From: Coriobacterium glomerans PW2
GTDB lineage: Bacteria; Actinomycetota; Coriobacteriia; Coriobacteriales; Coriobacteriaceae
Direction of reading: 5' to 3'
Assembly (NCBI RefSeq): GCF_000195315.1
Contig: NC_015389.1
Location: forward strand, 992,001 to 1,056,000
Length of the DNA stretch: 64,000 nt
Below, in pieces: positions 1-64,000 of the stretch (positions within the stretch are counted from its first letter, which is position 1; every line of letters begins with the position of its first letter). The translations under genes were made by a program, and so were the position numbers. The notes below the pieces were generated by a model, which was not told the DNA's origin, did no database searches, and saw only the letters and a list, made by a program, of their open reading frames with translations.

Positions 1-926
1 TCATGGATGGCGGCGTGCCCATCAAGCGACCGGTCTCCGGCATCGCGATGGGGCTCATCCAGGAGAACGGAAAGACCGTCGTGCTCTCCGACATCCAAGG
101 TATCGAGGATTTTCTCGGCGACATGGATTTCAAGGTGACCGGAACCGAGCGCGGCATCACCGCCCTGCAGATGGACAACAAGGCGACCGGCCTCACGTTC
201 GATATTCTTCGTCAGGCGCTCGAACAGGCAAGAGCCGGCCGGGCATTCATTCGCGGCAAGATGGTCGACGTCCTGCCCGAGCCCCGTTCCCAGACCCGTT
301 CCACCGCCCCGCGCATCGTGTCGGTGAGTGTGCCTGTTGACAAGATTCGCGAGGTCATCGGATCAGGCGGCAAGGTCATCCGCGGTATCCAAGATGAGAC
401 GGGCGCCTCGATCGACATTCAGGAGGATGGCACCGTCTACGTCGGCGGCACCGGCACCTCTGTCGAGGACGCCGTCGAGCGCATCAAGCTCATCGTGCAC
501 GTGCCCGAGCCGGGCGAGGAGTTCACCGGCCGGGTCGTCTCGGTTCAGCCGTTCGGCGCGTTCGTGTCGCTGCTGCCGGGCAAGGACGGTCTGCTGCACA
601 TCTCACGGGTGGCGCAGGGTCGCGTGGACAAGGTCGAGGACGTTTTGAACATAGGTGACGAGGTGAGGGTCCGCGTGCTCGAGGTCGACGATCGCGGAAA
701 GATCTCGCTCGACCGCATCGGCAAGCCTGAGGCACCTGCATCATCCGGTGGTCACGACGACCGAGCCCGTCGCAGCTCGAGTGATCACGAACGCGTCCGC
801 AGCCATGAGGATCACGGTCACGGCCGCCCCCGCAGCACCTCTGAGCATGATGGCGATCGCGATCGACCGCGCCGCTCTCCGGGAGATCGCGGTTGCGGTG
901 TGCCGCGCCGTCATCATGAGCGCTGA
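1..926 (+). CDS. pnp: Polyribonucleotide nucleotidyltransferase (PNPase), C-terminal part
   Basis: This is the 3' end of the phosphorolytic 3'-5' exoribonuclease used in mRNA turnover. The window opens inside the second RNase PH domain: the block MDGGVPIKRPVSGIAMG is internal to the family, so the ATG at base 3 is not the start. After a short linker comes a KH domain (about visible residues 104-165) with the GSGG RNA-binding loop. An S1 domain follows (about 171-235) with the FGAFV and DGLLHIS motifs. The last 65 residues are a low-complexity tail rich in His, Asp, Arg and Ser, typical of disordered RNA-binding ends. A strong terminator lies 50 bases downstream, so pnp ends its transcript here. 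Confidence 0.97.
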   Translation, partial: MDGGVPIKRPVSGIAMGLIQENGKTVVLSDIQGIEDFLGDMDFKVTGTERGITALQMDNKATGLTFDILRQALEQARAGRAFIRGKMVDVLPEPRSQTRSTAPRIVSVSVPVDKIREVIGSGGKVIRGIQDETGASIDIQEDGTVYVGGTGTSVEDAVERIKLIVHVPEPGEEFTGRVVSVQPFGAFVSLLPGKDGLLHISRVAQGRVDKVEDVLNIGDEVRVRVLEVDDRGKISLDRIGKPEAPASSGGHDDRARRSSSDHERVRSHEDHGHGRPRSTSEHDGDRDRPRRSPGDRGCGVPRRHHER

Positions 927-976
927 GCGGCCCTGAGATGATCCGGGTGAGCCCGATCTGAGTCGCGCTCGCGTGG

Positions 977-1010
977 AAAGGCGATTCGCTTCACCGCGAA
1001 TCGCCTTTTC
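977..1010 (+). terminator. Rho-independent terminator after pnp
   Basis: A perfect 13-bp stem (977-989 pairing with 996-1008) encloses a 6-base loop and is followed by TTTTC. It ends the pnp transcript. It also shows that any reading frame running through this point into the next gene is not translated from that far upstream. Confidence 0.9.
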
Positions 1011-1177
1011 TATGATCCGATCCGCAGCGATCGCGCAACGCGGCTTCTTGGTCTCGCAGAGTCGTTGGCTCTCGTGCGTTACGAGGTATGTCTATGGGTT
1101 GCTCCGCAGCTGCGGGGCTTTCAGCGAGACGGGATCGAGAAAAGCCGCGTATCATCTGTTTGTTTCTCCTGCTGTTC

Positions 1178-1206
1178 TTGGCAGGCATCTGCAGTTCGTT
1201 CATAAT
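1178..1206 (+). promoter_or_regulatory. Promoter of the pantothenate operon
   Basis: TTGGCA at 1178-1183 and CATAAT at 1201-1206 are 17 bases apart, a good sigma-70-type match. Transcription would begin near 1213, leaving a leader of about 20 bases before the GTG start at 1234. It lies between the pnp terminator and the first pan gene. Confidence 0.6.
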
Positions 1207-1233
1207 GAGCAATCAGCGAGCGGTGAGATCCGC

Positions 1234-2118
1234 GTGAAAGCCACGAGGTTGCAAGAGGCGATGCAAACGAGTGCAGGGTTCATAGGGGCTGGCAGGGTCG
1301 GCACGGCGCTCGGGCGCTATCTTGTCGCACGCGGTGTCGCGGTGTCCGGCTACGCGAGTCTGCATCGCTGCTCAGCCGAGTTCGCGGCCGAGTGCACCTC
1401 CTCGCGCGCCTTTGGGGACATCGGCGATCTCTGCTCGGCAGCCGATATCATCTTTCTGACAGTTCCCGATGAGGCCACCGCGCGCGTATGGCTTCAGATG
1501 CGTCGAACCACCGATCTGGACGGCGCGATCGTCTGTCACTGCAGCGGCTGCTTGACCTCGGAGGTCTTCGAGGGTGCCGCCCAGGAAGGCGCTCACGTCT
1601 GTTCGGCGCACCCCCTTCTTGCATTCAGCGATCCACTGTGCTCGCTCGCGAGCATCTCGCGCGCCCATATCGCGCTCGAGGGAGACGAGGTGGCAGTCGA
1701 TGCGCTTCGAGGGCTCTTCGAGCTCGCTGGCAACCCTATCCATCGTATCGATGCGGCGAGCAAGGTGCGCTATCACGCTGCGGCCGTGTTCGCGAGCAAC
1801 CTTGTCATCGCTCCGCTCAGCGTCGCGGTACGTCTGTTGGGCGAGGTCGGCATCAGCGAGCCGGATGCGCTCTCGGCGCTCGGGCCGCTCATCGAGGGCA
1901 ACGCGCACGCATTCTGCACCTCGGGTGCCGCCGCGCTCACCGGTCCCGCCGAACGCGGCGACACCGCGACGGTGGCCGAGCACCTGGCTGCACTCGATGC
2001 TCCGACCGCTGCGCTGTATCGTCATCTGACCCGCATGCTCATCGATCTCGCCCGTGTTGAGCACCCTGATCGCGACTACGCGCGATTGGCAGCCATCGTA
2101 GAGGAGAAGACTTCATGA
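1234..2118 (+). CDS. panG: Rossmann-fold/DUF2520 oxidoreductase, probable PanG-type ketopantoate reductase
   Basis: A 294-residue NAD(P)-binding protein. The dinucleotide loop GAGRVG is at residues 18-23. The N-terminal Rossmann half is followed by the mostly helical DUF2520 half (motifs [18 protein letters not shown]). It overlaps panB by 4 bases (ATGA) and leads panB-panC-panD. This position supports the missing pathway step, reduction of 2-dehydropantoate to pantoate, since no panE is present here. PanG is the known non-PanE reductase class with this architecture. I chose GTG 1234 because GGTGAG lies 6 bases upstream and a promoter and terminator precede it; ATG 1261 is the alternative. 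The reductase role is inferred from domain and context. Confidence 0.78.
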
Positions 2119-2942
2119 AGACCACGGTCACCACATTTCAGCAAGCAAAGGATGAGGGTCGCAAGCTCGCGATGCTCACCGCCTATGATTATTCGACGGC
2201 GCGCCTCATGGACGCGTCGGGTATCGATGCGATCCTGGTCGGCGACTCGCTCGGCATGACGATGCTCGGCTACGGTGACACGCTGTCGGTCACCATGGAG
2301 GATATGGTCCATCACACCCGTGCGGTCTCGCGCGGGGTTTCCGATGCGCTCGTCGTCGGCGATATGCCCTATCTGTCATACCACCTGTCAGTCGAGCAGG
2401 CGGTGGAAAACGCCGGTCGCCTCATCAAGGAGGGCGGTGCCCAGGCGATCAAGCTGGAGGGCGGCGCGCGCTTCGCCGCCGAGATCCGTGCGATCGTGCG
2501 GGCTTCCATCCCGGTCATGGGTCATCTGGGGCTCACCCCGCAGTCCGTCAACGCATTCGGGGGATTCAAGGTCCAAGGCAGAAGCGAGGCCGCCGCACAG
2601 CAGATTCTGGATGATGCCCGCGAGCTTGAGCGCGCCGGCGTGTTCGCCATCGTTCTCGAATGCATCCCCGCGGCCCTCGCCGAGGTGGTGAGCAAGTCGC
2701 TGAGTATCCCCACGATCGGCATCGGCTCCGGACCGCTCTGCGATGGGCAGATTCTCGTCTACCAGGACATGCTGGGAATGTATTCTGATCTCGCACCGAA
2801 GTTCGTCAGGCGATTCGCCGAGGTCGGAGCTCTCATGACCGAGGGTTTCAAAGCGTATCAGGCCGCGGTTCGCGACAGCTCGTTTCCCGCAGCCGAACAT
2901 GAGTTCAAGATCGATGACAGCGTGATCGAGCGGCTGCGTTGA
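2115..2942 (+). CDS. panB: 3-methyl-2-oxobutanoate hydroxymethyltransferase
   Basis: First committed enzyme of pantothenate synthesis. It transfers a hydroxymethyl group from methylene-tetrahydrofolate to 2-oxoisovalerate to give ketopantoate, in the cytosol. At 275 residues it has full family length. It shows the TIM-barrel signatures MLTAYDY near the start, the metal-binding [21 protein letters not shown] and MGHLGLTPQ. The start codon overlaps the stop of the preceding reductase gene (ATGA), which implies translational coupling. The panC reading frame begins about 24 bases after its stop. Confidence 0.97.
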
Positions 2943-2965
2943 GGGCAGCGGGAAAGGGGAGATCG

Positions 2966-3820
2966 GTGATCGAGATCGTACGTACCGTAGCAGAGATGAG
3001 AGCGCGAAGAGCCGCGTGGAGGCGGCAGGGTCTCAGCGTCGGCCTCGTGCCGACGATGGGATATCTGCACGAGGGACACGCCAGCCTGATCGAGACCGCC
3101 GCCGCCACCGACGACCGTGTGATCGTGAGCGTCTATGTGAACGAGCGTCAGTTCGGTCCCGGAGAGGATCTGGAGCGCTACCCGCGCGACATCGAGCGCG
3201 ATCTCGCGGTATGCGAGCGAGCCGGGGCGGACATTCTGTTCAATCCGGAGTCCGCCGAGATGTACGCTGCCGATCACAGCACGACCGTGCATATGGCCGG
3301 CATCACCGATGAGCTCTGCGGAAGGAGCCGTCCCGGTCATTTCGATGGGGTCTGTCTCGTCGTGTCCAAGCTGTTCAACATCGCGGAGCCCGATCGCGCT
3401 TATTTCGGTCAAAAGGATGCTCAGCAGCTGCTTGTCATCCGCCGCATGGTACGCGATCTCAACTTCAACATCGAGCTGATCGGCTGCCCGACCGTTCGCG
3501 AGCCCGATGGGCTCGCGAAGAGCTCGCGCAATGCCTACCTGAGTGACGATGAGCGCTCGGCGGCGCCCATCCTGCACCGAGCGCTCGCGTGCGGGCTCAC
3601 CTTATGCGAGCAGGGATGCCGCGATGCCTCGCGGGTTCGACGGGCCGTTTCGGATGCGCTCGCCGAGGAGCCGCTGGCGCAAGTTGAGTACGTCGAGGTC
3701 GTGAGCACAGATTCCGTGCAGCCGGTCGAGCGCATCGATGCCGAGGTGCTCTGTGCCATCGCGGTGCGCATCGGCGGAACCCGCCTCATCGACAACTTCA
3801 TGTTCGATCCGGAGCGCTGA
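2966..3820 (+). CDS. panC: Pantothenate synthetase
   Basis: Joins pantoate and beta-alanine with ATP via a pantoyl-adenylate. The product has 284 residues. The nucleotidyltransferase motifs are present: [10 protein letters not shown] (residues 29-38, the HIGH-like loop), FGQKDAQQ, and the KMSKS-like loop KSSRN. The usual VNPxQF segment reads VNERQF, so the conserved proline is replaced. I chose GTG 2966 because AGGGGA sits 5 bases upstream; an in-frame TTG overlapping the panB stop at 2939 is possible but has no ribosome site. It is the third gene of the pan operon and ends one base before the panD ATG. Confidence 0.96.
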
Positions 3821-3821
3821 G

Positions 3822-4205
3822 ATGCGTCTCACGATGCTCAACGGCAAAATCCATCGAGCGACGATCACACAGGCCGAGCTCGATTACGTGGGCAGCATCA
3901 CGCTTGATCCGGTGCTGCTCGAGGCTGCCGGCATCTTGGAGTACGAGGCCGTGCAAGTCGTCGATCTCATGAACGGAAGCCGACTGGAGACCTATGTCAT
4001 CGCCGGCGCGCCAGGCAGCGGGGTGGTCTGTCTGAACGGGGCTGCAGCCAGGCTCGTCTCTCCTGGCGACAAGGTGATCATCATGAGCTACTGCTCCGTT
4101 GACGCGAGGGAGGCGCGCACTCATCGTCCGCGCGTCGTATTTGTCGACGATAGGAATCGCATCACGGAAACGATGCGCTACGAGCTGCACGGCGAGATCA
4201 GATAG
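3822..4205 (+). CDS. panD: Aspartate 1-decarboxylase proenzyme
   Basis: Makes beta-alanine from L-aspartate, the second substrate of PanC. The 127-residue proenzyme self-cleaves between Gly24 and Ser25 (YVGSITLD), creating the pyruvoyl cofactor from Ser25. That site and the GAAARLV segment near residue 75 are intact. GGAG at 3811-3814, 7 bases upstream, supports ATG 3822, which nearly abuts the panC stop. It is the last gene of the four-gene pathway cluster. Confidence 0.97.
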
Positions 4206-4541
4206 GGGTCCGAGCCGCCATGTTGGGTGGAGCGGCCAGCTGATGCTGACGGTTGGTGACAGCGTAGCCCGAATCCCTTCAAACTTCTTTTCGGATTTGA
4301 TCTCAGCAAGCATGATCAGCCGCGGCAAGCGACTCGGACCGCAATCGGACTCTGTCTTTATGACTCGGCTTGCCGCAAGCGATCCGTTGCGGCGATACTC
4401 ACTTGGATACTCCTTCATCTTGATCATTCGGTTCTCGTCGCTCATATCCTTATGTTGGGTATGTCCGGCTCAGGGTCAAGAAGACCTCGAACCGATCAGA
4501 TACAATGGGATGGATCGGTTCACGCGAAAGGAGCTGGTTTC
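4206..4541 (+). other. Intergenic region with long inverted repeat; no convincing gene
   Basis: These 336 bases separate panD from the sugar kinase. GCGGCAAGC at 4322-4330 is repeated in inverse at 4368-4376 around a 37-base core that can fold further (GACTCGGACC/GCAATCGGAC region). There is no T-run, so it does not look like a simple terminator. A weak -10 element (TACAAT, 4501-4506) could serve the kinase gene. A leftward open frame crosses this region but runs on antisense to panD and has no well-placed ribosome site, so I do not call it. Confidence 0.4.
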
Positions 4542-5489
4542 ATGAAAAAGGTCCTGTTGATAGGGGAGGCAATGGCGCTGTTCGCCGCCGAGGAGTCCGG
4601 GCCGCTGAAAGCCGCTCGGAGATATCGGAGGCTTTTGTCCGGGGCCGAGGTGAACGTCGCCATCGGTCTGCGCAGGCTCGGCGCGGCCTGCGCATATGTG
4701 ACCCGCTTGGGCGCAGACCCGCTCGGCCAGGCGATCGGTGATCGTCTTGCCGAGGAGGGAATCGATACGTCGTTTGTCTCCTTCGATGAGGAGTACCCGA
4801 CCGGTATCCAGCTGAAGGGCAAGACGGAGAAGGGCGATCCGGAGATCAGCTACTATCGGAAGGGCTCCGCCGCTTCTCACATGTCGCCAGCTCAGATAGA
4901 CGCGATAGATTTTGACGAGATCGGCCGCATCCACGTGACAGGTATACCCGCCGCCTTGTCGTCTGGCTGCCGTCAGGCCATCTTCGCTCTTGTCGAGCGG
5001 GCGCGCGAGCTGTCGATTCCGACCACGTTCGATCCGAACCTGCGCCCGGCGCTGTGGCCAAGCAGACAGGAGATGATCCGAGTCATCAATCTTTTAGCGA
5101 CCCGCTGCGACGTCGTGCTGCCGGGGCTCGCCGAGGGCCAGCTGCTGAGCGAATGCGCATCTGCTGAAGGGATCGCGAACTTCTATCTGTCTTCGGGCTG
5201 CAAAGCGGTGGTGATCAAGGAAGGACCCAGCGGCGCATACGCGGCGAGCGAAAGGGGTGGATCGAGGATCCGAGGATACAGGGCACCGCAGGTCGTGGAC
5301 ACGGTGGGAGCGGGCGACGGTTTCGCCGTCGGCCTCATCAGCGCTCTGCTGGAGGGCTTGGAACTCGAGGACGCCGTGGCTCGCGGCAACGCGATAGGCG
5401 CCATGCAGGTGAGCTGCCTCGGCGACAATGAGGGACTGCCCGATCGCCGCGCCCTCGATGCGTTCATGAGATGCGCGGCGCGAGTCTGA
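4542..5489 (+). CDS. PfkB-family sugar kinase, resembling 2-keto-3-deoxygluconate kinase
   Basis: A 315-residue ribokinase-fold kinase that phosphorylates a sugar or sugar acid in the cytosol. It shows the N-terminal GxAxNVA substrate-loop equivalent (GAEVNVAIGLRRLG), an internal DPNLRPALW segment typical of KDG kinase-like members, and the C-terminal PfkB signature DTVGAGDGF, whose aspartate is the catalytic base. AAGGAG at 4528-4533, 8 bases upstream, supports ATG 4542. It stands alone between panD and a tRNA gene, with no uronate-catabolism gene next to it, so the substrate is uncertain. Confidence 0.82.
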   Translation: MKKVLLIGEAMALFAAEESGPLKAARRYRRLLSGAEVNVAIGLRRLGAACAYVTRLGADPLGQAIGDRLAEEGIDTSFVSFDEEYPTGIQLKGKTEKGDPEISYYRKGSAASHMSPAQIDAIDFDEIGRIHVTGIPAALSSGCRQAIFALVERARELSIPTTFDPNLRPALWPSRQEMIRVINLLATRCDVVLPGLAEGQLLSECASAEGIANFYLSSGCKAVVIKEGPSGAYAASERGGSRIRGYRAPQVVDTVGAGDGFAVGLISALLEGLELEDAVARGNAIGAMQVSCLGDNEGLPDRRALDAFMRCAARV

Positions 5490-5633
5490 GGCGGGCGCAC
5501 CGAGGACGCGGCGCGCTCGCTTGCGATGCATGCGAAAGCATTCGATATTTGAGCGAGTTGTCGATTCTCAGACGACTCGAGCAAAGTCGTGGCGCGCGTC
5601 GTGCGTTTCTGTATAATCTTATCTCGTGTTCAC

Positions 5634-5710
5634 GCCCCATTAGCTCAGGGGATCAGAGCGTCTGCCTCCGGAGCAGAAGGTCGTAGGTTCGAATCCTACA
5701 TGGGGCACCA
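5634..5710 (+). tRNA. tRNA-Arg (anticodon CCG)
   Basis: A complete cloverleaf. The acceptor arm GCCCCAT pairs with ATGGGGC (5700-5706). The anticodon stem TCTGC/GCAGA encloses loop CTCCGGA, so the anticodon is CCG and the codon read is CGG. The T arm is GTAGG-TTCGAAT-CCTAC, and the 3' ACCA is encoded (5707-5710). A -10 element TATAAT at 5612-5617 lies just upstream. Confidence 0.95.
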
Positions 5711-5856
5711 CCGCGTTGGCGCCAGACTCGTCTCGGCACATCATCGCGCGGCGATACATGCGGGGTCACTTTCTTTCAGCACATCGCGACATTGGATGGG
5801 TCATGGCGTCTTCCTCGTCTCAAGTTTCGAAACCGGGGGACAGCCGAAGGGACCCT

Positions 5857-8622
5857 ATGAGACACGTCAGAGAGAGATCGCTCCGCGGACTCACTTCTGC
5901 CGAGGTCGAGGAGCGCATCGAACACGGCGACGTCAATGTCAGCATGGAAATAGAGACCAAATCGGTCGCACAGCTCATCTTTGAGAACCTTTTCACTCTG
6001 TTCAATCTCATGAACGCCGTTCTCGCGGTGCTCGTTCTCTTTACCGGATCGCTCAAGAATCTGTCGTTTCTCGCGGTCGTGATCTTGAATACGAGCATCG
6101 GTGTCATTCAATCGATCAGATCCAAGCGCATGGTCGATCGGCTCACGCTTCTCGCCACGAAGCGCGTCGTCGTTGTCCGCGATGGCGCTGAGGTCGACCT
6201 CGATCTCGAGCAGATCGTCATCGATGACATCGTCCGGCTCGGCCGCGGCGATCAGATACCTGCGGACTCCGTCGTGGTGACCGGCGAGGCACAGGTCAAC
6301 GAGAGCCTTCTGACGGGGGAGAGCGATCTCATTCGCAAGAAGCCGGGGTCCAAGTTGATGAGCGGCAGCTTCATTGATTCCGGTCTCATATACGCCCGAG
6401 TCGAGCACGTCGGCGCGGACAACTTCGTTTCGAAGATCAACAACGACGCGAAGTACGTGAAACCGGTCAATTCCGAGATCATGTCCGCTCTCGGATCCAT
6501 TGTGCGCTTCGCGAGCGTGGTCATGATTCCGCTCGGCGTGGCGCTGCTGTTCTCGAGCTTGCATGGGACCTATGTGCACTCGGACGCGCGCGCACTCGGC
6601 ACAACAATGTGGGGCTGGCTGGTGCAAGAGATCTCAGCCGGTCGCGTTCCCTCAGCCGAGCTGCTTTCCACCGCCGGTGCGCTTCTCGGCATGATACCGC
6701 AGGGTCTGGTTCTTCTCACCTCGACGGTTCTCGCTTTCGCGACGTTTCGACTCGCGCGGCGCCATGTGCTCGCACAGCAGCTCTATTGCATCGAGACGCT
6801 CGCTCGGGTCGATGTCTTGTGTCTGGACAAGACCGGCACGATCACCTCGGGCCGCATGGAGGTCGAGGGGACCTATCCCGTGCCCGTTCAAGGCGGGGAG
6901 GGATCGGCCGAGCCGGATGTGTCAGCCGATGTATCCGTTCTCGACTTCGCAGTTGCCAACATCGCGTGGGCGACCTCTGAGGACGCCAATGAGACGCTGA
7001 GAGCTTTGCTTGAGCACTACGGGGCCCGCGATGACATCCCTATAGAGGAACCCCTCGTCGTCGTTCCGTTCTCATCGGCGAGAAAATGGAGCGGAGCCAC
7101 GCTGCCGCAGGGATCCTTCGTCATAGGCGCGGCCCAGTTCGTTCTCGACTCCGAAGCCTACGCCGAGATCGAGCATGAGGTCGCCCGCCTTGCGGACACC
7201 AGTCGGGTCCTCGTGGCCGCCGAGGTCGCGCGCTTCTCAGATGACGGCGAGATCATCGGAGAGGCCCGTCCGATCGGTCTGGTGGCCATCCGCGACGAGA
7301 TCCGCAGCTCTGCAAGAGAGACGGTCGGCTATTTCAACGAACAAGGGGTCACGCTCAATGTGATTTCAGGCGACGATCCGCGAACAGCCTCATCGATCGC
7401 CAGAGTCGTCGGCATTCCCGACGCAGCCGCGTGGGTCGATGCGACGACGCTCGACACCGAAGCGAAGCTCGATGCGGCTGCTGATCGCTATCACGTGTTC
7501 GGAAGGGTGACGCCCTATCAGAAACGGGCGCTCGTGCAGGCGCTTCAGCGGCGCGGGCACACGGTGGCGATGACCGGGGACGGTGTGAACGATGTGCTTG
7601 CGCTCAAAGAGGCGGACTGCTCGATCGCTATGGCCGCCGGATCGGACGCGGCGCGCAACGTCGCCGAGATCGTGCTCGTCGATAACGATTTCTCCTCGAT
7701 GCCCGCGGTCGTCGCAGAGGGCCGCCGCTCCATCAACAATCTGCAGCGCTCCGCATCGCTGTTTTTGACCAAGACGCTGTTCTCCATGGCTCTCGCTGCG
7801 ATCTGCATCGCGTTTCCCCCCTATCCCTTCACCATTGTTCAGATGACGCTCATTAACTTTTTCTGCATCGGGTTTCCCGGCTTCGTCTTGGGCCTCGAGT
7901 CGAATCGCGCTCGCGTGGAGGGAGGATTTCTGTCCAACGTGCTCCGTCGAGCGCTGCCCGCATCGGCATCCGTCGTGATCTCCGCATGTCTGTGCATGGT
8001 CGCAGCGGTGTTATTCAGCTTCAGCGACGTGGTGTTCTCGACGATGTGCCTTGTCACCACCAGTGCGATCGGCACCTGTCTCATCTGGCGGATCTCACGT
8101 CCCTTCACGCCCCTGCGATGCGTGCTTCTCGCGAGCGTCGTAGCCGGTCTCCTTGCCGGCATCGTCGGATTTCCCGATCTGTTCTCCATCGCGCATCTCG
8201 CAGTCGACGAAGAGATCGTCATCGCCCTGATCGCGGTTGCGGGATGCGCGCTCTACTTCAAGCTGGCGCGCGCGCTCGATATGCGCCCTGCGCGTCTCAC
8301 GCGATCGGCGACTGGGTTCGGACGGGGTGTTCGCGTCCGACTCGGAGCCCGGGGTGCACCTTCCAAGGTGACCTCGACCGGTTCGCTCGCGAGAAGACTG
8401 GCGCGGCGCGCATGCAGCAAGCTGAGATCAAGAGGCGACAAAGCGGCCAAGCGCAGCGCCGCCGCCAGCGCCGCAAAAGCGCTCTCGCGCGCGCGGGCAG
8501 GCGAGCCGGTTGGCTCCGACCGCAGGGCTGCAGGGGGTTGCAAGCGCGTCGTAAAGTCCCCCCAGGGCATCCAAGTCAAGATGGGTCATCGCGGTCGAGA
8601 TGGAAAAAGGCGTCCTCATTGA
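5857..8622 (+). CDS. HAD-type cation-transporting P-type ATPase, substrate unknown
   Basis: An integral membrane ion pump driven by ATP. From ATG 5857 it has 921 residues: an N-terminal cytosolic segment, the A domain with TGES, the phosphorylation motif DKTGT (Asp324), and the hinge TGDGVNDVLALKEADC. The fourth transmembrane helix carries IPQGLVL where calcium or magnesium pumps have PEGLP, placing it in a poorly characterised subgroup. Paired C-terminal helices follow. AAGGGA 4 bases before 5857 supports this start; ATG 5803 and ATG 5758 are alternatives. From 8281 on, about 113 residues form a very basic Ala/Arg/Lys/Ser tail with no recognisable domain. Confidence 0.9.
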   Translation: MRHVRERSLRGLTSAEVEERIEHGDVNVSMEIETKSVAQLIFENLFTLFNLMNAVLAVLVLFTGSLKNLSFLAVVILNTSIGVIQSIRSKRMVDRLTLLATKRVVVVRDGAEVDLDLEQIVIDDIVRLGRGDQIPADSVVVTGEAQVNESLLTGESDLIRKKPGSKLMSGSFIDSGLIYARVEHVGADNFVSKINNDAKYVKPVNSEIMSALGSIVRFASVVMIPLGVALLFSSLHGTYVHSDARALGTTMWGWLVQEISAGRVPSAELLSTAGALLGMIPQGLVLLTSTVLAFATFRLARRHVLAQQLYCIETLARVDVLCLDKTGTITSGRMEVEGTYPVPVQGGEGSAEPDVSADVSVLDFAVANIAWATSEDANETLRALLEHYGARDDIPIEEPLVVVPFSSARKWSGATLPQGSFVIGAAQFVLDSEAYAEIEHEVARLADTSRVLVAAEVARFSDDGEIIGEARPIGLVAIRDEIRSSARETVGYFNEQGVTLNVISGDDPRTASSIARVVGIPDAAAWVDATTLDTEAKLDAAADRYHVFGRVTPYQKRALVQALQRRGHTVAMTGDGVNDVLALKEADCSIAMAAGSDAARNVAEIVLVDNDFSSMPAVVAEGRRSINNLQRSASLFLTKTLFSMALAAICIAFPPYPFTIVQMTLINFFCIGFPGFVLGLESNRARVEGGFLSNVLRRALPASASVVISACLCMVAAVLFSFSDVVFSTMCLVTTSAIGTCLIWRISRPFTPLRCVLLASVVAGLLAGIVGFPDLFSIAHLAVDEEIVIALIAVAGCALYFKLARALDMRPARLTRSATGFGRGVRVRLGARGAPSKVTSTGSLARRLARRACSKLRSRGDKAAKRSAAASAAKALSRARAGEPVGSDRRAAGGCKRVVKSPQGIQVKMGHRGRDGKRRPH

Positions 8623-8781
8623 TCAAATGAAGGGCTATGGGCTGCAGGAATAAGAGGGGTTTTCACAAAACCGTTCCTCAGATGTCGTCTTGCCGACTCA
8701 GGTGGTATCCTTTCGAGTGTGCTCAACATTTGTAACACCCAGCAGCTGCTTCGCTTGTCTGCAGACCAGGAAGAGGTCCTC

Positions 8782-9879
8782 GTGATTTGCCCGCATTGCC
8801 TCAAGTCGATCGACGACAACGCATCCGTCTGCCCCGGTTGCGGCAGCTACATCAGTGCCCATGAGCAAGCGTCCCATATCGAATTCGTGTTCTGCGAAGG
8901 TTGCGGAGCGCGTCTGTCTCCCCATGACCGCACCTGTCCGAAGTGCGGTCGGCCCGCGCCCGGCATCCTTTCAGCCAAGGCGGCCGCAAGCGATCTCGCA
9001 GCCGGCAGGACGGCGAGCTTTCCGAGGGTCTCACCCTTGGGTGCGGAGTCCGAGCACGGCCGTTTCAACGTCGTTGACACCGAGACCGCCGAGCCGCAGC
9101 GCGACCCTTTGGAGGCCGCACCGGTTTTTGATGACGCGGACGCGGATGCGACCGCGCAGCCTCCGGTTCGTCGCCCGAGACGGCGCGGGATCCCCCGGCG
9201 TCTCATCGCGGCTGCGGTCGTGACGGCTCTTCTGGCTCTCGCCGCGGTCTTCGTCGTACGCGACCCCCTCGGTGTGATGCCCGGCATATATGGCAGCGTT
9301 CGCAGCGCGGCGCGTGACATGTTCCCGAGTCGACAAGCCGACGGAGATGAGCAGGGCTCATCTGAAGAGAGCAAAGGCGAGAAGAGCGGCTCTCAGGCGG
9401 GCCATGAGACCGCGCTGCTCGACGACAACGAGGCGTATACGCGGCTGTCGGGCATCTACCAGAGGCTCGGTGCCTATCAAGACAGGCTCGCTGAGGCGAT
9501 CAACGAGTACAACGGCGGTTTCATCGCAAAGGACCGCGCAAAGCGGGAGGCCGCGTCGAAGCCCGCCTACGCCATGCGCGACTCCGTCAAGCAGACTATC
9601 GACGAGATCAACGGACTCAAGCTCTCTGAGACCTCTGCCTTTCTTCCGGATGTCGAGCACATGCGCAGTCTGGCGACTTGGATGTACGAGCGGATCGATG
9701 TGCTGTGCCACTCATGGGATATCTCATTGTCTGTAGCGGCCGGCGATCTCCCCTTGCATCACAAAAACGAGATACTGCAGCCCCTGCGCGATGCCCTCGA
9801 TAAATCGGGCAAGAATCAGAGCCTCGTGATGTTTGAGACGAACTACGCGGCCTGGAAACCGCATCAGCCCACGTCGTGA
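8782..9879 (+). CDS. Double zinc-ribbon membrane protein of unknown function
   Basis: A 365-residue protein with two zinc ribbons at the N-terminus (CPHC...CPGC and CEGC...CPKC). An acidic linker and an Arg-rich stretch (RRPRRRGIPRR) follow. There is one transmembrane helix around residues 155-172, then an extracytoplasmic helical domain. The charge pattern suggests the zinc ribbons are cytosolic. GTG 8782 has GGAAGAGG 5 bases upstream; an earlier GTG at 8719 is possible but has no ribosome site. The next gene encodes another single-pass membrane protein, and the mre cluster follows. I do not recognise a named family beyond zinc-ribbon proteins, and the function is unknown. Confidence 0.75.
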   Translation: MICPHCLKSIDDNASVCPGCGSYISAHEQASHIEFVFCEGCGARLSPHDRTCPKCGRPAPGILSAKAAASDLAAGRTASFPRVSPLGAESEHGRFNVVDTETAEPQRDPLEAAPVFDDADADATAQPPVRRPRRRGIPRRLIAAAVVTALLALAAVFVVRDPLGVMPGIYGSVRSAARDMFPSRQADGDEQGSSEESKGEKSGSQAGHETALLDDNEAYTRLSGIYQRLGAYQDRLAEAINEYNGGFIAKDRAKREAASKPAYAMRDSVKQTIDEINGLKLSETSAFLPDVEHMRSLATWMYERIDVLCHSWDISLSVAAGDLPLHHKNEILQPLRDALDKSGKNQSLVMFETNYAAWKPHQPTS

Positions 9880-10016
9880 CGTCCGAATCGATCGGGATCG
9901 CTTCGCGCGCGTGCTGGCGGGCCGGGTCTCGCACCGCTCATTGAACGCTGCATCGAGACTCCGAACACAGGAAACCCATGTCGGCAACCGGCCCGACTCG
10001 CGATTCATGCGGGTTC

Positions 10017-10026
10017 TTGCTAGAAT
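10017..10026 (+). promoter_or_regulatory. Extended -10 promoter element before the TPR gene
   Basis: The ten bases TTGCTAGAAT contain an extended -10 (TGC followed by TAGAAT), with no clear -35. The same ten bases occur upstream of pyrH at 45856-45865. Transcription would start about 47 bases before the GTG at 10080. Confidence 0.5.
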
Positions 10027-10079
10027 TGTGCGGGTAACCAATCACTGGGATGCTCGCTTCCCATTGCTAAGGAGTAGAT

Positions 10080-11399
10080 GTGAACGCTCAGTTACTCGAT
10101 AGAGCGCGTGCGGCCTATCGCGCCGGAGACTTCTCCGCTGCCGCTCAGATGTTCGCGTCGGTCAAGGACCCCACGGAGATCTCCGGTGGCGTGGATCATC
10201 TGCGCGGCAACGCCCTTATGAGGCTCGGCCTGTGGAGGGATGCCGCCGAGTCCTACGATCGCGCCCTCGCTGACGTGTCCTATGGCAAGCGCGGCGCGTT
10301 GCTCACCAATCGCGGAAAGGCTCTCGCAGCGGCCGGCGACTTCGCTGGCGCCGTCGAGAGTTTCACGGCCGCGACTCAGGATTCCTCCTATGCCACGCCC
10401 TACAAGGCGTATCTCGGTCTCGGGAAGGTGCTCTTCTCGAACAACGATATCGCCGGTGCCGGAACGGCGTTCAGAAGCGCGGCCATCGACGGGACGAATC
10501 CGGCTCCCGCCTCGGCGCTCTCTCAGCTGGCTTCTTGCTTTATCAAGCTCGGACGACCCGATGACGCCATAGAGTCCTATCGGACCGCCCTCGATTTCAT
10601 CGGACCACGTGACGATCCGCGATCCATAAATGCCGGACTGGGTGAGGCCTATGTCGCCGCGGGCCGCTTCAACGATGCTCTCGAGGCGTTCGGCCAAGCC
10701 ACCGCTGATGGAATCTACCAGCTCACTTTCGAGCAGCAGCAGGCTCTCGGCCGCGCGCGCGAGACCGTCGGCCCGCTGTCCGATCGAACCTCCTCCGCCG
10801 GATCCGTCTCAGCTGGCGTCGACCCGCTCGACCCGCTCGGGCAGTCCGGTGCGATGATGCCCGATCCATCGAACACGGGCTTCTTCACGCTGTCGGAGTC
10901 AGAGCTGATCCAGCAGGATCGACAGGAGATGAAGGTGCGACGTCGAAAGCGCCATATCGGTCGCAAGATCGTCGTGACCCTGCTCTTTGTTATCATCGTG
11001 GCGGCGGTCGGGCTCGGTTTCGGCTACACGCGAGGTCTTGGTGTCCCTTCGCAGGGATCCGTGCTCACCGACCTTTTCAGCGCGGTCAGCGACGGCCGGG
11101 ACGTCAGCGCCTTTCTTGACCCCGCGCTGTCCGACACCGCGAAGGCGGAGATCGCCTCCAAGGTTCCTGCCGGGTCCAAGCCCACGATCGAGTCGATGGA
11201 TCAATCGATGACGAAATCCACCGCGAAAGTCCGCGTCGTACTTTCCAAGAGCGGCGTCCAGACCTACAGCGTCGATTTCGTCCGCAACGCCAACCATCTC
11301 GGTTGGGCGGTGTCCTCGATCAAGCTGGAATTCAATACGAGCAAGGGCGACTCCCCATCGTCCGACTCGCCCGCCACGCAAGACGGTGCAAATTCCTAG
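10080..11399 (+). CDS. TPR-repeat membrane protein
   Basis: A 439-residue protein with several tetratricopeptide-like helical repeats over residues 1-240 (motifs such as AYRAGDFSAAAQMF and CFIKLGRPDDAIESY). A Ser/Asp-rich linker and a basic stop-transfer segment (RRRKRHIGRK) follow. One transmembrane helix lies near residues 295-315, then an extracytoplasmic domain of about 110 residues. No cleaved signal peptide is visible, so the TPRs are probably cytosolic. GTG 10080 has AAGGAG 5 bases upstream. Its position before mreB suggests a link to envelope growth, but that is only context. No specific function recognised. Confidence 0.75.
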   Translation: MNAQLLDRARAAYRAGDFSAAAQMFASVKDPTEISGGVDHLRGNALMRLGLWRDAAESYDRALADVSYGKRGALLTNRGKALAAAGDFAGAVESFTAATQDSSYATPYKAYLGLGKVLFSNNDIAGAGTAFRSAAIDGTNPAPASALSQLASCFIKLGRPDDAIESYRTALDFIGPRDDPRSINAGLGEAYVAAGRFNDALEAFGQATADGIYQLTFEQQQALGRARETVGPLSDRTSSAGSVSAGVDPLDPLGQSGAMMPDPSNTGFFTLSESELIQQDRQEMKVRRRKRHIGRKIVVTLLFVIIVAAVGLGFGYTRGLGVPSQGSVLTDLFSAVSDGRDVSAFLDPALSDTAKAEIASKVPAGSKPTIESMDQSMTKSTAKVRVVLSKSGVQTYSVDFVRNANHLGWAVSSIKLEFNTSKGDSPSSDSPATQDGANS

Positions 11400-11568
11400 A
11401 CCGCATCTCGCCGACTTCGCCAGACGACGCCGCACCCCCCGACGTGTGTAATTTGGGGGCGCCTCGAGACAAGAGGGGTTCATAGCGCGTCCATGCACTA
11501 CACTCTACGGGGTCGGCAAACGAAATCGAATGGTATCCGAGCATCTTGGAGTCGTTTTGTTTTCTTTG

Positions 11569-12600
11569 ATGGACATGTTCTTCGGTCAGTACGGAGGCGA
11601 TCTCGCGATCGACTTGGGTACCGCCAACACGCTCGTCTCGGTGCGAGGCAAGGGTATCGTCATCCGCGAGCCCTCGGTCGTCGCGATCGACAAGACCGAT
11701 GAGCGCATTCTCGCCGTCGGTATCGAGGCCAAGCGCATGCTGGGCAGAACGCCCGGCAACATCGTCGCGGTGCGACCGCTCAAAGACGGCGTCATCGCCG
11801 ATTTCGATGTCACCGAAGCCATGCTTCGCTATTTCATAGACAAGGCTTCGGAGAAGCGCTATCTGTGGACACCGAGACCGCGCGTCGTGGTCTGCGTCCC
11901 CTCAGGGGTCACCTCGGTGGAGAAGCGGGCGGTCTTCGAGGCGACCATTCAGGCCGGTGCGCGCCACGCCTACCTCATCGAGGAGCCGATGGCTGCGGCG
12001 ATCGGCGCGGATCTGCCGGTTGAGGAGCCCACCGGTTCCATGGTCATCGATATCGGCGGCGGAACCACCGAGGTCGCCGTCATCGCCATGGGAGGCATCG
12101 TCGTGTCGCGCTCCATCCGCGTCGCAGGAGATGAGTTCGATCAGGCGATCCTCGCGCACGTGCGAGATGCCTACAATCTGGCGATCGGGGAGCGCACCGC
12201 CGAGGACATCAAGATCAAGGTCGGCTCCGCGGTTCCGCTCAAAGACGAGCTTGATGTCGAGGTCAACGGTCGCGACGTCATAACGGGTCTTCCCAAGACC
12301 GTCCGCATCGAGAGCGAGGAGATCCGGCGCGCTCTCAACAAGCCGCTTGACGACATGGCGAAGGTCGTGAAGGACTCGCTCGATGCGACTCCGCCCGACC
12401 TCGCTTCGGATCTCATGTACTACGGGATTCTCCTCACCGGGGGCGGGGCTCTGCTTCGCGGACTGGATATTCGCTTGCGCGATGAGACTGGCGTGTCGGT
12501 CAACGTGAGCCCGACGGCTCTCGATAACGTGGTGAACGGGTGCGCGCGGGTGCTCGAGGCGAACGCCTTCGATGGTGGCTTCGTGCAGAGCAACGCTTAG
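11569..12600 (+). CDS. mreB: Rod-shape-determining actin-like protein MreB
   Basis: The bacterial actin that polymerises under the membrane and guides the elongation machinery. From ATG 11569 it has 343 residues. It shows phosphate-1 motif AIDLGTANTLV near the start, the connect region IEEPMAAAIG, phosphate-2 motif DIGGGTTEVAV, and the adenosine motif LTGGGALLRG. The start is uncertain: TTG 11557 has GGAG 5 bases upstream, ATG 11575 would match the usual family N-terminus, and ATG 11530 is also in frame. It opens the mreB-mreC-mreD-pbp2-rodA cluster. Confidence 0.96.
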   Translation: MDMFFGQYGGDLAIDLGTANTLVSVRGKGIVIREPSVVAIDKTDERILAVGIEAKRMLGRTPGNIVAVRPLKDGVIADFDVTEAMLRYFIDKASEKRYLWTPRPRVVVCVPSGVTSVEKRAVFEATIQAGARHAYLIEEPMAAAIGADLPVEEPTGSMVIDIGGGTTEVAVIAMGGIVVSRSIRVAGDEFDQAILAHVRDAYNLAIGERTAEDIKIKVGSAVPLKDELDVEVNGRDVITGLPKTVRIESEEIRRALNKPLDDMAKVVKDSLDATPPDLASDLMYYGILLTGGGALLRGLDIRLRDETGVSVNVSPTALDNVVNGCARVLEANAFDGGFVQSNA

Positions 12601-12617
12601 AGGGGAATCGATCCACC

Positions 12618-13619
12618 TTGGCGCGCCCGCAGCGTTATTCGACAAAGCCGAGCAGCAGCAGGCAGGCGACGGCTACGCGTCCCCTCGTCATCTGCTGCAT
12701 CATATCCGTGTTACTGCTCACCTTCTACATCCGCGAGGGCGAGGTCGGACCCGTTCATGCGATACGATCGGTTGTCACCGTCGTCGCCACGCCGATGCGA
12801 ATGGTGGGCTCAGCCGTGACCGGACCGTTTCGCGCGGTGGGCAATGTTTTTTCGAACCTTGCGGCCCCCCAGGAGACGTTGGCCGATCTCAAACAGGAGA
12901 ATGAGGACCTGAGAGCCAAGGTGTCCGAGCTCTCTGAGTCGAAATCGGCCTCATCACGGCTTGAGGCGCTGCTCAATCTCAAGTCCGCCTACAATCTCCA
13001 ATCCACGGGCGCCCATGTGATCGGCGGCTCAAGCGACGCTTGGTCTCAGGTCGTGACGATCGACAAGGGCACATCCGACGGTCTCGCCATCAACATGCCG
13101 GTTGTGAATGCCGCCGGCGTCATCGGGCAGATCGTCGAGACGTCGTTGAATTCATCGACGGTGAGGCTGCTCGCAGACGAGAAATCGGGCACATCGGCGA
13201 TGGTGCAGGCAACGCGTGCACAGGGCATGCTGCATGGGCAGGCCGACGGAACGCTTCGGCTTGAATACATCTCCGTCGACTCGGAGGTGAAGGCCGGCGA
13301 TATCGTCGTCACCTCGGGTATCGGCGGCGTCTTTCCCAAGGGGCTGCCGCTCGGGACGGTGACCTCGGCTGAGAAAGCCCCGAACGCCGTCTTCTACGAC
13401 ATAGTCGTTCGACCGGCCTCGAGCACTCAGAGCAACGAGGAGATCCTCGTCATAACCTCGCTTGCTGAGGGGCAGGCGGCATCTGACGACGACGTCGCCC
13501 TCGCTGACACCTCCCCACAGGGCGAGGGGCGCGGCCAGGACAGCTCGGGCGGCTCCTCAAAGGGCGCGGACCCCAAGAGCGGCGATGGGGGTTCTGGCGG
13601 CAAGAACAAGAAAGAATAG
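12618..13619 (+). CDS. mreC: Rod-shape-determining protein MreC
   Basis: Scaffold of the elongasome, linking cytosolic MreB with PBP2 and RodA outside the membrane. It has about 333 residues from TTG 12618. A basic N-terminus precedes a transmembrane helix (VICCIISVLLLTFYI). Next comes a short coiled coil (ETLADLKQENEDLRAKVSEL) used for dimerisation, then the two beta-barrel domains with GVIGQIVE and GDIVVTSGIGGVFPKGLPLG. A Ser/Gly/Asp-rich tail of about 45 residues ends the protein. TTG is the only convenient start; GAGGGG is 12 bases upstream, rather far, so the exact start is uncertain. Eight bases separate this gene's stop region from mreD's ribosome site. Confidence 0.94.
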   Translation: MARPQRYSTKPSSSRQATATRPLVICCIISVLLLTFYIREGEVGPVHAIRSVVTVVATPMRMVGSAVTGPFRAVGNVFSNLAAPQETLADLKQENEDLRAKVSELSESKSASSRLEALLNLKSAYNLQSTGAHVIGGSSDAWSQVVTIDKGTSDGLAINMPVVNAAGVIGQIVETSLNSSTVRLLADEKSGTSAMVQATRAQGMLHGQADGTLRLEYISVDSEVKAGDIVVTSGIGGVFPKGLPLGTVTSAEKAPNAVFYDIVVRPASSTQSNEEILVITSLAEGQAASDDDVALADTSPQGEGRGQDSSGGSSKGADPKSGDGGSGGKNKKE

Positions 13620-13629
13620 GGGGCGGATC

Positions 13630-14175
13630 ATGGCGTATGCAGTCACAGGTGCCGAGAGGCGGTTGGAAGGCGCTCTCATCGCGGCCGCGGTCGTGCTCCA
13701 GCTCGCACTTGCTCCGCAGATCTCGATCGCAGGGGGCCGGATAAACTTCATGCTGATCTTGGCCGCAGTGACCGCTCTTGACGGAAACGAGCGCGGCGCG
13801 GTCCTGACGGGGTTCGCCTGCGGTCTGCTCTATGATCTGAGCGCCCCCGTCCCGATCGGCCTCATGGCTTTGATGCTCACACTTGCATCCTTTGCACTCG
13901 CTCGCGTGTCCCCTCCGGGTTCCTCGGTTCCCTCGCTGGCCTCCATACGCTCCGTCGTCATGTTCTCATTTGCGGTGAGCATCCTCTACGCGCTTCTGCT
14001 CATGCTCATGGGTCGCGAGTCCGATCCCTTCGTAGCCTTAGTCGAGCACGGTCTGACCTCAGCGATCCTGACCGCTCTCATCGCGGTCCCCTTCCTGTTC
14101 GTCAAGGGCTCCGGCAACGCCAAGCGCGCGGGCGCGCGGCGTCTGCGCAGCGTTCGTCTCAAGGAAAGGCGATAG
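13630..14175 (+). CDS. mreD: Rod-shape-determining protein MreD
   Basis: A 181-residue polytopic membrane protein of the elongasome. It has five or six hydrophobic segments (for example LIAAAVVLQLALAP and MALMLTLASFALA) and the family segment GGRINFMLILAAVTAL, ending in a basic Arg-rich tail. It lies directly between mreC and the PBP2 gene with a purine-rich ribosome site (GGGGGCGG) before ATG 13630. Function is assigned from fold type and conserved gene order rather than from strong motifs. Confidence 0.92.
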   Translation: MAYAVTGAERRLEGALIAAAVVLQLALAPQISIAGGRINFMLILAAVTALDGNERGAVLTGFACGLLYDLSAPVPIGLMALMLTLASFALARVSPPGSSVPSLASIRSVVMFSFAVSILYALLLMLMGRESDPFVALVEHGLTSAILTALIAVPFLFVKGSGNAKRAGARRLRSVRLKERR

Positions 14176-14185
14176 GGGGCGCGAC

Positions 14186-16234
14186 GTGGACGCTCAGCTT
14201 GTTGTCATCATCGCCGCAGCGATACTCGTCGCCGCCATCGTGGGATCTCTTCTGTTCCTGCGCGGGTACTCGGGCAGATTCACCTTCGATACGCACGGCG
14301 GCACGCGTCCGCGCGCCGCCGAAGGGGAGGGGAGCACTCCGGCTGTCACCTTCAAGGGTCGTTTCACCCTGCTGAGCGCGGGGCTGGGGGCCATGTTCTG
14401 CGCACTGGCCGCCAAGCTGTGGAGCATGCAGATGGTGAGCTCGGACTACTACGAGCGAAAGGCGAAGAGCAATCAGACGCGCACCGTCACCACCCCGGCC
14501 CCGCGCGGCAGGATTCTCGATCGCAACGGCGTGCCGCTGGTTTCCAACCGCGCTTCGCTCACCGTCGCGGCGTATCGCGATCTGGCCGAGGACGCCGTCG
14601 TCGTTCGCCATCTCGCCAACGTGCTGGGCATGCCCTATGTCGCCGCGCTTCGCAAGATTCAGAACAACTCGGAGGGCGCCCAGAGCCGTCACACCATCGC
14701 GGTGGATGTGCGCCGCTCGACGATCGCCTACATTCAGGAGCATGCGGGCGAGTTCCCCGGTGTCCTCATCGATGAGCGCACGGAGCGGATCTACCCCCAG
14801 GGCCAGACGGCTGCGCACGTGCTGGGCTATACGGGCACCATCTCACAGGAGCAGCTCAAAGCCAGCAAGGACGATTCGGCTTCGGACAAGATCAGCTATC
14901 AGTCCGGTGACATCGTCGGCCAAGCGGGCGTCGAGATTCAATATGAGGGTCTTCTGCAGGGCGTTCGCGGTGAGCAGACCGTGACCGTTGACGCCGCTGG
15001 CAACATCACGGGTCAATCGGGATCGGTTCCCGCGAAACCCGGCTCCGATATCAAGCTGACACTTGATCTCAAGATCCAGCAGGCTTGCGAGAAGGCGCTC
15101 GCAAACGCGATCGAGCTCGCGAAGCGCTCGGGCCAACGTCACGCCGGAAACGGTGCGTGCCTGTGTCTGGACTGCACCAATGGCGAGATCTTGGGCCTCG
15201 CCAGCGAGCCGCGCTTCGACCCGTCGGTTTTCATCGGCGGCATCTCGCCAGATGTCTGGGATGAGCTGTCCAGCAAGGAGAGCGGCACGCCGCTGCTCAA
15301 TCGCGCCGTGGGCGGCCAGTACATGTCGGCTTCCACCATAAAGGTGCTCTCATCGCTCGCGGGTCTCGAGTACGGCGTGTATCCCCAGGGTCGTACGACC
15401 GTGTGCACGGGAACCTGGACCGGAAACGGCGAGGCGAACCCGAAGCACTGCTGGTTGCGCACGGGACACGGCACGATGAATCTGGAAAGCGGTCTCGCGA
15501 ACTCGTGCGATCCGGTTTTCTATGACATCGGCAAGGGGTTCTATGACAACAAGGACAACCCCGAGGGGCTTCAGGAGGTGTTTCGCCGCTGGGGGCTGGG
15601 TGCCAAAACCGGCGTCGATCTTCCAAGCGAGGGCGTCGGACGCATTCCCGACAGCGCTTGGAAGGAGAGCTATTTCACCAGCTGGTCGGATCAGGATCGC
15701 GCTTGGAACCCCGGTGACATGACGAACATCGCCATCGGTCAAGGTGACATTCTCGTGACGCCGCTGCAGATGGCCGTGGTCTATGCGGGCGTTGCGATGG
15801 GCGGAGTCGAGTACACCCCGCATGTGCTCCTCTCAGCGGTCGCTCGTGACGGCCAAGGTGATGCCTTTCGCTATAACGATGACGGTAAAAAGGAGCGCCT
15901 GCGCGCCAAGATCCACGCGGAGTCGAATCTGGCCCTTGTCAAACAGGGACTTCATGACATGATCTACGGGTCGAGCTCCGATGTCGCATCGCACTTCAAA
16001 TCCCTTCCCGTGGAGGTCGCGGGAAAATCCGGCACAGGCGAGAAGTCCAACGAGGATGACTACTCCTGGTTTTGCGCCTATGCTCCGGCGCCCGATCCGA
16101 AATACGTCGTCGTCGCCCTGCTCGAACAGGGCGGCGGGGGCTCGGCCACGGCGCTTCGCGCCGTACGCGACGTGCTCGGTGTCATCTACGATTCTCCCGA
16201 TGGCTCGAGCGCCGTCGATAACAGCACCAGATAG
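14186..16234 (+). CDS. mrdA: Penicillin-binding protein 2 (elongation transpeptidase)
   Basis: Class B PBP that cross-links peptidoglycan during side-wall growth, partner of RodA. It has 682 residues. The PBP dimer domain begins at PAPRGRILDRNG. The transpeptidase domain carries the SxxK nucleophile STIK (Ser383, Lys386), the SxN-like motif SCD (440-442, as in many PBP2s), and KSGT (from Lys614). Unusually there are two N-terminal hydrophobic stretches (about residues 6-26 and 58-75) rather than the single anchor typical of the family. Start is GTG 14186, 10 bases after the mreD stop. The rodA gene follows. Confidence 0.95.
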   Translation: MDAQLVVIIAAAILVAAIVGSLLFLRGYSGRFTFDTHGGTRPRAAEGEGSTPAVTFKGRFTLLSAGLGAMFCALAAKLWSMQMVSSDYYERKAKSNQTRTVTTPAPRGRILDRNGVPLVSNRASLTVAAYRDLAEDAVVVRHLANVLGMPYVAALRKIQNNSEGAQSRHTIAVDVRRSTIAYIQEHAGEFPGVLIDERTERIYPQGQTAAHVLGYTGTISQEQLKASKDDSASDKISYQSGDIVGQAGVEIQYEGLLQGVRGEQTVTVDAAGNITGQSGSVPAKPGSDIKLTLDLKIQQACEKALANAIELAKRSGQRHAGNGACLCLDCTNGEILGLASEPRFDPSVFIGGISPDVWDELSSKESGTPLLNRAVGGQYMSASTIKVLSSLAGLEYGVYPQGRTTVCTGTWTGNGEANPKHCWLRTGHGTMNLESGLANSCDPVFYDIGKGFYDNKDNPEGLQEVFRRWGLGAKTGVDLPSEGVGRIPDSAWKESYFTSWSDQDRAWNPGDMTNIAIGQGDILVTPLQMAVVYAGVAMGGVEYTPHVLLSAVARDGQGDAFRYNDDGKKERLRAKIHAESNLALVKQGLHDMIYGSSSDVASHFKSLPVEVAGKSGTGEKSNEDDYSWFCAYAPAPDPKYVVVALLEQGGGGSATALRAVRDVLGVIYDSPDGSSAVDNSTR

Positions 16235-16249
16235 AAGGGAGGTTTGCTC

Positions 16250-17458
16250 ATGGCCTATGCGCCCTCGCATGCCGTCTCATCCCAAGGGAGCCTCAAGCGC
16301 GTCAACCGTCGTATCAGCTCCTCGAAGAACAGCTGGCGACGTCAGGTGAGCCCAAGCGTCTTGGTTTCCTCTCTCGCGCTGATAAGCTACGGCGCGCTTG
16401 TCATATGGACGGCGTCGCTGTCCATACCCGAGGCGTCCTTTCCCCGACAGCTTCTCGGCATCGGAATCGGTCTGATCGCGATGGTGGGGGTATGGCGGTT
16501 CGACTTCAGGAACCTGGCGAATCTCTCCACGGTGCTCATCGTCATCGATATCATATTGATCTTCTCACCATACGTCCCCGGGCTCTCCTATAGCGCGAAG
16601 GGCATGACGGGCTGGATCAAGATTCCTCTCATCGGTCTGACGTTTCAGCCTGTCGAGCTCGTCAAGATCGTCACCATCATGTTCATATCCGCCTTGGGTG
16701 CGCAGTACAACGGCAAGATCGACACGGTGCGCGACTATCTGAAGCTATGCGGCATGCTCGCTGTGCCGGTGCTTGCGATCATCGCCTTGCGCGATCTGGG
16801 ATCGGCGATCATCGTCCTGTTCGCCGGTGCCATCGTCATCATGATGAGCGGTGCTAAAAAGGAGTGGGTCCTCTCTACGATCGCCCTGCTCGCCGGCCTC
16901 ATCTCGCTTGTGCTGGCGACGAACTCCATCATGCACAGCATGTTCGGGGACCACTTCGCCCTCATCAAGGATTACCAGATGAATCGCCTCCTCGTGTTCA
17001 TGGATCCCTCGAAGGACACCTCCGGTGCGGGCTATAACCTGCAACAGGCGCTCATAGCGGTCGGATCCGGGGGTTTCTTCGGCAAGGGCATCGGGGGTGC
17101 CTCGCAGGCCGTTTCGGGGTTTCTCCCGGAGGCGCAGACCGATTTCGTATTCGCGCTGCTCTCCGAGGAGTTCGGCTTCATCGGAGCGTTTCTCTTGCTT
17201 GTGCTGTTCGCATGGCTCATCCTGTCGGCTATTCGAGTGGCCGTGAAGACGGATAATCTTTTTATGAAGCTCGTCTGCGTGGGTATCGTAGGCATGTGGA
17301 CGTTTCAGGTGTTCGAGAACGTTGGGATGTGCATCGGTCTCATGCCGATCACGGGAATACCGCTCCCGTTCATCAGCTTCGGCTCGTCGTCCATGATCAT
17401 TCAGTGCATGGCCGTCGGGCTCGTCCAATCGATCTGGCGTCATCACGTGTCAAGATAG
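16250..17458 (+). CDS. rodA: RodA/FtsW-family peptidoglycan glycosyltransferase
   Basis: SEDS-family polymerase that extends glycan strands from lipid II, working with the PBP2 encoded just before it. It has 402 residues and about ten membrane helices. Conserved features are QPVELVKI, DLGSAIIVLFAG, NRLLVFMDPSKD, the loop GYNLQQALIAVGSGGFFGKG, SEEFGFIGA, and the ending GIPLPFISFGSSS. Start ATG 16250 has GGGAGG 7 bases upstream. Genomic placement next to mre genes and PBP2 favours RodA over FtsW. Confidence 0.95.
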   Translation: MAYAPSHAVSSQGSLKRVNRRISSSKNSWRRQVSPSVLVSSLALISYGALVIWTASLSIPEASFPRQLLGIGIGLIAMVGVWRFDFRNLANLSTVLIVIDIILIFSPYVPGLSYSAKGMTGWIKIPLIGLTFQPVELVKIVTIMFISALGAQYNGKIDTVRDYLKLCGMLAVPVLAIIALRDLGSAIIVLFAGAIVIMMSGAKKEWVLSTIALLAGLISLVLATNSIMHSMFGDHFALIKDYQMNRLLVFMDPSKDTSGAGYNLQQALIAVGSGGFFGKGIGGASQAVSGFLPEAQTDFVFALLSEEFGFIGAFLLLVLFAWLILSAIRVAVKTDNLFMKLVCVGIVGMWTFQVFENVGMCIGLMPITGIPLPFISFGSSSMIIQCMAVGLVQSIWRHHVSR

Positions 17459-17473
17459 CGAAGGAGCACCGAC

Positions 17474-18406
17474 ATGCGCATTTCAGCGAGCAAGTTGATC
17501 AAGGGTCTCAGAATCGGATCGGCGGCGAAGAAGGGGGCGGGCATGTCCGTGCGCATCGGCGTGTATGTGGACGACACCGCCTCGCCTGCTGTGGTTGAGG
17601 CGCTGCGTGACGCCCTTGTGCCCGAGACGACAGGTGGGATCGTCCGCGTCGCGCGTCTGGGCGACCGGAACGCCGCCCCGCGCTCGGACACCGATGCGAT
17701 CATCGTCGTCTCGGGTGGCTCGGAGGGGCTCGAGGACGCCGTGAGACGCTTGGTGATCACAGGCGCCCCCGTCGTCGTCGCTGCGCGATCCGCCTCCGAG
17801 GTTCCATTTATCCGCGAGGACACGCCCGCGCTCGGACTGGTGGCCTCGGACGATCGCGAGCATCTGCTCGAGGGTCTCGCGCACTGGATTCTGGAGCGAT
17901 CCGATAAGGCATCGGCGCTTGCCGCCAACTTCTCGTTCATGCGGCCCGTTGCATCTGAGCGCATCACCCGGGCGACCGCGGTCACGAATGCGTTGACCGG
18001 CGCGATGGTGTTCATGCCCGGGGCGAACTATCCGATCATGACGCTCGCTCAGATCGAGATGGCGCTCAATCTGGCGGCGGTGCACGGCAAGGGTCTGAGA
18101 TTGGAGCGCGGCTACGAGATAGCCGCGGTGGTCGTCGCAGGGCTCGGGCTGCGCGGTGCGGCGCGTGCGATAGGCGCTCGGATGCCCCGCGCTAACATCT
18201 TGACCGGAGCCCTTGTCGCTGGTGCGGGCACCTATGGCATGGGACGGGCGCTGACGGCGCTCTACGAGCGCGATGTGGACTATGGCCCGCTCAACCACGT
18301 GATCCGCTCGGCGTATCGCCGCGCGCGCGATCTGATCGCGCCCGGGGCCGGCTCGCTCGCCAAGATCGCAGCGAAGCGCGGCCGCTCCGCCGCGGAGGGC
18401 GCGTAG
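17474..18406 (+). CDS. DUF697-like protein of unknown function
   Basis: A 310-residue protein. The N-terminal half has a Rossmann-like alternation of strands and helices (VRIGVYVDDTA; DAIIVVSGGSEGLEDAV). The C-terminal half contains two hydrophobic helices (ALTGAMVFMPGANYPIMTLAQIEM split by a Pro/Gly turn, and EIAAVVVAGLGLRGAARAIGAR). This pattern resembles the DUF697/YcjF-type region otherwise linked to small GTPases, but no P-loop is present. ATG 17474 has AAGGAG 8 bases upstream. It sits between rodA and the radical SAM pair and may be co-transcribed with either. Function unknown. Confidence 0.7.
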   Translation: MRISASKLIKGLRIGSAAKKGAGMSVRIGVYVDDTASPAVVEALRDALVPETTGGIVRVARLGDRNAAPRSDTDAIIVVSGGSEGLEDAVRRLVITGAPVVVAARSASEVPFIREDTPALGLVASDDREHLLEGLAHWILERSDKASALAANFSFMRPVASERITRATAVTNALTGAMVFMPGANYPIMTLAQIEMALNLAAVHGKGLRLERGYEIAAVVVAGLGLRGAARAIGARMPRANILTGALVAGAGTYGMGRALTALYERDVDYGPLNHVIRSAYRRARDLIAPGAGSLAKIAAKRGRSAAEGA

Positions 18407-18412
18407 GCGAAG

Positions 18413-20293
18413 GTGCGAGTCGTCTACGAAGACCGTTTCTCTGAGCTCGAGCCCCTGCTCGAGCACGTTGAGAAGCCGAGCCGCTACATAGACCACGAAT
18501 GGGGGTCGCTCTCGCAGCGTGAGGCCCGCTATAGAGTCTGTCTCATCCATCCGGACATCTACGAGGTCGGTCTCTCGAATCAGGGGATCTCCATCCTGTA
18601 CGCCGTGCTGAACTCACAGGAGAACATCAGCTGTGAGCGCGGCTATCTGCCTTGGATCGACATGGCCGACGCGATGCGCGCCGCAGGTGTGCCGCTGCTG
18701 TCGTCGGAGGGGTCGGCACCGGTGTCGTCCTTCGATCTCGTGGGGATCCATCTGCCTCATGAGATGGCGGCGACGAACTGCCTCGAGGTTCTCGATCTCG
18801 CAGGGATAGCCCTTCGCGCAGCCGATCGAGGCGAGGACGATCCGCTTGTCATCGCCGGCGGTCCCGCCGTCTTCAACCCCGAGCCGATCGCGCCGTTCTT
18901 CGACGCGGTCCTCATCGGCGAGGGCGAGGAGTCCATCGTCGAGGTCGCCCGGGCGCATGAACGGCTGCGCGATAAGGGGGCGACGCGGCAGCAGACGCTG
19001 CGCGCGCTCGCCCGGATACCAGGGTGCTACGTGTCCGCGCTCTATGAGATCAGCCATCGGAGTCCGTGCACCCCTCACGGCTTCGCCGTCCCGCGTGCCG
19101 AAGAGCAGGCTCCGACCACCGTGGTCCGTCGCGTCCTCGCCGATTTCGGAGCCACCGATCCCGTCGCTCAGTCAGTCGTGCCCTACGTCGAAACCGTGTG
19201 CGATCGCCTTTCAATCGAAGTGCTTCGCGGCTGCGCGCGGGGCTGCCGATTCTGCCAAGCCGGCATGGCATACCGTCCGGTGCGCGAGCGCAGCGCCGAT
19301 CAGATCGTCTCGGCTGTGGCGCGCGGCCTATCCGAGACGGGCTATGGCGAGGTGTCGCTCGCCTCGCTGTCAACAACAGATCACTCGATGTGCGCGCACG
19401 TGCTCGAGCGACTCAACCGTCGCTACGAGGGGTCCGGCATATCTGTCTCCATTCCCTCTCAGCGTCTGGACGCCTTCGGTGCCGACATGGCTCTCGCTGC
19501 AGTTGGTGGTGAGAATCGCGGCGGCCTCGCGTTCGCTCCGGAGGCCGGAAGCCAGCGCCTGCGCGACATCATCAACAAAAACGTCACCGAGCGCGATCTC
19601 GATGAGGCGATCACCCGTGTTTTCAAAGCCGGCTGGCGCCGTGTGAAGCTGTATTTCATGATGGGGCTGCCCGGTGAGCGGGATGAGGATATCGTCGCGA
19701 TCGCCGGGTTGGCCCAGCGCGCCGCCGACGTCGCTCGAGCCGCCGTGCGTCCCGCGCAGCGCGCCGCCGTTCAGGTCTTTGTCTTTGTTTCGGTGTTCGT
19801 ACCGAAGGCCTCCACACCATTTCAGTGGTGCGCGCGGCTCGAAGACGCCGAGGTGAGGCGCCGCCAGCGCCTTCTGCTCGACAGCGTCGGGGATCGCGCC
19901 GTTCGCGTGAGCTGCCATGATGCGGATGCATCGCTTGTGGAGGCCGCTCTTTCGCGCGCCGGCCGCGACATGGCCGATGTCATCGAGGGGGCATGGCGCC
20001 GCGGCGCGCGCTTCGACGCTTGGACCGAGCAGTTCGATCTCAGCCGCTGGCGCGCAGCGGCCACCGAGCTCGGTTCAGATCTCGTCGAGATCGCCTGCAC
20101 TCCGTTCGCGCTGAGCGACAGACTCGCTTGGGAGCATGTGAGCACCGGCGCGTCGCGCAGCTTTCTTGAGCGGGAGTACCGCCGGGCCAAGGCGGAGATG
20201 ACGACGCCGGACTGCACGCGGGGCTCCTGTAGCGGCTGCGGCGTCTGCGGGGCTCTTGGAGTCGCGAATGCGCTGGCTGGCGAGCGCTCATGA
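18413..20293 (+). CDS. TIGR03960-family radical SAM protein with B12-binding-like domain
   Basis: A 626-residue iron-sulfur enzyme of unknown reaction. Residues 1-250 form a B12-binding-like Rossmann region with a conserved start (YIDHEWGS, CLIHPDIYEVGLSNQG). The radical SAM domain follows, with its cluster motif CxxxCxxC in CARGCRFCQ and the block FAPEAGSQRLRDIINK. The C-terminus ends in a Cys-rich segment (CTRGSCSGCGVCG) that may hold a further cluster. Start is GTG 18413. Its stop overlaps the next gene's ATG (ATGA), which encodes the DUF2344 partner. In other bacteria the two are often fused, so they probably act together, possibly in tRNA or rRNA modification; that last point is speculation. 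Confidence 0.88.
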   Translation: MRVVYEDRFSELEPLLEHVEKPSRYIDHEWGSLSQREARYRVCLIHPDIYEVGLSNQGISILYAVLNSQENISCERGYLPWIDMADAMRAAGVPLLSSEGSAPVSSFDLVGIHLPHEMAATNCLEVLDLAGIALRAADRGEDDPLVIAGGPAVFNPEPIAPFFDAVLIGEGEESIVEVARAHERLRDKGATRQQTLRALARIPGCYVSALYEISHRSPCTPHGFAVPRAEEQAPTTVVRRVLADFGATDPVAQSVVPYVETVCDRLSIEVLRGCARGCRFCQAGMAYRPVRERSADQIVSAVARGLSETGYGEVSLASLSTTDHSMCAHVLERLNRRYEGSGISVSIPSQRLDAFGADMALAAVGGENRGGLAFAPEAGSQRLRDIINKNVTERDLDEAITRVFKAGWRRVKLYFMMGLPGERDEDIVAIAGLAQRAADVARAAVRPAQRAAVQVFVFVSVFVPKASTPFQWCARLEDAEVRRRQRLLLDSVGDRAVRVSCHDADASLVEAALSRAGRDMADVIEGAWRRGARFDAWTEQFDLSRWRAAATELGSDLVEIACTPFALSDRLAWEHVSTGASRSFLEREYRRAKAEMTTPDCTRGSCSGCGVCGALGVANALAGERS

Positions 20294-21108
20294 GCGATCA
20301 ACTTCCCTTCCGTCTGCGCGTTCGATATGTCAAGCAGGGACGTCTGCGCTATCTCGGTCATCCCGAGGTGCTGCGCACGATCGAGCGCAGCGTGCGTCGC
20401 GCGGGCCTGCCCTATGCCGTCACGCAGGGGCTCTCCCCGCACATGCGCATCGCCTTCTGCTCGGCGCTGCCGGTTGGCGCATCATCGAGGTGCGAGTTGT
20501 ACGATCTGTGGCTCTCCGAGCGGGTCAGGACGGATCGGGCCCTGGATGCGCTCAGGCACGCGACACCTGAGGGGCTCGCTCCGGTTCGAGCCGGCTACAT
20601 CGATGTGAGGGCCGCGGCTCTCACGGTGTCTCTCACGCGTATCGGCTATAGCGTCGAGGTGCGTCCGCGTGAGGGCTTCTCGGTTGACCTCGCTGCTTGG
20701 AATCGCGCCCTCACCGAGATCGCATCCGCCGGGCAGATCTGCTATCTGCGCGGTGCGAAGCGCAAGCGGCTCGATCTGGACCGGACGCTTGCTTGCTGGC
20801 GCGTCAGCGCCTCCGAGACGGAGGGCGCGGTGCGCATCGAGCTCGAGACGCGCGCGGGGAGCGCTGGTTCGCTGCGTCCCGACATCGTTCTCGCCGCCAT
20901 CGATCAGAGCATCGGGCGCGCTCAAGGCCTCGATGAGCCCGTGGACCATCTGACGGCGGGACCGCGTGCGCACATGATCATCGAGAGCTGCGAGATCGAG
21001 CGGACGCTGCAGACAGGGGAGGACGAGCACGGGATCTTGGTGCCCGCGCTCCCGGATCCGCAGAGCGCGGGCACCCGTGCCAACGGATCCCTCACCGCTT
21101 CTGAGTAG
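20290..21108 (+). CDS. TIGR03936-family (DUF2344) radical SAM-associated protein
   Basis: A 272-residue protein with the DUF2344 opening FRLRVRYVKQGRLRYLGH and the motif GLPYAVTQGLSPHMRIAF. It is the separate partner of the preceding radical SAM gene and overlaps it by 4 bases, so the two are translationally coupled. There is no cluster motif or membrane segment of its own. Function is not established; the fused versions elsewhere imply the two polypeptides form one enzyme. Confidence 0.88.
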   Translation: MSDQLPFRLRVRYVKQGRLRYLGHPEVLRTIERSVRRAGLPYAVTQGLSPHMRIAFCSALPVGASSRCELYDLWLSERVRTDRALDALRHATPEGLAPVRAGYIDVRAAALTVSLTRIGYSVEVRPREGFSVDLAAWNRALTEIASAGQICYLRGAKRKRLDLDRTLACWRVSASETEGAVRIELETRAGSAGSLRPDIVLAAIDQSIGRAQGLDEPVDHLTAGPRAHMIIESCEIERTLQTGEDEHGILVPALPDPQSAGTRANGSLTASE

Positions 21109-21133
21109 GCAGGTGAAATGTGGATGTTTCTCG

Positions 21134-21162
21134 TTGACGAGGGTTTGCGTAGCTGTTACCAT
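21134..21162 (+). promoter_or_regulatory. Promoter of the rplU-rpmA operon
   Basis: TTGACG (21134-21139) and TACCAT (21157-21162) lie 17 bases apart. Transcription would start near 21169, about 34 bases before the rplU ATG. Confidence 0.6.
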
Positions 21163-21202
21163 AGTCCGCTGTTGCACTACCTCATGCATGAAGGGTAAAA
21201 GA

Positions 21203-21565
21203 ATGTACGCAATCGTTTCAACCGGCGGCAAACAGTACAAGGTCGCCACCGATGACATCATCACCGTCGAGAGGATCGAGGGCGCCGCGGGCGAGAAGAT
21301 CGAGTTGCCCGTCTCGTTTCTGAACGATGGCAAGAAGATCGTCACCGATCCCGCCAAGCTCGGTCGCGCCAAGGTCACCGCAGAGATCCTGGAGCATTTC
21401 CTCGGCGACAAGCAGCTTGTCTTCAAGTTCAAGAAGCGCAAGCGCTACCATCGCCTCAAGGGTCATCGGCAGCAACTGAGTCGCATCAGGATCACGAAGA
21501 TCCAGGCCACATCTCGTGCCGCAAAGAAGACCGCAGAGGAGCCCGCGGCAGCCGTCGCCGAGTAA
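21203..21565 (+). CDS. rplU: 50S ribosomal protein L21 (bL21)
   Basis: A 23S rRNA-binding protein of the large subunit. It has 120 residues, slightly longer than the usual 103 because of an Ala/Lys/Glu-rich C-terminal tail. It begins with the family sequence MYAIVSTGGKQYKV and contains KFKKRKRYHRLKGHRQ and a TKI segment. AAGGGT upstream supports ATG 21203; ATG 21188 is also in frame but would add an atypical five residues. It is followed 33 bases later by rpmA. Confidence 0.98.
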   Translation: MYAIVSTGGKQYKVATDDIITVERIEGAAGEKIELPVSFLNDGKKIVTDPAKLGRAKVTAEILEHFLGDKQLVFKFKKRKRYHRLKGHRQQLSRIRITKIQATSRAAKKTAEEPAAAVAE

Positions 21566-21597
21566 CGCGCTCGAATTCGAAAGGGTAGGTAGATCAC

Positions 21598-21855
21598 ATG
21601 GCACATAAAAAGGGACTTGGTTCCTCCCGCAACGGACGCGATTCGAACGCTCAGCGCCTCGGTACGAAGCGCTTCGCCGGACAGACGGTGCGCTGCGGCA
21701 CGATACTCGTTCGACAGCGCGGTACGCATATCCATCCCGGCGTGAACGTCGGACGAGGCAAGGATGACACGCTGTTCGCTCTCATCGACGGTGTGGTGGA
21801 CTTCACGCGCGGGGTCAAGCACCGGGTCAACGTGCGCCCTCTCGAGAACGCCTAG
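21598..21855 (+). CDS. rpmA: 50S ribosomal protein L27 (bL27)
   Basis: An 85-residue large-subunit protein whose N-terminus reaches the peptidyl transferase centre. The sequence starts directly with [16 protein letters not shown], without the short prepeptide that Firmicutes remove by proteolysis, and contains [20 protein letters not shown]. It is the second gene of the L21-L27 operon and is followed by a hairpin and then obgE. Confidence 0.98.
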
Positions 21856-24097
<2,242 letters not shown>

Positions 24098-24101
<4 letters not shown>

Positions 24102-24742
24102 AAGGGGGCTATGTGCCGCAGACTGATGAAGCACCGATGAGCATGGAACAAGAAGCGGTGATCCGCAGGATCCGCGAACTTCTCGCTGTACGTCTGGCCA
24201 GTGATCGGCGTCGCGAGGAGCATTCCCTGCGCGTCGCCGATACGGCCGAAGCTCTCGCGCGGACATACGGCGCAGACGTATTCGCGGCGACCGCCGCCGG
24301 CCTCATCCACGATTGGGACAGACTGCTGAGCTACGAGGAGCTGGTTGCTCGAGCCGCGCGCTACGGTGTTCCGCTTTCAGGCCCGCCCCTCTTGGTTGCC
24401 CCGCTGCTTCACGGCCCGGTCGCGGCGGTCGAGTTGCAAGAGCTCTTTCCCGAGCTTCCGGACGAGGTCTTCCAAGCTGTGGCGCGTCATACGACGGCGG
24501 CACCGGACATGAGCGCGCTCGACATGGTGGTCTTCATCGCCGATGGCATAGAGCCCGGCCGGCGCGGCGAGTATGCAGACAGACTTCGCGCCATGGTGGG
24601 CCAGGCGAGTCTCAGAGAGGTGTTCTTCGCATGCCTGACCGAAGCTCTCGCCTTCGTGATCAAGTCCGGCCGCTACGTATATCCTTTGGCGATCGAGAGC
24701 TACAACCGCTACGCCACGATATTTCAGAAAGGCGATTCATGA
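24098..24742 (+). CDS. yqeK: YqeK-type HD-domain hydrolase
   Basis: A 214-residue HD-superfamily protein. Metal-binding residues are in EEHSLRVAD, LIHDWDR (the HD pair), LLHGP, and VARHTT with FIADGIEPGR. Members of this family hydrolyse diadenosine tetraphosphate symmetrically. It overlaps both neighbours by ATGA (nadD before, rsfS after), the conserved nadD-yqeK-rsfS order. An internal ATG about 40 bases in is a possible alternative start. Confidence 0.93.
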
Positions 24743-25206
24743 TTGAGGAGAACTCATCAGAGCAAGTTGAAGGACTTGAGGAACTGCCCCGAAAGGACGA
24801 TGAGCTCGGACAGCCTGCTGTCGAGCGTCGCGCAGCCTCGCTCTCCAGCAGTGGTGTGGCTGCCGAACAAGTCGCCCGCGTCGCCGCTCAGGCGGCTTTC
24901 GACAAGAAAGCCGAAGACGTCATCGCACTCGATCTGAGCGAGCGCTCAGATGTGACCGATTATTTCGTCATCGCCACCGCTTCGAACAACCGTCTGGCCG
25001 ACACGGTCGTCGACGAGGTCGAGCTGCGGGTCGCGCAAGCGACCGGCGAGCGTCCCCTCTCGATCGAGGGGCGCGCGGAGCGCACGTGGATACTCATGGA
25101 CTACGGCGCGGTGATCGTGCACGTCTTCACGCCCGAGGCTCGCGAGCACTACGGTTTGGAGAGGCTCTGGAGTGATGCGCCAACTCTCGATATCGAGCTC
25201 ATGTAG
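24739..25206 (+). CDS. rsfS: Ribosome silencing factor RsfS
   Basis: Binds L14 on free 50S subunits and blocks subunit joining when nutrients are short. It has 155 residues with an acidic, low-complexity N-terminal extension of about 50 residues. The core domain follows, with ALDLSERSDVTDYFVIATA, GRAERTWILMDYG and VHVFTPEAREHYGLERLW. The start overlaps the yqeK stop. It ends the rightward run, and dinB converges on it from the other strand. Confidence 0.96.
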   Translation: MIEENSSEQVEGLEELPRKDDELGQPAVERRAASLSSSGVAAEQVARVAAQAAFDKKAEDVIALDLSERSDVTDYFVIATASNNRLADTVVDEVELRVAQATGERPLSIEGRAERTWILMDYGAVIVHVFTPEAREHYGLERLWSDAPTLDIELM

Positions 25207-25241
25207 GGCGCAGACGTTCTGATTCGACGGCATCGAAGAGG

Positions 25242-26522
25242 TCAGTGTCTTCTCTGACCTCCATTGTCGAAGCGCGCGGCGCGCCCGTAGCCGACGACGT
25301 CGGAGCCGTACTTCTCCCGCACCTGATCGATGGCGACGGACAGATCACGTCGCGGACTCGCTACCGCACCGCGATCATCCACCTCGGTGAACAGATCCGT
25401 CTGAATACCCTCAGCGCGCTCGAAATCGCTGATGCCGACTCCGAGCAGCCGCACATGGATTCCCGGACCCCAGAACGTGTCGATGAGCGCGCGACCCACT
25501 GGAATAAAGATGTTCTCGTCGTCGGTGCGATGAGGCAGTTTGCGCTGGACGGTTCTGCCTTGGCCGAATGAGAACTTGACCTTGACGGTAACGGTGCGAC
25601 CCGCAAGCCCGTGTCGGCGCAGGCGCCTGCCCACCGATTCGGCGAGCAGGGCGAGCGCCGCGTCGACATCGGAGCGCTCCGTGAGATCTGTGGCGAATGT
25701 CCGCTCGCAACTCACTGATTTGATCTCATCGGAGGCATCGACAGGGGAGACAGGGCTTCGCTCCTCTCCCTTGGCTCTCAGGCGCATGCGTTCGGCGTGG
25801 CAGCCGAATACCGAGGTGAGCACAGCTGGTGAGGCGTCGGCTATCTGCCCGAGCGTGTGGATGCCCGCCCGCTTGAGCGCCGCCTCGGCCGAGGCGCCGA
25901 TCCCGCTCATCGCCCGCACGCTCAGCGGCCGCAGAAACGCCTTCTCGGTTCCAGGAAGGATGACGGTGAGGCCGCGCGGCTTGTCGCGTTCGCTTGCGAT
26001 CTTGGAGACGGTCTTGCTCGTGCTCAGTCCGATCGAGCACGTGATTCCCAGCTCGCTCACGCGTGATCGTATGCGCTCGGCGATCTCAAGCGGACTCTCG
26101 CAGGAGTAGCGACCCGGTGTGATGTCGAAGAAAGCCTCGTCGATGGAGACGCGTTCGACAAAGGGCGTCTCATCCGCGAGGATGTCCATGACCTTGCCAC
26201 TCAGCTCCCGATAGCGATCGAAATGGCTATGCGTCCAGACCGCATCGGGGCACAGCCTGCGCGCCTGCGCGGAAGACATGGCGGAATGAACGCCGAACCT
26301 TCGCGCCTCATATGAGGCGGTGGAGACCACCCCGCGCTCTTCTGGGTCTCCACCGACGATGAGGGGCCTGCCGCGCCATTCGGGATGATCCAGTTGCTCG
26401 ACGCTCGCGAAGAACGCATCGAGGTCCAGAAGGCCGATCGCCGGTCCCAGCCAGCACCCGAAAAGGTTGTTGCCGGCTCCCCGATCAAGGGGAAAAGCGC
26501 ATGTATGTTCGATCTCGCTCAT
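25242..26522 (-). CDS. dinB: DNA polymerase IV (Y-family, DinB)
   Basis: Translesion DNA polymerase. It has 426 residues from ATG 26522. Palm motifs with catalytic acids are LLDLDAFFASVEQ and SIDEAFFDIT. Also present are the family block RRFGVHSAMSSAQARRLCP and the little-finger region around RKLPHRTDDE. A TTG six codons upstream (26540) is in frame, but a TATACT -10-like element lies inside that stretch, so ATG 26522 is preferred. I found no clear LexA box. It is the only leftward gene in the core part of the window. Confidence 0.94.
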   Translation of the reverse strand: MSEIEHTCAFPLDRGAGNNLFGCWLGPAIGLLDLDAFFASVEQLDHPEWRGRPLIVGGDPEERGVVSTASYEARRFGVHSAMSSAQARRLCPDAVWTHSHFDRYRELSGKVMDILADETPFVERVSIDEAFFDITPGRYSCESPLEIAERIRSRVSELGITCSIGLSTSKTVSKIASERDKPRGLTVILPGTEKAFLRPLSVRAMSGIGASAEAALKRAGIHTLGQIADASPAVLTSVFGCHAERMRLRAKGEERSPVSPVDASDEIKSVSCERTFATDLTERSDVDAALALLAESVGRRLRRHGLAGRTVTVKVKFSFGQGRTVQRKLPHRTDDENIFIPVGRALIDTFWGPGIHVRLLGVGISDFERAEGIQTDLFTEVDDRGAVASPRRDLSVAIDQVREKYGSDVVGYGRAARFDNGGQRRH

Positions 26523-26540
26523 TGTTGCAGTATAACGCAA

Positions 26541-27060
26541 GATGGGCCATCGCGGCCGTGGTCGCTCAATCGGATTCGGTTATGCTTTGGGGTAAAATCT
26601 CCAGTGCGATAGGGTATAGCTTCCAGTGCGAGCGAAGCCGGTAGCGCATCAGAGGGGATCGCGAGCGCGCGATCGCGCGCCGGGGACGACGGGCGCACCG
26701 GGTCGGCTGGCCGTGGGACGGAGAGACCGACGCCGTCCGCCGCTCGTATCCGACCGCTCAGTCCGTCGGCGCAGCAGGATGACTGACCCACCGTGCGCAG
26801 ATGCGCGTATTTTTACCATAAAACAGGGGGTCACTCAGGAATTTCTCTACCAGATACGCGCTTTTGCGACCGTATCAAGCCCGCGGCGATGACAGCAATC
26901 CCGCCTTGTGGCGATTTCAACTCTGTGAGGACGGTCGCAATCTTTCGCGACGGTACCGATCCCCGGGGCGCGCAGGGCCGAGGCCGCACCGACGTGATCG
27001 CGTCGCTCCCCCGGTATCGTGACATATCGCGCCGGGATGCCGACGCTCAGCGATCGCGCG
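26541..27060. other. Long intergenic gap between dinB and the rpsP operon, with repeats
   Basis: About 520 bases with no convincing gene. TCCAGTGCGA occurs twice as a direct repeat (26600-26609 and 26622-26631, 22 bases apart). TTGCGACCGT (26864-26873) is inverted exactly at 26931-26940, with a small CGCC/GGCG hairpin inside. A second imperfect inverted repeat (TGACTGACCC near 26781, GGGTCACTCA near 26829) surrounds it. I found no signature of RNase P RNA, tmRNA, SRP RNA or a T-box. Confidence 0.4.
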
Positions 27061-27088
27061 TTGCACCTGAGGGAAAAACGTGTAGTAT
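27061..27088 (+). promoter_or_regulatory. Promoter of the rpsP operon
   Basis: TTGCAC (27061-27066) and TAGTAT (27083-27088) are 16 bases apart. Transcription would start near 27095, giving a leader of about 120 bases before the rpsP TTG at 27218. Confidence 0.55.
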
Positions 27089-27217
27089 AGGGCACGTCTG
27101 CGGTTATACCGAAGAAGTTTCACGACGAGGCTTCACCTGCTCCGGCCGTTGGCGTATCATTACAGCTCGTTTTTCTGTTGTCGCAGCTGGCATGCTGCAT
27201 GGTTGGAGGAGTTTTCA

Positions 27218-27565
27218 TTGGCAGTCAAGATTCGTCTTTCCCGTCACGGTTCAAAGAAGCGCCCGTATTACCGCGTCGTCGTCGCCGATTCGCGTTCTCC
27301 GCGCGACGGCCGCCTCATCGAGGAGGTCGGCAGGTACAACCCGCTCACCACCCCGAAGGTGATCAGCCTCGACCTTGATAAGATCCAAGCTTGGCAGAGC
27401 AAGGGCGCCCAGCTCACCGATGCCGTAGCGGCGCTGGTGAGAGCTGCTCAGCAGGGCGAGAAGACCGCGCCCGTGCAAAAGAAGTCAAAGAAGCAGCGCG
27501 CCAAGGAGGCCGAGGCGGAGCTTGCCGATGCCGCCGCTCCCGTCGCCGCGGGCTCCGAGGAGTAG
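27218..27565 (+). CDS. rpsP: 30S ribosomal protein S16 (bS16)
   Basis: Small-subunit assembly protein. From TTG 27218 the product has 115 residues and opens with the family sequence [20 protein letters not shown]. The C-terminal 35 residues are a Lys/Ala/Glu-rich extension. GGAGG at 27204-27208 lies about 9 bases before the TTG. In-frame codons upstream to 27149 do not match the family. It leads rpsP-khpA-rimM-trmD. Confidence 0.97.
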
Positions 27566-27570
27566 TCGTC

Positions 27571-27924
27571 GTGGCAGAAGATCACGAGACCGTCTCCGAC
27601 ATCTTGACAGATGACGTCGCCGAGAAGGACGTTGCCCGCACCGATCCCTCTCAGGACGAAGCGCTGGCAGGGGAGGCGGTCCTTTCCGATCGCGTCGCCG
27701 ATCTGGTCGAGTACCTCGTTGTGAGCATCGTTGACGAGCCGGATTCGGTGAGCCTCGAGGTCATCGACAGCGAGGATGCGTCCACGATCGAGGTGAGCGT
27801 CGCCGACGGCGACATCGCGAAGGTCATCGGTCGACGCGGCCGCACGATCAAGGCGATCCGCACGCTCGCACGGGCCCTGGCCGCCCGCTTGGAGACGTCC
27901 GTCGAGGTCGAGGTCGTCGGTTAG
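27571..27924 (+). CDS. khpA: KH-domain RNA-binding protein KhpA (YlqC)
   Basis: A small RNA chaperone of the KhpA family, normally about 76-80 residues; here 117, with an acidic N-terminal extension of about 40 residues ahead of the KH fold. The KH GxxG loop is GRRG at residues 87-90, in VIGRRGRTI. GTG 27571 follows the rpsP stop by 5 bases, with GGAG upstream. Its place between rpsP and rimM is a conserved arrangement in Gram-positive bacteria. Confidence 0.93.
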   Translation: MAEDHETVSDILTDDVAEKDVARTDPSQDEALAGEAVLSDRVADLVEYLVVSIVDEPDSVSLEVIDSEDASTIEVSVADGDIAKVIGRRGRTIKAIRTLARALAARLETSVEVEVVG

Positions 27925-27929
27925 CCGCA

Positions 27930-28469
27930 TTGAGCGTCGCATATAGAAATATCGCGCGAATCATGCGCGCGCACGGTTCCAAAGGAGAGGTCGTTGCAGT
28001 TCCGCTGCAAGGTCTCTCCATGCTGCTCTATGAGGGGCTCGAGGTCGCGTTGACGCCGCCCGCCCTCGACCGCGATCGCTTCTGTCGAGTCGAGCGGCTC
28101 ACCGAGTCATCCGCTGGGGCGCTCGTGCGCTTCTCCTGCGCTCATACGATCGCCGATGCGCAATCTCTGCGCGGCTGCTATGTGCTCGCTCGCCGCAGGG
28201 ACATTCATCCGGGCCCGCTGGAGGTTTCGGTTGCCCACGTGCTCGGGCGCACCGTCTTGGATGATCGGGCGGGGGAGATAGGGAAGGTGCGTGAGATCCT
28301 GAGCACGCCCGCGCATGATGTCTGGACGGTTTCGGGAACGGGATATGGTGATGTTCTCGTTCCTGTCATCGAACGGGTCATCTTGGGGATACCTGATGAG
28401 GGACCCATCCGCGTCCATCTCATGGACGGGCTGCTGTCTGCGAACGAAAGAGGAGGTTCGTTGTGCTGA
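27930..28469 (+). CDS. rimM: Ribosome maturation factor RimM
   Basis: Binds S19 and helps assemble the 30S head. It has 179 residues. The family opening [11 protein letters not shown] lies near residues 11-21. The C-terminal PRC-barrel half contains [17 protein letters not shown] and ends in [11 protein letters not shown] with [10 protein letters not shown]. The TTG start at 27930 lies 5 bases after the khpA stop. The stop overlaps the trmD start by 7 bases. Confidence 0.94.
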
Positions 28470-29227
28470 TCGAGGCCTTGAGCGTATTTCCCGATATGTT
28501 CGAGACCGTGATTTCCACCTCGATCGTCGGCCGCGCCCGACGTGCGGGGATCTTCGATTTTCGCGCGCATGATCTGCGTGACTGGACCCACGACCGGCAT
28601 CGCAGCGTCGACGATGAGCCCTACGGCGGAGGGCAGGGCATGCTGATGAAGGCCGAACCGCTCATCGAAGCGATCGAGTCGATCGGAGCGCATGGGCCGA
28701 GACCCCACGTCGTGTTCTTCACGCCCTGTGGCGAGCGGTTCTCGCAGCACGGTGCCGAGCGCCTCGCCGCGCGCGAGCGCATCCTGTTCGTCTGCGGACG
28801 CTACGAGGGCATCGACGAGCGCGCGCTCGCTTGGGGCGACGAGTGCATCTCAATCGGGGATTACGTCCTCACAGGCGGCGAGCTCGCCGCCATGGTCGTG
28901 ACCGACGCGATCGTGCGCCTTCTTCCCGGTGCGCTCGGCGACGAGCAGAGCGCACGCGAGGAGTCGTTCTCCGCTGGCCGGCTCGGGGGATTGCTCGAGT
29001 ATCCCCAGTACACCCGTCCCGCTTCGTTTCGCGGTATGGACGTTCCGGATGTTTTGCTCTCAGGCGATCACGCGCGCGTGGCCGCCTGGCGACGCGCGAG
29101 CGCCCTCGAGCGCACCTGTCGATGCCGACCGGACCTCGTAGATGGAGCGGATCTCACGGATCAGGAGCGCACTCGCGCGAACGAGCTCCTCGCGTGCTAT
29201 CATGTGACCTGCGAAAACGGTAGATAG
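28463..29227 (+). CDS. trmD: tRNA (guanine-N1)-methyltransferase TrmD
   Basis: Methylates G37 of tRNAs reading CUN, CCN and CGG codons, preventing frameshifts. It has 254 residues with the SPOUT trefoil-knot signatures: [28 protein letters not shown] and YPQYTRP. GTG 28463 has an AGAGGAGG-type site upstream and overlaps rimM. The lepB gene follows 9 bases after the stop. Confidence 0.97.
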
Positions 29228-29236
29228 GAGCATCCA

Positions 29237-29797
29237 TTGGCATCTAAGCGGCATTCCGTTCTGCGCAGCGCACTAGAGTGGATCACGTTATTGGTTGCGG
29301 CATTCTGCCTGTTCGTCTTCACGCGCACCTTTGTGACGGAGCCGTTCAGCGTGCCCACGGGCTCGATGGAGCCCACGATCAAAACTGGCGATCAGATCTT
29401 CGTGCAGAAGCTCACCAAGGAGTTCGGGATCCATGTCAAGCGCGGGGACATCGTGGTCTTTCGCAATCTCGATCTCGCGTCGAGCCATGAGATACTTGTG
29501 AAGCGGGTCATTGCGACTGCAGGTCAGACCGTTGATTTCAAAGATGGGCATGTCTGCGTCGACGGCATCGAGCTCGAGGAGCCGTATGCGAAGGGCGTCT
29601 CAGCACCGCTCCCGAACCACGCTCCGGGGACGAGCATCTCCTTCCCCCTCACCGTTCCAGATGGACAGGTATGGCTGATGGGCGACAACCGCGAGAACTC
29701 CTCCGATTCGAGGTTTTTCGGCCCGGTGCCCGAAGACGACTTGGTCGGCTCGGTTTTCATCCGGTACTGGCCGCTGTCGAGGTTTGGAATGCCCTAG
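29237..29797 (+). CDS. lepB: Signal peptidase I
   Basis: Membrane serine protease that removes signal peptides from exported proteins. It has 186 residues. One N-terminal membrane anchor (about residues 13-30) precedes the catalytic Ser43 in PTGSMEPTI. Lys89 in VKRVIATAGQ is the general base, and GDNRENSSDSR is the conserved box. TTG 29237 has GGAG about 6 bases upstream. It closes the rpsP operon. Confidence 0.96.
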   Translation: MASKRHSVLRSALEWITLLVAAFCLFVFTRTFVTEPFSVPTGSMEPTIKTGDQIFVQKLTKEFGIHVKRGDIVVFRNLDLASSHEILVKRVIATAGQTVDFKDGHVCVDGIELEEPYAKGVSAPLPNHAPGTSISFPLTVPDGQVWLMGDNRENSSDSRFFGPVPEDDLVGSVFIRYWPLSRFGMP

Positions 29798-29917
29798 GAG
29801 GTCGAGGGCGCACATGCGGCTCGCGGGCCTTTGTCCAGATTTCTTGTGCCGGCAGAGCGCGCGATGGGCTACCATATTCAACCGTATCGCACGCAACAGC
29901 CAAGGGGTTCGCCAGCT

Positions 29918-30820
29918 ATGATAGACTCATCGCTTTCTTTTCAGGATATCATTTCGAACCTTCAGAGGTTCTGGGCCGATCAGGGCTGCACCATCGTTCT
30001 GCCCTATGACAGCGAGGTGGGTGCGGGAACGTTTCACACCGCGACGCTGCTGCGCTCCCTGGGTCCGGATGACTGGCGTGCCTGCTACGCGCAGCCATGC
30101 CGCAGACCCGCTGACGGACGCTACGGCGAGAATCCCAACCGCATGCAGCACTACTACCAGTTCCAGGTCATCATGAAGCCGGCTCCCGAACGCAGCCAGG
30201 AGCTGTATCTGGATTCGCTTGCCGCGATCGGCATCGATGCGGCCGAGCACGATATCCGCTTCGTGGAGGACGACTGGGAGAGTCCGACGCTCGGCGCTTG
30301 GGGCCTCGGCTGGGAGGTGTGGCTCGACGGCATGGAGGTCACGCAGTACACCTACTTCCAGCAAGTGGGAGGTATCGAGTGCGACCCGGTTCCCGTGGAG
30401 ATCACCTACGGCCTCGAGCGTCTGGCGATGTACATCCAAAAGGTCGATTCGGTCTACGATCTCATCTGGAGTCGCTCGCCGGATGGCCTGACCGTGACCT
30501 ACGGCGATGTGTTTCTGGAAAACGAGCGAGAGTTCTCCGCTTACAACTTCGAGGTAGCCGACGTCGCTCTCATGAGATCGAAGTTCGACGATTACGAGGC
30601 CGAATGCCTCTCATGTCTGTCCGCGGGCCTGCCGTTGCCCGGATATGACTGCGTGCTCAAGTGCTCGCATGCATTCAACATTCTGGACGCGCGCGCCGCG
30701 CTGTCCGCTACAGAGCGCACGGCCTCGATCTTACGGGTTCGGACGCTCGCCAAGGCGTGCTGCGAGGCATGGATCAAAAAGAACGGGCACGGCTCGAGTG
30801 AGCCGGGAGACGAGGATTAG
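29918..30820 (+). CDS. glyQ: Glycyl-tRNA synthetase alpha subunit
   Basis: Catalytic subunit of the alpha2beta2 glycyl-tRNA synthetase. It has 300 residues with the family start [17 protein letters not shown] and the blocks AYVQPC-like [38 protein letters not shown] and [14 protein letters not shown] 29918 has AAGGGG 10 bases upstream. No T-box leader is visible in the 120 bases before it. The beta-subunit gene follows after 2 bases. Confidence 0.97.
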
Positions 30821-30822
30821 CC

Positions 30823-32919
30823 ATGACTGGTCGCGACTATCTAATCGAGCTCGGATGCGAGGAGCTTCCCGCTCACCCTCTGTACCGAGCATGCGCGCAG
30901 TTCGGTGATCTCATCGAGCGCGGGCTCGCCGACGCCGGACTTGCCCATGGCCCCGTCCGGACGCTTTGCGCCCCTCGGCGCATGGCTGTTATCGTGGCCG
31001 ATGTCGCTGCGGCCACAGAGGAGGTGTGTCAGAGCCTTCGCGGTCCGGCGGCCGCCATCGCCTTTGATTCCACCGGTGCGCCCACAAAGGCCGCAGAGGG
31101 TTTTGCGCGAGGTCGCAATGCGCGGACCGCCGATCTCGTCGTGCGCGATGACGGGGGTCGCGATTACGTGTTTCTGGATGTTTGGTGCCCGCCTCGATCT
31201 GCTCGCGACATCCTTGCGGATGCGGTTCCCTCCGCGATCGCGCGCGTGTCCTGGCCGCGCTCCCAGCGATGGGGAAGGCGTCCCGAACGCTTCGCGCGAC
31301 CGATCCGGTGGCTTGTTTCGCTTCTTGGCGATACGGTGGTTCCGTTTTCGTTCGCCGGCGTGGAGGCGGGACGGCGCACCCGCGGGCTGCGCGTGCTCGG
31401 CGTCGAGCCGGAGCTGTCCTGCGCGGATGCCTATGAGCGGACGCTCGAGGATGCCGGCGTCATCGTGGACGCTCGCCGCCGCCGCGATATCATCGAGCGG
31501 GGAGTGCACGAGATCGAGCGCGATCTCGGCGCGCGCGCGGACATGCCGCGAAAGGTCTTCGAGGAGGTCGTGAACCTGGTCGAGTACCCGCGCGTGCTGC
31601 GCGGCTCCTTCGATGAGGCGTTCTTGGATGTGCCCCATGAGATCATCTGCGATTCCATGCTCTCCAACCAGCGCTACTTTCCGCTCTATGATGAACACGG
31701 CCGTCTGACGCGGAACTTCGTCCTCGTCGCGAACACTCCGCTGAGCGCTGAGCGCGAGATCATCGCCGGCAACGAGCGCGTCGTGCGCGCCCGACTCTTC
31801 GATGCGAAGTTCTTCTACGATGAGGATCTCGATGTGCCCCTCGAGACGCTTCGCGCGCGTCTCGAGCGCGTCGGCTTCCAGAAGAGGCTCGGCAGTCTGC
31901 TGCAGAAGTCCGATCGCATCGAACGGCTGGCCGCTCGTATCGCCCAGCGCGCCGGATTCGATGCGCAGCGCACCGCGGACACCTGCCGGGCGGCGCGCTT
32001 CGCCAAGGCGGATCTCGTTTCCGCAGCGGTCGTGGAGTTCACGAGCCAGCAGGGGGTCATGGGCGGCTATTACGCGCGTGCGGCCGGTGAGCCCGAGGAG
32101 GTGGCCGTCGCGATTCGAGATCACTACCGGCCTCGTTTCGCCGGTGACGCGCTGCCCGAGACCGTCATCGGGGCAGCCGTCGCGATCGCAGACAAGCTCG
32201 ATACGATCGCGGGCATCTTCGCCGCCGACGAGGCGCCGACGGGCTCCTCGGATCCCTATGCCTTGCGACGGGCCGCCATCGGCATCATCGCCATCGCTCG
32301 CGACACGCTTCCGATCGATCTGGCTCCGCTCATAGAAGAAGCGCTGCGCGGCTATGCGGAGCAGGGGGTTGAATTCGATTTCGATGCGGTCGAGGCCGCG
32401 ATTCGATCATTTATAGCCAACAGGCTCGTCGGCGTCGTCCGCGAGGAGGGTGCGGCACCGGATACCGCCCGCGCCGTCGCCTCGGTCGGGGTGATCTCAC
32501 CCGCCGATTTCATCGACCGCTGCCTGGCTCTCGATGAGGCGCGCGAGCACGATCGCGACACCTTCGAAGATCTGGCGGTCGCCTACGCGCGCGCGAGCCA
32601 CATCGCCGATCCCTCGCTCGGCATCGAGTGCGACCGCGCGCTCATGGGTACCGCCGAGATCGAGCTTCTGCTCGCGGTCGACGATGAGCGCGCCGTGGTC
32701 TCACGGGCCCTGCGGGATCGTGACTACGCCCGGTCGTTTTCCGCCTTGGCTGCGCTGCGGGTTCCGGTCGATCGATTCTTCGAGGAGGTCCTCGTCATGG
32801 ACGAGGACCGCTCGCTGCGCGAGAACCGTCTCAAACTGCTCAACCGGTTCGTTGCCGTGTTCTCCGATGTGGCCGATATCGGCGAGCTCGCGCGAAAGCG
32901 ACAGGCAGCCAGGCCCTAG
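30823..32919 (+). CDS. glyS: Glycyl-tRNA synthetase beta subunit
   Basis: tRNA-binding subunit of the bacterial tetrameric glycyl-tRNA synthetase. At 698 residues it is full length. It has the N-terminal LIELGCEELPA motif, an internal HD-like region (RAARFAKADLVS) and the C-terminal anticodon-binding domain ending in LKLLNRFVAVFSDVADI. ATG 30823 begins 2 bases after the glyQ stop. Confidence 0.97.
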   Translation: MTGRDYLIELGCEELPAHPLYRACAQFGDLIERGLADAGLAHGPVRTLCAPRRMAVIVADVAAATEEVCQSLRGPAAAIAFDSTGAPTKAAEGFARGRNARTADLVVRDDGGRDYVFLDVWCPPRSARDILADAVPSAIARVSWPRSQRWGRRPERFARPIRWLVSLLGDTVVPFSFAGVEAGRRTRGLRVLGVEPELSCADAYERTLEDAGVIVDARRRRDIIERGVHEIERDLGARADMPRKVFEEVVNLVEYPRVLRGSFDEAFLDVPHEIICDSMLSNQRYFPLYDEHGRLTRNFVLVANTPLSAEREIIAGNERVVRARLFDAKFFYDEDLDVPLETLRARLERVGFQKRLGSLLQKSDRIERLAARIAQRAGFDAQRTADTCRAARFAKADLVSAAVVEFTSQQGVMGGYYARAAGEPEEVAVAIRDHYRPRFAGDALPETVIGAAVAIADKLDTIAGIFAADEAPTGSSDPYALRRAAIGIIAIARDTLPIDLAPLIEEALRGYAEQGVEFDFDAVEAAIRSFIANRLVGVVREEGAAPDTARAVASVGVISPADFIDRCLALDEAREHDRDTFEDLAVAYARASHIADPSLGIECDRALMGTAEIELLLAVDDERAVVSRALRDRDYARSFSALAALRVPVDRFFEEVLVMDEDRSLRENRLKLLNRFVAVFSDVADIGELARKRQAARP

Positions 32920-32931
32920 GGAGGTACAATC

Positions 32932-33804
32932 ATGGAAGCATGCCCCACCGCGGACGTCCCCCACGTCCATGTCATCTCCGATTCTCTGGGCGACACGGCC
33001 TTTGAGGTGGTGCGCGCCGCCGCCGGTCAGTTCGATGAGGGGATCATCGCGATCGACCGGCTTCCGAAGGTGCGCTCAGCCGAGCAGGTTCAGGCCTATC
33101 TCGTCCCCAGGATCGAGGCGGGGCAGCACATGGCGGCATTTCACACGATCGTCGAGCCGGTGCTTCATGCCGAGGTCGTGAACCTGCTGAGCGCGCTTCG
33201 GATTCCCTCGGTCGATCTGATGGCGCCAGCCATAGACACGATCTCCATTCTCGCCCAGGCCATTCCCAACGGAGTCCCCGGGTCCATACATCGGACCGAT
33301 GATCAGTATTTCAAGCGCATCGCCTGCATGGAGTACTTCGTCGAGCACGACGACGGCCGAAACGCCGATGACATCGCCGAAGCTGACATCGTCTTGCTGG
33401 GCATCTCGCGCACCTCGAAGACACCGCTGTCGATGTATCTGGCCTACAGGGGCTACAAGGTCGCCAACATTCCGCTCGCACTCGGCGTGGAGCCGCCCGC
33501 TTCACTGTTCGAACTCGACCCGATTCACCTGTTCGGCTTGCTCTCGACCACCGATGTCATCGCAGGCATCCGAGACCGGCGTCTGGGTGACGACTTCGCG
33601 CGCGCGGTGGCTGGCAGCTATGCGGATCCAAGTGAGATCACTCGTGAGATGGACGAGGCCCGCGCTCTCATGCGCCGGCTCGGCTGCATGATCGTGCGCA
33701 CCGACGGAAAGGCCATCGAGGAATCCGCATCCGAGATAGAGCGTCATCTCGAGACCGTGAAGGCGGCCCGCGCATCGCGATCCGCAAACACTTCTCGCGA
33801 TTGA
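32932..33804 (+). CDS. Pyruvate, phosphate dikinase regulatory protein (DUF299 kinase/phosphorylase)
   Basis: Bifunctional ADP-dependent kinase and phosphorylase that switches PPDK off and on by modifying an active-site threonine. It has 290 residues. The family opening HVISDSLGDTAFEV and the P-loop GISRTSKTPLSMYLA are present. GGGAGG precedes ATG 32932. It is encoded just before ppdK, its substrate. Members named PSRP act on PEP synthase instead, but the neighbour here makes PPDK the likely target. Confidence 0.95.
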   Translation: MEACPTADVPHVHVISDSLGDTAFEVVRAAAGQFDEGIIAIDRLPKVRSAEQVQAYLVPRIEAGQHMAAFHTIVEPVLHAEVVNLLSALRIPSVDLMAPAIDTISILAQAIPNGVPGSIHRTDDQYFKRIACMEYFVEHDDGRNADDIAEADIVLLGISRTSKTPLSMYLAYRGYKVANIPLALGVEPPASLFELDPIHLFGLLSTTDVIAGIRDRRLGDDFARAVAGSYADPSEITREMDEARALMRRLGCMIVRTDGKAIEESASEIERHLETVKAARASRSANTSRD

Positions 33805-34022
33805 TCCGCGCGGCCGCAGGATCGAGGCGGGCTCCATAGTGTGCACACGAAATGACCCGCTCGCCGCAAAATCAGTCTCGGCGGCGGAGCTTTTCGCAGT
33901 ACCGAGAGGTAGAAGCCGTATCATTAAATGGTTGTAGAAGGACCGGTTCCTCTCTCTCCTCTGAGGAGTCGAGTCAGATCACGATGGTGCGGCATCTGCC
34001 GTCACCGAAAGGGGGAGTATCT

Positions 34023-36788
34023 GTGAGCGAACAGAAGAGAGTCTATCGGTTTGGCACCGATGCGCAGGGAAACGATGTGACCGAGGGCGGCGCCAGCATG
34101 AAGTTCGCACTCGGAGGCAAGGGTGCCAACCTCGCTGAGATGTGCCGCATCGGTCTTCCCGTTCCGGGGGGCTTCACCATCACCTGTCAGACCTGCGTCG
34201 AGTATTCCGGTGCCGGCAACGTGTGGCCCGAGGGCACGCTCGATGAGATCGATGCGGCGACGCGCGATCTCGAGCACCGGCAGGGCAAGAGCCTGGGCGA
34301 TCCTCATGATCCGCTTCTGGTCTCCGTGCGTTCCGGGGCTCCGTTCTCGATGCCGGGCATGATGGATACCGTTTTGAATCTCGGTCTCAACGACGATTCC
34401 GTCCAGGGCCTTATCGAGCAGACGAAAAACCCGCACTTCGCTTGGGACTCATATCGCCGCTTCATTCAGATGTTCTCGAATGTCGTTCTCGGCATCGATT
34501 CGGACTACTTTGAGAACGCTCTCACCGAGAAGCGCATGGTCGCCGGTGTCAAGAGCGACTCAGAGCTTACAGCTGAGCAGCTGAAGGAACTCGTTTGCGA
34601 GTTCAGGGAGATCGCCGCGGAGCACATCTCCGCCGATGAGCACCCAGAGCTCGTGATCGAGGGCAAAGCCGTGTTTCCGACCGATCCCGAACTGCAGCTG
34701 AAACTCGCGATCGAAGCGGTGTTCGGCAGCTGGATGAACGAGCGCGCCTGCATCTACCGCAAGGCGAACGGCATTTCAGACGATCTGGGCACTGCGGTGA
34801 ACGTGCAGGTCATGGTCTACGGCAACAAGGGGGAGACGTCCGCGACCGGCGTCGCGTTCACGCGCAACCCCGCCGATGGCACACGCGAGTTCTACGGCGA
34901 TTTCCTCATCGACGCTCAGGGCGAGGATGTCGTGGCGGGCATCCGCAACACCGAGCCCATCTCCGATCTCAAGATCAAACCGGTGTTCGCACAGGCTGGC
35001 GAGCAGCTCGAGAGCATCTTCGGTATCCTCGAGAACCATTATCGCGACATGTGCGACATCGAGTTCACGATCGAGCAGGGCAAGCTCTACATGCTCCAGA
35101 CGCGCGTCGGAAAGCGCACCGCGTCCGCGGCGCTCAAAATCGCCATAGACATGGTCGGGGAGGGCCTGATCTCCCGCGAGGAGGCCGTGAGCCGCATCGA
35201 CCCCGCCCAGTTGGACCAGCTGCTCCATCCGCAGTTCGACACCGGCAGCGACATCGAGGTTCTCGCGCGCGGTCTGAACGCGAGCCCCGGGGCCGCCGTG
35301 GGCGCGATCGTGTTCTCCTCCGAGGACGCGGTGGCAGCCGCCGACGAGGGTCGCCCGGTCATCCTCGTGCGGTGGGAGACCAATCCGGATGATCTCAAGG
35401 GCATGGTCGCCGCCGAGGGCATACTCACGAGCCACGGCGGCAAGACGAGCCACGCAGCGGTCATCGCTCGCGGCATGGGCGCGCCGTGCGTCTGCGGTGT
35501 CGAATCGTTCTCGATCGATGCCGCAAACAAGGAGGTGCGCGTCGACGGAGCGGACATCGTCTTGCATGAGGGCGATATCATCTCGATCGACGGGACCTCG
35601 GGCATCGTCGTGCTCGGAGCCGTCGATCTCGTCTCGCCGGAGCTGACCGGGGATCTCGAGACGATCCTCGGTTGGGCCGACACGATCCGCATGGACAGCT
35701 CGAAGGGCACTCCGAACCGCGTGCGCGTCAACGCTGATAATCCCGCGGACGCGAAGCTCGCGCTCGAGTTCGGTGCGGAGGCGATAGGACTGTGCCGCAC
35801 GGAGCACATGTTTTTGGGTGACCGGAAAAACATCATCCAGAGTTTCATCCTTACCGATGACGAACAGGTGAAGGCGAAGGCACTCGAAGATCTGCTTCGA
35901 GTCCAGACCGATGACTTCCTGCAGATGTTTCGCACGATGGACGGACGCGACGTCGTGGTTCGCCTCATCGATCCGCCTCTTCACGAGTTCTTGGACGATC
36001 CGCGTGAACTCGAGGTCGCAATCGCCAAGCGAGAGGTCGAGGGCGCGCCCGCCGACGAACTCGAGGCGCTGAGGAAGCGTCTTCGCGATATCGACGGCAT
36101 GGTCGAATCCAACCCCATGCTCGGCCTGCGCGGCGTCCGTCTCTCGATCGTCTACCCCGATCTGCCTCTCATGCAGGTTCGCGCTATCGCGACGGCAGCG
36201 GCGCGTCTCAAGCGCGACGAGGGGCTCAATCCTCATCCGGAGGTGCTCGTGCCGCTGGTCGCCATCGCGCAGGAGCATGTCCAGACCCGAGCCGTCATCG
36301 AGCGGGTCGTCGCCGAGGTTGCCGAGGAGTTCGGCATCCGGCTCGACATACCGGTCGGCACGATGTTCGAGCTGCCGCGCGCCTGCATGGTGGCGGATGC
36401 GATCGCGGAGCACTCCGATTTCTTCAGCTTCGGTACGAACGACCTCACTCAGACGACGTTCGGCTTCTCACGTGATGACGCCGAAGCGAAATTCATTCCT
36501 ATCTACCTGCATAAGAAGATTCTCGAGTCCAATCCCTTCGAGACGATCGACGATGTCGTCGTCGAGCTCGTCAAGATGGCGGTTGACAAGAGCCGCGCGA
36601 CGAAAGACGGCCTCATGTGCGGTGTCTGCGGCGAGCACGGCGGGGATCCGGCTTCCATCATGAAGCTGTTCAACGTCGCCGGCGTCGACTACGTGTCCTG
36701 CTCTCCGTATCGCGTCCCGGTGGCGCGTCTGGCGGCCGCCCAGGCGAAGCTGGAAGCCGAGCAGGGTTTCTCCACGCAGGACAAGTGA
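34023..36788 (+). CDS. ppdK: Pyruvate, phosphate dikinase
   Basis: Interconverts pyruvate, ATP and phosphate with phosphoenolpyruvate, AMP and diphosphate. It has 921 residues: an N-terminal ATP-grasp nucleotide domain (LGGKGANLAEM; SVRSGAPFSMPGMMDT), the central phosphohistidine domain (HGGKTSHAAVIARGMG), and the C-terminal PEP barrel with FGTNDLTQ and CGEHGGDP. The regulatory threonine, which lies two residues before the phosphohistidine in this family, is present as T-S-H. GTG 34023 is chosen because GGGGGAG lies 5-6 bases upstream; an ATG at 33852 adds 57 unrelated residues. Confidence 0.97.
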   Translation: MSEQKRVYRFGTDAQGNDVTEGGASMKFALGGKGANLAEMCRIGLPVPGGFTITCQTCVEYSGAGNVWPEGTLDEIDAATRDLEHRQGKSLGDPHDPLLVSVRSGAPFSMPGMMDTVLNLGLNDDSVQGLIEQTKNPHFAWDSYRRFIQMFSNVVLGIDSDYFENALTEKRMVAGVKSDSELTAEQLKELVCEFREIAAEHISADEHPELVIEGKAVFPTDPELQLKLAIEAVFGSWMNERACIYRKANGISDDLGTAVNVQVMVYGNKGETSATGVAFTRNPADGTREFYGDFLIDAQGEDVVAGIRNTEPISDLKIKPVFAQAGEQLESIFGILENHYRDMCDIEFTIEQGKLYMLQTRVGKRTASAALKIAIDMVGEGLISREEAVSRIDPAQLDQLLHPQFDTGSDIEVLARGLNASPGAAVGAIVFSSEDAVAAADEGRPVILVRWETNPDDLKGMVAAEGILTSHGGKTSHAAVIARGMGAPCVCGVESFSIDAANKEVRVDGADIVLHEGDIISIDGTSGIVVLGAVDLVSPELTGDLETILGWADTIRMDSSKGTPNRVRVNADNPADAKLALEFGAEAIGLCRTEHMFLGDRKNIIQSFILTDDEQVKAKALEDLLRVQTDDFLQMFRTMDGRDVVVRLIDPPLHEFLDDPRELEVAIAKREVEGAPADELEALRKRLRDIDGMVESNPMLGLRGVRLSIVYPDLPLMQVRAIATAAARLKRDEGLNPHPEVLVPLVAIAQEHVQTRAVIERVVAEVAEEFGIRLDIPVGTMFELPRACMVADAIAEHSDFFSFGTNDLTQTTFGFSRDDAEAKFIPIYLHKKILESNPFETIDDVVVELVKMAVDKSRATKDGLMCGVCGEHGGDPASIMKLFNVAGVDYVSCSPYRVPVARLAAAQAKLEAEQGFSTQDK

Positions 36789-36829
36789 GCTCGCGACCGG
36801 TTCGTTTCGGTTGAATCGGAGATCTGATC

Positions 36830-36856
36830 GTCGGGGCGCCGCTTGGGCGCCCCGAC
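36830..36856 (+). terminator. Strong hairpin after ppdK
   Basis: A perfect 11-bp GC-rich stem (36830-36840 with 36846-36856) and a 5-base loop lie 41 bases after the ppdK stop. There is no T-run, so termination may depend on other factors, or the hairpin may protect the 3' end. Confidence 0.6.
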
Positions 36857-36974
36857 GCGTCTCGCACGCCTCCGCTTTCTATCTGCGCGCTCGGCTCGCG
36901 TCGGCTTCACGATCATTTGATGCGCCGATCGCTCATCCTTTGTGCTCGGATGCTCGAATCATGCGAGATTCTTC

Positions 36975-37002
36975 TTGCGGGCGGAGCGCGTCCGCGTATA
37001 AT
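36975..37002 (+). promoter_or_regulatory. Promoter of rplS
   Basis: TTGCGG (36975-36980) and a consensus TATAAT (36997-37002) are 16 bases apart. The start would lie near 37009, about 54 bases before the rplS ATG. Confidence 0.65.
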
Positions 37003-37062
37003 GATCTCGTTTGTTCAACTATGTGCCGTGCCCGCGTGCCGGCACCTCTAGAGGAGTAGGGA

Positions 37063-37410
37063 ATGCAGATGGATTTCATTCGCGCAATCGAGCGGCAGCA
37101 GATCCGTGAGGATCTCCCCCAGGTCCGCGTTGGAGACAACGTCAAGGTCCACTATCGCATCAAGGAGGGAGACCGCGAGCGCATCCAGATATTTCAGGGC
37201 GATGTCATCCGCATGAGCGGGGGTTCGTCTCGCGAAACGTTCACCGTACGCAAGATCTCGTTCAGCGTGGGTGTGGAGCGCACGTTTCCGCTTCATAGTC
37301 CCAAGATCGCGAAGCTCGAGGTCGTTCGCCACGGTCGCGTGCGTCGCGCCAAGCTTTACTACCTGCGTGACAAAATCGGCAAGGCGGCGCGCATCCCAGA
37401 GAGGCGCTAG
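37063..37410 (+). CDS. rplS: 50S ribosomal protein L19 (bL19)
   Basis: Located at the 30S-50S interface. It has 115 residues with the family sequences [31 protein letters not shown], here seen in pieces such as FRPGDTV-like [22 protein letters not shown] and [19 protein letters not shown] upstream supports ATG 37063. It has its own promoter and terminator, so it is largely monocistronic. Confidence 0.98.
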
Positions 37411-37427
37411 GGATCGGCATCGCGGCA

Positions 37428-37452
37428 CGGCTGATCGCGCCGCGATCAGCCG
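37428..37452 (+). repeat. Perfect inverted repeat after rplS
   Basis: CGGCTGATCGCG (37428-37439) is followed after one base by its exact reverse complement (37441-37452). It lies 18 bases after the rplS stop and directly before the rplS terminator, so a transcript could fold into two hairpins in tandem. Confidence 0.7.
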
Positions 37453-37458
37453 TCGCTT

Positions 37459-37490
37459 CGGGTCGCCTTCAGGGGCGGCCCGTTTTTTTT
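37459..37490 (+). terminator. Rho-independent terminator after rplS
   Basis: A 9-bp stem with one G-U pair (37459-37467 with 37474-37482) and a 6-base loop is followed by eight T residues. The rnhB ribosome site begins immediately after it, so rnhB expression depends on readthrough or on an unseen promoter. Confidence 0.92.
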
Positions 37491-37502
37491 AAGGTGATCT
37501 TC

Positions 37503-38291
37503 ATGGCAAATCTCACGAGTTCGGCCTCTGCGGCGCATGTCGCCGCTCTGCTTTCGAGTGCGGACATCGACGATATCCAGACGATAGCCGATCGTTACCG
37601 AGATGACCCGCGCATTCAGGTGCAGAAGGCTCGCGCTGTCGCCCTCAGGCGCCTCGAGCGCGAGCGCCTCGAGCGCGAGCGCGTCCGCGCGATGTATGAG
37701 ATGCAGACGCGTCTCGGCGGGCGAGGAGTTGTGATCGGGGTGGACGAGGTGGGGCGCGGCTCGGTGGCCGGCCCGCTCACCGTGTGCGCCGTCTGCCTGC
37801 CGCCGACGCCGATCATCTGGGGTGTAAACGATTCAAAACGGCTGTCTGCGGCGAAGCGCCAGAAACTCGCCGCCCGCATAGAGCGCATCGCTCGAGCGAT
37901 CGGCATATGTCATATCCCGGCGTGCGATATCGATCGATGCGGCATGGGCGCGGCCCTGCGTCACGCGGTCCGTCTCGCCGTGGCGGACTGCGGTCTCGAG
38001 CCCGACTGCGTTCTCATGGACGGCAACCCTCTCGGCGCCGTCGAGCGCGAGCGCTGCGTGGTGCACGGTGACGCATTGGTCGCCTCCATCGCGGCGGCCT
38101 CCATCGTGGCGAAGGTCACCCGTGACGACCTCATGATTGAGCTCGATAGCACCTACCCGGGCTACCACCTCGCAGCATCGAAGGGCTACGCGTCCCCTGA
38201 GCACATCGAGGCCATCCGCGAGCGCGGCCTCACGCCTGAACACCGCGCGAGCTTCTGTGGAAACTTCGTGCAGACCCTGCCGCTGTTTTGA
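37503..38291 (+). CDS. rnhB: Ribonuclease HII
   Basis: Removes RNA from RNA-DNA hybrids and misincorporated ribonucleotides. It has 262 residues. The N-terminal extension of about 75 residues (with DDPRIQVQKARAVALRRL) is typical of Gram-positive RnhB. The catalytic core has GVDEVGRGSVAGP (Asp81, Glu82) and the DG...H...SIAAASIVAKVTRD region. ATG 37503 has AAGGTGA 5 bases upstream; GTG 37494 is an alternative. Confidence 0.96.
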   Translation: MANLTSSASAAHVAALLSSADIDDIQTIADRYRDDPRIQVQKARAVALRRLERERLERERVRAMYEMQTRLGGRGVVIGVDEVGRGSVAGPLTVCAVCLPPTPIIWGVNDSKRLSAAKRQKLAARIERIARAIGICHIPACDIDRCGMGAALRHAVRLAVADCGLEPDCVLMDGNPLGAVERERCVVHGDALVASIAAASIVAKVTRDDLMIELDSTYPGYHLAASKGYASPEHIEAIRERGLTPEHRASFCGNFVQTLPLF

Positions 38292-38455
38292 TGACAGCAT
38301 ATCGCTGTGCGCCGTTTCGGCGCGGCGGGGAGCGGCCCTGATCCAGTTCGTGTCAGCTTTCGGCGAGAAACCCGCATCTTCGCGTTACATCTTTCAAGAC
38401 CCCTGTCAGATCCGCTGTGCACACTGTCCCTCGAAGTCGAGGAGAGGGGCAGATC

Positions 38456-38947
38456 ATGCATGCAACCGATCGCAATGGCGTCACCGCGTCCGCTGAGGGC
38501 GATGAGATCACGCGAAAACGATGTCATGCCCCGGCAGAGACCGATTCGAGTCTGCTCGATGGACTCACTCCCCATGAGCTGGGCCGCGTCGGCGAGCTGA
38601 TCGTCGCGAGCTATCTGGAGGAGCGCGGCTACGAGATTCTCGAGAGGGGATACCGATGTCGGGAGGGCGAGGCGGATCTCATCGCGCGCGATGCGGTCGA
38701 GGACGAGATCGTGCTCGTCGAGGTCAAGACCAGACGGCGCGGACGCGCGGACGCGACCATCTGTCCCGAGGACGCCGTGGATGCGCGCAAACGGCGACGC
38801 TATCGACGCATCGCTGCGTGCTACGTCCAACAGCGAACCGAGGAGCGCGCGATCCGCTTCGACGTGGTGAGCGTGACGGTGTCACCGGGGAACGTAGCTG
38901 ATATCATGCACATCTTCGATGCGTTCGATGGAGGGGACAGGCGGTGA
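38456..38947 (+). CDS. YraN/UPF0102 family protein
   Basis: A 163-residue member of the UPF0102 family, which has an endonuclease-like fold of uncertain role. The conserved features are GRVGELIVASYLEERGYEIL, the acidic pair in GEADLIARD, and VLVEVKTRRRG. About 45 residues at the N-terminus are not conserved. AGGGG upstream supports ATG 38456. The stop overlaps the comM start. The rnhB-yraN-comM-dprA order is conserved in many bacteria. Confidence 0.92.
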   Translation: MHATDRNGVTASAEGDEITRKRCHAPAETDSSLLDGLTPHELGRVGELIVASYLEERGYEILERGYRCREGEADLIARDAVEDEIVLVEVKTRRRGRADATICPEDAVDARKRRRYRRIAACYVQQRTEERAIRFDVVSVTVSPGNVADIMHIFDAFDGGDRR

Positions 38948-40464
38948 GCCCACAGGCGTTCGCGCTGCATGCGGCGTGCATCCGCGGGGTCGATGCGTGC
39001 CCGGTGACGGTAGAGGTCGCGATGGCGGGGGGCCTGCCCGGCATATCCATCGTCGGCATGGCCGACGCCGCGGTACTCGAGGCGCGCTCGCGCATACGCT
39101 GCGCCATGCGCGCAGCGGGATTCGAGGTCCCTAGAAAAAGCATCACCGTGAACCTTGCCCCCGGCGACATGCGCAAGACCGGATCGGGCTTCGATCTTCC
39201 CATAGCCGTGGCGATCCTGGCCGCCTCGTCGCAGATTCCCGTAGCGGGTCTCGATGGATGCCTCCTCGTCGGCGAGCTCGCGCTGGACGGCGCGGTCTGT
39301 CCGGTCAAAGGCGAGGTCGCCTACCAGATTCTCGCCCGCGATGCCGATCTCGAGCTTCTCGGCGCCCGATCCGAGGAGCATGTGGCCATCGATGGGATTC
39401 GGCAGGGGTACCTGAGAAGCCTCGATGAGATGCGATCCGGAGTCGAGGCGGCTCATCGCGCGCGGCGCGTCGATGCGGACCTCGCGCGCGTCTCGACCGA
39501 GTGCTGCGACTACGCCGATGTGCTCGGGCAGGAGATGGTCAAGCGCGGCATCGCGGTCGCCGCCGCAGGCGATCTCGGGCTGCTGATGATCGGTGCACCC
39601 GGATCGGGTAAGTCCATGCTGGCAAGACGCATGACCACTATCTTGCCCGAGCTCGCTGCATCCGATCAGCAGGATGCGCTTCGCATCCACTCGGTGGCAG
39701 GCGAGCCGATCGAGGATTTGATGCGAGGTCGGAGGCCCTTCAGGTGCCCTCATCACAGCATCTCCCTTGCAGGACTCATCGGCGGAGGCCGCCCTGTTCG
39801 GCCGGGGGAGATCAGCCTCGCGCACGGAGGCGTCCTCTTCCTCGATGAGCTGGCCGAGTTCCCGGCGCACGTTCTCCAAGGGCTCAGACAGCCCTTGGAA
39901 GAGGGACAGGTGCGCATCGTCAGAGTGGATGGACTCTATGCCTTTCCCGCCTCGTTCCAGCTGCTCGCGGCGAGCAATCCGTGCCCATGCGGCTATTTGG
40001 GCGATCGGGACGTGCCCTGCACGTGTCGGCCGGATGGCGTGCAGCGCTACCGGGCGAAGCTGGGCGGACCGCTCGCTGATCGCATCGACCTCATGATCGA
40101 TGTCGCCCGTCCGGATCCAAGGCTCATCATCGAGGGCGCCCAGGGACTCGATTCAGCGGAGATGCGGCGCTGGGTGAGTAAAGGTCGCTCGTTTCGGGCG
40201 TGGCGGGTTCACGGCGATCCGGCTCGGATGCGGCCGCACAACAGCGGAGAGCAGACGCGAGACAGCATCGGCCGCGCGTTCGATCTCGACGATCGCGCCG
40301 AGCGCGCGGTGCTCGATCTCGCGCGCCGCACGCACCTCACCGGAAGGGGCATCTCGAGACTGTGCCGCATCGCGCGCACGATCGCCGATATGGAGGAATC
40401 GATGCGCATACAGACCGAACACGTTCTGGAAGCCGCGATGTACCAAGGCAGGAGGCAGCAATGA
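38944..40464 (+). CDS. comM: ComM/YifB family AAA ATPase
   Basis: A 506-residue ATPase often labelled magnesium chelatase-like. In naturally competent bacteria ComM is a helicase that promotes branch migration during integration of incoming DNA. It has the N-terminal Lon-like domain (VTVEVAMAGGLPGISIVGMADAAV in part), Walker A GAPGSGKSM, Walker B LFLDELAEF, and CPCGYLGD with paired cysteines. It overlaps yraN (GTGA) and dprA (ATGA), and the dprA neighbour supports a role in DNA uptake or recombination. Confidence 0.94.
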   Translation: MSPQAFALHAACIRGVDACPVTVEVAMAGGLPGISIVGMADAAVLEARSRIRCAMRAAGFEVPRKSITVNLAPGDMRKTGSGFDLPIAVAILAASSQIPVAGLDGCLLVGELALDGAVCPVKGEVAYQILARDADLELLGARSEEHVAIDGIRQGYLRSLDEMRSGVEAAHRARRVDADLARVSTECCDYADVLGQEMVKRGIAVAAAGDLGLLMIGAPGSGKSMLARRMTTILPELAASDQQDALRIHSVAGEPIEDLMRGRRPFRCPHHSISLAGLIGGGRPVRPGEISLAHGGVLFLDELAEFPAHVLQGLRQPLEEGQVRIVRVDGLYAFPASFQLLAASNPCPCGYLGDRDVPCTCRPDGVQRYRAKLGGPLADRIDLMIDVARPDPRLIIEGAQGLDSAEMRRWVSKGRSFRAWRVHGDPARMRPHNSGEQTRDSIGRAFDLDDRAERAVLDLARRTHLTGRGISRLCRIARTIADMEESMRIQTEHVLEAAMYQGRRQQ

Positions 40465-41435
40465 GCGAGCCGCCCCTCACGGACGATCGCCATGTGATCG
40501 CTTTGGATGATCCCCGCTACCCAAAGGGCGTCGCAGCGCTTCCCGCTGCGCCGAAACGCCTCTGGGTGCTCGGTGACCCACAGGAGCTGGCCGGTCCCTG
40601 CTTGGCGATCATCGGCGCCAGACGCGCCACCCCCTATGGAATCGCCTGCGCCGAGCTTGCCGCCCGCGTCGCCGCCGAATCGGGTGTCACCGTCGTATCC
40701 GGTGCCGCCCGAGGTTGCGACAGGGCGGCGGGGGCGGCCGCCCTTGAGGCCGGTGGCCGTCATATCGCCGTACTCGGATGCGGAGCCGATGTCGTCTACC
40801 CCAAATCAAGCGCGCGGCTGCTGCGCGACACGATCGAGGGCGCGGGCGCCGTCGTATCGCTCGACCCGTGGGGGACGCCGCCGCGCAGATATGCGTTTCC
40901 GAGACGCAATCGCGTCATAGCCGCGCTGAGCCGCGCGGTGTTCGTCTCAGAGGCCGGCATGCCCTCGGGCACCTTCTCGACGGCGGAAGCAGCTTCGGAG
41001 CTGGGGCGCGAGCTGCTCGCTGCCCCCGGATCCATCTTCTCGCCGCCGTCACGGGGCGCGAACTACCTGATCTGCTGCGGCGCGTGCTGCATCGCCGACG
41101 AGGAGGCTCTCGAAATGGCTCTGTCGAGAATCTTCGGCGTCCTGCGGCGCGGCGAGCAGCGCGCCCCGGAGCGCCCATGCGACGATGCGGTTCAAGACAG
41201 AGCCATGAGGGCTCTCGTCGCCTCCCCGCTGCGCCTGGAGGAGCTGGCGGCTCTCCTCGAGCTGGATGTCCTCTCCTGCACGCGCTTCGTGAGCACCCTG
41301 CAGATCGATGGCCTCGTCGAGCAGCTGTTTGATGGACGTTACGCGCCGACGAAAAACTATCTTGGCGCGCGGACGCGCTTCGGGCACAATGGGGGTGACA
41401 GCAGCGACAAGGGGGCAGCTCAGCATGATTCATGA
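40461..41435 (+). CDS. dprA: DNA-processing protein DprA
   Basis: Loads RecA on incoming single-stranded DNA during transformation. It has 324 residues. The Rossmann-like core shows AIIGARRATPYG, VVSGAARGCDRAAGAAAL, VLGCGADVVYP and RNRVIAALS. A C-terminal winged-helix-like segment (LRLEELAALLELDVLSCTRFVSTLQIDGLVEQL, in parts) is present. GGAGG supports ATG 40461. It overlaps comM by 4 and trmFO by 11 bases. Confidence 0.96.
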   Translation: MSEPPLTDDRHVIALDDPRYPKGVAALPAAPKRLWVLGDPQELAGPCLAIIGARRATPYGIACAELAARVAAESGVTVVSGAARGCDRAAGAAALEAGGRHIAVLGCGADVVYPKSSARLLRDTIEGAGAVVSLDPWGTPPRRYAFPRRNRVIAALSRAVFVSEAGMPSGTFSTAEAASELGRELLAAPGSIFSPPSRGANYLICCGACCIADEEALEMALSRIFGVLRRGEQRAPERPCDDAVQDRAMRALVASPLRLEELAALLELDVLSCTRFVSTLQIDGLVEQLFDGRYAPTKNYLGARTRFGHNGGDSSDKGAAQHDS

Positions 41436-42756
41436 GAAGGTGAGCGTCATCGGCGCCGGGCTCGCGGGCTGCGAGTGCGCGCTCACCCTGGCAGACAGAG
41501 GCGTGGCGGTGCAGCTGTACGAGATGCGGCCCCGGCGCTCGTCTCCGGCGCACCACACCGATCGACTCGCCGAGCTCGTCTGCTCGAACTCGTTCAAGGC
41601 GACACGCCGCGATTCGGCCGCCGGTCTGCTCAAAGAGGAGATTCGACGTCTGGGATCCCATCTTTTGAAATGCGCGGAGCAGGCGTCGATCCCGGCCGGC
41701 GGCGCTCTGGCCGTCGACCGTCAGCGCTTCTCCGAACTCGTGGAGGCCGAGATCGCCTCTCATCGGGCAATCGAGGTCGTTCGTCGGGAGGTCTGCTCGA
41801 TTCCCGCCGGCCCTGTCGTCATAGCAGCCGGACCTCTCTGCTCGCCTGCGCTCGCCGAGGCGGTGCGAGACCTGGTGGGCGCGGAGTCGCTCTCGTTTTT
41901 CGATGCGGCCGCACCGATCGTCGACGCCTCCACGCTCGACATGGACGTCCTGTTCGAGCAGTCCCGCTATGAGCGGGCGGGTGGCGATTACCTGAACGCG
42001 CCCCTCGACAGGCGGAGCTATGAGGCGTTTATCACCGAATTGATCGGAGCGGATCGGGTCAATCTCCGGGACTTCGAGAGAAAGGAACTGTTTCAGGCAT
42101 GCCAGCCCGCAGAGGAGGTAGCTCGCAGTGGCCGCGACGCGATCCGCTTCGGGGCGATGAAACCGGTCGGCCTGATCGACCCGCGCACGGGTGCTCGCCC
42201 ATGGGCGGTGCTCCAGCTGCGCGCCGAGAACGCGGCCCGCTCGGCTTACAATCTCGTGGGCTTTCAGACCAATCTGACGTTTCCCGAGCAGAAACGGGTT
42301 TTTCGCATGGTGCCCGGCCTCGGCCATGCCGAGTTCTTTCGCATGGGCGTCATGCATCGCAACACATTCGTGGACGCGCCGCACGTGCTCGACTCTTCGT
42401 TCGCTGTGCCCGAAACCCAAGTCAGGCTCGCCGGCCAGATCACCGGTACGGAGGGCTATACGGAGGCGATCGCGAGCGGCCTGCTCGCGGGTTTGAACAC
42501 GTTTTGCGACCTTGCGGGCGCGCAGCGCGTGCATCTGCCCGTATCAGGCGCGCTCGCATCGCTCGTCGGCTACGCCACCGATCCGGCCACGGTGCGCTAT
42601 CAGCCCATGCATGTGAACTTTGGTCTGGTTCCCCCGCTGCCCGCCGGCGTCCGGCTCGGCAAGCGAGATCGCTACCGGGCATATGCGCGACGGGCGCTCG
42701 AGAGCCTCGATGCGTTCATCGCAGAGCGCATCGATGTGTTCGCGGGTCCCCGGTAG
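41425..42756 (+). CDS. trmFO: Methylenetetrahydrofolate-tRNA-(uracil-5-)-methyltransferase
   Basis: FAD- and folate-dependent enzyme that makes ribothymidine at tRNA position 54. It has 443 residues. The dinucleotide loop VIGAGLAGCECA is at the N-terminus. Family blocks include YEMRP, ELVCSNSFK, LKEEIRRLGS, PAGGALAVDR and the C-terminal NFGLVPPLP. It lies between dprA and xerC, an arrangement common in Gram-positive bacteria. Confidence 0.97.
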   Translation: MIHEKVSVIGAGLAGCECALTLADRGVAVQLYEMRPRRSSPAHHTDRLAELVCSNSFKATRRDSAAGLLKEEIRRLGSHLLKCAEQASIPAGGALAVDRQRFSELVEAEIASHRAIEVVRREVCSIPAGPVVIAAGPLCSPALAEAVRDLVGAESLSFFDAAAPIVDASTLDMDVLFEQSRYERAGGDYLNAPLDRRSYEAFITELIGADRVNLRDFERKELFQACQPAEEVARSGRDAIRFGAMKPVGLIDPRTGARPWAVLQLRAENAARSAYNLVGFQTNLTFPEQKRVFRMVPGLGHAEFFRMGVMHRNTFVDAPHVLDSSFAVPETQVRLAGQITGTEGYTEAIASGLLAGLNTFCDLAGAQRVHLPVSGALASLVGYATDPATVRYQPMHVNFGLVPPLPAGVRLGKRDRYRAYARRALESLDAFIAERIDVFAGPR

Positions 42757-42787
42757 CCGGATCATGGGACGCGCGGAGCATGACCGA

Positions 42788-43702
42788 ATGTCCCCTGAGA
42801 GCGTCATCGAGGGCTTCATAGACTTTCTCCTGCAGGTGGACGGCTGCTCGCCTGAGACGGCACGCGCCTACGAGGGACATCTTCGCGCTTATCTGAGCTG
42901 GCAGCGGCGAGCGCACCTGGACGGACTCGTCCTCGAAGTTCCCGTGGTGAGAAGTTATCTGGCCGACCTCTATGATGCGCGCCGCTCACCTCGTACGATC
43001 GCCGCGCACCTCTCCGCGATCCGCTCCCTGTCGCGCTGGCTGCTGCTCGAGGGGATCACAAAGACCGATGCGGTTGCCACGATGCAGACGCCGAGAATCC
43101 CCACAGGTCTGCCGAGGACCCTCACGCAACAGCAGATGGAGCAGCTCCTCGCCCTCCCCGACACCGCATCGCCGACCGGTTCGCGCGATGCCGCCATACT
43201 CGAACTCCTCTACGCGAGCGGTGCGCGCATCTCTGAGATCGCAGCGCTCGACATCGCCTCGCTCGATGCCGAGCAGCGATGCGTTCGTCTGCTCGGCAAG
43301 GGTTCCAAAGAGCGGATCGTCCCGCTGTACCGACGAGCTCTGAGGCGACTCGTCTCCTACCTCGATGAGGGCAGGCCGCTGCTCATCCGTTCGCGGACGC
43401 TCGCAAGCGATTCGGACCGGACGGCGCTGTTCCTCTCGAGGCGGGGGCGGCGCATGAGCGCGGACTCACTCAGATGTCGGTTCAGAGCCTATGCGCGCAT
43501 CGCGGGTCTGCCAGCAGACATCACGCCGCACGCGATGCGCCACACGTTCGCGACCGACTTGCTCGCCGGCGGGGCCGACATGCGCTCGGTACAGGAGCTG
43601 CTGGGTCACGCGAGCCTCGCGACGACGCAGCTCTACACCCATCTGACGCCGGAGAGAATGAAAGACGCGCTGCGACGGGCGCATCCGCGAAGCGGGATGT
43701 GA
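42788..43702 (+). CDS. xerC: Tyrosine recombinase XerC-like
   Basis: Site-specific recombinase that resolves chromosome dimers. It has 304 residues: an N-terminal SAM-like core-binding domain and a catalytic domain with Arg in SGARISE, Lys in LGKGSKERIVPL, HAMRHTFA (His-x-x-Arg), the LLGHASLATTQLYTH block and the nucleophile Tyr in that block. All six catalytic positions are visible. GGAG lies 9 bases before ATG 42788. Its steady chromosomal neighbours argue for the housekeeping XerC rather than a phage integrase. Confidence 0.93.
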   Translation: MSPESVIEGFIDFLLQVDGCSPETARAYEGHLRAYLSWQRRAHLDGLVLEVPVVRSYLADLYDARRSPRTIAAHLSAIRSLSRWLLLEGITKTDAVATMQTPRIPTGLPRTLTQQQMEQLLALPDTASPTGSRDAAILELLYASGARISEIAALDIASLDAEQRCVRLLGKGSKERIVPLYRRALRRLVSYLDEGRPLLIRSRTLASDSDRTALFLSRRGRRMSADSLRCRFRAYARIAGLPADITPHAMRHTFATDLLAGGADMRSVQELLGHASLATTQLYTHLTPERMKDALRRAHPRSGM

Positions 43703-43853
43703 GCCGGCCAGCTGGTGGCTCTCGACGCTGCGCGCGATATCAGCGAGCGGCACCGGGTCGGCTGTCGCGTACCGCGGATCTGCGCGACCCTGCGCCCTGC
43801 GCGAGGTCGTGCGATCTGGCTCACAGCTCGCACACATGCTCTTGATCAGAGGC

Positions 43854-43882
43854 TTGGAACCACGATTGCAACCTGTTATCAT
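43854..43882 (+). promoter_or_regulatory. Promoter of rpsB-tsf
   Basis: TTGGAA (43854-43859) and TATCAT (43877-43882) are 17 bases apart. The transcript would start near 43889, with a leader of about 130 bases before rpsB. Confidence 0.65.
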
Positions 43883-43946
43883 GTTTCGGGCTGTCATGTG
43901 GCAGCTGTCACTATCACACACGTGCGGATACTCTACGATCGTGGTG

Positions 43947-43973
43947 CCCGAACTTAGGTAGCACAGGTTCGGG
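43947..43973 (+). promoter_or_regulatory. Hairpin in the rpsB leader
   Basis: A 9-bp stem with one G-U pair (43947-43955 with 43965-43973) and a 9-base loop lies in the rpsB 5' leader, 47 bases before the start codon. S2 operons are autoregulated by leader structures in several bacteria, so this is a candidate S2-binding element; that role is inferred. Confidence 0.45.
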
Positions 43974-44020
43974 TGATCGGAGAGGCTGACTTCGTGCGGA
44001 GGCGAACCACTGGAGGAATC

Positions 44021-44845
44021 ATGGCTACCAAGATCAACGTCCATACCCTGCTCGAGGCCGGCTGCCATTTCGGTCATCAGACCCGGCGCTGGGACCCGAA
44101 GATGAAACCCTATATCTTCGGCGAGCGCAACGGCATCTACATCCTCGATCTCAAGCAGACCATCATCAACGCCGACCAGGCCTATTCGTTTGTCAAGCGA
44201 GTCGCGAAGAGCGGCAAGCTGCTCATCGTCGGTACGAAGAAGCAGGCGCAGGAGGCCGTCAGGACCGCGGCCGAGCGCGCCGGCATGCCCTACATCAATC
44301 AGCGCTGGCTCGGCGGCATGCTCACGAACTTCATGACCATCCGCTCCAGGATCGATCGCATGGAGGAGCTCGAGACGATGGTGGAGGACGGTCGGATGGC
44401 CGTGCTCCCGAAAAAGGAGCAGGCGGTTCTCGGCAAGCAGCTCTCCAAGCTCCAGACGAACCTCGGAGGCGCACGCGATCTGAAGGGTCTGCCGCAGGCT
44501 CTGTTCGTCATCGACACGAAGCGCGAGGAGAACGCCATCAGGGAGGCGCGCCGCCTGAACATCCCGGTCGTCGCCCTCATCGATACCAATTCGGATCCAG
44601 ATGAGGTCACCTACGGAATCCCCTGCAACGATGACGCCATCTCCTCGATCACGCTCATGTGCGAGCTCATCGCCGATGCCTGCCAAGCGGGCTCGGGCAA
44701 AGAGGAGATCAGCGAGTCCGAGATGATGGGCGAGCCGGCTCCCTCGGCCTCTGAGCCCTCAACGCCGGCGTCTGCACCCGAGCCTGCGGCCGCCGCATCC
44801 GCTGCGGCTCCCGAGGCGGCGGATGCGGCTTCCCCGGATGCCTGA
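44021..44845 (+). CDS. rpsB: 30S ribosomal protein S2 (uS2)
   Basis: Small-subunit protein needed for S1 binding. It has 274 residues. Conserved blocks are LLEAGCHFGHQTRRWDPKMKP (in parts), GIYILDLKQT, LIVGTKKQAQE, NQRWLGGMLTNF and VDTNSDP-like IDTNSDPDEV. The C-terminal 50 residues are an Ala/Pro/Glu-rich tail. GGAGGA precedes ATG 44021. It is followed by tsf as in most bacteria. Confidence 0.98.
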   Translation: MATKINVHTLLEAGCHFGHQTRRWDPKMKPYIFGERNGIYILDLKQTIINADQAYSFVKRVAKSGKLLIVGTKKQAQEAVRTAAERAGMPYINQRWLGGMLTNFMTIRSRIDRMEELETMVEDGRMAVLPKKEQAVLGKQLSKLQTNLGGARDLKGLPQALFVIDTKREENAIREARRLNIPVVALIDTNSDPDEVTYGIPCNDDAISSITLMCELIADACQAGSGKEEISESEMMGEPAPSASEPSTPASAPEPAAAASAAAPEAADAASPDA

Positions 44846-44898
44846 TCCCGCCGAGTCTTTTCGGATCGACTCTGTCACCCCAATCGAAAGGAGCCACC

Positions 44899-45777
44899 AT
44901 GGCAAACATCAGTGCCGCCTTGGTCAAGCAGCTTCGTGAAATGACCGACTCCCCCATGATGGAGTGCAAGAAAGCACTCGTCGAGGCTGAGGGAGATCTG
45001 GATTCCGCCATCGATATCCTGCGCAGAAACGGTCTGGCGGCAGCCGCCAAGAAGGCCGGCCGCGACACGAACGAGGGGGCGATCGGCGCATACGTCTCCG
45101 ATGATCTCAAGATCGGCTCGCTCGTGGAGGTCGCGTGCGAGACGGATTTCGTCGCCTCGAACCCCCGATTCACTGGTTTCACCACCAGACTCGCCGAGAT
45201 CGTCGCATCCGAGCAGCCCGAGGATATCGATGCGCTCCTGGGATGTCCCTATGAGGGAGAGACGGTTCAGGACGCGCTCACCGAGCTCATTCACGTCATC
45301 GGCGAGAACATGAAGATCTCCCGCCTCGTTTTGCGCCGCGCCGATGCCGGTGCCCTGTCGAGCTACGTGCATATGGGAGGCAAGATCGCCGTTCTCGTCG
45401 AGTTCGCCTTCGAGCACCCGTCGACCTCTGCGGCCGAGCCCTATCTGGTCTTCGCCCATGATGTCGCCATGCAGGTCGCGGCGGCGGCGCCGACAGCGGC
45501 GGTGCGAGAGGACGTCCCCGCAGATGTCATCGATCATGAGATCTCGATCTACAAGGCCCAGGCCGCCCAGTCCGGCAAGCCGGAGGCCATTCAAGAGAAG
45601 ATGGCGACCGGGCGACTCGAGAAGTACTTCAAAAGCTTCGTCCTCAATGAGCAGGAGTTCATCAAGGATCCCGGCATCACGATCGACGCGTACGCGGCAA
45701 ACGTATCTGAACAGGTCGGCGATAAGATCTCCATCGTCGGATTCGACCGTCTCGAGCGCGGTGGCTCTGAGGCTTAG
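44899..45777 (+). CDS. tsf: Elongation factor Ts
   Basis: Guanine nucleotide exchange factor for EF-Tu. It has 292 residues. The N-terminal UBA-like domain carries LVKQLREMTDSPMMECKKAL in full family form. The core includes ETDFVA, the key EF-Tu contact, and VAMQVAA. AAAGGAG precedes ATG 44899. A terminator follows, so rpsB-tsf is a closed operon. Confidence 0.98.
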   Translation: MANISAALVKQLREMTDSPMMECKKALVEAEGDLDSAIDILRRNGLAAAAKKAGRDTNEGAIGAYVSDDLKIGSLVEVACETDFVASNPRFTGFTTRLAEIVASEQPEDIDALLGCPYEGETVQDALTELIHVIGENMKISRLVLRRADAGALSSYVHMGGKIAVLVEFAFEHPSTSAAEPYLVFAHDVAMQVAAAAPTAAVREDVPADVIDHEISIYKAQAAQSGKPEAIQEKMATGRLEKYFKSFVLNEQEFIKDPGITIDAYAANVSEQVGDKISIVGFDRLERGGSEA

Positions 45778-45800
45778 CCGTCCCAGGCGATGAATTGGAA

Positions 45801-45845
45801 GCGGGCTGTTGGTTTCTACCTGCAGCCCGCTTTTCCATGGGCTCG
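45801..45845 (+). terminator. Terminator after tsf
   Basis: A 9-bp stem (45801-45809 with 45832-45840, one G-U pair) with a 22-base apical part is followed by TTTT. It lies 23 bases after the tsf stop. Confidence 0.85.
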
Positions 45846-45855
45846 TGTCGCTTCT

Positions 45856-45865
45856 TTGCTAGAAT
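45856..45865 (+). promoter_or_regulatory. Extended -10 promoter element before pyrH
   Basis: TTGCTAGAAT contains TGC-TAGAAT, an extended -10, with no good -35. The identical ten bases occur upstream of the TPR gene at 10017-10026. Transcription would start about 22 bases before the pyrH TTG. Confidence 0.55.
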
Positions 45866-45894
45866 GATTCAAACCACCATCGAAGGAGGGTCCC

Positions 45895-46617
45895 TTGTCC
45901 GAATACCTGTATAAGCGCGTCCTGCTGAAGCTTTCGGGGGAAGCACTCATGGGAAACGGCGGCTGCAGCATCGACCCTTCCGTCATCGAACGGCTTTCGC
46001 TTCAGATTCGCGAACTCGTTGAAGCTCGTATCGAGGTCGGTATCGTGGTCGGCGGCGGCAACATCTTTCGGGGAATGTCGGGAGCCGCGGGCGGAATGGA
46101 CCGCGCGCAGGCGGACTACATGGGCATGCTCGCCACCGTCATGAACGCGCTCGCCTTGCAGGACGCTCTCGAGCGCTTGGGCTGCCCATGCCGCGTTATG
46201 AGTGCGATTCAGATGAACGAGGTCTGCGAGCCCTACATTCGCCGGCGTGCGATTCGCCATCTCGAACAGGGCGATGTCGTCATCTTCGCAGCGGGTTCGG
46301 GCAATCCCTTCTTCACCACCGATACCGCCGCCGCGCTTCGAGCCTGCGAGATCGGTGCGGACTGCCTGCTCAAGGCTACGAAGGTGGATGGCGTCTACGA
46401 CAAGGATCCCTGCACCAACGATGACGCGGTCCGGTTCGAGACGATCACCTACCATGAGGTCCTGGTGCGCGGGCTTCGGGTCATGGATGCGACCGCCGCG
46501 GCGCTGTGCCAAGATAACAGCATGCCTATCATCGTGTTGAACATCGATGGAAAAGACCATATCAGGCGCGCGCTTGCGGGAGAGCCCGTCGGCACCGTCA
46601 TCGTACAGGAGGGCTGA
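45895..46617 (+). CDS. pyrH: Uridylate kinase
   Basis: Phosphorylates UMP to UDP, feeding RNA and UDP-sugar synthesis. It has 240 residues of the amino-acid-kinase fold: KLSGEALMG at the N-terminus, [17 protein letters not shown], and [19 protein letters not shown] 45895 has GGAGG about 6 bases upstream. It leads the pyrH-frr-uppS-cdsA-dxr-rseP-ispG-proS series. Confidence 0.97.
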
Positions 46618-46619
46618 AC

Positions 46620-47156
46620 ATGGGATCGGATATATCTGCTCAGATGGACAAGACGCTCGCGAGCCTGAAGCACAACTTCTCCAAGGTTCGCACCGGTCGT
46701 GCCAATGCCGGCATCCTGTCTGACATCTCGATTGACTACTACGGTGTTCCCACGCCGATCACGCAGGTTGCCGCTGTAAAGGTACCTGAGGCTCACCTGC
46801 TCGTGATCGAGCCATGGGATCGCGGGATCACAGACGCCATCGTCAAAGCGATCGCCGCATCTGACCTGGGGATCACGCCGAATTCCGACGGTTCGGTCGT
46901 GCGCCTGCCGTTCCCCGCGCCGACCGAGGAGCGGCGCCGCGAGCTCGTCAAGGAATGCCACGAGCTTGCAGAGCACGCACGGGTCTCCATTCGCGGTATC
47001 CGCCGTGAGGCGAATGGCGCGGCGGAGCGCGACGAGAACCTCACAGAGGACGACGTCCGTCGCGATCAGGCTCGAATCCAGAAGCGTACCGACGAGTACG
47101 TCGCCAAGATCGATCAGATGCTCAAGGCCAAAGAGGCCGAAGTCATGGAGATATAG
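46620..47156 (+). CDS. frr: Ribosome recycling factor
   Basis: Splits post-termination ribosomes together with EF-G. It has 178 residues, slightly shorter than the usual 185. Family blocks are LKHNFSKVRTGRANAGIL, YYGVPTPITQVA, RLPFPAPTEERRRELVK and VSIRGIRREAN. ATG 46620 follows the pyrH stop by 2 bases. Confidence 0.98.
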   Translation: MGSDISAQMDKTLASLKHNFSKVRTGRANAGILSDISIDYYGVPTPITQVAAVKVPEAHLLVIEPWDRGITDAIVKAIAASDLGITPNSDGSVVRLPFPAPTEERRRELVKECHELAEHARVSIRGIRREANGAAERDENLTEDDVRRDQARIQKRTDEYVAKIDQMLKAKEAEVMEI

Positions 47157-47158
47157 GG

Positions 47159-47953
47159 TTGCGCATCGATTCCATCAAATTTGCCGAGCACTTCGCCGAC
47201 GCGCCCGACGGCGAGAGCCTCGCCGCGCTCGATCTGACGAGGATTCCCTCCCATGTCTCATGCATCATGGATGGCAACGGTCGCTGGGCCATCGCCCGCG
47301 GCCTGTCGCGTGCCGAGGGTCACAAAGCCGGTATCGTCGCATTGCGTGAGATCATAACGACCTGCGTTCGGCTGGGCGTGGACGTTCTGTCCGCCTATGC
47401 GTTCTCAACGGAGAACTGGACGCGGCCGCAGCACGAGGTCAACTTGCTCATGCATCTGTTTGCGAAGACGTTCATCGACGAGCTGCCACTGCTGCGCAGG
47501 GAGGATGTCCGCGTCGTTTTTCTAGGTGACATCTCGGCGCTCCCCCGAAAGACCCGGGAGGTCTTTGAATTCGGGCTACGAGAGTGCGAGAACCACAGAG
47601 GCATGATTCTCGCACTCGCTGTGAACTACGGGGGACGCGCGGAGATCACGAGGGCGGCGCGCCTCATAGCGCAGCAGGTCGCCGCGGGACAGCTCGCTTT
47701 ATCAGATGTGGATGAGCGCACCCTGTCCGATCGACTCTATACGGTCGATCTGCCCGATCCGGAGCTCGTGATACGCACCTCGGGTGAGTTCAGGGTCTCG
47801 AACTATCTTCTATGGCAGATAGCCTATGCAGAGTTCTATGTCACCGACACCTGCTGGCCCGACTTCGATCGCTGGGGCCTTCTTGAGGCGATTCTGTCAT
47901 ATCAGGGCCGTGAGCGGCGCTTTGGCGGCGTCGGTGCGGGCGCGCGATCATGA
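47159..47953 (+). CDS. uppS: Undecaprenyl diphosphate synthase (cis-prenyltransferase)
   Basis: Adds isopentenyl units to farnesyl diphosphate to make the C55 carrier for cell-wall precursors. It has 264 residues. IMDGNGRWA holds the catalytic Asp38. FSTENWTRP, NYGGRAEI and the C-terminal RTSGEFRVSNYLLWQIAYAE region are present. The start is TTG 47159, 2 bases after the frr stop. The stop codon lies inside the region where the cdsA frame opens. Confidence 0.97.
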   Translation: MRIDSIKFAEHFADAPDGESLAALDLTRIPSHVSCIMDGNGRWAIARGLSRAEGHKAGIVALREIITTCVRLGVDVLSAYAFSTENWTRPQHEVNLLMHLFAKTFIDELPLLRREDVRVVFLGDISALPRKTREVFEFGLRECENHRGMILALAVNYGGRAEITRAARLIAQQVAAGQLALSDVDERTLSDRLYTVDLPDPELVIRTSGEFRVSNYLLWQIAYAEFYVTDTCWPDFDRWGLLEAILSYQGRERRFGGVGAGARS

Positions 47954-48021
47954 TAGCGCAGACCAGACAGAATGAACGAGAACCAGCCTCTGTCGAGGTC
48001 TGCTCGAAAGGAGATGCGGCC

Positions 48022-48828
48022 ATGATCAGGAGGTTCGCGACACGTGCCGCATTCGGACTCGTCTATGCCGCGCTCGTCATCGCGAGTCTGCTTCTCGGCG
48101 TCGTCCCCACGGCGATGCTGTTCGGCCTTCTGAGTTGTTTGTGCTGCTTTGAGTTCTTTCGCCTCATGCGCATCGACGGCAAGCTGCCCTGCGAGCCGCT
48201 CGGGCTCGTCGCGTCGGTGCTCTTCCCGCTTTCCGCGCTCGGAGATTCGCGGTTTTTGAATGCCCTGCTGTTCATTCTCGTGCTTTCGGTGGGTCTTTGG
48301 TACGCGTACTCGCCTCGCACGCGCATCGCGGATGTCGCGGTCACGCTCATGGGCCCTCTGTACACGGGTTTCATGCTCTCTTCTGTGGTTCTGCTTCGCG
48401 AGGCGAGACCCGGGTTCGCCGGCGCGCTTCTCGCCATCGGAGTGTGCGCCTCCCTGTGGGTATCGGATTCCGCCGCCTATATCGTGGGGAGCAGGATCGG
48501 CAGGCACAAGCTCGCTCCAAAGATCTCTCCCAACAAGAGCTGGGAGGGTTTTGTCGGCGGTATCGTGGGATCGATCGCGATCTGGCTCATCTTGTGGGGA
48601 AGCCAGCTGTACGGACTGGATCTCTTTCATGCCGTTCTGTTCGCCATCATCGTGGATGTTCTCGGCGTCTTCGGGGATCTCATCGAGTCGCGCATCAAGC
48701 GCGGCGTAGGCGTCAAGGACTCCGGGGATCTCATACCCGGTCACGGTGGAATGCTCGATCGATGCGACTCGCTCATCTTCGGGTGCATCACCGCTCAGCT
48801 CCTGCTTCTCATCGGGGGCATCATATGA
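48022..48828 (+). CDS. cdsA: Phosphatidate cytidylyltransferase
   Basis: Makes CDP-diacylglycerol, the branch point for phospholipids. It is an integral membrane enzyme of 268 residues with about eight hydrophobic segments. The family signature near the C-terminus (SPNKSWEGFVGG; GDLIESRIKRGVGVKD; IPGHGGMLDRCDS) contains the metal-binding acids. AAGGAG lies 8 bases before ATG 48022; an earlier ATG at 47950 overlapping the uppS stop is possible but gives a non-hydrophobic 24-residue extension. It overlaps dxr by 4 bases. Confidence 0.95.
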   Translation: MIRRFATRAAFGLVYAALVIASLLLGVVPTAMLFGLLSCLCCFEFFRLMRIDGKLPCEPLGLVASVLFPLSALGDSRFLNALLFILVLSVGLWYAYSPRTRIADVAVTLMGPLYTGFMLSSVVLLREARPGFAGALLAIGVCASLWVSDSAAYIVGSRIGRHKLAPKISPNKSWEGFVGGIVGSIAIWLILWGSQLYGLDLFHAVLFAIIVDVLGVFGDLIESRIKRGVGVKDSGDLIPGHGGMLDRCDSLIFGCITAQLLLLIGGII

Positions 48829-49997
48829 TCTGCGACGAGCCGCAGCGCGTCGCCATACTCGGTTGCACGGGATCGATCGGGACCCAGACACTCGATGTCT
48901 GCCGTCGCAACGCCGATCGAATCCAGGTGGTCGCGCTGTCGGCGCATGGGCGCACAGAAGAACTCGTCGCCGCCGCTCGCGAGTTCAAGGTGGCGGCGGT
49001 CGCAGTCTCGGACACCGAACATGCGGATGACCCCGTCCTTTCTGAGCTGCCCGCCGGATGCGAGGTCGGATTCGGATCTCGTGCCGTGAGCGCGCTGGCC
49101 GAACGCGAGGATGTGGACACGGTGCTCGTATCGATCGTCGGCGTCGCGGGCCTCGAGGCGAGTCTGAGAGCGGTCGAGGCGGGAAAGCGCCTCGCCCTGG
49201 CGAACAAGGAGTCCCTCGTGGTGGGGGGCGACCTGCTCATGCCGCGCGCAGCCGCCGATCAGATCCTGCCGGTCGACTCGGAGCACTCGGCGATACTGCA
49301 GTGTCGCCTCGGTGAACCTGCACGCGATGTGCATGCGATCTGGCTCACCTGCTCGGGGGGACCGTTTTTCGGTCGGTCCCGTGCGAGCTTGGATTCGGTG
49401 AGCGTGGGCGAGGCGCTGTCGCATCCCACGTGGTCGATGGGGGCGAAGATATCCATCGACTCGGCGACGCTCATGAACAAGGGGCTCGAGCGCATAGAGG
49501 CGCATCATCTGTTCGGGGTGCCCTACGATGCTATCGTCGTCCTCATTCAGCGTCAATCGAAGATCCACTCGATGGTCGAGTACGCGGATGGATCGGTGAT
49601 CGCTCATCTGGGCGCCTCGGACATGCGCATCCCGATACAGTACGCCCTGTCCTATCCCGCTCGCTGGGAGACGCCAGCGCCTCGTCTGGATTTCCGCACG
49701 ATCGGCTCACTCGATTTCGCCGCGCCGGATCTGGATGCGTTTCGCTGTCTGGAGCTTGCCGACCAAGCCGGTCGGATCGCCGGGACGATGCCCTGTGTTC
49801 TGAACGCCGCCAACGAGGTCGCCGTCGCGGCGTTTCTGGCTGGGCGCTGCGCGTTCGCAGACATCGACCGGGTCGTAGAATCGTGCATGGCATCGCACGA
49901 CGCGTCCCCGGTCGAATCATTCGATCAGCTCATCGATATCGATGACGAGACCCGTCACCGCGCGGAGGACCTCCTTCGACGGCTTCGGGCATCATGA
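48825..49997 (+). CDS. dxr: 1-deoxy-D-xylulose 5-phosphate reductoisomerase
   Basis: Second enzyme of the MEP isoprenoid pathway, target of fosmidomycin. It has 390 residues. The NADPH motif ILGCTGSIGTQTLDV opens the protein. LANKESLVVGG, PVDSEHSAI (metal site), TCSGGPF and IDSATLMNKGLE follow. The ATG overlaps the cdsA stop. Together with ispG, encoded two genes later, it supplies precursors to UppS. Confidence 0.97.
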   Translation: MICDEPQRVAILGCTGSIGTQTLDVCRRNADRIQVVALSAHGRTEELVAAAREFKVAAVAVSDTEHADDPVLSELPAGCEVGFGSRAVSALAEREDVDTVLVSIVGVAGLEASLRAVEAGKRLALANKESLVVGGDLLMPRAAADQILPVDSEHSAILQCRLGEPARDVHAIWLTCSGGPFFGRSRASLDSVSVGEALSHPTWSMGAKISIDSATLMNKGLERIEAHHLFGVPYDAIVVLIQRQSKIHSMVEYADGSVIAHLGASDMRIPIQYALSYPARWETPAPRLDFRTIGSLDFAAPDLDAFRCLELADQAGRIAGTMPCVLNAANEVAVAAFLAGRCAFADIDRVVESCMASHDASPVESFDQLIDIDDETRHRAEDLLRRLRAS

Positions 49998-50007
49998 AGG
50001 GCGCGAT

Positions 50008-51375
50008 ATGCACGTGATCTCCGCGGTTCTCTCCGTTGTTTTCTGGGGCGTGGTCCTGCTCTCGCCGCTTGTCTTCGTGCATGAGGGCGGTCACTTCCTC
50101 GCGGCGCGCGCCTGCGGGGTGCGTGTGACGGAGTTCTTTCTGGGTCTGCCGTTCCGCTGGCGGCTGAGTCACACCTCAAAGCGTTCGGGCACACGGTTCG
50201 GGGTGACGCCGATTCTGCTCGGAGGCTACGCCATGATCTCGGGCATGGATCCAGAGAGCAGCGAGTGGGCCCCGCAGGTTCTGAGGCTCGTGCACGAAGC
50301 GGGCTCGATGCGGGTCGCCGACATCGCTCGCGCCCTGTCGATCACGGAATATGAGGCGGGAGACGCGTGCGCGATGCTGGCCGGATGGGGCTCGCTCGCG
50401 CCGGTCGATGACGGACGTCACGAGTCGAAGCGCTCCGAGGAGAGCTATCCGAGCCGGTATGCGAGCGTTGCCCGAGACGCGGAGGGCAACACCGTCTTGG
50501 ATGGTCGCAGATTCGATCGGCACCATGCCACCTCTCAGGGGGAGCCATGGGAGCCACCGATGGAGGAGCGCGGCTTCTTCGAGCGCGAGAGGTCGCGAAC
50601 CTATCTGGGATCGAGCATCTGGAAGCGCGCGTGCATGCTGCTTGCGGGTATCGCTGTCAACATCTTGTCCGGCGTCCTGCTCATCATGTGCGTCTACTCG
50701 ATTATCGGCGTCACGGTGATCAAGGATGTGAACGCCGTCGGCGGTATCAAAGAGGGCTCGGCCGCGTCCGCAGCGGGCATCGAGGCGGGCGATCGCATCA
50801 TCTCGCTCGATGGAGAGACGACCGAGACATGGACCGATATCCTGCATGCGATCAAAGGCGCGCCCAAGGGCAGCGCTTTCTCGATCGAGTTCGAGCATGA
50901 TCGAGAACTTCGCAGCGCAAGCATCACGCTCGGCTCCGATGAGCCGCTCGGAATCCAGGCCACGACCGAGGTCGCGCATCTGAACCCCGTCGATTCAGCC
51001 AAGCTCTCGATATCATATCTCGCCGCCACCGGGCAAGCGGTCGTTCGACTGGTGCAGCCCCAGCACACCATGGAGGTGCTCGACAGCTCGACATCGATCG
51101 TGGGGATCTCGGTCATGTCGGCGCAGGCTGCATCGGTGGGAATCGCCACGTTTCTTCAGCTTGCCGGTCTGCTCTCGTTCTCCCTGGCCTTCATGAACCT
51201 GCTGCCGATCCCACCGCTGGACGGCGGCAAGCTCGTGTTCGAGGTCATCCAGGCGCTGCTTCCCCGTAAAATCCCCCTGAGGATACAAAACGCGGTCAAC
51301 ATCGCGGGAATCTTTATATTCGCGCTTCTGTTCATATACCTGCTGCGCGGGGACATTCTGCGCATCTTCTCCTGA
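50008..51375 (+). CDS. rseP: RseP-type site-2 protease with PDZ domain and an unusual cytosolic insertion
   Basis: An intramembrane metalloprotease of 455 residues. The zinc motif HEGGH is at residues 25-29 in the first helix, a PDZ domain spans about 225-310, and the C-terminal LLPIPPLDGGK loop supplies the third ligand. Between the first helix region and the second helix (starting near residue 205) lies an extra segment, about residues 80-197. Its first part looks like a small helix-turn-helix domain (VLRLVHEAGS, VADIARALSITEYEAGDACAML). The segment should lie in the cytosol. AAGGGC 6 bases upstream supports ATG 50008. It sits between dxr and ispG. Confidence 0.93.
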   Translation: MHVISAVLSVVFWGVVLLSPLVFVHEGGHFLAARACGVRVTEFFLGLPFRWRLSHTSKRSGTRFGVTPILLGGYAMISGMDPESSEWAPQVLRLVHEAGSMRVADIARALSITEYEAGDACAMLAGWGSLAPVDDGRHESKRSEESYPSRYASVARDAEGNTVLDGRRFDRHHATSQGEPWEPPMEERGFFERERSRTYLGSSIWKRACMLLAGIAVNILSGVLLIMCVYSIIGVTVIKDVNAVGGIKEGSAASAAGIEAGDRIISLDGETTETWTDILHAIKGAPKGSAFSIEFEHDRELRSASITLGSDEPLGIQATTEVAHLNPVDSAKLSISYLAATGQAVVRLVQPQHTMEVLDSSTSIVGISVMSAQAASVGIATFLQLAGLLSFSLAFMNLLPIPPLDGGKLVFEVIQALLPRKIPLRIQNAVNIAGIFIFALLFIYLLRGDILRIFS

Positions 51376-51408
51376 GAGCGACCTCGAGCGCCGCCGAAAG
51401 GAACGCCC

Positions 51409-52482
51409 ATGCAAACCGATCTTCCGCGTGATCTCACGCGCCCCGTCCGGGTCGGCTCCCTTGTCATCGGAGGCGGCGCGCCGGTCGCGGTCCAGTCTAT
51501 GACCTCGACGCCGACCGAGGACGCTCCGGCGACGATCGCGCAGGTGCGCGCGCTCGCCGAGGCGGGATGCGATCTCGTGCGCGTCTCGGTGCCGACGCGA
51601 TCGGCGCTCGCGGGCTTCGCCGAGGTGTGCGCGGCCTCCCCGGTGCCGATCGTAGCCGATATCCACTTCGATTATCGGCTGGCGATCGACGCGCTCGCTG
51701 CGGGTGCGGCGAAGCTGCGCATCAATCCCGGCAACATCGGATCCTGGAAGCGCGTCGACGCGGTGATCGATGCCGCCGGGGCAGCCGGAGCCGCCATTCG
51801 GATCGGTGTCAACGCCGGATCGCTCGAGGATGATATCGCATGTCGCGATGATCTCACTCAATCAGAGAAACTCGTTGCATCCTGTTTGCGTTTCGTCGAG
51901 CACTTCGAGGCCCGGGGCTTCACTGATATCGTCTTGTCCGCTAAGACCCACAGCGTCCCCATGACCCTGGAGACCGGCCGCGCGCTCGCCAGCGAGCTTC
52001 CGCACATACCGCTTCATCTGGGTGTCACCGAGGCCGGCACGCTGCGTCAGGGTACGGTCAAAGGAGCTGTCGCGCTGGGGATCCTGCTTTCCGAGGGGAT
52101 CGGCGACACCGTTCGCGTCTCGCTCACCGCCGACCCGCTGCAGGAGGTTCCCGTCGCCTGGGACATCCTGTCGAGCCTGGGGATCCGTCGGCGCGGGCCC
52201 GAGATCGTCTCGTGTCCCACATGCGCGCGCTGCCAGGTCGACCTCATCGACATCGCGAATCGCATCTCCGCGCAGCTGGAGCATGTCGATGCTCCCATTT
52301 CGGTTGCGGTCATGGGATGCGTCGTGAACGGTCCGGGGGAGGCGGCTGACGCCGATATCGGCGTCGCATGCGGAAAAGGTCAGGCCGCACTCTTTCGCCG
52401 CGGCGAGATAATTGGTAAAGTTGCCGAGAGGGATATCGTCGAGGCGCTCATGCGCGAGGTTCACTCATATGTGAGGAGCTAG
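51409..52482 (+). CDS. ispG: 4-hydroxy-3-methylbut-2-en-1-yl diphosphate synthase (GcpE)
   Basis: Iron-sulfur enzyme of the penultimate MEP-pathway step. It has 357 residues. The N-terminal TIM barrel starts with VAVQSMTSTPTED. The C-terminal cluster ligands are in SCPTCAR and GCVVNGPGEA. AAAGGA precedes ATG 51409. It lies with dxr in the same operon, which feeds UppS. Confidence 0.97.
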   Translation: MQTDLPRDLTRPVRVGSLVIGGGAPVAVQSMTSTPTEDAPATIAQVRALAEAGCDLVRVSVPTRSALAGFAEVCAASPVPIVADIHFDYRLAIDALAAGAAKLRINPGNIGSWKRVDAVIDAAGAAGAAIRIGVNAGSLEDDIACRDDLTQSEKLVASCLRFVEHFEARGFTDIVLSAKTHSVPMTLETGRALASELPHIPLHLGVTEAGTLRQGTVKGAVALGILLSEGIGDTVRVSLTADPLQEVPVAWDILSSLGIRRRGPEIVSCPTCARCQVDLIDIANRISAQLEHVDAPISVAVMGCVVNGPGEAADADIGVACGKGQAALFRRGEIIGKVAERDIVEALMREVHSYVRS

Positions 52483-52485
52483 GCT

Positions 52486-54216
52486 GTGACCTATGTGATG
52501 AAGATGTCGAATCTGTACGCGCCGACGCTCAAGGAGGACCCGGCAGAAGCGGACCTGGTGAGCCATCGGCTGCTTCTGAGGGCCGGCATGATCCGAAAGA
52601 TGGCTTCGGGAATCTACAGCTATCTGCCGCTCGCGTGGCGCTCGCTCAAAAAGATCGAGGAGATCGTGCGCGACGAGATGGACGCGATCGGCGCACAGGA
52701 GTGCCTGCTGCCGATTCTCACCGATGCCGAGCTGTGGCGCCTCTCCGGCCGCTGGGACGCATACGGTCCCGAGCTCATGCGTATCGTCGATCGGCATCAG
52801 CGGCAGTTCGCACTCGGCCCCACCCATGAGGAGACCGTAACCGATCTCGTCAAGAACGAGCTCGCGAGCTATCGGCAGCTGCCCGTCAGCCTCTATCAGA
52901 TACAGACGAAGTTCCGTGATGAGATGCGTCCCCGATTCGGCCTCATGCGCGGTCGAGAGTTCATCATGAAGGACGCCTACTCGTTCTCAGCCACTCAGGC
53001 ATCGCTGCAGGAGTGCTATGAGGATATGAAGGCCGCCTACGGACGCATCTGCGAGCGCTGCGGTCTCGCGGCGCTGCCGGTCGCGGCCGACTCAGGGCAG
53101 ATCGGCGGCGACACCTCTGTCGAATACATGGCTCTTGCAGACTCGGGCGAGGCGAGCCTCGTCTACTGCGACAGCTGCGGTTTCGCGGCAGACGATGAAG
53201 CCGCCTCCACGAGGGTGAGCGTCACCGAGGGCCCCGGGGACGGCGCCCTCGAGCGCGTGAGCACCCCCGGCCTCGCCTCGATCGCAGAGGTCGCGGCGCA
53301 TTTCGACATCCCTGAGAACGCGACGCGCAAATCTCTGGCGCTCATCGATGGCGGCGGCGTGCCCGTCGTCGCCATCGTCGCGGGCGACCGGGAACTCAAT
53401 GAGATCAAAGCGGGTCATCTGTTCGGCGACTACCACCTCATGGACGAAGAGGAGCTCGCCGCGACCGGCTTGCACAAGGGTTTCATCGGTCCGGTCGGAC
53501 TGCCTCGCGGAGTTCGGCTCGTGGCAGACGAGTCGCTGCGCGAGTCCGAGCGCTGGGTGTGCGGTGCCAACGAGGTCGACTTCCACTTGACCGGCGCCTG
53601 TCCGGGCAGAGATTTCGAGGTTGACGAGTGGGCGGATCTCGTGACCGTCGTAGCCGGAGATCCGTGTCCCGTGTGCGGCGAGGAGCTCTCCGGTGCGCGC
53701 GGCATCGAGGTGAGCCAGGTGTTTCAGCTGGGCACGAAGTACTCGCTTCCCATGGGTGCCACATTCACCGACGAGGCGGGTCGGACCCAGCCCATGCTCA
53801 TGGGCTGCTACGGTGTGGGCATCTCGCGCACCTTGGCCGCTGTCGTCGAGCAGCATCATGATGAGGCTGGCATCATCTGGCCCGTTTCGGTCGCTCCCTA
53901 CGAGGTCTCGATCGTTCTGCTCGATACGAAGCTTCAGGCATGCGTCGCGGCGGGCGATCGGCTCGCCTTTGAGCTGTCAGCCGGTGGCATCGACGTGGTG
54001 CTCGATGATCGCGCCGAGCGACCCGGAGTGAAGTTCGCTGACAACGATCTCATGGGCTTTCCCTACCAGATCATAGTCGGCAAGCGCGGCATCGCTGCCG
54101 GCACAGTCGAGATCAAAGATCGTGCAACCGGTGAGCGGGTCGATGTGGCGCTCGATGACGCATCGAACTATGCGGTGGAGCGAATTCGCCGCGCGCGCGG
54201 TGTGCGCTTCGCCTAG
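52486..54216 (+). CDS. proS: Prolyl-tRNA synthetase (bacterial type with editing insertion)
   Basis: Class II synthetase of 576 residues. The opening LYAPTLKEDPAEADLVSH and RAGMIRKMASGIYSYLPL are typical. Motif 2 is around TKFRDEMRPRFGLMRGREF. The editing INS domain spans about residues 225-390. Motif 3 is in MLMGCYGVGISR, and the anticodon domain is at the C-terminus. GTG 52486 has GAGGAG 7 bases upstream; ATG 52498 is an alternative. It ends the long pyrH-proS run. Confidence 0.97.
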   Translation: MTYVMKMSNLYAPTLKEDPAEADLVSHRLLLRAGMIRKMASGIYSYLPLAWRSLKKIEEIVRDEMDAIGAQECLLPILTDAELWRLSGRWDAYGPELMRIVDRHQRQFALGPTHEETVTDLVKNELASYRQLPVSLYQIQTKFRDEMRPRFGLMRGREFIMKDAYSFSATQASLQECYEDMKAAYGRICERCGLAALPVAADSGQIGGDTSVEYMALADSGEASLVYCDSCGFAADDEAASTRVSVTEGPGDGALERVSTPGLASIAEVAAHFDIPENATRKSLALIDGGGVPVVAIVAGDRELNEIKAGHLFGDYHLMDEEELAATGLHKGFIGPVGLPRGVRLVADESLRESERWVCGANEVDFHLTGACPGRDFEVDEWADLVTVVAGDPCPVCGEELSGARGIEVSQVFQLGTKYSLPMGATFTDEAGRTQPMLMGCYGVGISRTLAAVVEQHHDEAGIIWPVSVAPYEVSIVLLDTKLQACVAAGDRLAFELSAGGIDVVLDDRAERPGVKFADNDLMGFPYQIIVGKRGIAAGTVEIKDRATGERVDVALDDASNYAVERIRRARGVRFA

Positions 54217-54281
54217 AGTGAGGGCTATCGGTCGTTTTTGGCCGGGATAGAGCTTTGCTTGCGATTTGTTCGAGTTGGCTC

Positions 54282-54310
54282 TTGCAAACGCGCCTGCGAT
54301 CCCGTATATT
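54282..54310 (+). promoter_or_regulatory. Promoter of the tRNA-Ala/tRNA(CAT) pair
   Basis: TTGCAA (54282-54287) and TATATT (54305-54310) are 17 bases apart and lie 17 bases before the tRNA-Ala 5' end. Confidence 0.65.
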
Positions 54311-54326
54311 ATCTCCTGCACCGCTT

Positions 54327-54402
54327 GGGGGCGTAGCTCAGCTGGGAGAGCGCTTGACTGGCAGTCAAGAGGTCAGGGGTTCGATCCCCCTCGTCTCCAC
54401 CA
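54327..54402 (+). tRNA. tRNA-Ala (anticodon GGC)
   Basis: The acceptor GGGGGCG pairs with CGTCTCC using two G-U pairs. The anticodon stem CTTGA/TCAAG encloses loop CTGGCAG, giving anticodon GGC (codons GCC, GCU). The T arm is AGGGG-TTCGATC-CCCCT. The CCA end is encoded at 54400-54402. Confidence 0.94.
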
Positions 54403-54452
54403 CGCAGACTCGCAGCCTCTGAATCATCGATCTCAGGGGCTGTTCTCATTTC

Positions 54453-54528
54453 GGGCTTGTGGCGCAACGGTTAGCGCGGGGGACTCATAATCCCTAGGTT
54501 CTGGGTTCGAATCCCAGCAGGCCCACCA
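54453..54528 (+). tRNA. tRNA with anticodon CAT (elongator Met or lysidine-modified Ile2)
   Basis: The acceptor GGGCTTG pairs with CAGGCCC (one G-U). The anticodon stem GGGGA/TCCCT encloses CTCATAA. G1-C72 pairs normally and the three G-C pairs next to the loop are absent, so it is not the initiator. The A31-T39 pair next to the anticodon loop resembles Ile2, but I cannot separate elongator Met from Ile2 by eye. CCA is encoded. Confidence 0.9.
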
Positions 54529-54537
54529 AACCTAAAT

Positions 54538-54571
54538 AGCACGAACCCTTTGCGGTTCGTGCTTTTTTTTT
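54538..54571 (+). terminator. Terminator after the tRNA pair
   Basis: A perfect 10-bp stem (54538-54547 with 54554-54563) with a 6-base loop is followed by eight T residues. It ends the tRNA-Ala/tRNA(CAT) transcript. Confidence 0.92.
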
Positions 54572-54675
54572 CTGATAGAGCGCAGCTGTTTCTCCAATCC
54601 CCTCACATCGGTCCGCCCCATCGTTAATGGTAGGGTAAAGTTCTAGAGCGAGTCATCGTCTCGGAAAGAGTCTCT

Positions 54676-54918
54676 TTGAGACATCCAATTATCGCAAAGG
54701 ACGATGCAGCAACGGCATGGGAGCATTGCACCGCCTGCGCACCGTCGTTCGATGTAAACCCAGACAGGTATGTTGCAATTGGGATTGATTCTAAGGGAAG
54801 ACAGACAGAGCTTGTGGTCATCAGAAAGGAGGGTGGATCATGGCTAGTGATTCACACGCAGGCCCCGCAGAAAAAAGACATAAAGAAGAAGCTCGGATTC
54901 GAGAGGGGGAAGCAATGA
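54676..54918 (+). CDS. Small putative toxin of a type II toxin-antitoxin pair
   Basis: An 80-residue basic protein. The core ITxxxAxxAWEHC-like start (here IIAKDDAATAWEHC) and the strand pattern RYVAIGIDSKGR...ELVVI...WLVIHTQAP resemble small RelE/BrnT-like toxins that pair with ribbon-helix-helix antitoxins in Actinomycetota. TTG 54676 has GGAAAGAG 5 bases upstream. Its stop overlaps the antitoxin ATG (ATGA), the usual coupling. Codon use is much more AT-rich than the core genes, suggesting acquisition by transfer. The toxin assignment is by pattern and context; no catalytic residues can be named. Confidence 0.55.
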   Translation: MRHPIIAKDDAATAWEHCTACAPSFDVNPDRYVAIGIDSKGRQTELVVIRKEGGSWLVIHTQAPQKKDIKKKLGFERGKQ

Positions 54919-55186
54919 ATGATAAAGAAGTTTGCAAACTGTTTGATACTACATTAGAAGATGTTGCCGACGATGCCGATAGATACGAGCAAGGCGATTT
55001 TTCTGATTTTGATTTCTCAAAAACAGTACTTGGACGCCCGCTTGAAAAAGAAAAATGACAATGGTCTCTACTCAAGTTCCTAGATCTCGAGTTGAGGCGA
55101 TAAACTGAATTGCCAAAAAAGAGGGCATATCTCGCTCTGAATTCGTTAGAAGGGCAATCGATCATGAGCTTATGGAAATGAGATGA
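54915..55186 (+). pseudogene. Broken ribbon-helix-helix antitoxin gene
   Basis: The first frame (54915-55058) encodes MNDKEVCKLFDTTLEDVADD and continues to RPLEKEK before a stop. The next frame opens at an overlapping ATG (55055). It reads a short linker and RSRVEAIN, hits TGA at 55106-55108, then continues with IAKKEGISRSEFVRRAIDHE to 55186. That is a CopG/RHH domain with a stop where a residue such as Arg (CGA) would be expected. The frame change lies in an A-rich run (55045-55055). I infer one former antitoxin gene damaged by a frameshift and a nonsense mutation; alternatively, two overlapping genes of which the second is truncated. Confidence 0.6.
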
Positions 55187-55196
55187 GATCGCATGA

Positions 55197-55343
55197 AAAG
55201 GACCAAGGCGGGGTTTCGAGCGCTTCGGCGCGGCCAACGCCAACGCCCGGGCGATCGGTGCTCGGTTGGAGGAGCTGGGACGGAGCGTGGAGTACCGCTA
55301 TCCTGACGACGGGGCGATCCGCACGCCCGGTAGTCGCTACTGA
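55197..55343 (+). pseudogene. Unidentified coding remnant
   Basis: An open stretch of 48 codons without a start codon, beginning right after a stop. It encodes a C-terminal-looking segment (FGAANANARAIGARLEELGR, then VEYRYPDDGAIR and a stop). The composition is high-GC and protein-like, unlike the AT-rich module just upstream. I do not recognise the family. It is probably the tail of a gene whose front was lost. Confidence 0.25.
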
Positions 55344-55476
55344 GCGGCGGCAGGGAAAGTCGAAAAGGGACGGGTGCCGAGCATCCGCCTCCTTTCGCAT
55401 TTTTTAGTCGCGTTCATGATGTGAATCGAGACAACAAAACCCGTCCACCCCGATGCTGTTCCGCGATCAGGAGATC

Positions 55477-56520
55477 ATGGTCTTCAACGATTTCTTTGGA
55501 GGCCGAGGTCGTCGAGGAGGGGCGGCCAAGTCGTCCTACGAGCAGGAAGTCGCTACCGTCGTCGCCAAGCGGATCAAGATCCAGGCCACGACCCGCATGA
55601 CATCCGAGTTGCAATGGGCCGACGAGCATGCGCAGCGCGAGACCATCCGCGCCATCCAGGACGACCAGTGCGACGACATGAACTGGCTCCCCAGAGCCCG
55701 GAACGGCAGTTCTGCCGAACACGGTTTCCTCGAGATCGGGATCGCCAGTGCACGGTGCGCGAGAACATCGCAAGCTGTCGCGGCGCTCAGCTGCTGGGCG
55801 GCCTCAACGATTTCGGGTGCTTCGCCGACGGCCGGTATGACCACGGCGCTTCTGCTGCCCGGCCTGCTGGTGGCCACCTTGGTGCCGGCCGCCCCGATGA
55901 TTCTCCCCGCGCTGCTCGATAGCTGGAGCCGGCTCGTGCCCGGCAGTTGGGGCAGCGCGTGGTATCTCGCCCGCCGCAGCGCGACCTGGTCTATCGGCAT
56001 GAGCATGTCGGTCGAGACGCCGATCATGGTCGGCTTCGGGCTCGTCGCGGGTCTGTTCTCCGTCATACGCGTTCTGGCGGCCCACGCCCGCGCGCTCGGC
56101 GCCACCGATACGAGCGGCTTTCGATTGGACGTCTCGACCACGCTGCTTCTTCTCGGCGGCCCGGTGGTGCTCTGCGCCCTCAGCGCTGCCGTGAGCGTCA
56201 TCATGTCGTCGAGATCGCGCACCCGCGACGTAGCGCTGATGACGGTCGCCGGAGCCGATGCGCGCACGATCGTCGCAACTTCCGCGCTCGAGGCGCTCAT
56301 CCATGCGCTGAGCGCATCTGCCGTCGGCGCCGCGTCGGTGCTGGCAACCTGCGCTGTGGTCGACGGCGCCTACGGGCTTCCGTTTTCTGTCGGCATTGAT
56401 TTCATGCCGGGGTTGGTGGTCTCATCAGTCGGCTTCGCACTCGTGCTCGCGGCCACGCTCGCGCCGGCGATCGCCAATCTTCGTCGCCCGCCGGCGCGGG
56501 CGCTCTCATCCGGGCAGTGA
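55477..56520 (+). pseudogene. Chimeric open frame ending in half an FtsX-like ABC permease
   Basis: The part from 55837 to 56520 (227 residues) matches the C-terminal half of an FtsX/MacB-type permease: four or five hydrophobic segments and the hallmark cytosolic stretch RTRDVALMTVAGADARTI before the last helices. A full permease would need a large N-terminal half and an ATPase partner, neither present. The part from 55477 to about 55780 is hydrophilic (YEQEVATVVAKRIKIQATTR, DEHAQRETIRAIQ) and unrelated to permeases; I do not recognise it. The join suggests a deletion fused two genes in frame. Probably non-functional. Confidence 0.55.
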
Positions 56521-56593
56521 CCAGTCCGTTTAACCTCATCGGGGTAGCGTCGATCGGAGCCGGATCCGCGTCAGATGCCGCCCGAAAATACTG

Positions 56594-56621
56594 TTGACAA
56601 TTCGTTTGCCCTTTCTATAAT
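56594..56621 (+). promoter_or_regulatory. Consensus promoter of the DUF3887-YhfC operon
   Basis: TTGACA (56594-56599) and TATAAT (56616-56621) are both perfect, with a 16-base spacer. It is the strongest promoter match seen in the window. Transcription would begin near 56628, at the edge of the palindrome described next. Confidence 0.85.
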
Positions 56622-56629
56622 TCCTATAT

Positions 56630-56649
56630 GATTAGACAGTTGCCTAATC
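56630..56649 (+). promoter_or_regulatory. MarR-like operator at the transcription start
   Basis: GATTAG (56630-56635) and CTAATC (56644-56649) form perfect inverted arms around ACAGTTGC. The TTAGRCA..TGYCTAA layout resembles operators of MarR-family repressors. It begins 9 bases after the -10 and would block initiation when bound. No regulator gene is nearby. Confidence 0.6.
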
Positions 56650-56735
56650 GTAATGCAGCGCGGGAACGAGGGGGAGGCGCGCGGGCAAGACCGCAAGCCG
56701 TCCGGTCTCGATCCCGTCGAAACGAAGGGATCATC

Positions 56736-57188
56736 ATGCGAAAGAATCAGAAGATCATGATCGGAGGCGGCATCGGGATCGTTCTGATCCTGGCGTGCGT
56801 TGCCGTCGCGCTTTTCGTCACCTCAGGTCAGCAGCAGGCAGCGCAGACGAAACCTGGTCTGCCCGACTGGACCGATGAAGCCGCGGTGCGCAAGGAGGCG
56901 CGCGCGCTCATCGATGAGGCGAACGACCACGACTGGGATGCGCTCGCAGGGAAGGTCTCCGCCACAGTGAAGACATCGAAATCAGAACTTATCAAAGGCT
57001 TCAAAAATTCCGAGGCGACCATGGATGCGTTCGGAGCCTTCAAATCATATGATGATGTCGCGTACTACCAGAGCGCGTCAGGAGATCAGGCGATAATCGT
57101 GCAGCAGGCGACCCACGAGAATGCCAAGGTCCAGTACAGCGTCGCCTTTGAAAAAGATGGGGGTTGGTCAATGTTCCGGTTCAAATGA
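56736..57188 (+). CDS. DUF3887-like membrane-anchored protein
   Basis: A 150-residue protein with a basic start (MRKNQK), one hydrophobic helix (residues 8-28, IMIGGGIGIVLILACVAVAL), and an extracytoplasmic domain. That domain's pattern (EARALIDEANDHDWDALAGK; GAFKSYDDVAYYQ; ending WSMFRFK) fits DUF3887-type NTF2-like folds. AAGGGA lies 5 bases before ATG 56736; an in-frame ATG at 56628 would start inside the operator. The next gene is a YhfC-family protease, and this pairing occurs elsewhere. Function unknown; a substrate, ligand-binding or accessory role is possible. Confidence 0.7.
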   Translation: MRKNQKIMIGGGIGIVLILACVAVALFVTSGQQQAAQTKPGLPDWTDEAAVRKEARALIDEANDHDWDALAGKVSATVKTSKSELIKGFKNSEATMDAFGAFKSYDDVAYYQSASGDQAIIVQQATHENAKVQYSVAFEKDGGWSMFRFK

Positions 57189-57325
57189 TCTGGGTTGCGG
57201 GCTGGTTGCATGACCTGTGCCGAAACTGAGACGAGGCGCCCCTCGAGAGCATCGGTCCTGCGTCGGCCCGAGGCGGTTGCGCACGACCGATCCGATGAAC
57301 AATGCCTATCTGCAAGGAGGAAATG

Positions 57326-58183
57326 ATGGTCTCGATCGCTTCGATCATATGTCTGGCGGCGTCGGCGCTGATAGCTGTGGGCGGTCCGTTTATCTTGTTC
57401 TTCGTCACTCGAGCCCGCCTGCATGTTCGATTCATCCCCGTGCTGATAGGCGCGGTCACCTTCATCGTGTTCGCAGGGGTCTTTGAGCAGATCCTTCATG
57501 GGGTCGTCTTGTTCAGGCTCTTTCCCCGGCTCATCTCGACCCTGCCGTTCGTCTACGCACTCTATGGAGCTTTGGCCGCCGGGGTGTTCGAGGAGCTCGG
57601 ACGCGCCTGCGCCTTCCTTATGCTCCGCCGCTCGCATCGCCCCGCCGAGGGCGTCGAGCGGGCCATAGGATATGGTATCGGTCACGGCGGGATCGAGTCG
57701 CTTCTGGGTCAGGGATTGCAGGTGCTCAATGAACTGATCTTGGCCATCATGGCCAACAGCGTGGGCGCATCCCAGCTCATCGCGTCTCTTTCAGCAGACA
57801 AGCAGATGGTGGTGGAGCAGCAGCTTCAGCAATTGCTGGCCAATCCGTCGATCTCCTGGCTCCTCTTCGGCTTTGAACGCGCCTGCTCGATCAGCTTCCA
57901 CATCGCCGCCTCGGTGATCGTGTGGATGGCCGTCAGCGGACTGATCCGCAAAAGCTGGATCGTCGGCGCGATCCTGCTGCACGCGCTCAGCGATTTCGGT
58001 GCCGGTCTGTACCAGGCCAATGCTCTGCCGATATGGGCGACTGAGCTCTGGGCCATTGCGGTCGCTCTGCTCACCATCGGCGTCGCGGTGCGTCTCTATC
58101 GGGCCTCGCGGCGAAAAAGTGCCGCGAGGCCTGACTCCGCTGAAGCCGCCGAGCCGGCACCGGATGTCTCCTCTGCCGGGTGA
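57326..58183 (+). CDS. YhfC-family intramembrane protease (CAAX protease clan)
   Basis: A 285-residue protein with about seven membrane helices. The family catalytic features are visible: the Glu pair in GVFEELGRACAF, then GYGIGHGGIES with a conserved His, and HALSDFGAG near the C-terminus. These resemble the active-site glutamates and histidines of the CPBP/PrsW/APH-1 clan. GGAGG lies 5 bases before ATG 57326 (ATG 57323 is too close). It appears co-transcribed with the DUF3887-like gene. Its substrate is unknown. The C-terminal tail is Ala/Pro-rich. Confidence 0.82.
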   Translation: MVSIASIICLAASALIAVGGPFILFFVTRARLHVRFIPVLIGAVTFIVFAGVFEQILHGVVLFRLFPRLISTLPFVYALYGALAAGVFEELGRACAFLMLRRSHRPAEGVERAIGYGIGHGGIESLLGQGLQVLNELILAIMANSVGASQLIASLSADKQMVVEQQLQQLLANPSISWLLFGFERACSISFHIAASVIVWMAVSGLIRKSWIVGAILLHALSDFGAGLYQANALPIWATELWAIAVALLTIGVAVRLYRASRRKSAARPDSAEAAEPAPDVSSAG

Positions 58184-58235
58184 GGGGGAAGAATCGAGCA
58201 GCAGATAGCTATCTGTACAGTGAAAGGCGACGTGC

Positions 58236-58558
58236 ATGGGCTACATCAACCCGAATGCGTTCAAAAGCAGGGCGTCACTTGAGAAAACAGAAAGAGGATC
58301 CTGATCGGGCTCTCGATCGCCTCGATCGGCGTCTTGATTCTCTGTGCGCTTCTTCTCCCGAGCGAGGTCGGCATGCAGCTGACCGCGACATCCGAGCTGG
58401 GAAACTACATGCCGAAGGCGCTGATCCTGCCGGTATTCGCCGTTGTGATCGCGGCGGGCGAGTACATGTTCTATCGCAATCCGTGTCCGCCGTGGCTGCT
58501 CCTCGTCCTGGGCGTCGACTTGCTTGCTGCCCTGAGCCTGGTGTTCAATATGCTCTAG
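58236..58558 (+). pseudogene. Small membrane protein gene with a one-base frameshift
   Basis: From ATG 58236 the frame reads MGYINPNAFKSRASLEK and stops at a TGA 22 codons later. In the next frame the sequence continues naturally as NRKRILIGLSIASIGVLILC and three further hydrophobic segments to 58558. Adding one A to the AAAA at 58284-58287 restores one reading frame of about 107 residues with a basic segment before the first helix. If only the second part is translated, TTG 58334 gives 74 residues. Function unknown. The frameshift may be real or a sequencing error. Confidence 0.55.
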
Positions 58559-58623
58559 ATGCGCGGTGGCACAAGATCCGCGCCGGGCGATGGTGCGTCG
58601 AGGATGCAAAGTTGAAAATGCCG

Positions 58624-58652
58624 TTGGCGTGCGCGGCCGAGCATGGTATTAT
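58624..58652 (+). promoter_or_regulatory. Promoter of tRNA-Val
   Basis: TTGGCG (58624-58629) and TATTAT (58647-58652) are 17 bases apart, 20 bases before the tRNA. Confidence 0.6.
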
Positions 58653-58671
58653 CGAGTACGCTGAATTGCAC

Positions 58672-58746
58672 GGGCGATTAGCTCAGGGGTAGAGCACATC
58701 CTTCACACGGATGGGGTCACAAGTTCAAATCTTGTATCGCCCACCA
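58672..58746 (+). tRNA. tRNA-Val (anticodon CAC)
   Basis: The acceptor GGGCGAT pairs perfectly with ATCGCCC. The anticodon stem CATCC/GGATG encloses TTCACAC, giving anticodon CAC (codon GUG). The T arm is ACAAG-TTCAAAT-CTTGT. CCA is encoded at the 3' end. Confidence 0.95.
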
Positions 58747-58754
58747 CAACACAC

Positions 58755-58793
58755 ACCGGTCTACCAGATCAAACGCGGTAGGCCGGTTTTTTC
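58755..58793 (+). terminator. Terminator after tRNA-Val
   Basis: An 11-bp stem with one G-U pair (58755-58765 with 58777-58787) has an 11-base loop and is followed by a T-run of six. It also separates the tRNA from the convergent lipoprotein gene. Confidence 0.9.
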
Positions 58794-58837
58794 CACACTG
58801 TCCTAATATCTGTCCAAGGAAGTCAGCAGGGGAGCTG

Positions 58838-60310
58838 TCAGCTGATAGCAAAAAGCCGCTGTCTGTTGGAGTTGCCCGAAGCGAGGTACAACGTGCCCTG
58901 CGAATCGACAGGAACGAACGTGTCCCATGCCGTTTTGCCGCATGAGACATCATCGTTGATCCGTTTGAACGCGCCCACATGCCTGCTCTCATAGCTCGCT
59001 TGCCACAGACCGTCCGTGCCCAGACAAATAACAAGCAATCGTGCGGGATCGTCTCTGCACTGCAAGACGATCGGCGTCGTGTCAAGGGAGAAATTCTGCA
59101 CGGTGTCGATCACCTGAAGCGTATTCGCATCAACCAGAGCGATCGAGGCGTCCTCAGCATCCTTTGCTCTCGCAAGGTTGCAAAGTAGGCAACCGTCGAA
59201 GAGCACCGGCCTCGCCTCGCTGGGAATCGTTTGCGCGATGCCAGCCTCTGGAACAGCGCTGAGCGCGACTGCGTCCTCGATGTTCAGCGAGCCCGGCTTT
59301 GCTCTCAGGCGATACAGCGTTCCTTGCCGGGAGAGCGCAAAAAGGCGCGTCGCATCCTCTGGTGCGGTGGTGAGTCCCGTGCCCAACGGCGAATCGATCT
59401 CAATGCGAGCGATCTCGGCTCCGGACTCGTAGTCGAGCAGCAGGACTCCCGTGGCCTCGGGCTCGGGAACCACAAGTCCTGCATCTGAGGCGAACAGCTC
59501 GCTTTGTCCGTCTGTGGAGGCGAATCTCCCCGGATAGGGCAGCGTCCATACCGGCGACCCATCGTCGAGTGATATGCAGATCAGATGCGAACCGGGATCG
59601 ACTTGATAGCTCGAAAATCCGACATAGGCGCGATTTCCCCTGCAGGCGATGTTCGTGACGTGCCAGTTCGCATCCGCGTATGTTCGGTGCACCTCTTCAG
59701 AGCCGTTCGGGAATCGAGTCGTCTCGCTTCCTATCATGGAAGAGGCCTGTACGCACACGGATTTCCACAGTACGTCCAGATCCACAGCTTCAAGGGCGTA
59801 CAACGAGCCGTCCGTGCATGCAACGAGCACCTGATCACCTTCTGTGCCATTGCCTCCCGCTACGGTGATGGCGGCAGCCCCGATAGCTCCTTTCAAGGGC
59901 TTTCGATGCACGAGCCTGCCATCTTGGGCATCGTGCGCGCGCACCTCCTCGCCTGCGCCCAGATAAACAAGGCCGTTCAGCAAAACGAGATTCGACGTGG
60001 AGGCGAAGCCAGCCGTCTGCGCGGCCTCATCGTCTGATTCGGTCGTGCTGTTGGCATATTCCACCACCACCTTCGTCCACCTCACATTTCCCTTTGGAGT
60101 CATGCTGACCAGCGTCGCCCCTGGGGTCGCACCGCCCCCTTCGGGCTCGTTGCCAGCGGCTCCAGAGCCGCTCGAGGACGAGGACCCGGCAGACCCATCG
60201 CGCTGATCGCCTGAGCGGCATCCCGACGCGAAGGTTGCGATGGAGGCCGCGAGAAGCAGTCTGGTTGTGCTGATCAGACGGCGACGCGAGATGAGAACGC
60301 CAGCAAGCAT
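58838..60310 (-). CDS. Secreted beta-propeller (PQQ-repeat-like) lipoprotein
   Basis: A 490-residue exported protein. It has a twin-Arg-like basic start (ISRRRLIS), a hydrophobic stretch and a lipobox ASGC near residue 31. A Ser/Gly/Glu-rich linker of about 40 residues follows. Then come repeated blade-like units typical of PQQ-like propellers (NLVLLNGLVYLGAG, VLVACTDGSLYALEA, RAYVGFSS...LICISLDDGSPVWTL). The fold suggests binding or scaffolding outside the membrane; no enzyme motif is seen. GGGAGG lies about 7 bases before ATG 60310, so the upstream ATG 60325 is not used. It is transcribed against the flow of the region. Confidence 0.8.
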   Translation of the reverse strand: MLAGVLISRRRLISTTRLLLAASIATFASGCRSGDQRDGSAGSSSSSGSGAAGNEPEGGGATPGATLVSMTPKGNVRWTKVVVEYANSTTESDDEAAQTAGFASTSNLVLLNGLVYLGAGEEVRAHDAQDGRLVHRKPLKGAIGAAAITVAGGNGTEGDQVLVACTDGSLYALEAVDLDVLWKSVCVQASSMIGSETTRFPNGSEEVHRTYADANWHVTNIACRGNRAYVGFSSYQVDPGSHLICISLDDGSPVWTLPYPGRFASTDGQSELFASDAGLVVPEPEATGVLLLDYESGAEIARIEIDSPLGTGLTTAPEDATRLFALSRQGTLYRLRAKPGSLNIEDAVALSAVPEAGIAQTIPSEARPVLFDGCLLCNLARAKDAEDASIALVDANTLQVIDTVQNFSLDTTPIVLQCRDDPARLLVICLGTDGLWQASYESRHVGAFKRINDDVSCGKTAWDTFVPVDSQGTLYLASGNSNRQRLFAIS

Positions 60311-60476
60311 AGGAGGACCTCCCATTGTTCAAATGCGAAGCAATCGGAGTATACCGCTCACTTCGTTTCAACGATGCTGCGATACCAGACAAGAGGGGCC
60401 AACGGTCTAGAAGGAACGATGCGATCGAAATGCCCTTTTCGCACAGTGTGACGCATCGCGTTGCGCGAGAACTCCG

Positions 60477-60841
60477 GAATACGCCTTCGCGACCAAGTTG
60501 CTCGGATCGAGCGGAGCGCGCCTGGTGGTCGTCGACGTGTGGGGAACCGCAAGCAAGGCGGATTGGGAGTCGAACATGGACGTCTCCGCCGGCGCGTCCT
60601 CAACAATGCATCACCACGGCTTCAAGGCGACGTGGGACAACGTTCGCGCGGCACTGAGTTCGTGGACCCAGAAAACGGAATAGACCTCGCCTCATCGAAG
60701 ATACTGATCACCGGTCACAGTCGCGGTGCTGCCGTGGCGAATCTGCTCGCTCACGACCTGCTTGTGTCATGGCACCGACCGGTTGAGTTTCGCGCGAGAA
60801 GCGTCTGGTGCACGGCTGCCATCGGATCTGAAAGAAGGATG
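60477..60841 (+). pseudogene. Remnant of a lipase/alpha-beta hydrolase gene
   Basis: The first frame encodes EYAFATKLLGSSGARLVVVD, then VWGTASKADWESNMD, and stops at 60681. One frame over, from about 60655, it continues as NGIDLASSKILITGHSRGAA, with the nucleophile elbow GHSRG at 60711-60725, and VANLLAHDLLVSW. Together they match a secreted class 3-type lipase family in which the VWGTxSxxDW and GHSRG motifs occur in this order. No start codon or signal peptide is left. The catalytic Asp and His regions are gone, and a terminator follows. A deletion and a one-base shift have inactivated it. Confidence 0.65.
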
Positions 60842-60867
60842 ACGCACGACCAATTGTCGTGCGTTTA
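60842..60867 (+). terminator. Terminator-like hairpin after the lipase remnant
   Basis: A perfect 9-bp stem (60842-60850 with 60856-60864) with loop CAATT is followed by TTT. It cuts across the open frame of the lipase remnant, so that frame's end is not authentic. Confidence 0.7.
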
Positions 60868-61003
60868 TGCAGGTAGCTTGATATATAGTCACGTTTGATG
60901 TATTGTTCCGCAAAGCGATCCTGATCCTGTGCGGGGCCTTGTGCGCCTCGCTTCCCATATTCGTCTGTCCGCAGCGCCCTCGGGCACGGTCTGTTAGGTT
61001 GGT

Positions 61004-63017
<2,014 letters not shown>

Positions 63018-63031
<14 letters not shown>

Positions 63032-63314
63032 AGCAGTTGGCGTGGCCCTGGGCATACTGGCACTCGCGCTCCGGCTGTGCTCGATCGCGTTGTGCTGCTT
63101 CGTCGTCATCCTGTGCTTCTCAGGTTTGCCCTCAAGGCTCAACATCGTCGGGCTCATCGTGGACATCTCCCGCGTCCTGCCCCCCTCCATCGCTGGCTAT
63201 GGCGTGATATCGAGTCCGTTCGGCGGGGTGTTCCGCTTCGATTTCTCCCTCATGGCCGTCGCGCTGTTCATACTCGATTTCATCTTCTCGCGCATCGCGC
63301 GCATGCTCCGCTAG
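63018..63314 (+). CDS. Small two-helix membrane protein of unknown function
   Basis: A 98-residue protein. ATG 63018 overlaps the end of the ABC-F gene by 14 bases and has GGAGGAGGAG 7 bases upstream. It has a first hydrophobic segment (residues 6-34, rich in Leu, Cys and Val) and a second near the C-terminus (FDFSLMAVALFILDFIFSRI). The middle carries PSRLNIVGLIVDISRVLPPS. The next gene, 13 bases on, encodes a site-2 protease. No family recognised. Confidence 0.65.
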
Positions 63315-63327
63315 AGAGGCGGTCCTC

Positions 63328-64000
63328 ATGTATAGGTTGTCGTTGTATTCGATCATCATCAGCGTGCTCGCATTGATCATCGGCATCGTCGTTCATGAGA
63401 GCGCGCATGCGCTCGCCGCGTATCTTCTTGGAGACGCGACCGCTCGCTCGCGCGGCCGCGTCTCGCTCAATCCTCTGAATCATATCGATCCGTTCGGCAC
63501 CGTTTTGCTGCCGCTGCTCATGATAGCGATGGGTGGACCGGTGTTCGCGTTCGCCAAGCCCGTACCGGTGCAGGTCAACAATCTCAGGCATCCCAAGCGC
63601 GACGAGCTTTTGGTCTCGCTCGCCGGTCCCGCCTCGAACATCGTGATCGCCTGCCTGTTCACGCTGCTGCTGAGATTGGTTCTCCATTCGGTCGCGATCT
63701 CTTCTGCGACTGATTTTATGGTCAGATCGATCATGGATCTGTCCGTCGAGGCGATTCAGATCAACCTCGCGCTCGCATTTTTCAATCTCATTCCGATCCC
63801 GCCGCTTGACGGGTCCGCCATCCTGGTCGTGTTCCTCAAGGGCCAGGCCCTGCGCACCTACTATGAGATCCAGCGCTATGCCATGTTCGCGTTGCTGATC
63901 ATGCTGTTCGTCTTGCCTCAGTTCTTCCGTATCGATCTGATCTCGCTGTATTTCAGCGTGACCGTGTACCCTGTATTTCATTTTCTGCTGTCATTCGCGA
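63328..64000 (+). CDS. Site-2 protease family (M50) protein, truncated by the window end
   Basis: Starts at ATG 63328 with GAGGCGG upstream and is open to the last base. It is a polytopic membrane metalloprotease without a PDZ domain in the visible 224 residues. The zinc motif HESAH is at residues 23-27, the FNLIPIPPLDGS loop holds the third ligand, and NPLNHIDPFGT matches Rip/SpoIVFB-like members. It is the second site-2 protease in the window and is compact compared with RseP. The small membrane protein just before it may be a partner. Confidence 0.92.
   Translation, partial: MYRLSLYSIIISVLALIIGIVVHESAHALAAYLLGDATARSRGRVSLNPLNHIDPFGTVLLPLLMIAMGGPVFAFAKPVPVQVNNLRHPKRDELLVSLAGPASNIVIACLFTLLLRLVLHSVAISSATDFMVRSIMDLSVEAIQINLALAFFNLIPIPPLDGSAILVVFLKGQALRTYYEIQRYAMFALLIMLFVLPQFFRIDLISLYFSVTVYPVFHFLLSFA

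Follow-up and report, generated by a model that had tools for sequence, protein, structure and literature searches.

A predicted acidic winged-helix domain in the cytosolic loop of RseP proteases across the Coriobacteriia

In many bacteria, proteases of the RseP type are important, if not essential. In this study, we analysed a stretch of 64,000 nucleotides (the window) from the genome of Coriobacterium glomerans PW2, which consists of one contig of 2,115,681 bases. The open reading frames around the rseP gene of the window were ordered pyrH-frr-uppS-cdsA-dxr-rseP-ispG-proS, which is a common neighbourhood for rseP. A second M50-family protease gene was found close to the window end (63364-63906, + strand); it is small, encodes HESAH and NLIPIPPLDG, and is not RseP. 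The features of the rseP gene and its product are listed in Table 1.

Table 1. Features of the window rseP gene and of the predicted protein (positions are those of the window)
Feature	Residues	Positions	Strand	Basis
rseP, 455 residues from ATG 50008, carrying the winged-helix insertion		50008-51375	+	TIGR00054, Peptidase_M50, structure match
HEGGH zinc-site motif in TM1	25-29	50080-50094	+	Invariant in alignment A2
MRE beta-loop with GGY (72-74)	63-80	50194-50247	+	GGY common with the E. coli MRE loop; modelled strands 63-66 and 73-77
Winged-helix domain (predicted)	84-153	50257-50466	+	AlphaFold2 of whole protein and of insert alone; Foldseek and VIA matches
Helix 3, would-be recognition helix, EYEAGDACAMLAG; acidic throughout the class	114-126	50347-50385	+	Charge over 51 sequences
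Wing loop, partly disordered	134-149	50407-50454	+	AlphaFold2; pLDDT <50 at 138-143
Accessory lobe, VARDAEGNTVLDGRRFDRHHATSQGEPWEPPM region	154-186	50467-50565	+	Class alignment; pLDDT 93-95 over most
Linker helix ahead of TYxGxxxWKR	187-195	50566-50592	+	AlphaFold2
Single extracytoplasmic PDZ domain	238-321	50719-50970	+	PDZ_2 and solved PDZ matches
NLLPIPPLDGG, third zinc-ligand motif	397-407	51196-51228	+	N397, P400, P402, D405, G406 and G407 invariant

The window protein scored 174 bits against the NCBIfam equivalog TIGR00054, above the cut-off of 147.55, and Pfam returned Peptidase_M50 at 140.9 bits and PDZ_2 at 36.5 bits (cut-off 27). Both zinc motifs of RseP, HExxH and NxxPxPxLDGG, were found. 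The model of the whole protein matched solved RseP structures, such as 9j83_A (Z 23.1, 333 residues aligned), and its PDZ domain matched solved PDZ domains of RseP homologues at Z 11-14. The closest named relatives are proteins of the Coriobacteriaceae, for example of Collinsella, with 50-57% identity. These results indicate that the window protein, as judged from its sequence, is a regular RseP, for which intramembrane proteolysis is predicted.

The protein differs from RseP elsewhere in the loop between TM1 and TM2. About 100 residues are inserted between the GGY of the MRE beta-loop, which in E. coli RseP spans Ile61-Glu75 (PMC10024687, PMC4597795), and TM2. The segment is bounded by GMDP (79-82) and by a conserved TYxGxxxWKR (198-207) that enters TM2, and the loop from just past GGY to WKR comprises 125 residues. 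The first-pass annotation had placed extra residues 80-197 in RseP from position 50245. Residue 80 does lie at 50245, and the presence of the segment was borne out by a class-wide profile and by a comparison of loop lengths. Its assignment to the cytosol agrees with the known topology of RseP, in which the TM1-TM2 loop faces the cytoplasm (PMC7728848, PMC4597795). By sequence position, the winged-helix domain begins directly after the MRE beta-loop. On either side of the segment, GM(D/E)P and the KR ahead of TM2 are also present in relatives with a short loop, as expected for a clean insertion. R195, T198, Y199 and R207 were strongly conserved in the class alignment.

The fold of the insert was then predicted. 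AlphaFold2 modelled the whole protein with 61 relatives at a mean pLDDT of 90.8 and a pTM of 0.84, giving helix 88-98, strand 100-102, helices 103-110 and 114-126, and strands 130-133 and 150-153. The pLDDT was 95-97 in the helices of the winged-helix domain and fell below 50 only in the part of the wing loop given in Table 1. This is the helix-turn-helix-wing order that had been read from the letters at first pass. The VIA-align matches listed for the whole model were taken up by PDZ and RseP structures and were uninformative on the insert, which was also modelled separately; the order H1-S1-H2-H3-S2-wing-S3 was obtained again, at a mean pLDDT of 84.3. Foldseek and VIA-align searches of the insert against the PDB returned nearly all winged helices, including MarR-type regulators, FtsK gamma, Z-alpha, SelB and ESCRT-II. 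VIA-align superposed the insert on FtsK gamma 2ve8_A over 66 of 67 residues (2.0 A, Z 6.6, TMt 0.76) and on 7bzh over 59 of 59 residues (1.8 A, Z 7.0). A Z of 7.0 was the highest and was tied among many structures, a middling value such as any small domain gives, so that the fold is identified and the subfamily is not. Structure prediction and fold search, which the first-pass annotation had proposed as its check, gave a compact helical domain, and we conclude with confidence in the prediction that the insert is a winged helix. The remainder of the insert forms the wing, the accessory lobe and the helix leading to TM2, and is mostly ordered in the AlphaFold2 model. In the class sequence alignment, the accessory lobe was longer in families f1, f2, f5 and f8 than in other lineages. 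It carries a motif, RD..GNT.YDG..FDR...T..GEPW, that is conserved in f1 and f2 and looser in f5 and f8.

A match to the window RseP was present in 392 of 398 Coriobacteriia genomes. RseP sequences were taken from families spread over the class and, outside it, from 24 other families of the phylum. Every Coriobacteriia family sampled had the insertion, with about 89-150 residues from the GGY flank to WKR; the longer forms occurred in the window's family and its closest relatives, because of the accessory lobe in the wing. The insert profile (A1) matched end to end in 38 of 38 Coriobacteriia genomes of the phylum sample (E 2e-21 to 6e-31); its matches beyond the class were only weak and partial, with E 1.4e-6 at best. 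RseP from 23 of the 24 outside families had a loop of 16-27 residues. The remaining family, f69, carries about 87 extra residues at the same site (L238, genome G558), probably helical; this insert was rejected as the same domain, being a different and unrelated helical segment. The RseP loop thus seems to tolerate independent domain insertions. Inside the class, a short loop was seen only in a sub-lineage of family f13 (genera g108, g117 and g123), where four proteins (L180, L241, L243 and L252) have lost the winged helix and have a loop of 26-27 residues, which makes them a natural control.

A tree was computed from RseP sequences with the insert removed. On this tree, on which 51 of 55 Coriobacteriia sequences carry the insertion, the class was monophyletic with a support of 100, and the insertion required two changes, which we read as a single gain at the base of the Coriobacteriia and a single loss. 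These results show that the winged helix is a class-wide, ancestral and vertically inherited part of RseP and not peculiar to the window protein. Aligning the relatives, as had been proposed for dating the insertion, thus placed it at the base of the class, and the segment is not just an ordinary disordered loop in all relatives.

We compared the domain with the PDZ domain of the same proteins. The window protein was 49% identical to other Coriobacteriaceae in the domain core and 34% identical in PDZ; pairwise identity within other orders was 36.5% and 32.8%, respectively. L124 was found in 51 of 51 class sequences and W127 in 46 of 51. The conservation indicates that the winged-helix domain is under constraint and is kept at least as well as PDZ. 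It is not indispensable, as one sub-lineage lost it. In family f3, which from its relatives we take to be Eggerthellaceae-like, the stretch from TM2 to NxxP was 115-140 residues in all 27 sequences, compared with about 190-220 elsewhere, and Pfam found no PDZ in the member L069. In these proteins (L114-L138, L068 and L069) PDZ is gone and the winged helix is kept, an architecture outside the described groups of site-2 proteases.

In profile-profile comparison, the insert matched the MarR_2 domains of related genomes with a probability of 95.8% (E 7.6e-9) and FtsK gamma with a probability of 85.7%. Pfam MarR_2 matched 10 of 34 insert members (best E 5e-6). The window segment itself stayed below the MarR gathering cut-offs (PF01047/PF12802; 16.5 against 24.6 and 14.2 against 27), and FtsK gamma (PF09397) was absent among its Pfam matches up to E 1; the member L163 scored 17.2 against PF09397, below the cut-off of 30.6. 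By sequence, MarR-type domains are its nearest relatives, with a weak but consistent similarity, and FtsK gamma comes next. It shares its topology with the MarR family (PF01047, PF12802) and differs in having an acidic helix 3, in lacking the basic DRR wing motif, which was absent from the insert in a sequence test, and in sitting inside a membrane protease. It resembles FtsK gamma in length and in its start (EDPLL..A..V), whereas the conserved basic residues of FtsK gamma helix 3 (YARAGRIMDMLEEK) are missing. A free-standing copy of the insert was sought in the window genome, where only generic winged helices were found (MarR, E 0.013; FtsK gamma, E 0.018), and in genomes with a domain-less RseP, where the best match had E 0.017.

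The domain is acidic. The net charge averaged -2.9 in helix 3 over 51 class sequences and -5.6 in the domain core over about 150 sequences, compared with +0.2 for MarR_2 and -1 for FtsK gamma domains of the window and related genomes. Other RseP proteins have short loops that are likewise somewhat acidic, and part of the acidity may thus be inherited context. The acidic charge may also do no more than hold the domain away from the anionic membrane. The wing and linker of the PDZ-less family are slightly basic (+1.7).

We next considered the sigma-factor context. Two Sigma70_r2 proteins are encoded in the window genome, where a zf-HC2 anti-sigma factor was not found. One genome of the PDZ-less family that kept the winged helix (G004) has one sigma factor. 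Among 16 relatives examined, a zf-HC2 anti-sigma domain was seen solely in genome G227 (family f5; its RseP is L318); in the others, the window genome among them, RseP seems to lack this class of substrate. Recognition of anti-sigma factors as the conserved purpose of the domain was rejected as a general explanation, the ECF machinery being missing in the window genome and in G004. The ECF sigma route is thus unlikely as a common purpose, and in G227 it is possible because zf-HC2 is present there.

RseP substrates are N-in, and how they are chosen is still debated, with most work directed at the outer PDZ filter. In E. coli RseP, the substrate is bound in an extended form by the MRE loop, which feeds it to the zinc site; the adjoining cytoplasmic C1N segment touches the substrate at an earlier stage (PMC4597795, PMC7728848, PMC10024687). 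On the outer side, the PDZ domains filter by size (PMC10202637). As the winged helix follows directly after the MRE loop, it may most simply be seen as an element for docking or gating in the cytosol. In this reading, an acidic winged helix of MarR-like descent was inserted once, at the base of the Coriobacteriia, into the cytosolic C1 loop directly past the MRE beta-loop and, going by its sequence position, would stand at the cytosolic mouth of the cleft. There we infer docking and gating, with protein rather than DNA as the kind of ligand. N-in substrates might be selected by the basic stretches that border them in the cytosol, for instance the n-region of cleaved signal peptides, and the acidic inner module and the outer PDZ filter would complement each other. 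The role may be a housekeeping one, which we propose because the window genome and one Eggerthellaceae-like genome lack the usual ECF sigma/anti-sigma machinery. We put this reading forward tentatively, as one that may well be right. A narrower version is more doubtful: the domain would be a gate that catches the basic flank of N-in substrates and passes it to the MRE beta-loop, and in the Eggerthellaceae-like family it would be the sole substrate selector after the loss of PDZ. If this is true, the Eggerthellaceae-like site-2 protease checks its substrates from the inner side of the cell.

Docking of a partner instead of a substrate is the chief alternative and accounts for the same observations. 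The domain would then hold a dedicated cytosolic or membrane protein, such as a regulator, a chaperone, an ABC subunit or a protease, and RseP would be kept in a complex or switched by it. Winged helices outside transcription often serve protein-protein contacts. ESCRT-II was among the best structural matches of the insert and cullins among its weak profile matches; an integrative model titled RASP-ECSA exists (9a6w, the top match of the whole-protein model), and SpoIVFB is under the control of partner proteins (PMC9042235). Against this, no co-conserved partner was found and the gene neighbourhood is ordinary. Partner docking is, in our view, possible and somewhat unlikely. The protease may also be tethered to a partner or a nascent chain, as the first-pass annotation proposed. 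The same ordinary neighbourhood leaves the link of the insert to the adjacent synthesis genes, suggested at first pass, unsupported.

The two remaining explanations give the domain either another ligand or none. With DNA or RNA as its ligand, the domain would anchor the protease at the nucleoid or on transcripts, and the nearest sequence relatives, the MarR and FtsK gamma domains, do bind DNA; the slightly basic wings and linkers of one family point the same way. However, almost all sequences have an acidic helix 3 and an acidic core, no basic residue of helix 3 is conserved among the class sequences, the DRR motif is missing, and a single membrane-bound domain would be an unusual reader of sequence. 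Because of the acidic core and helix 3, DNA binding of the usual kind is probably not to be expected; the DNA tether suggested by the first-pass annotation finds no support in these charges, and we regard nucleic-acid tethering as very improbable. A domain that binds nothing and was fixed by descent as a simple structural spacer would suit the f13 sub-lineage, which lives without it. Such a spacer would hardly be conserved no less than PDZ across the class, keep a near-invariant L124 and W127, and outlive PDZ in one family, and it appears improbable to us, if less so than the tether. Among these readings, the docking and gating module for N-in substrates is the one we prefer.

The whole class, comprising Collinsella, Olsenella and relatives from gut and environment, has, save for one sub-lineage, a folded domain, as predicted, adjoining the substrate-presenting beta-loop. 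If a module beside the active-site region grips protein, these proteases would choose or control their substrates in a manner so far undescribed. Searches of the literature for RseP with a winged helix or helix-turn-helix, for RseP of the Coriobacteriia and for Eggerthella RseP and PDZ found no description, in a coverage with few subscription papers, so that an earlier mention may exist. The proteins form a natural comparison set, with PDZ only (RseP from beyond the class and from the f13 sub-lineage), with PDZ and the winged helix, and with the winged helix only. Site-2 proteases have been divided into Group I with PDZ, Group III with CBS, and Groups II and IV with neither (PMC10202637); the combination of RseP with a winged helix lies outside these groups, the protease and the fold each being known. 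Pfam found PDZ and no CBS match in the window RseP, which separates it from Group III. The Group III proteases SpoIVFB and mjS2P likewise have a soluble accessory domain besides the membrane core and, as in the Eggerthellaceae-like members, PDZ is absent; their accessory domain is CBS and not a winged helix, whereas the domain of the Coriobacteriia interrupts the TM1-TM2 loop (groups as in PMC10202637). With the Group I proteases RseP, RasP and Rip1 (TIGR00054, M50), the Coriobacteriia protein shares HExxH, NxxPxPxLDGG, the MRE loop with GGY, PDZ between TM2 and TM3, and the overall fold, and to these it adds a winged helix of about 70 residues and an accessory lobe in the C1 loop.
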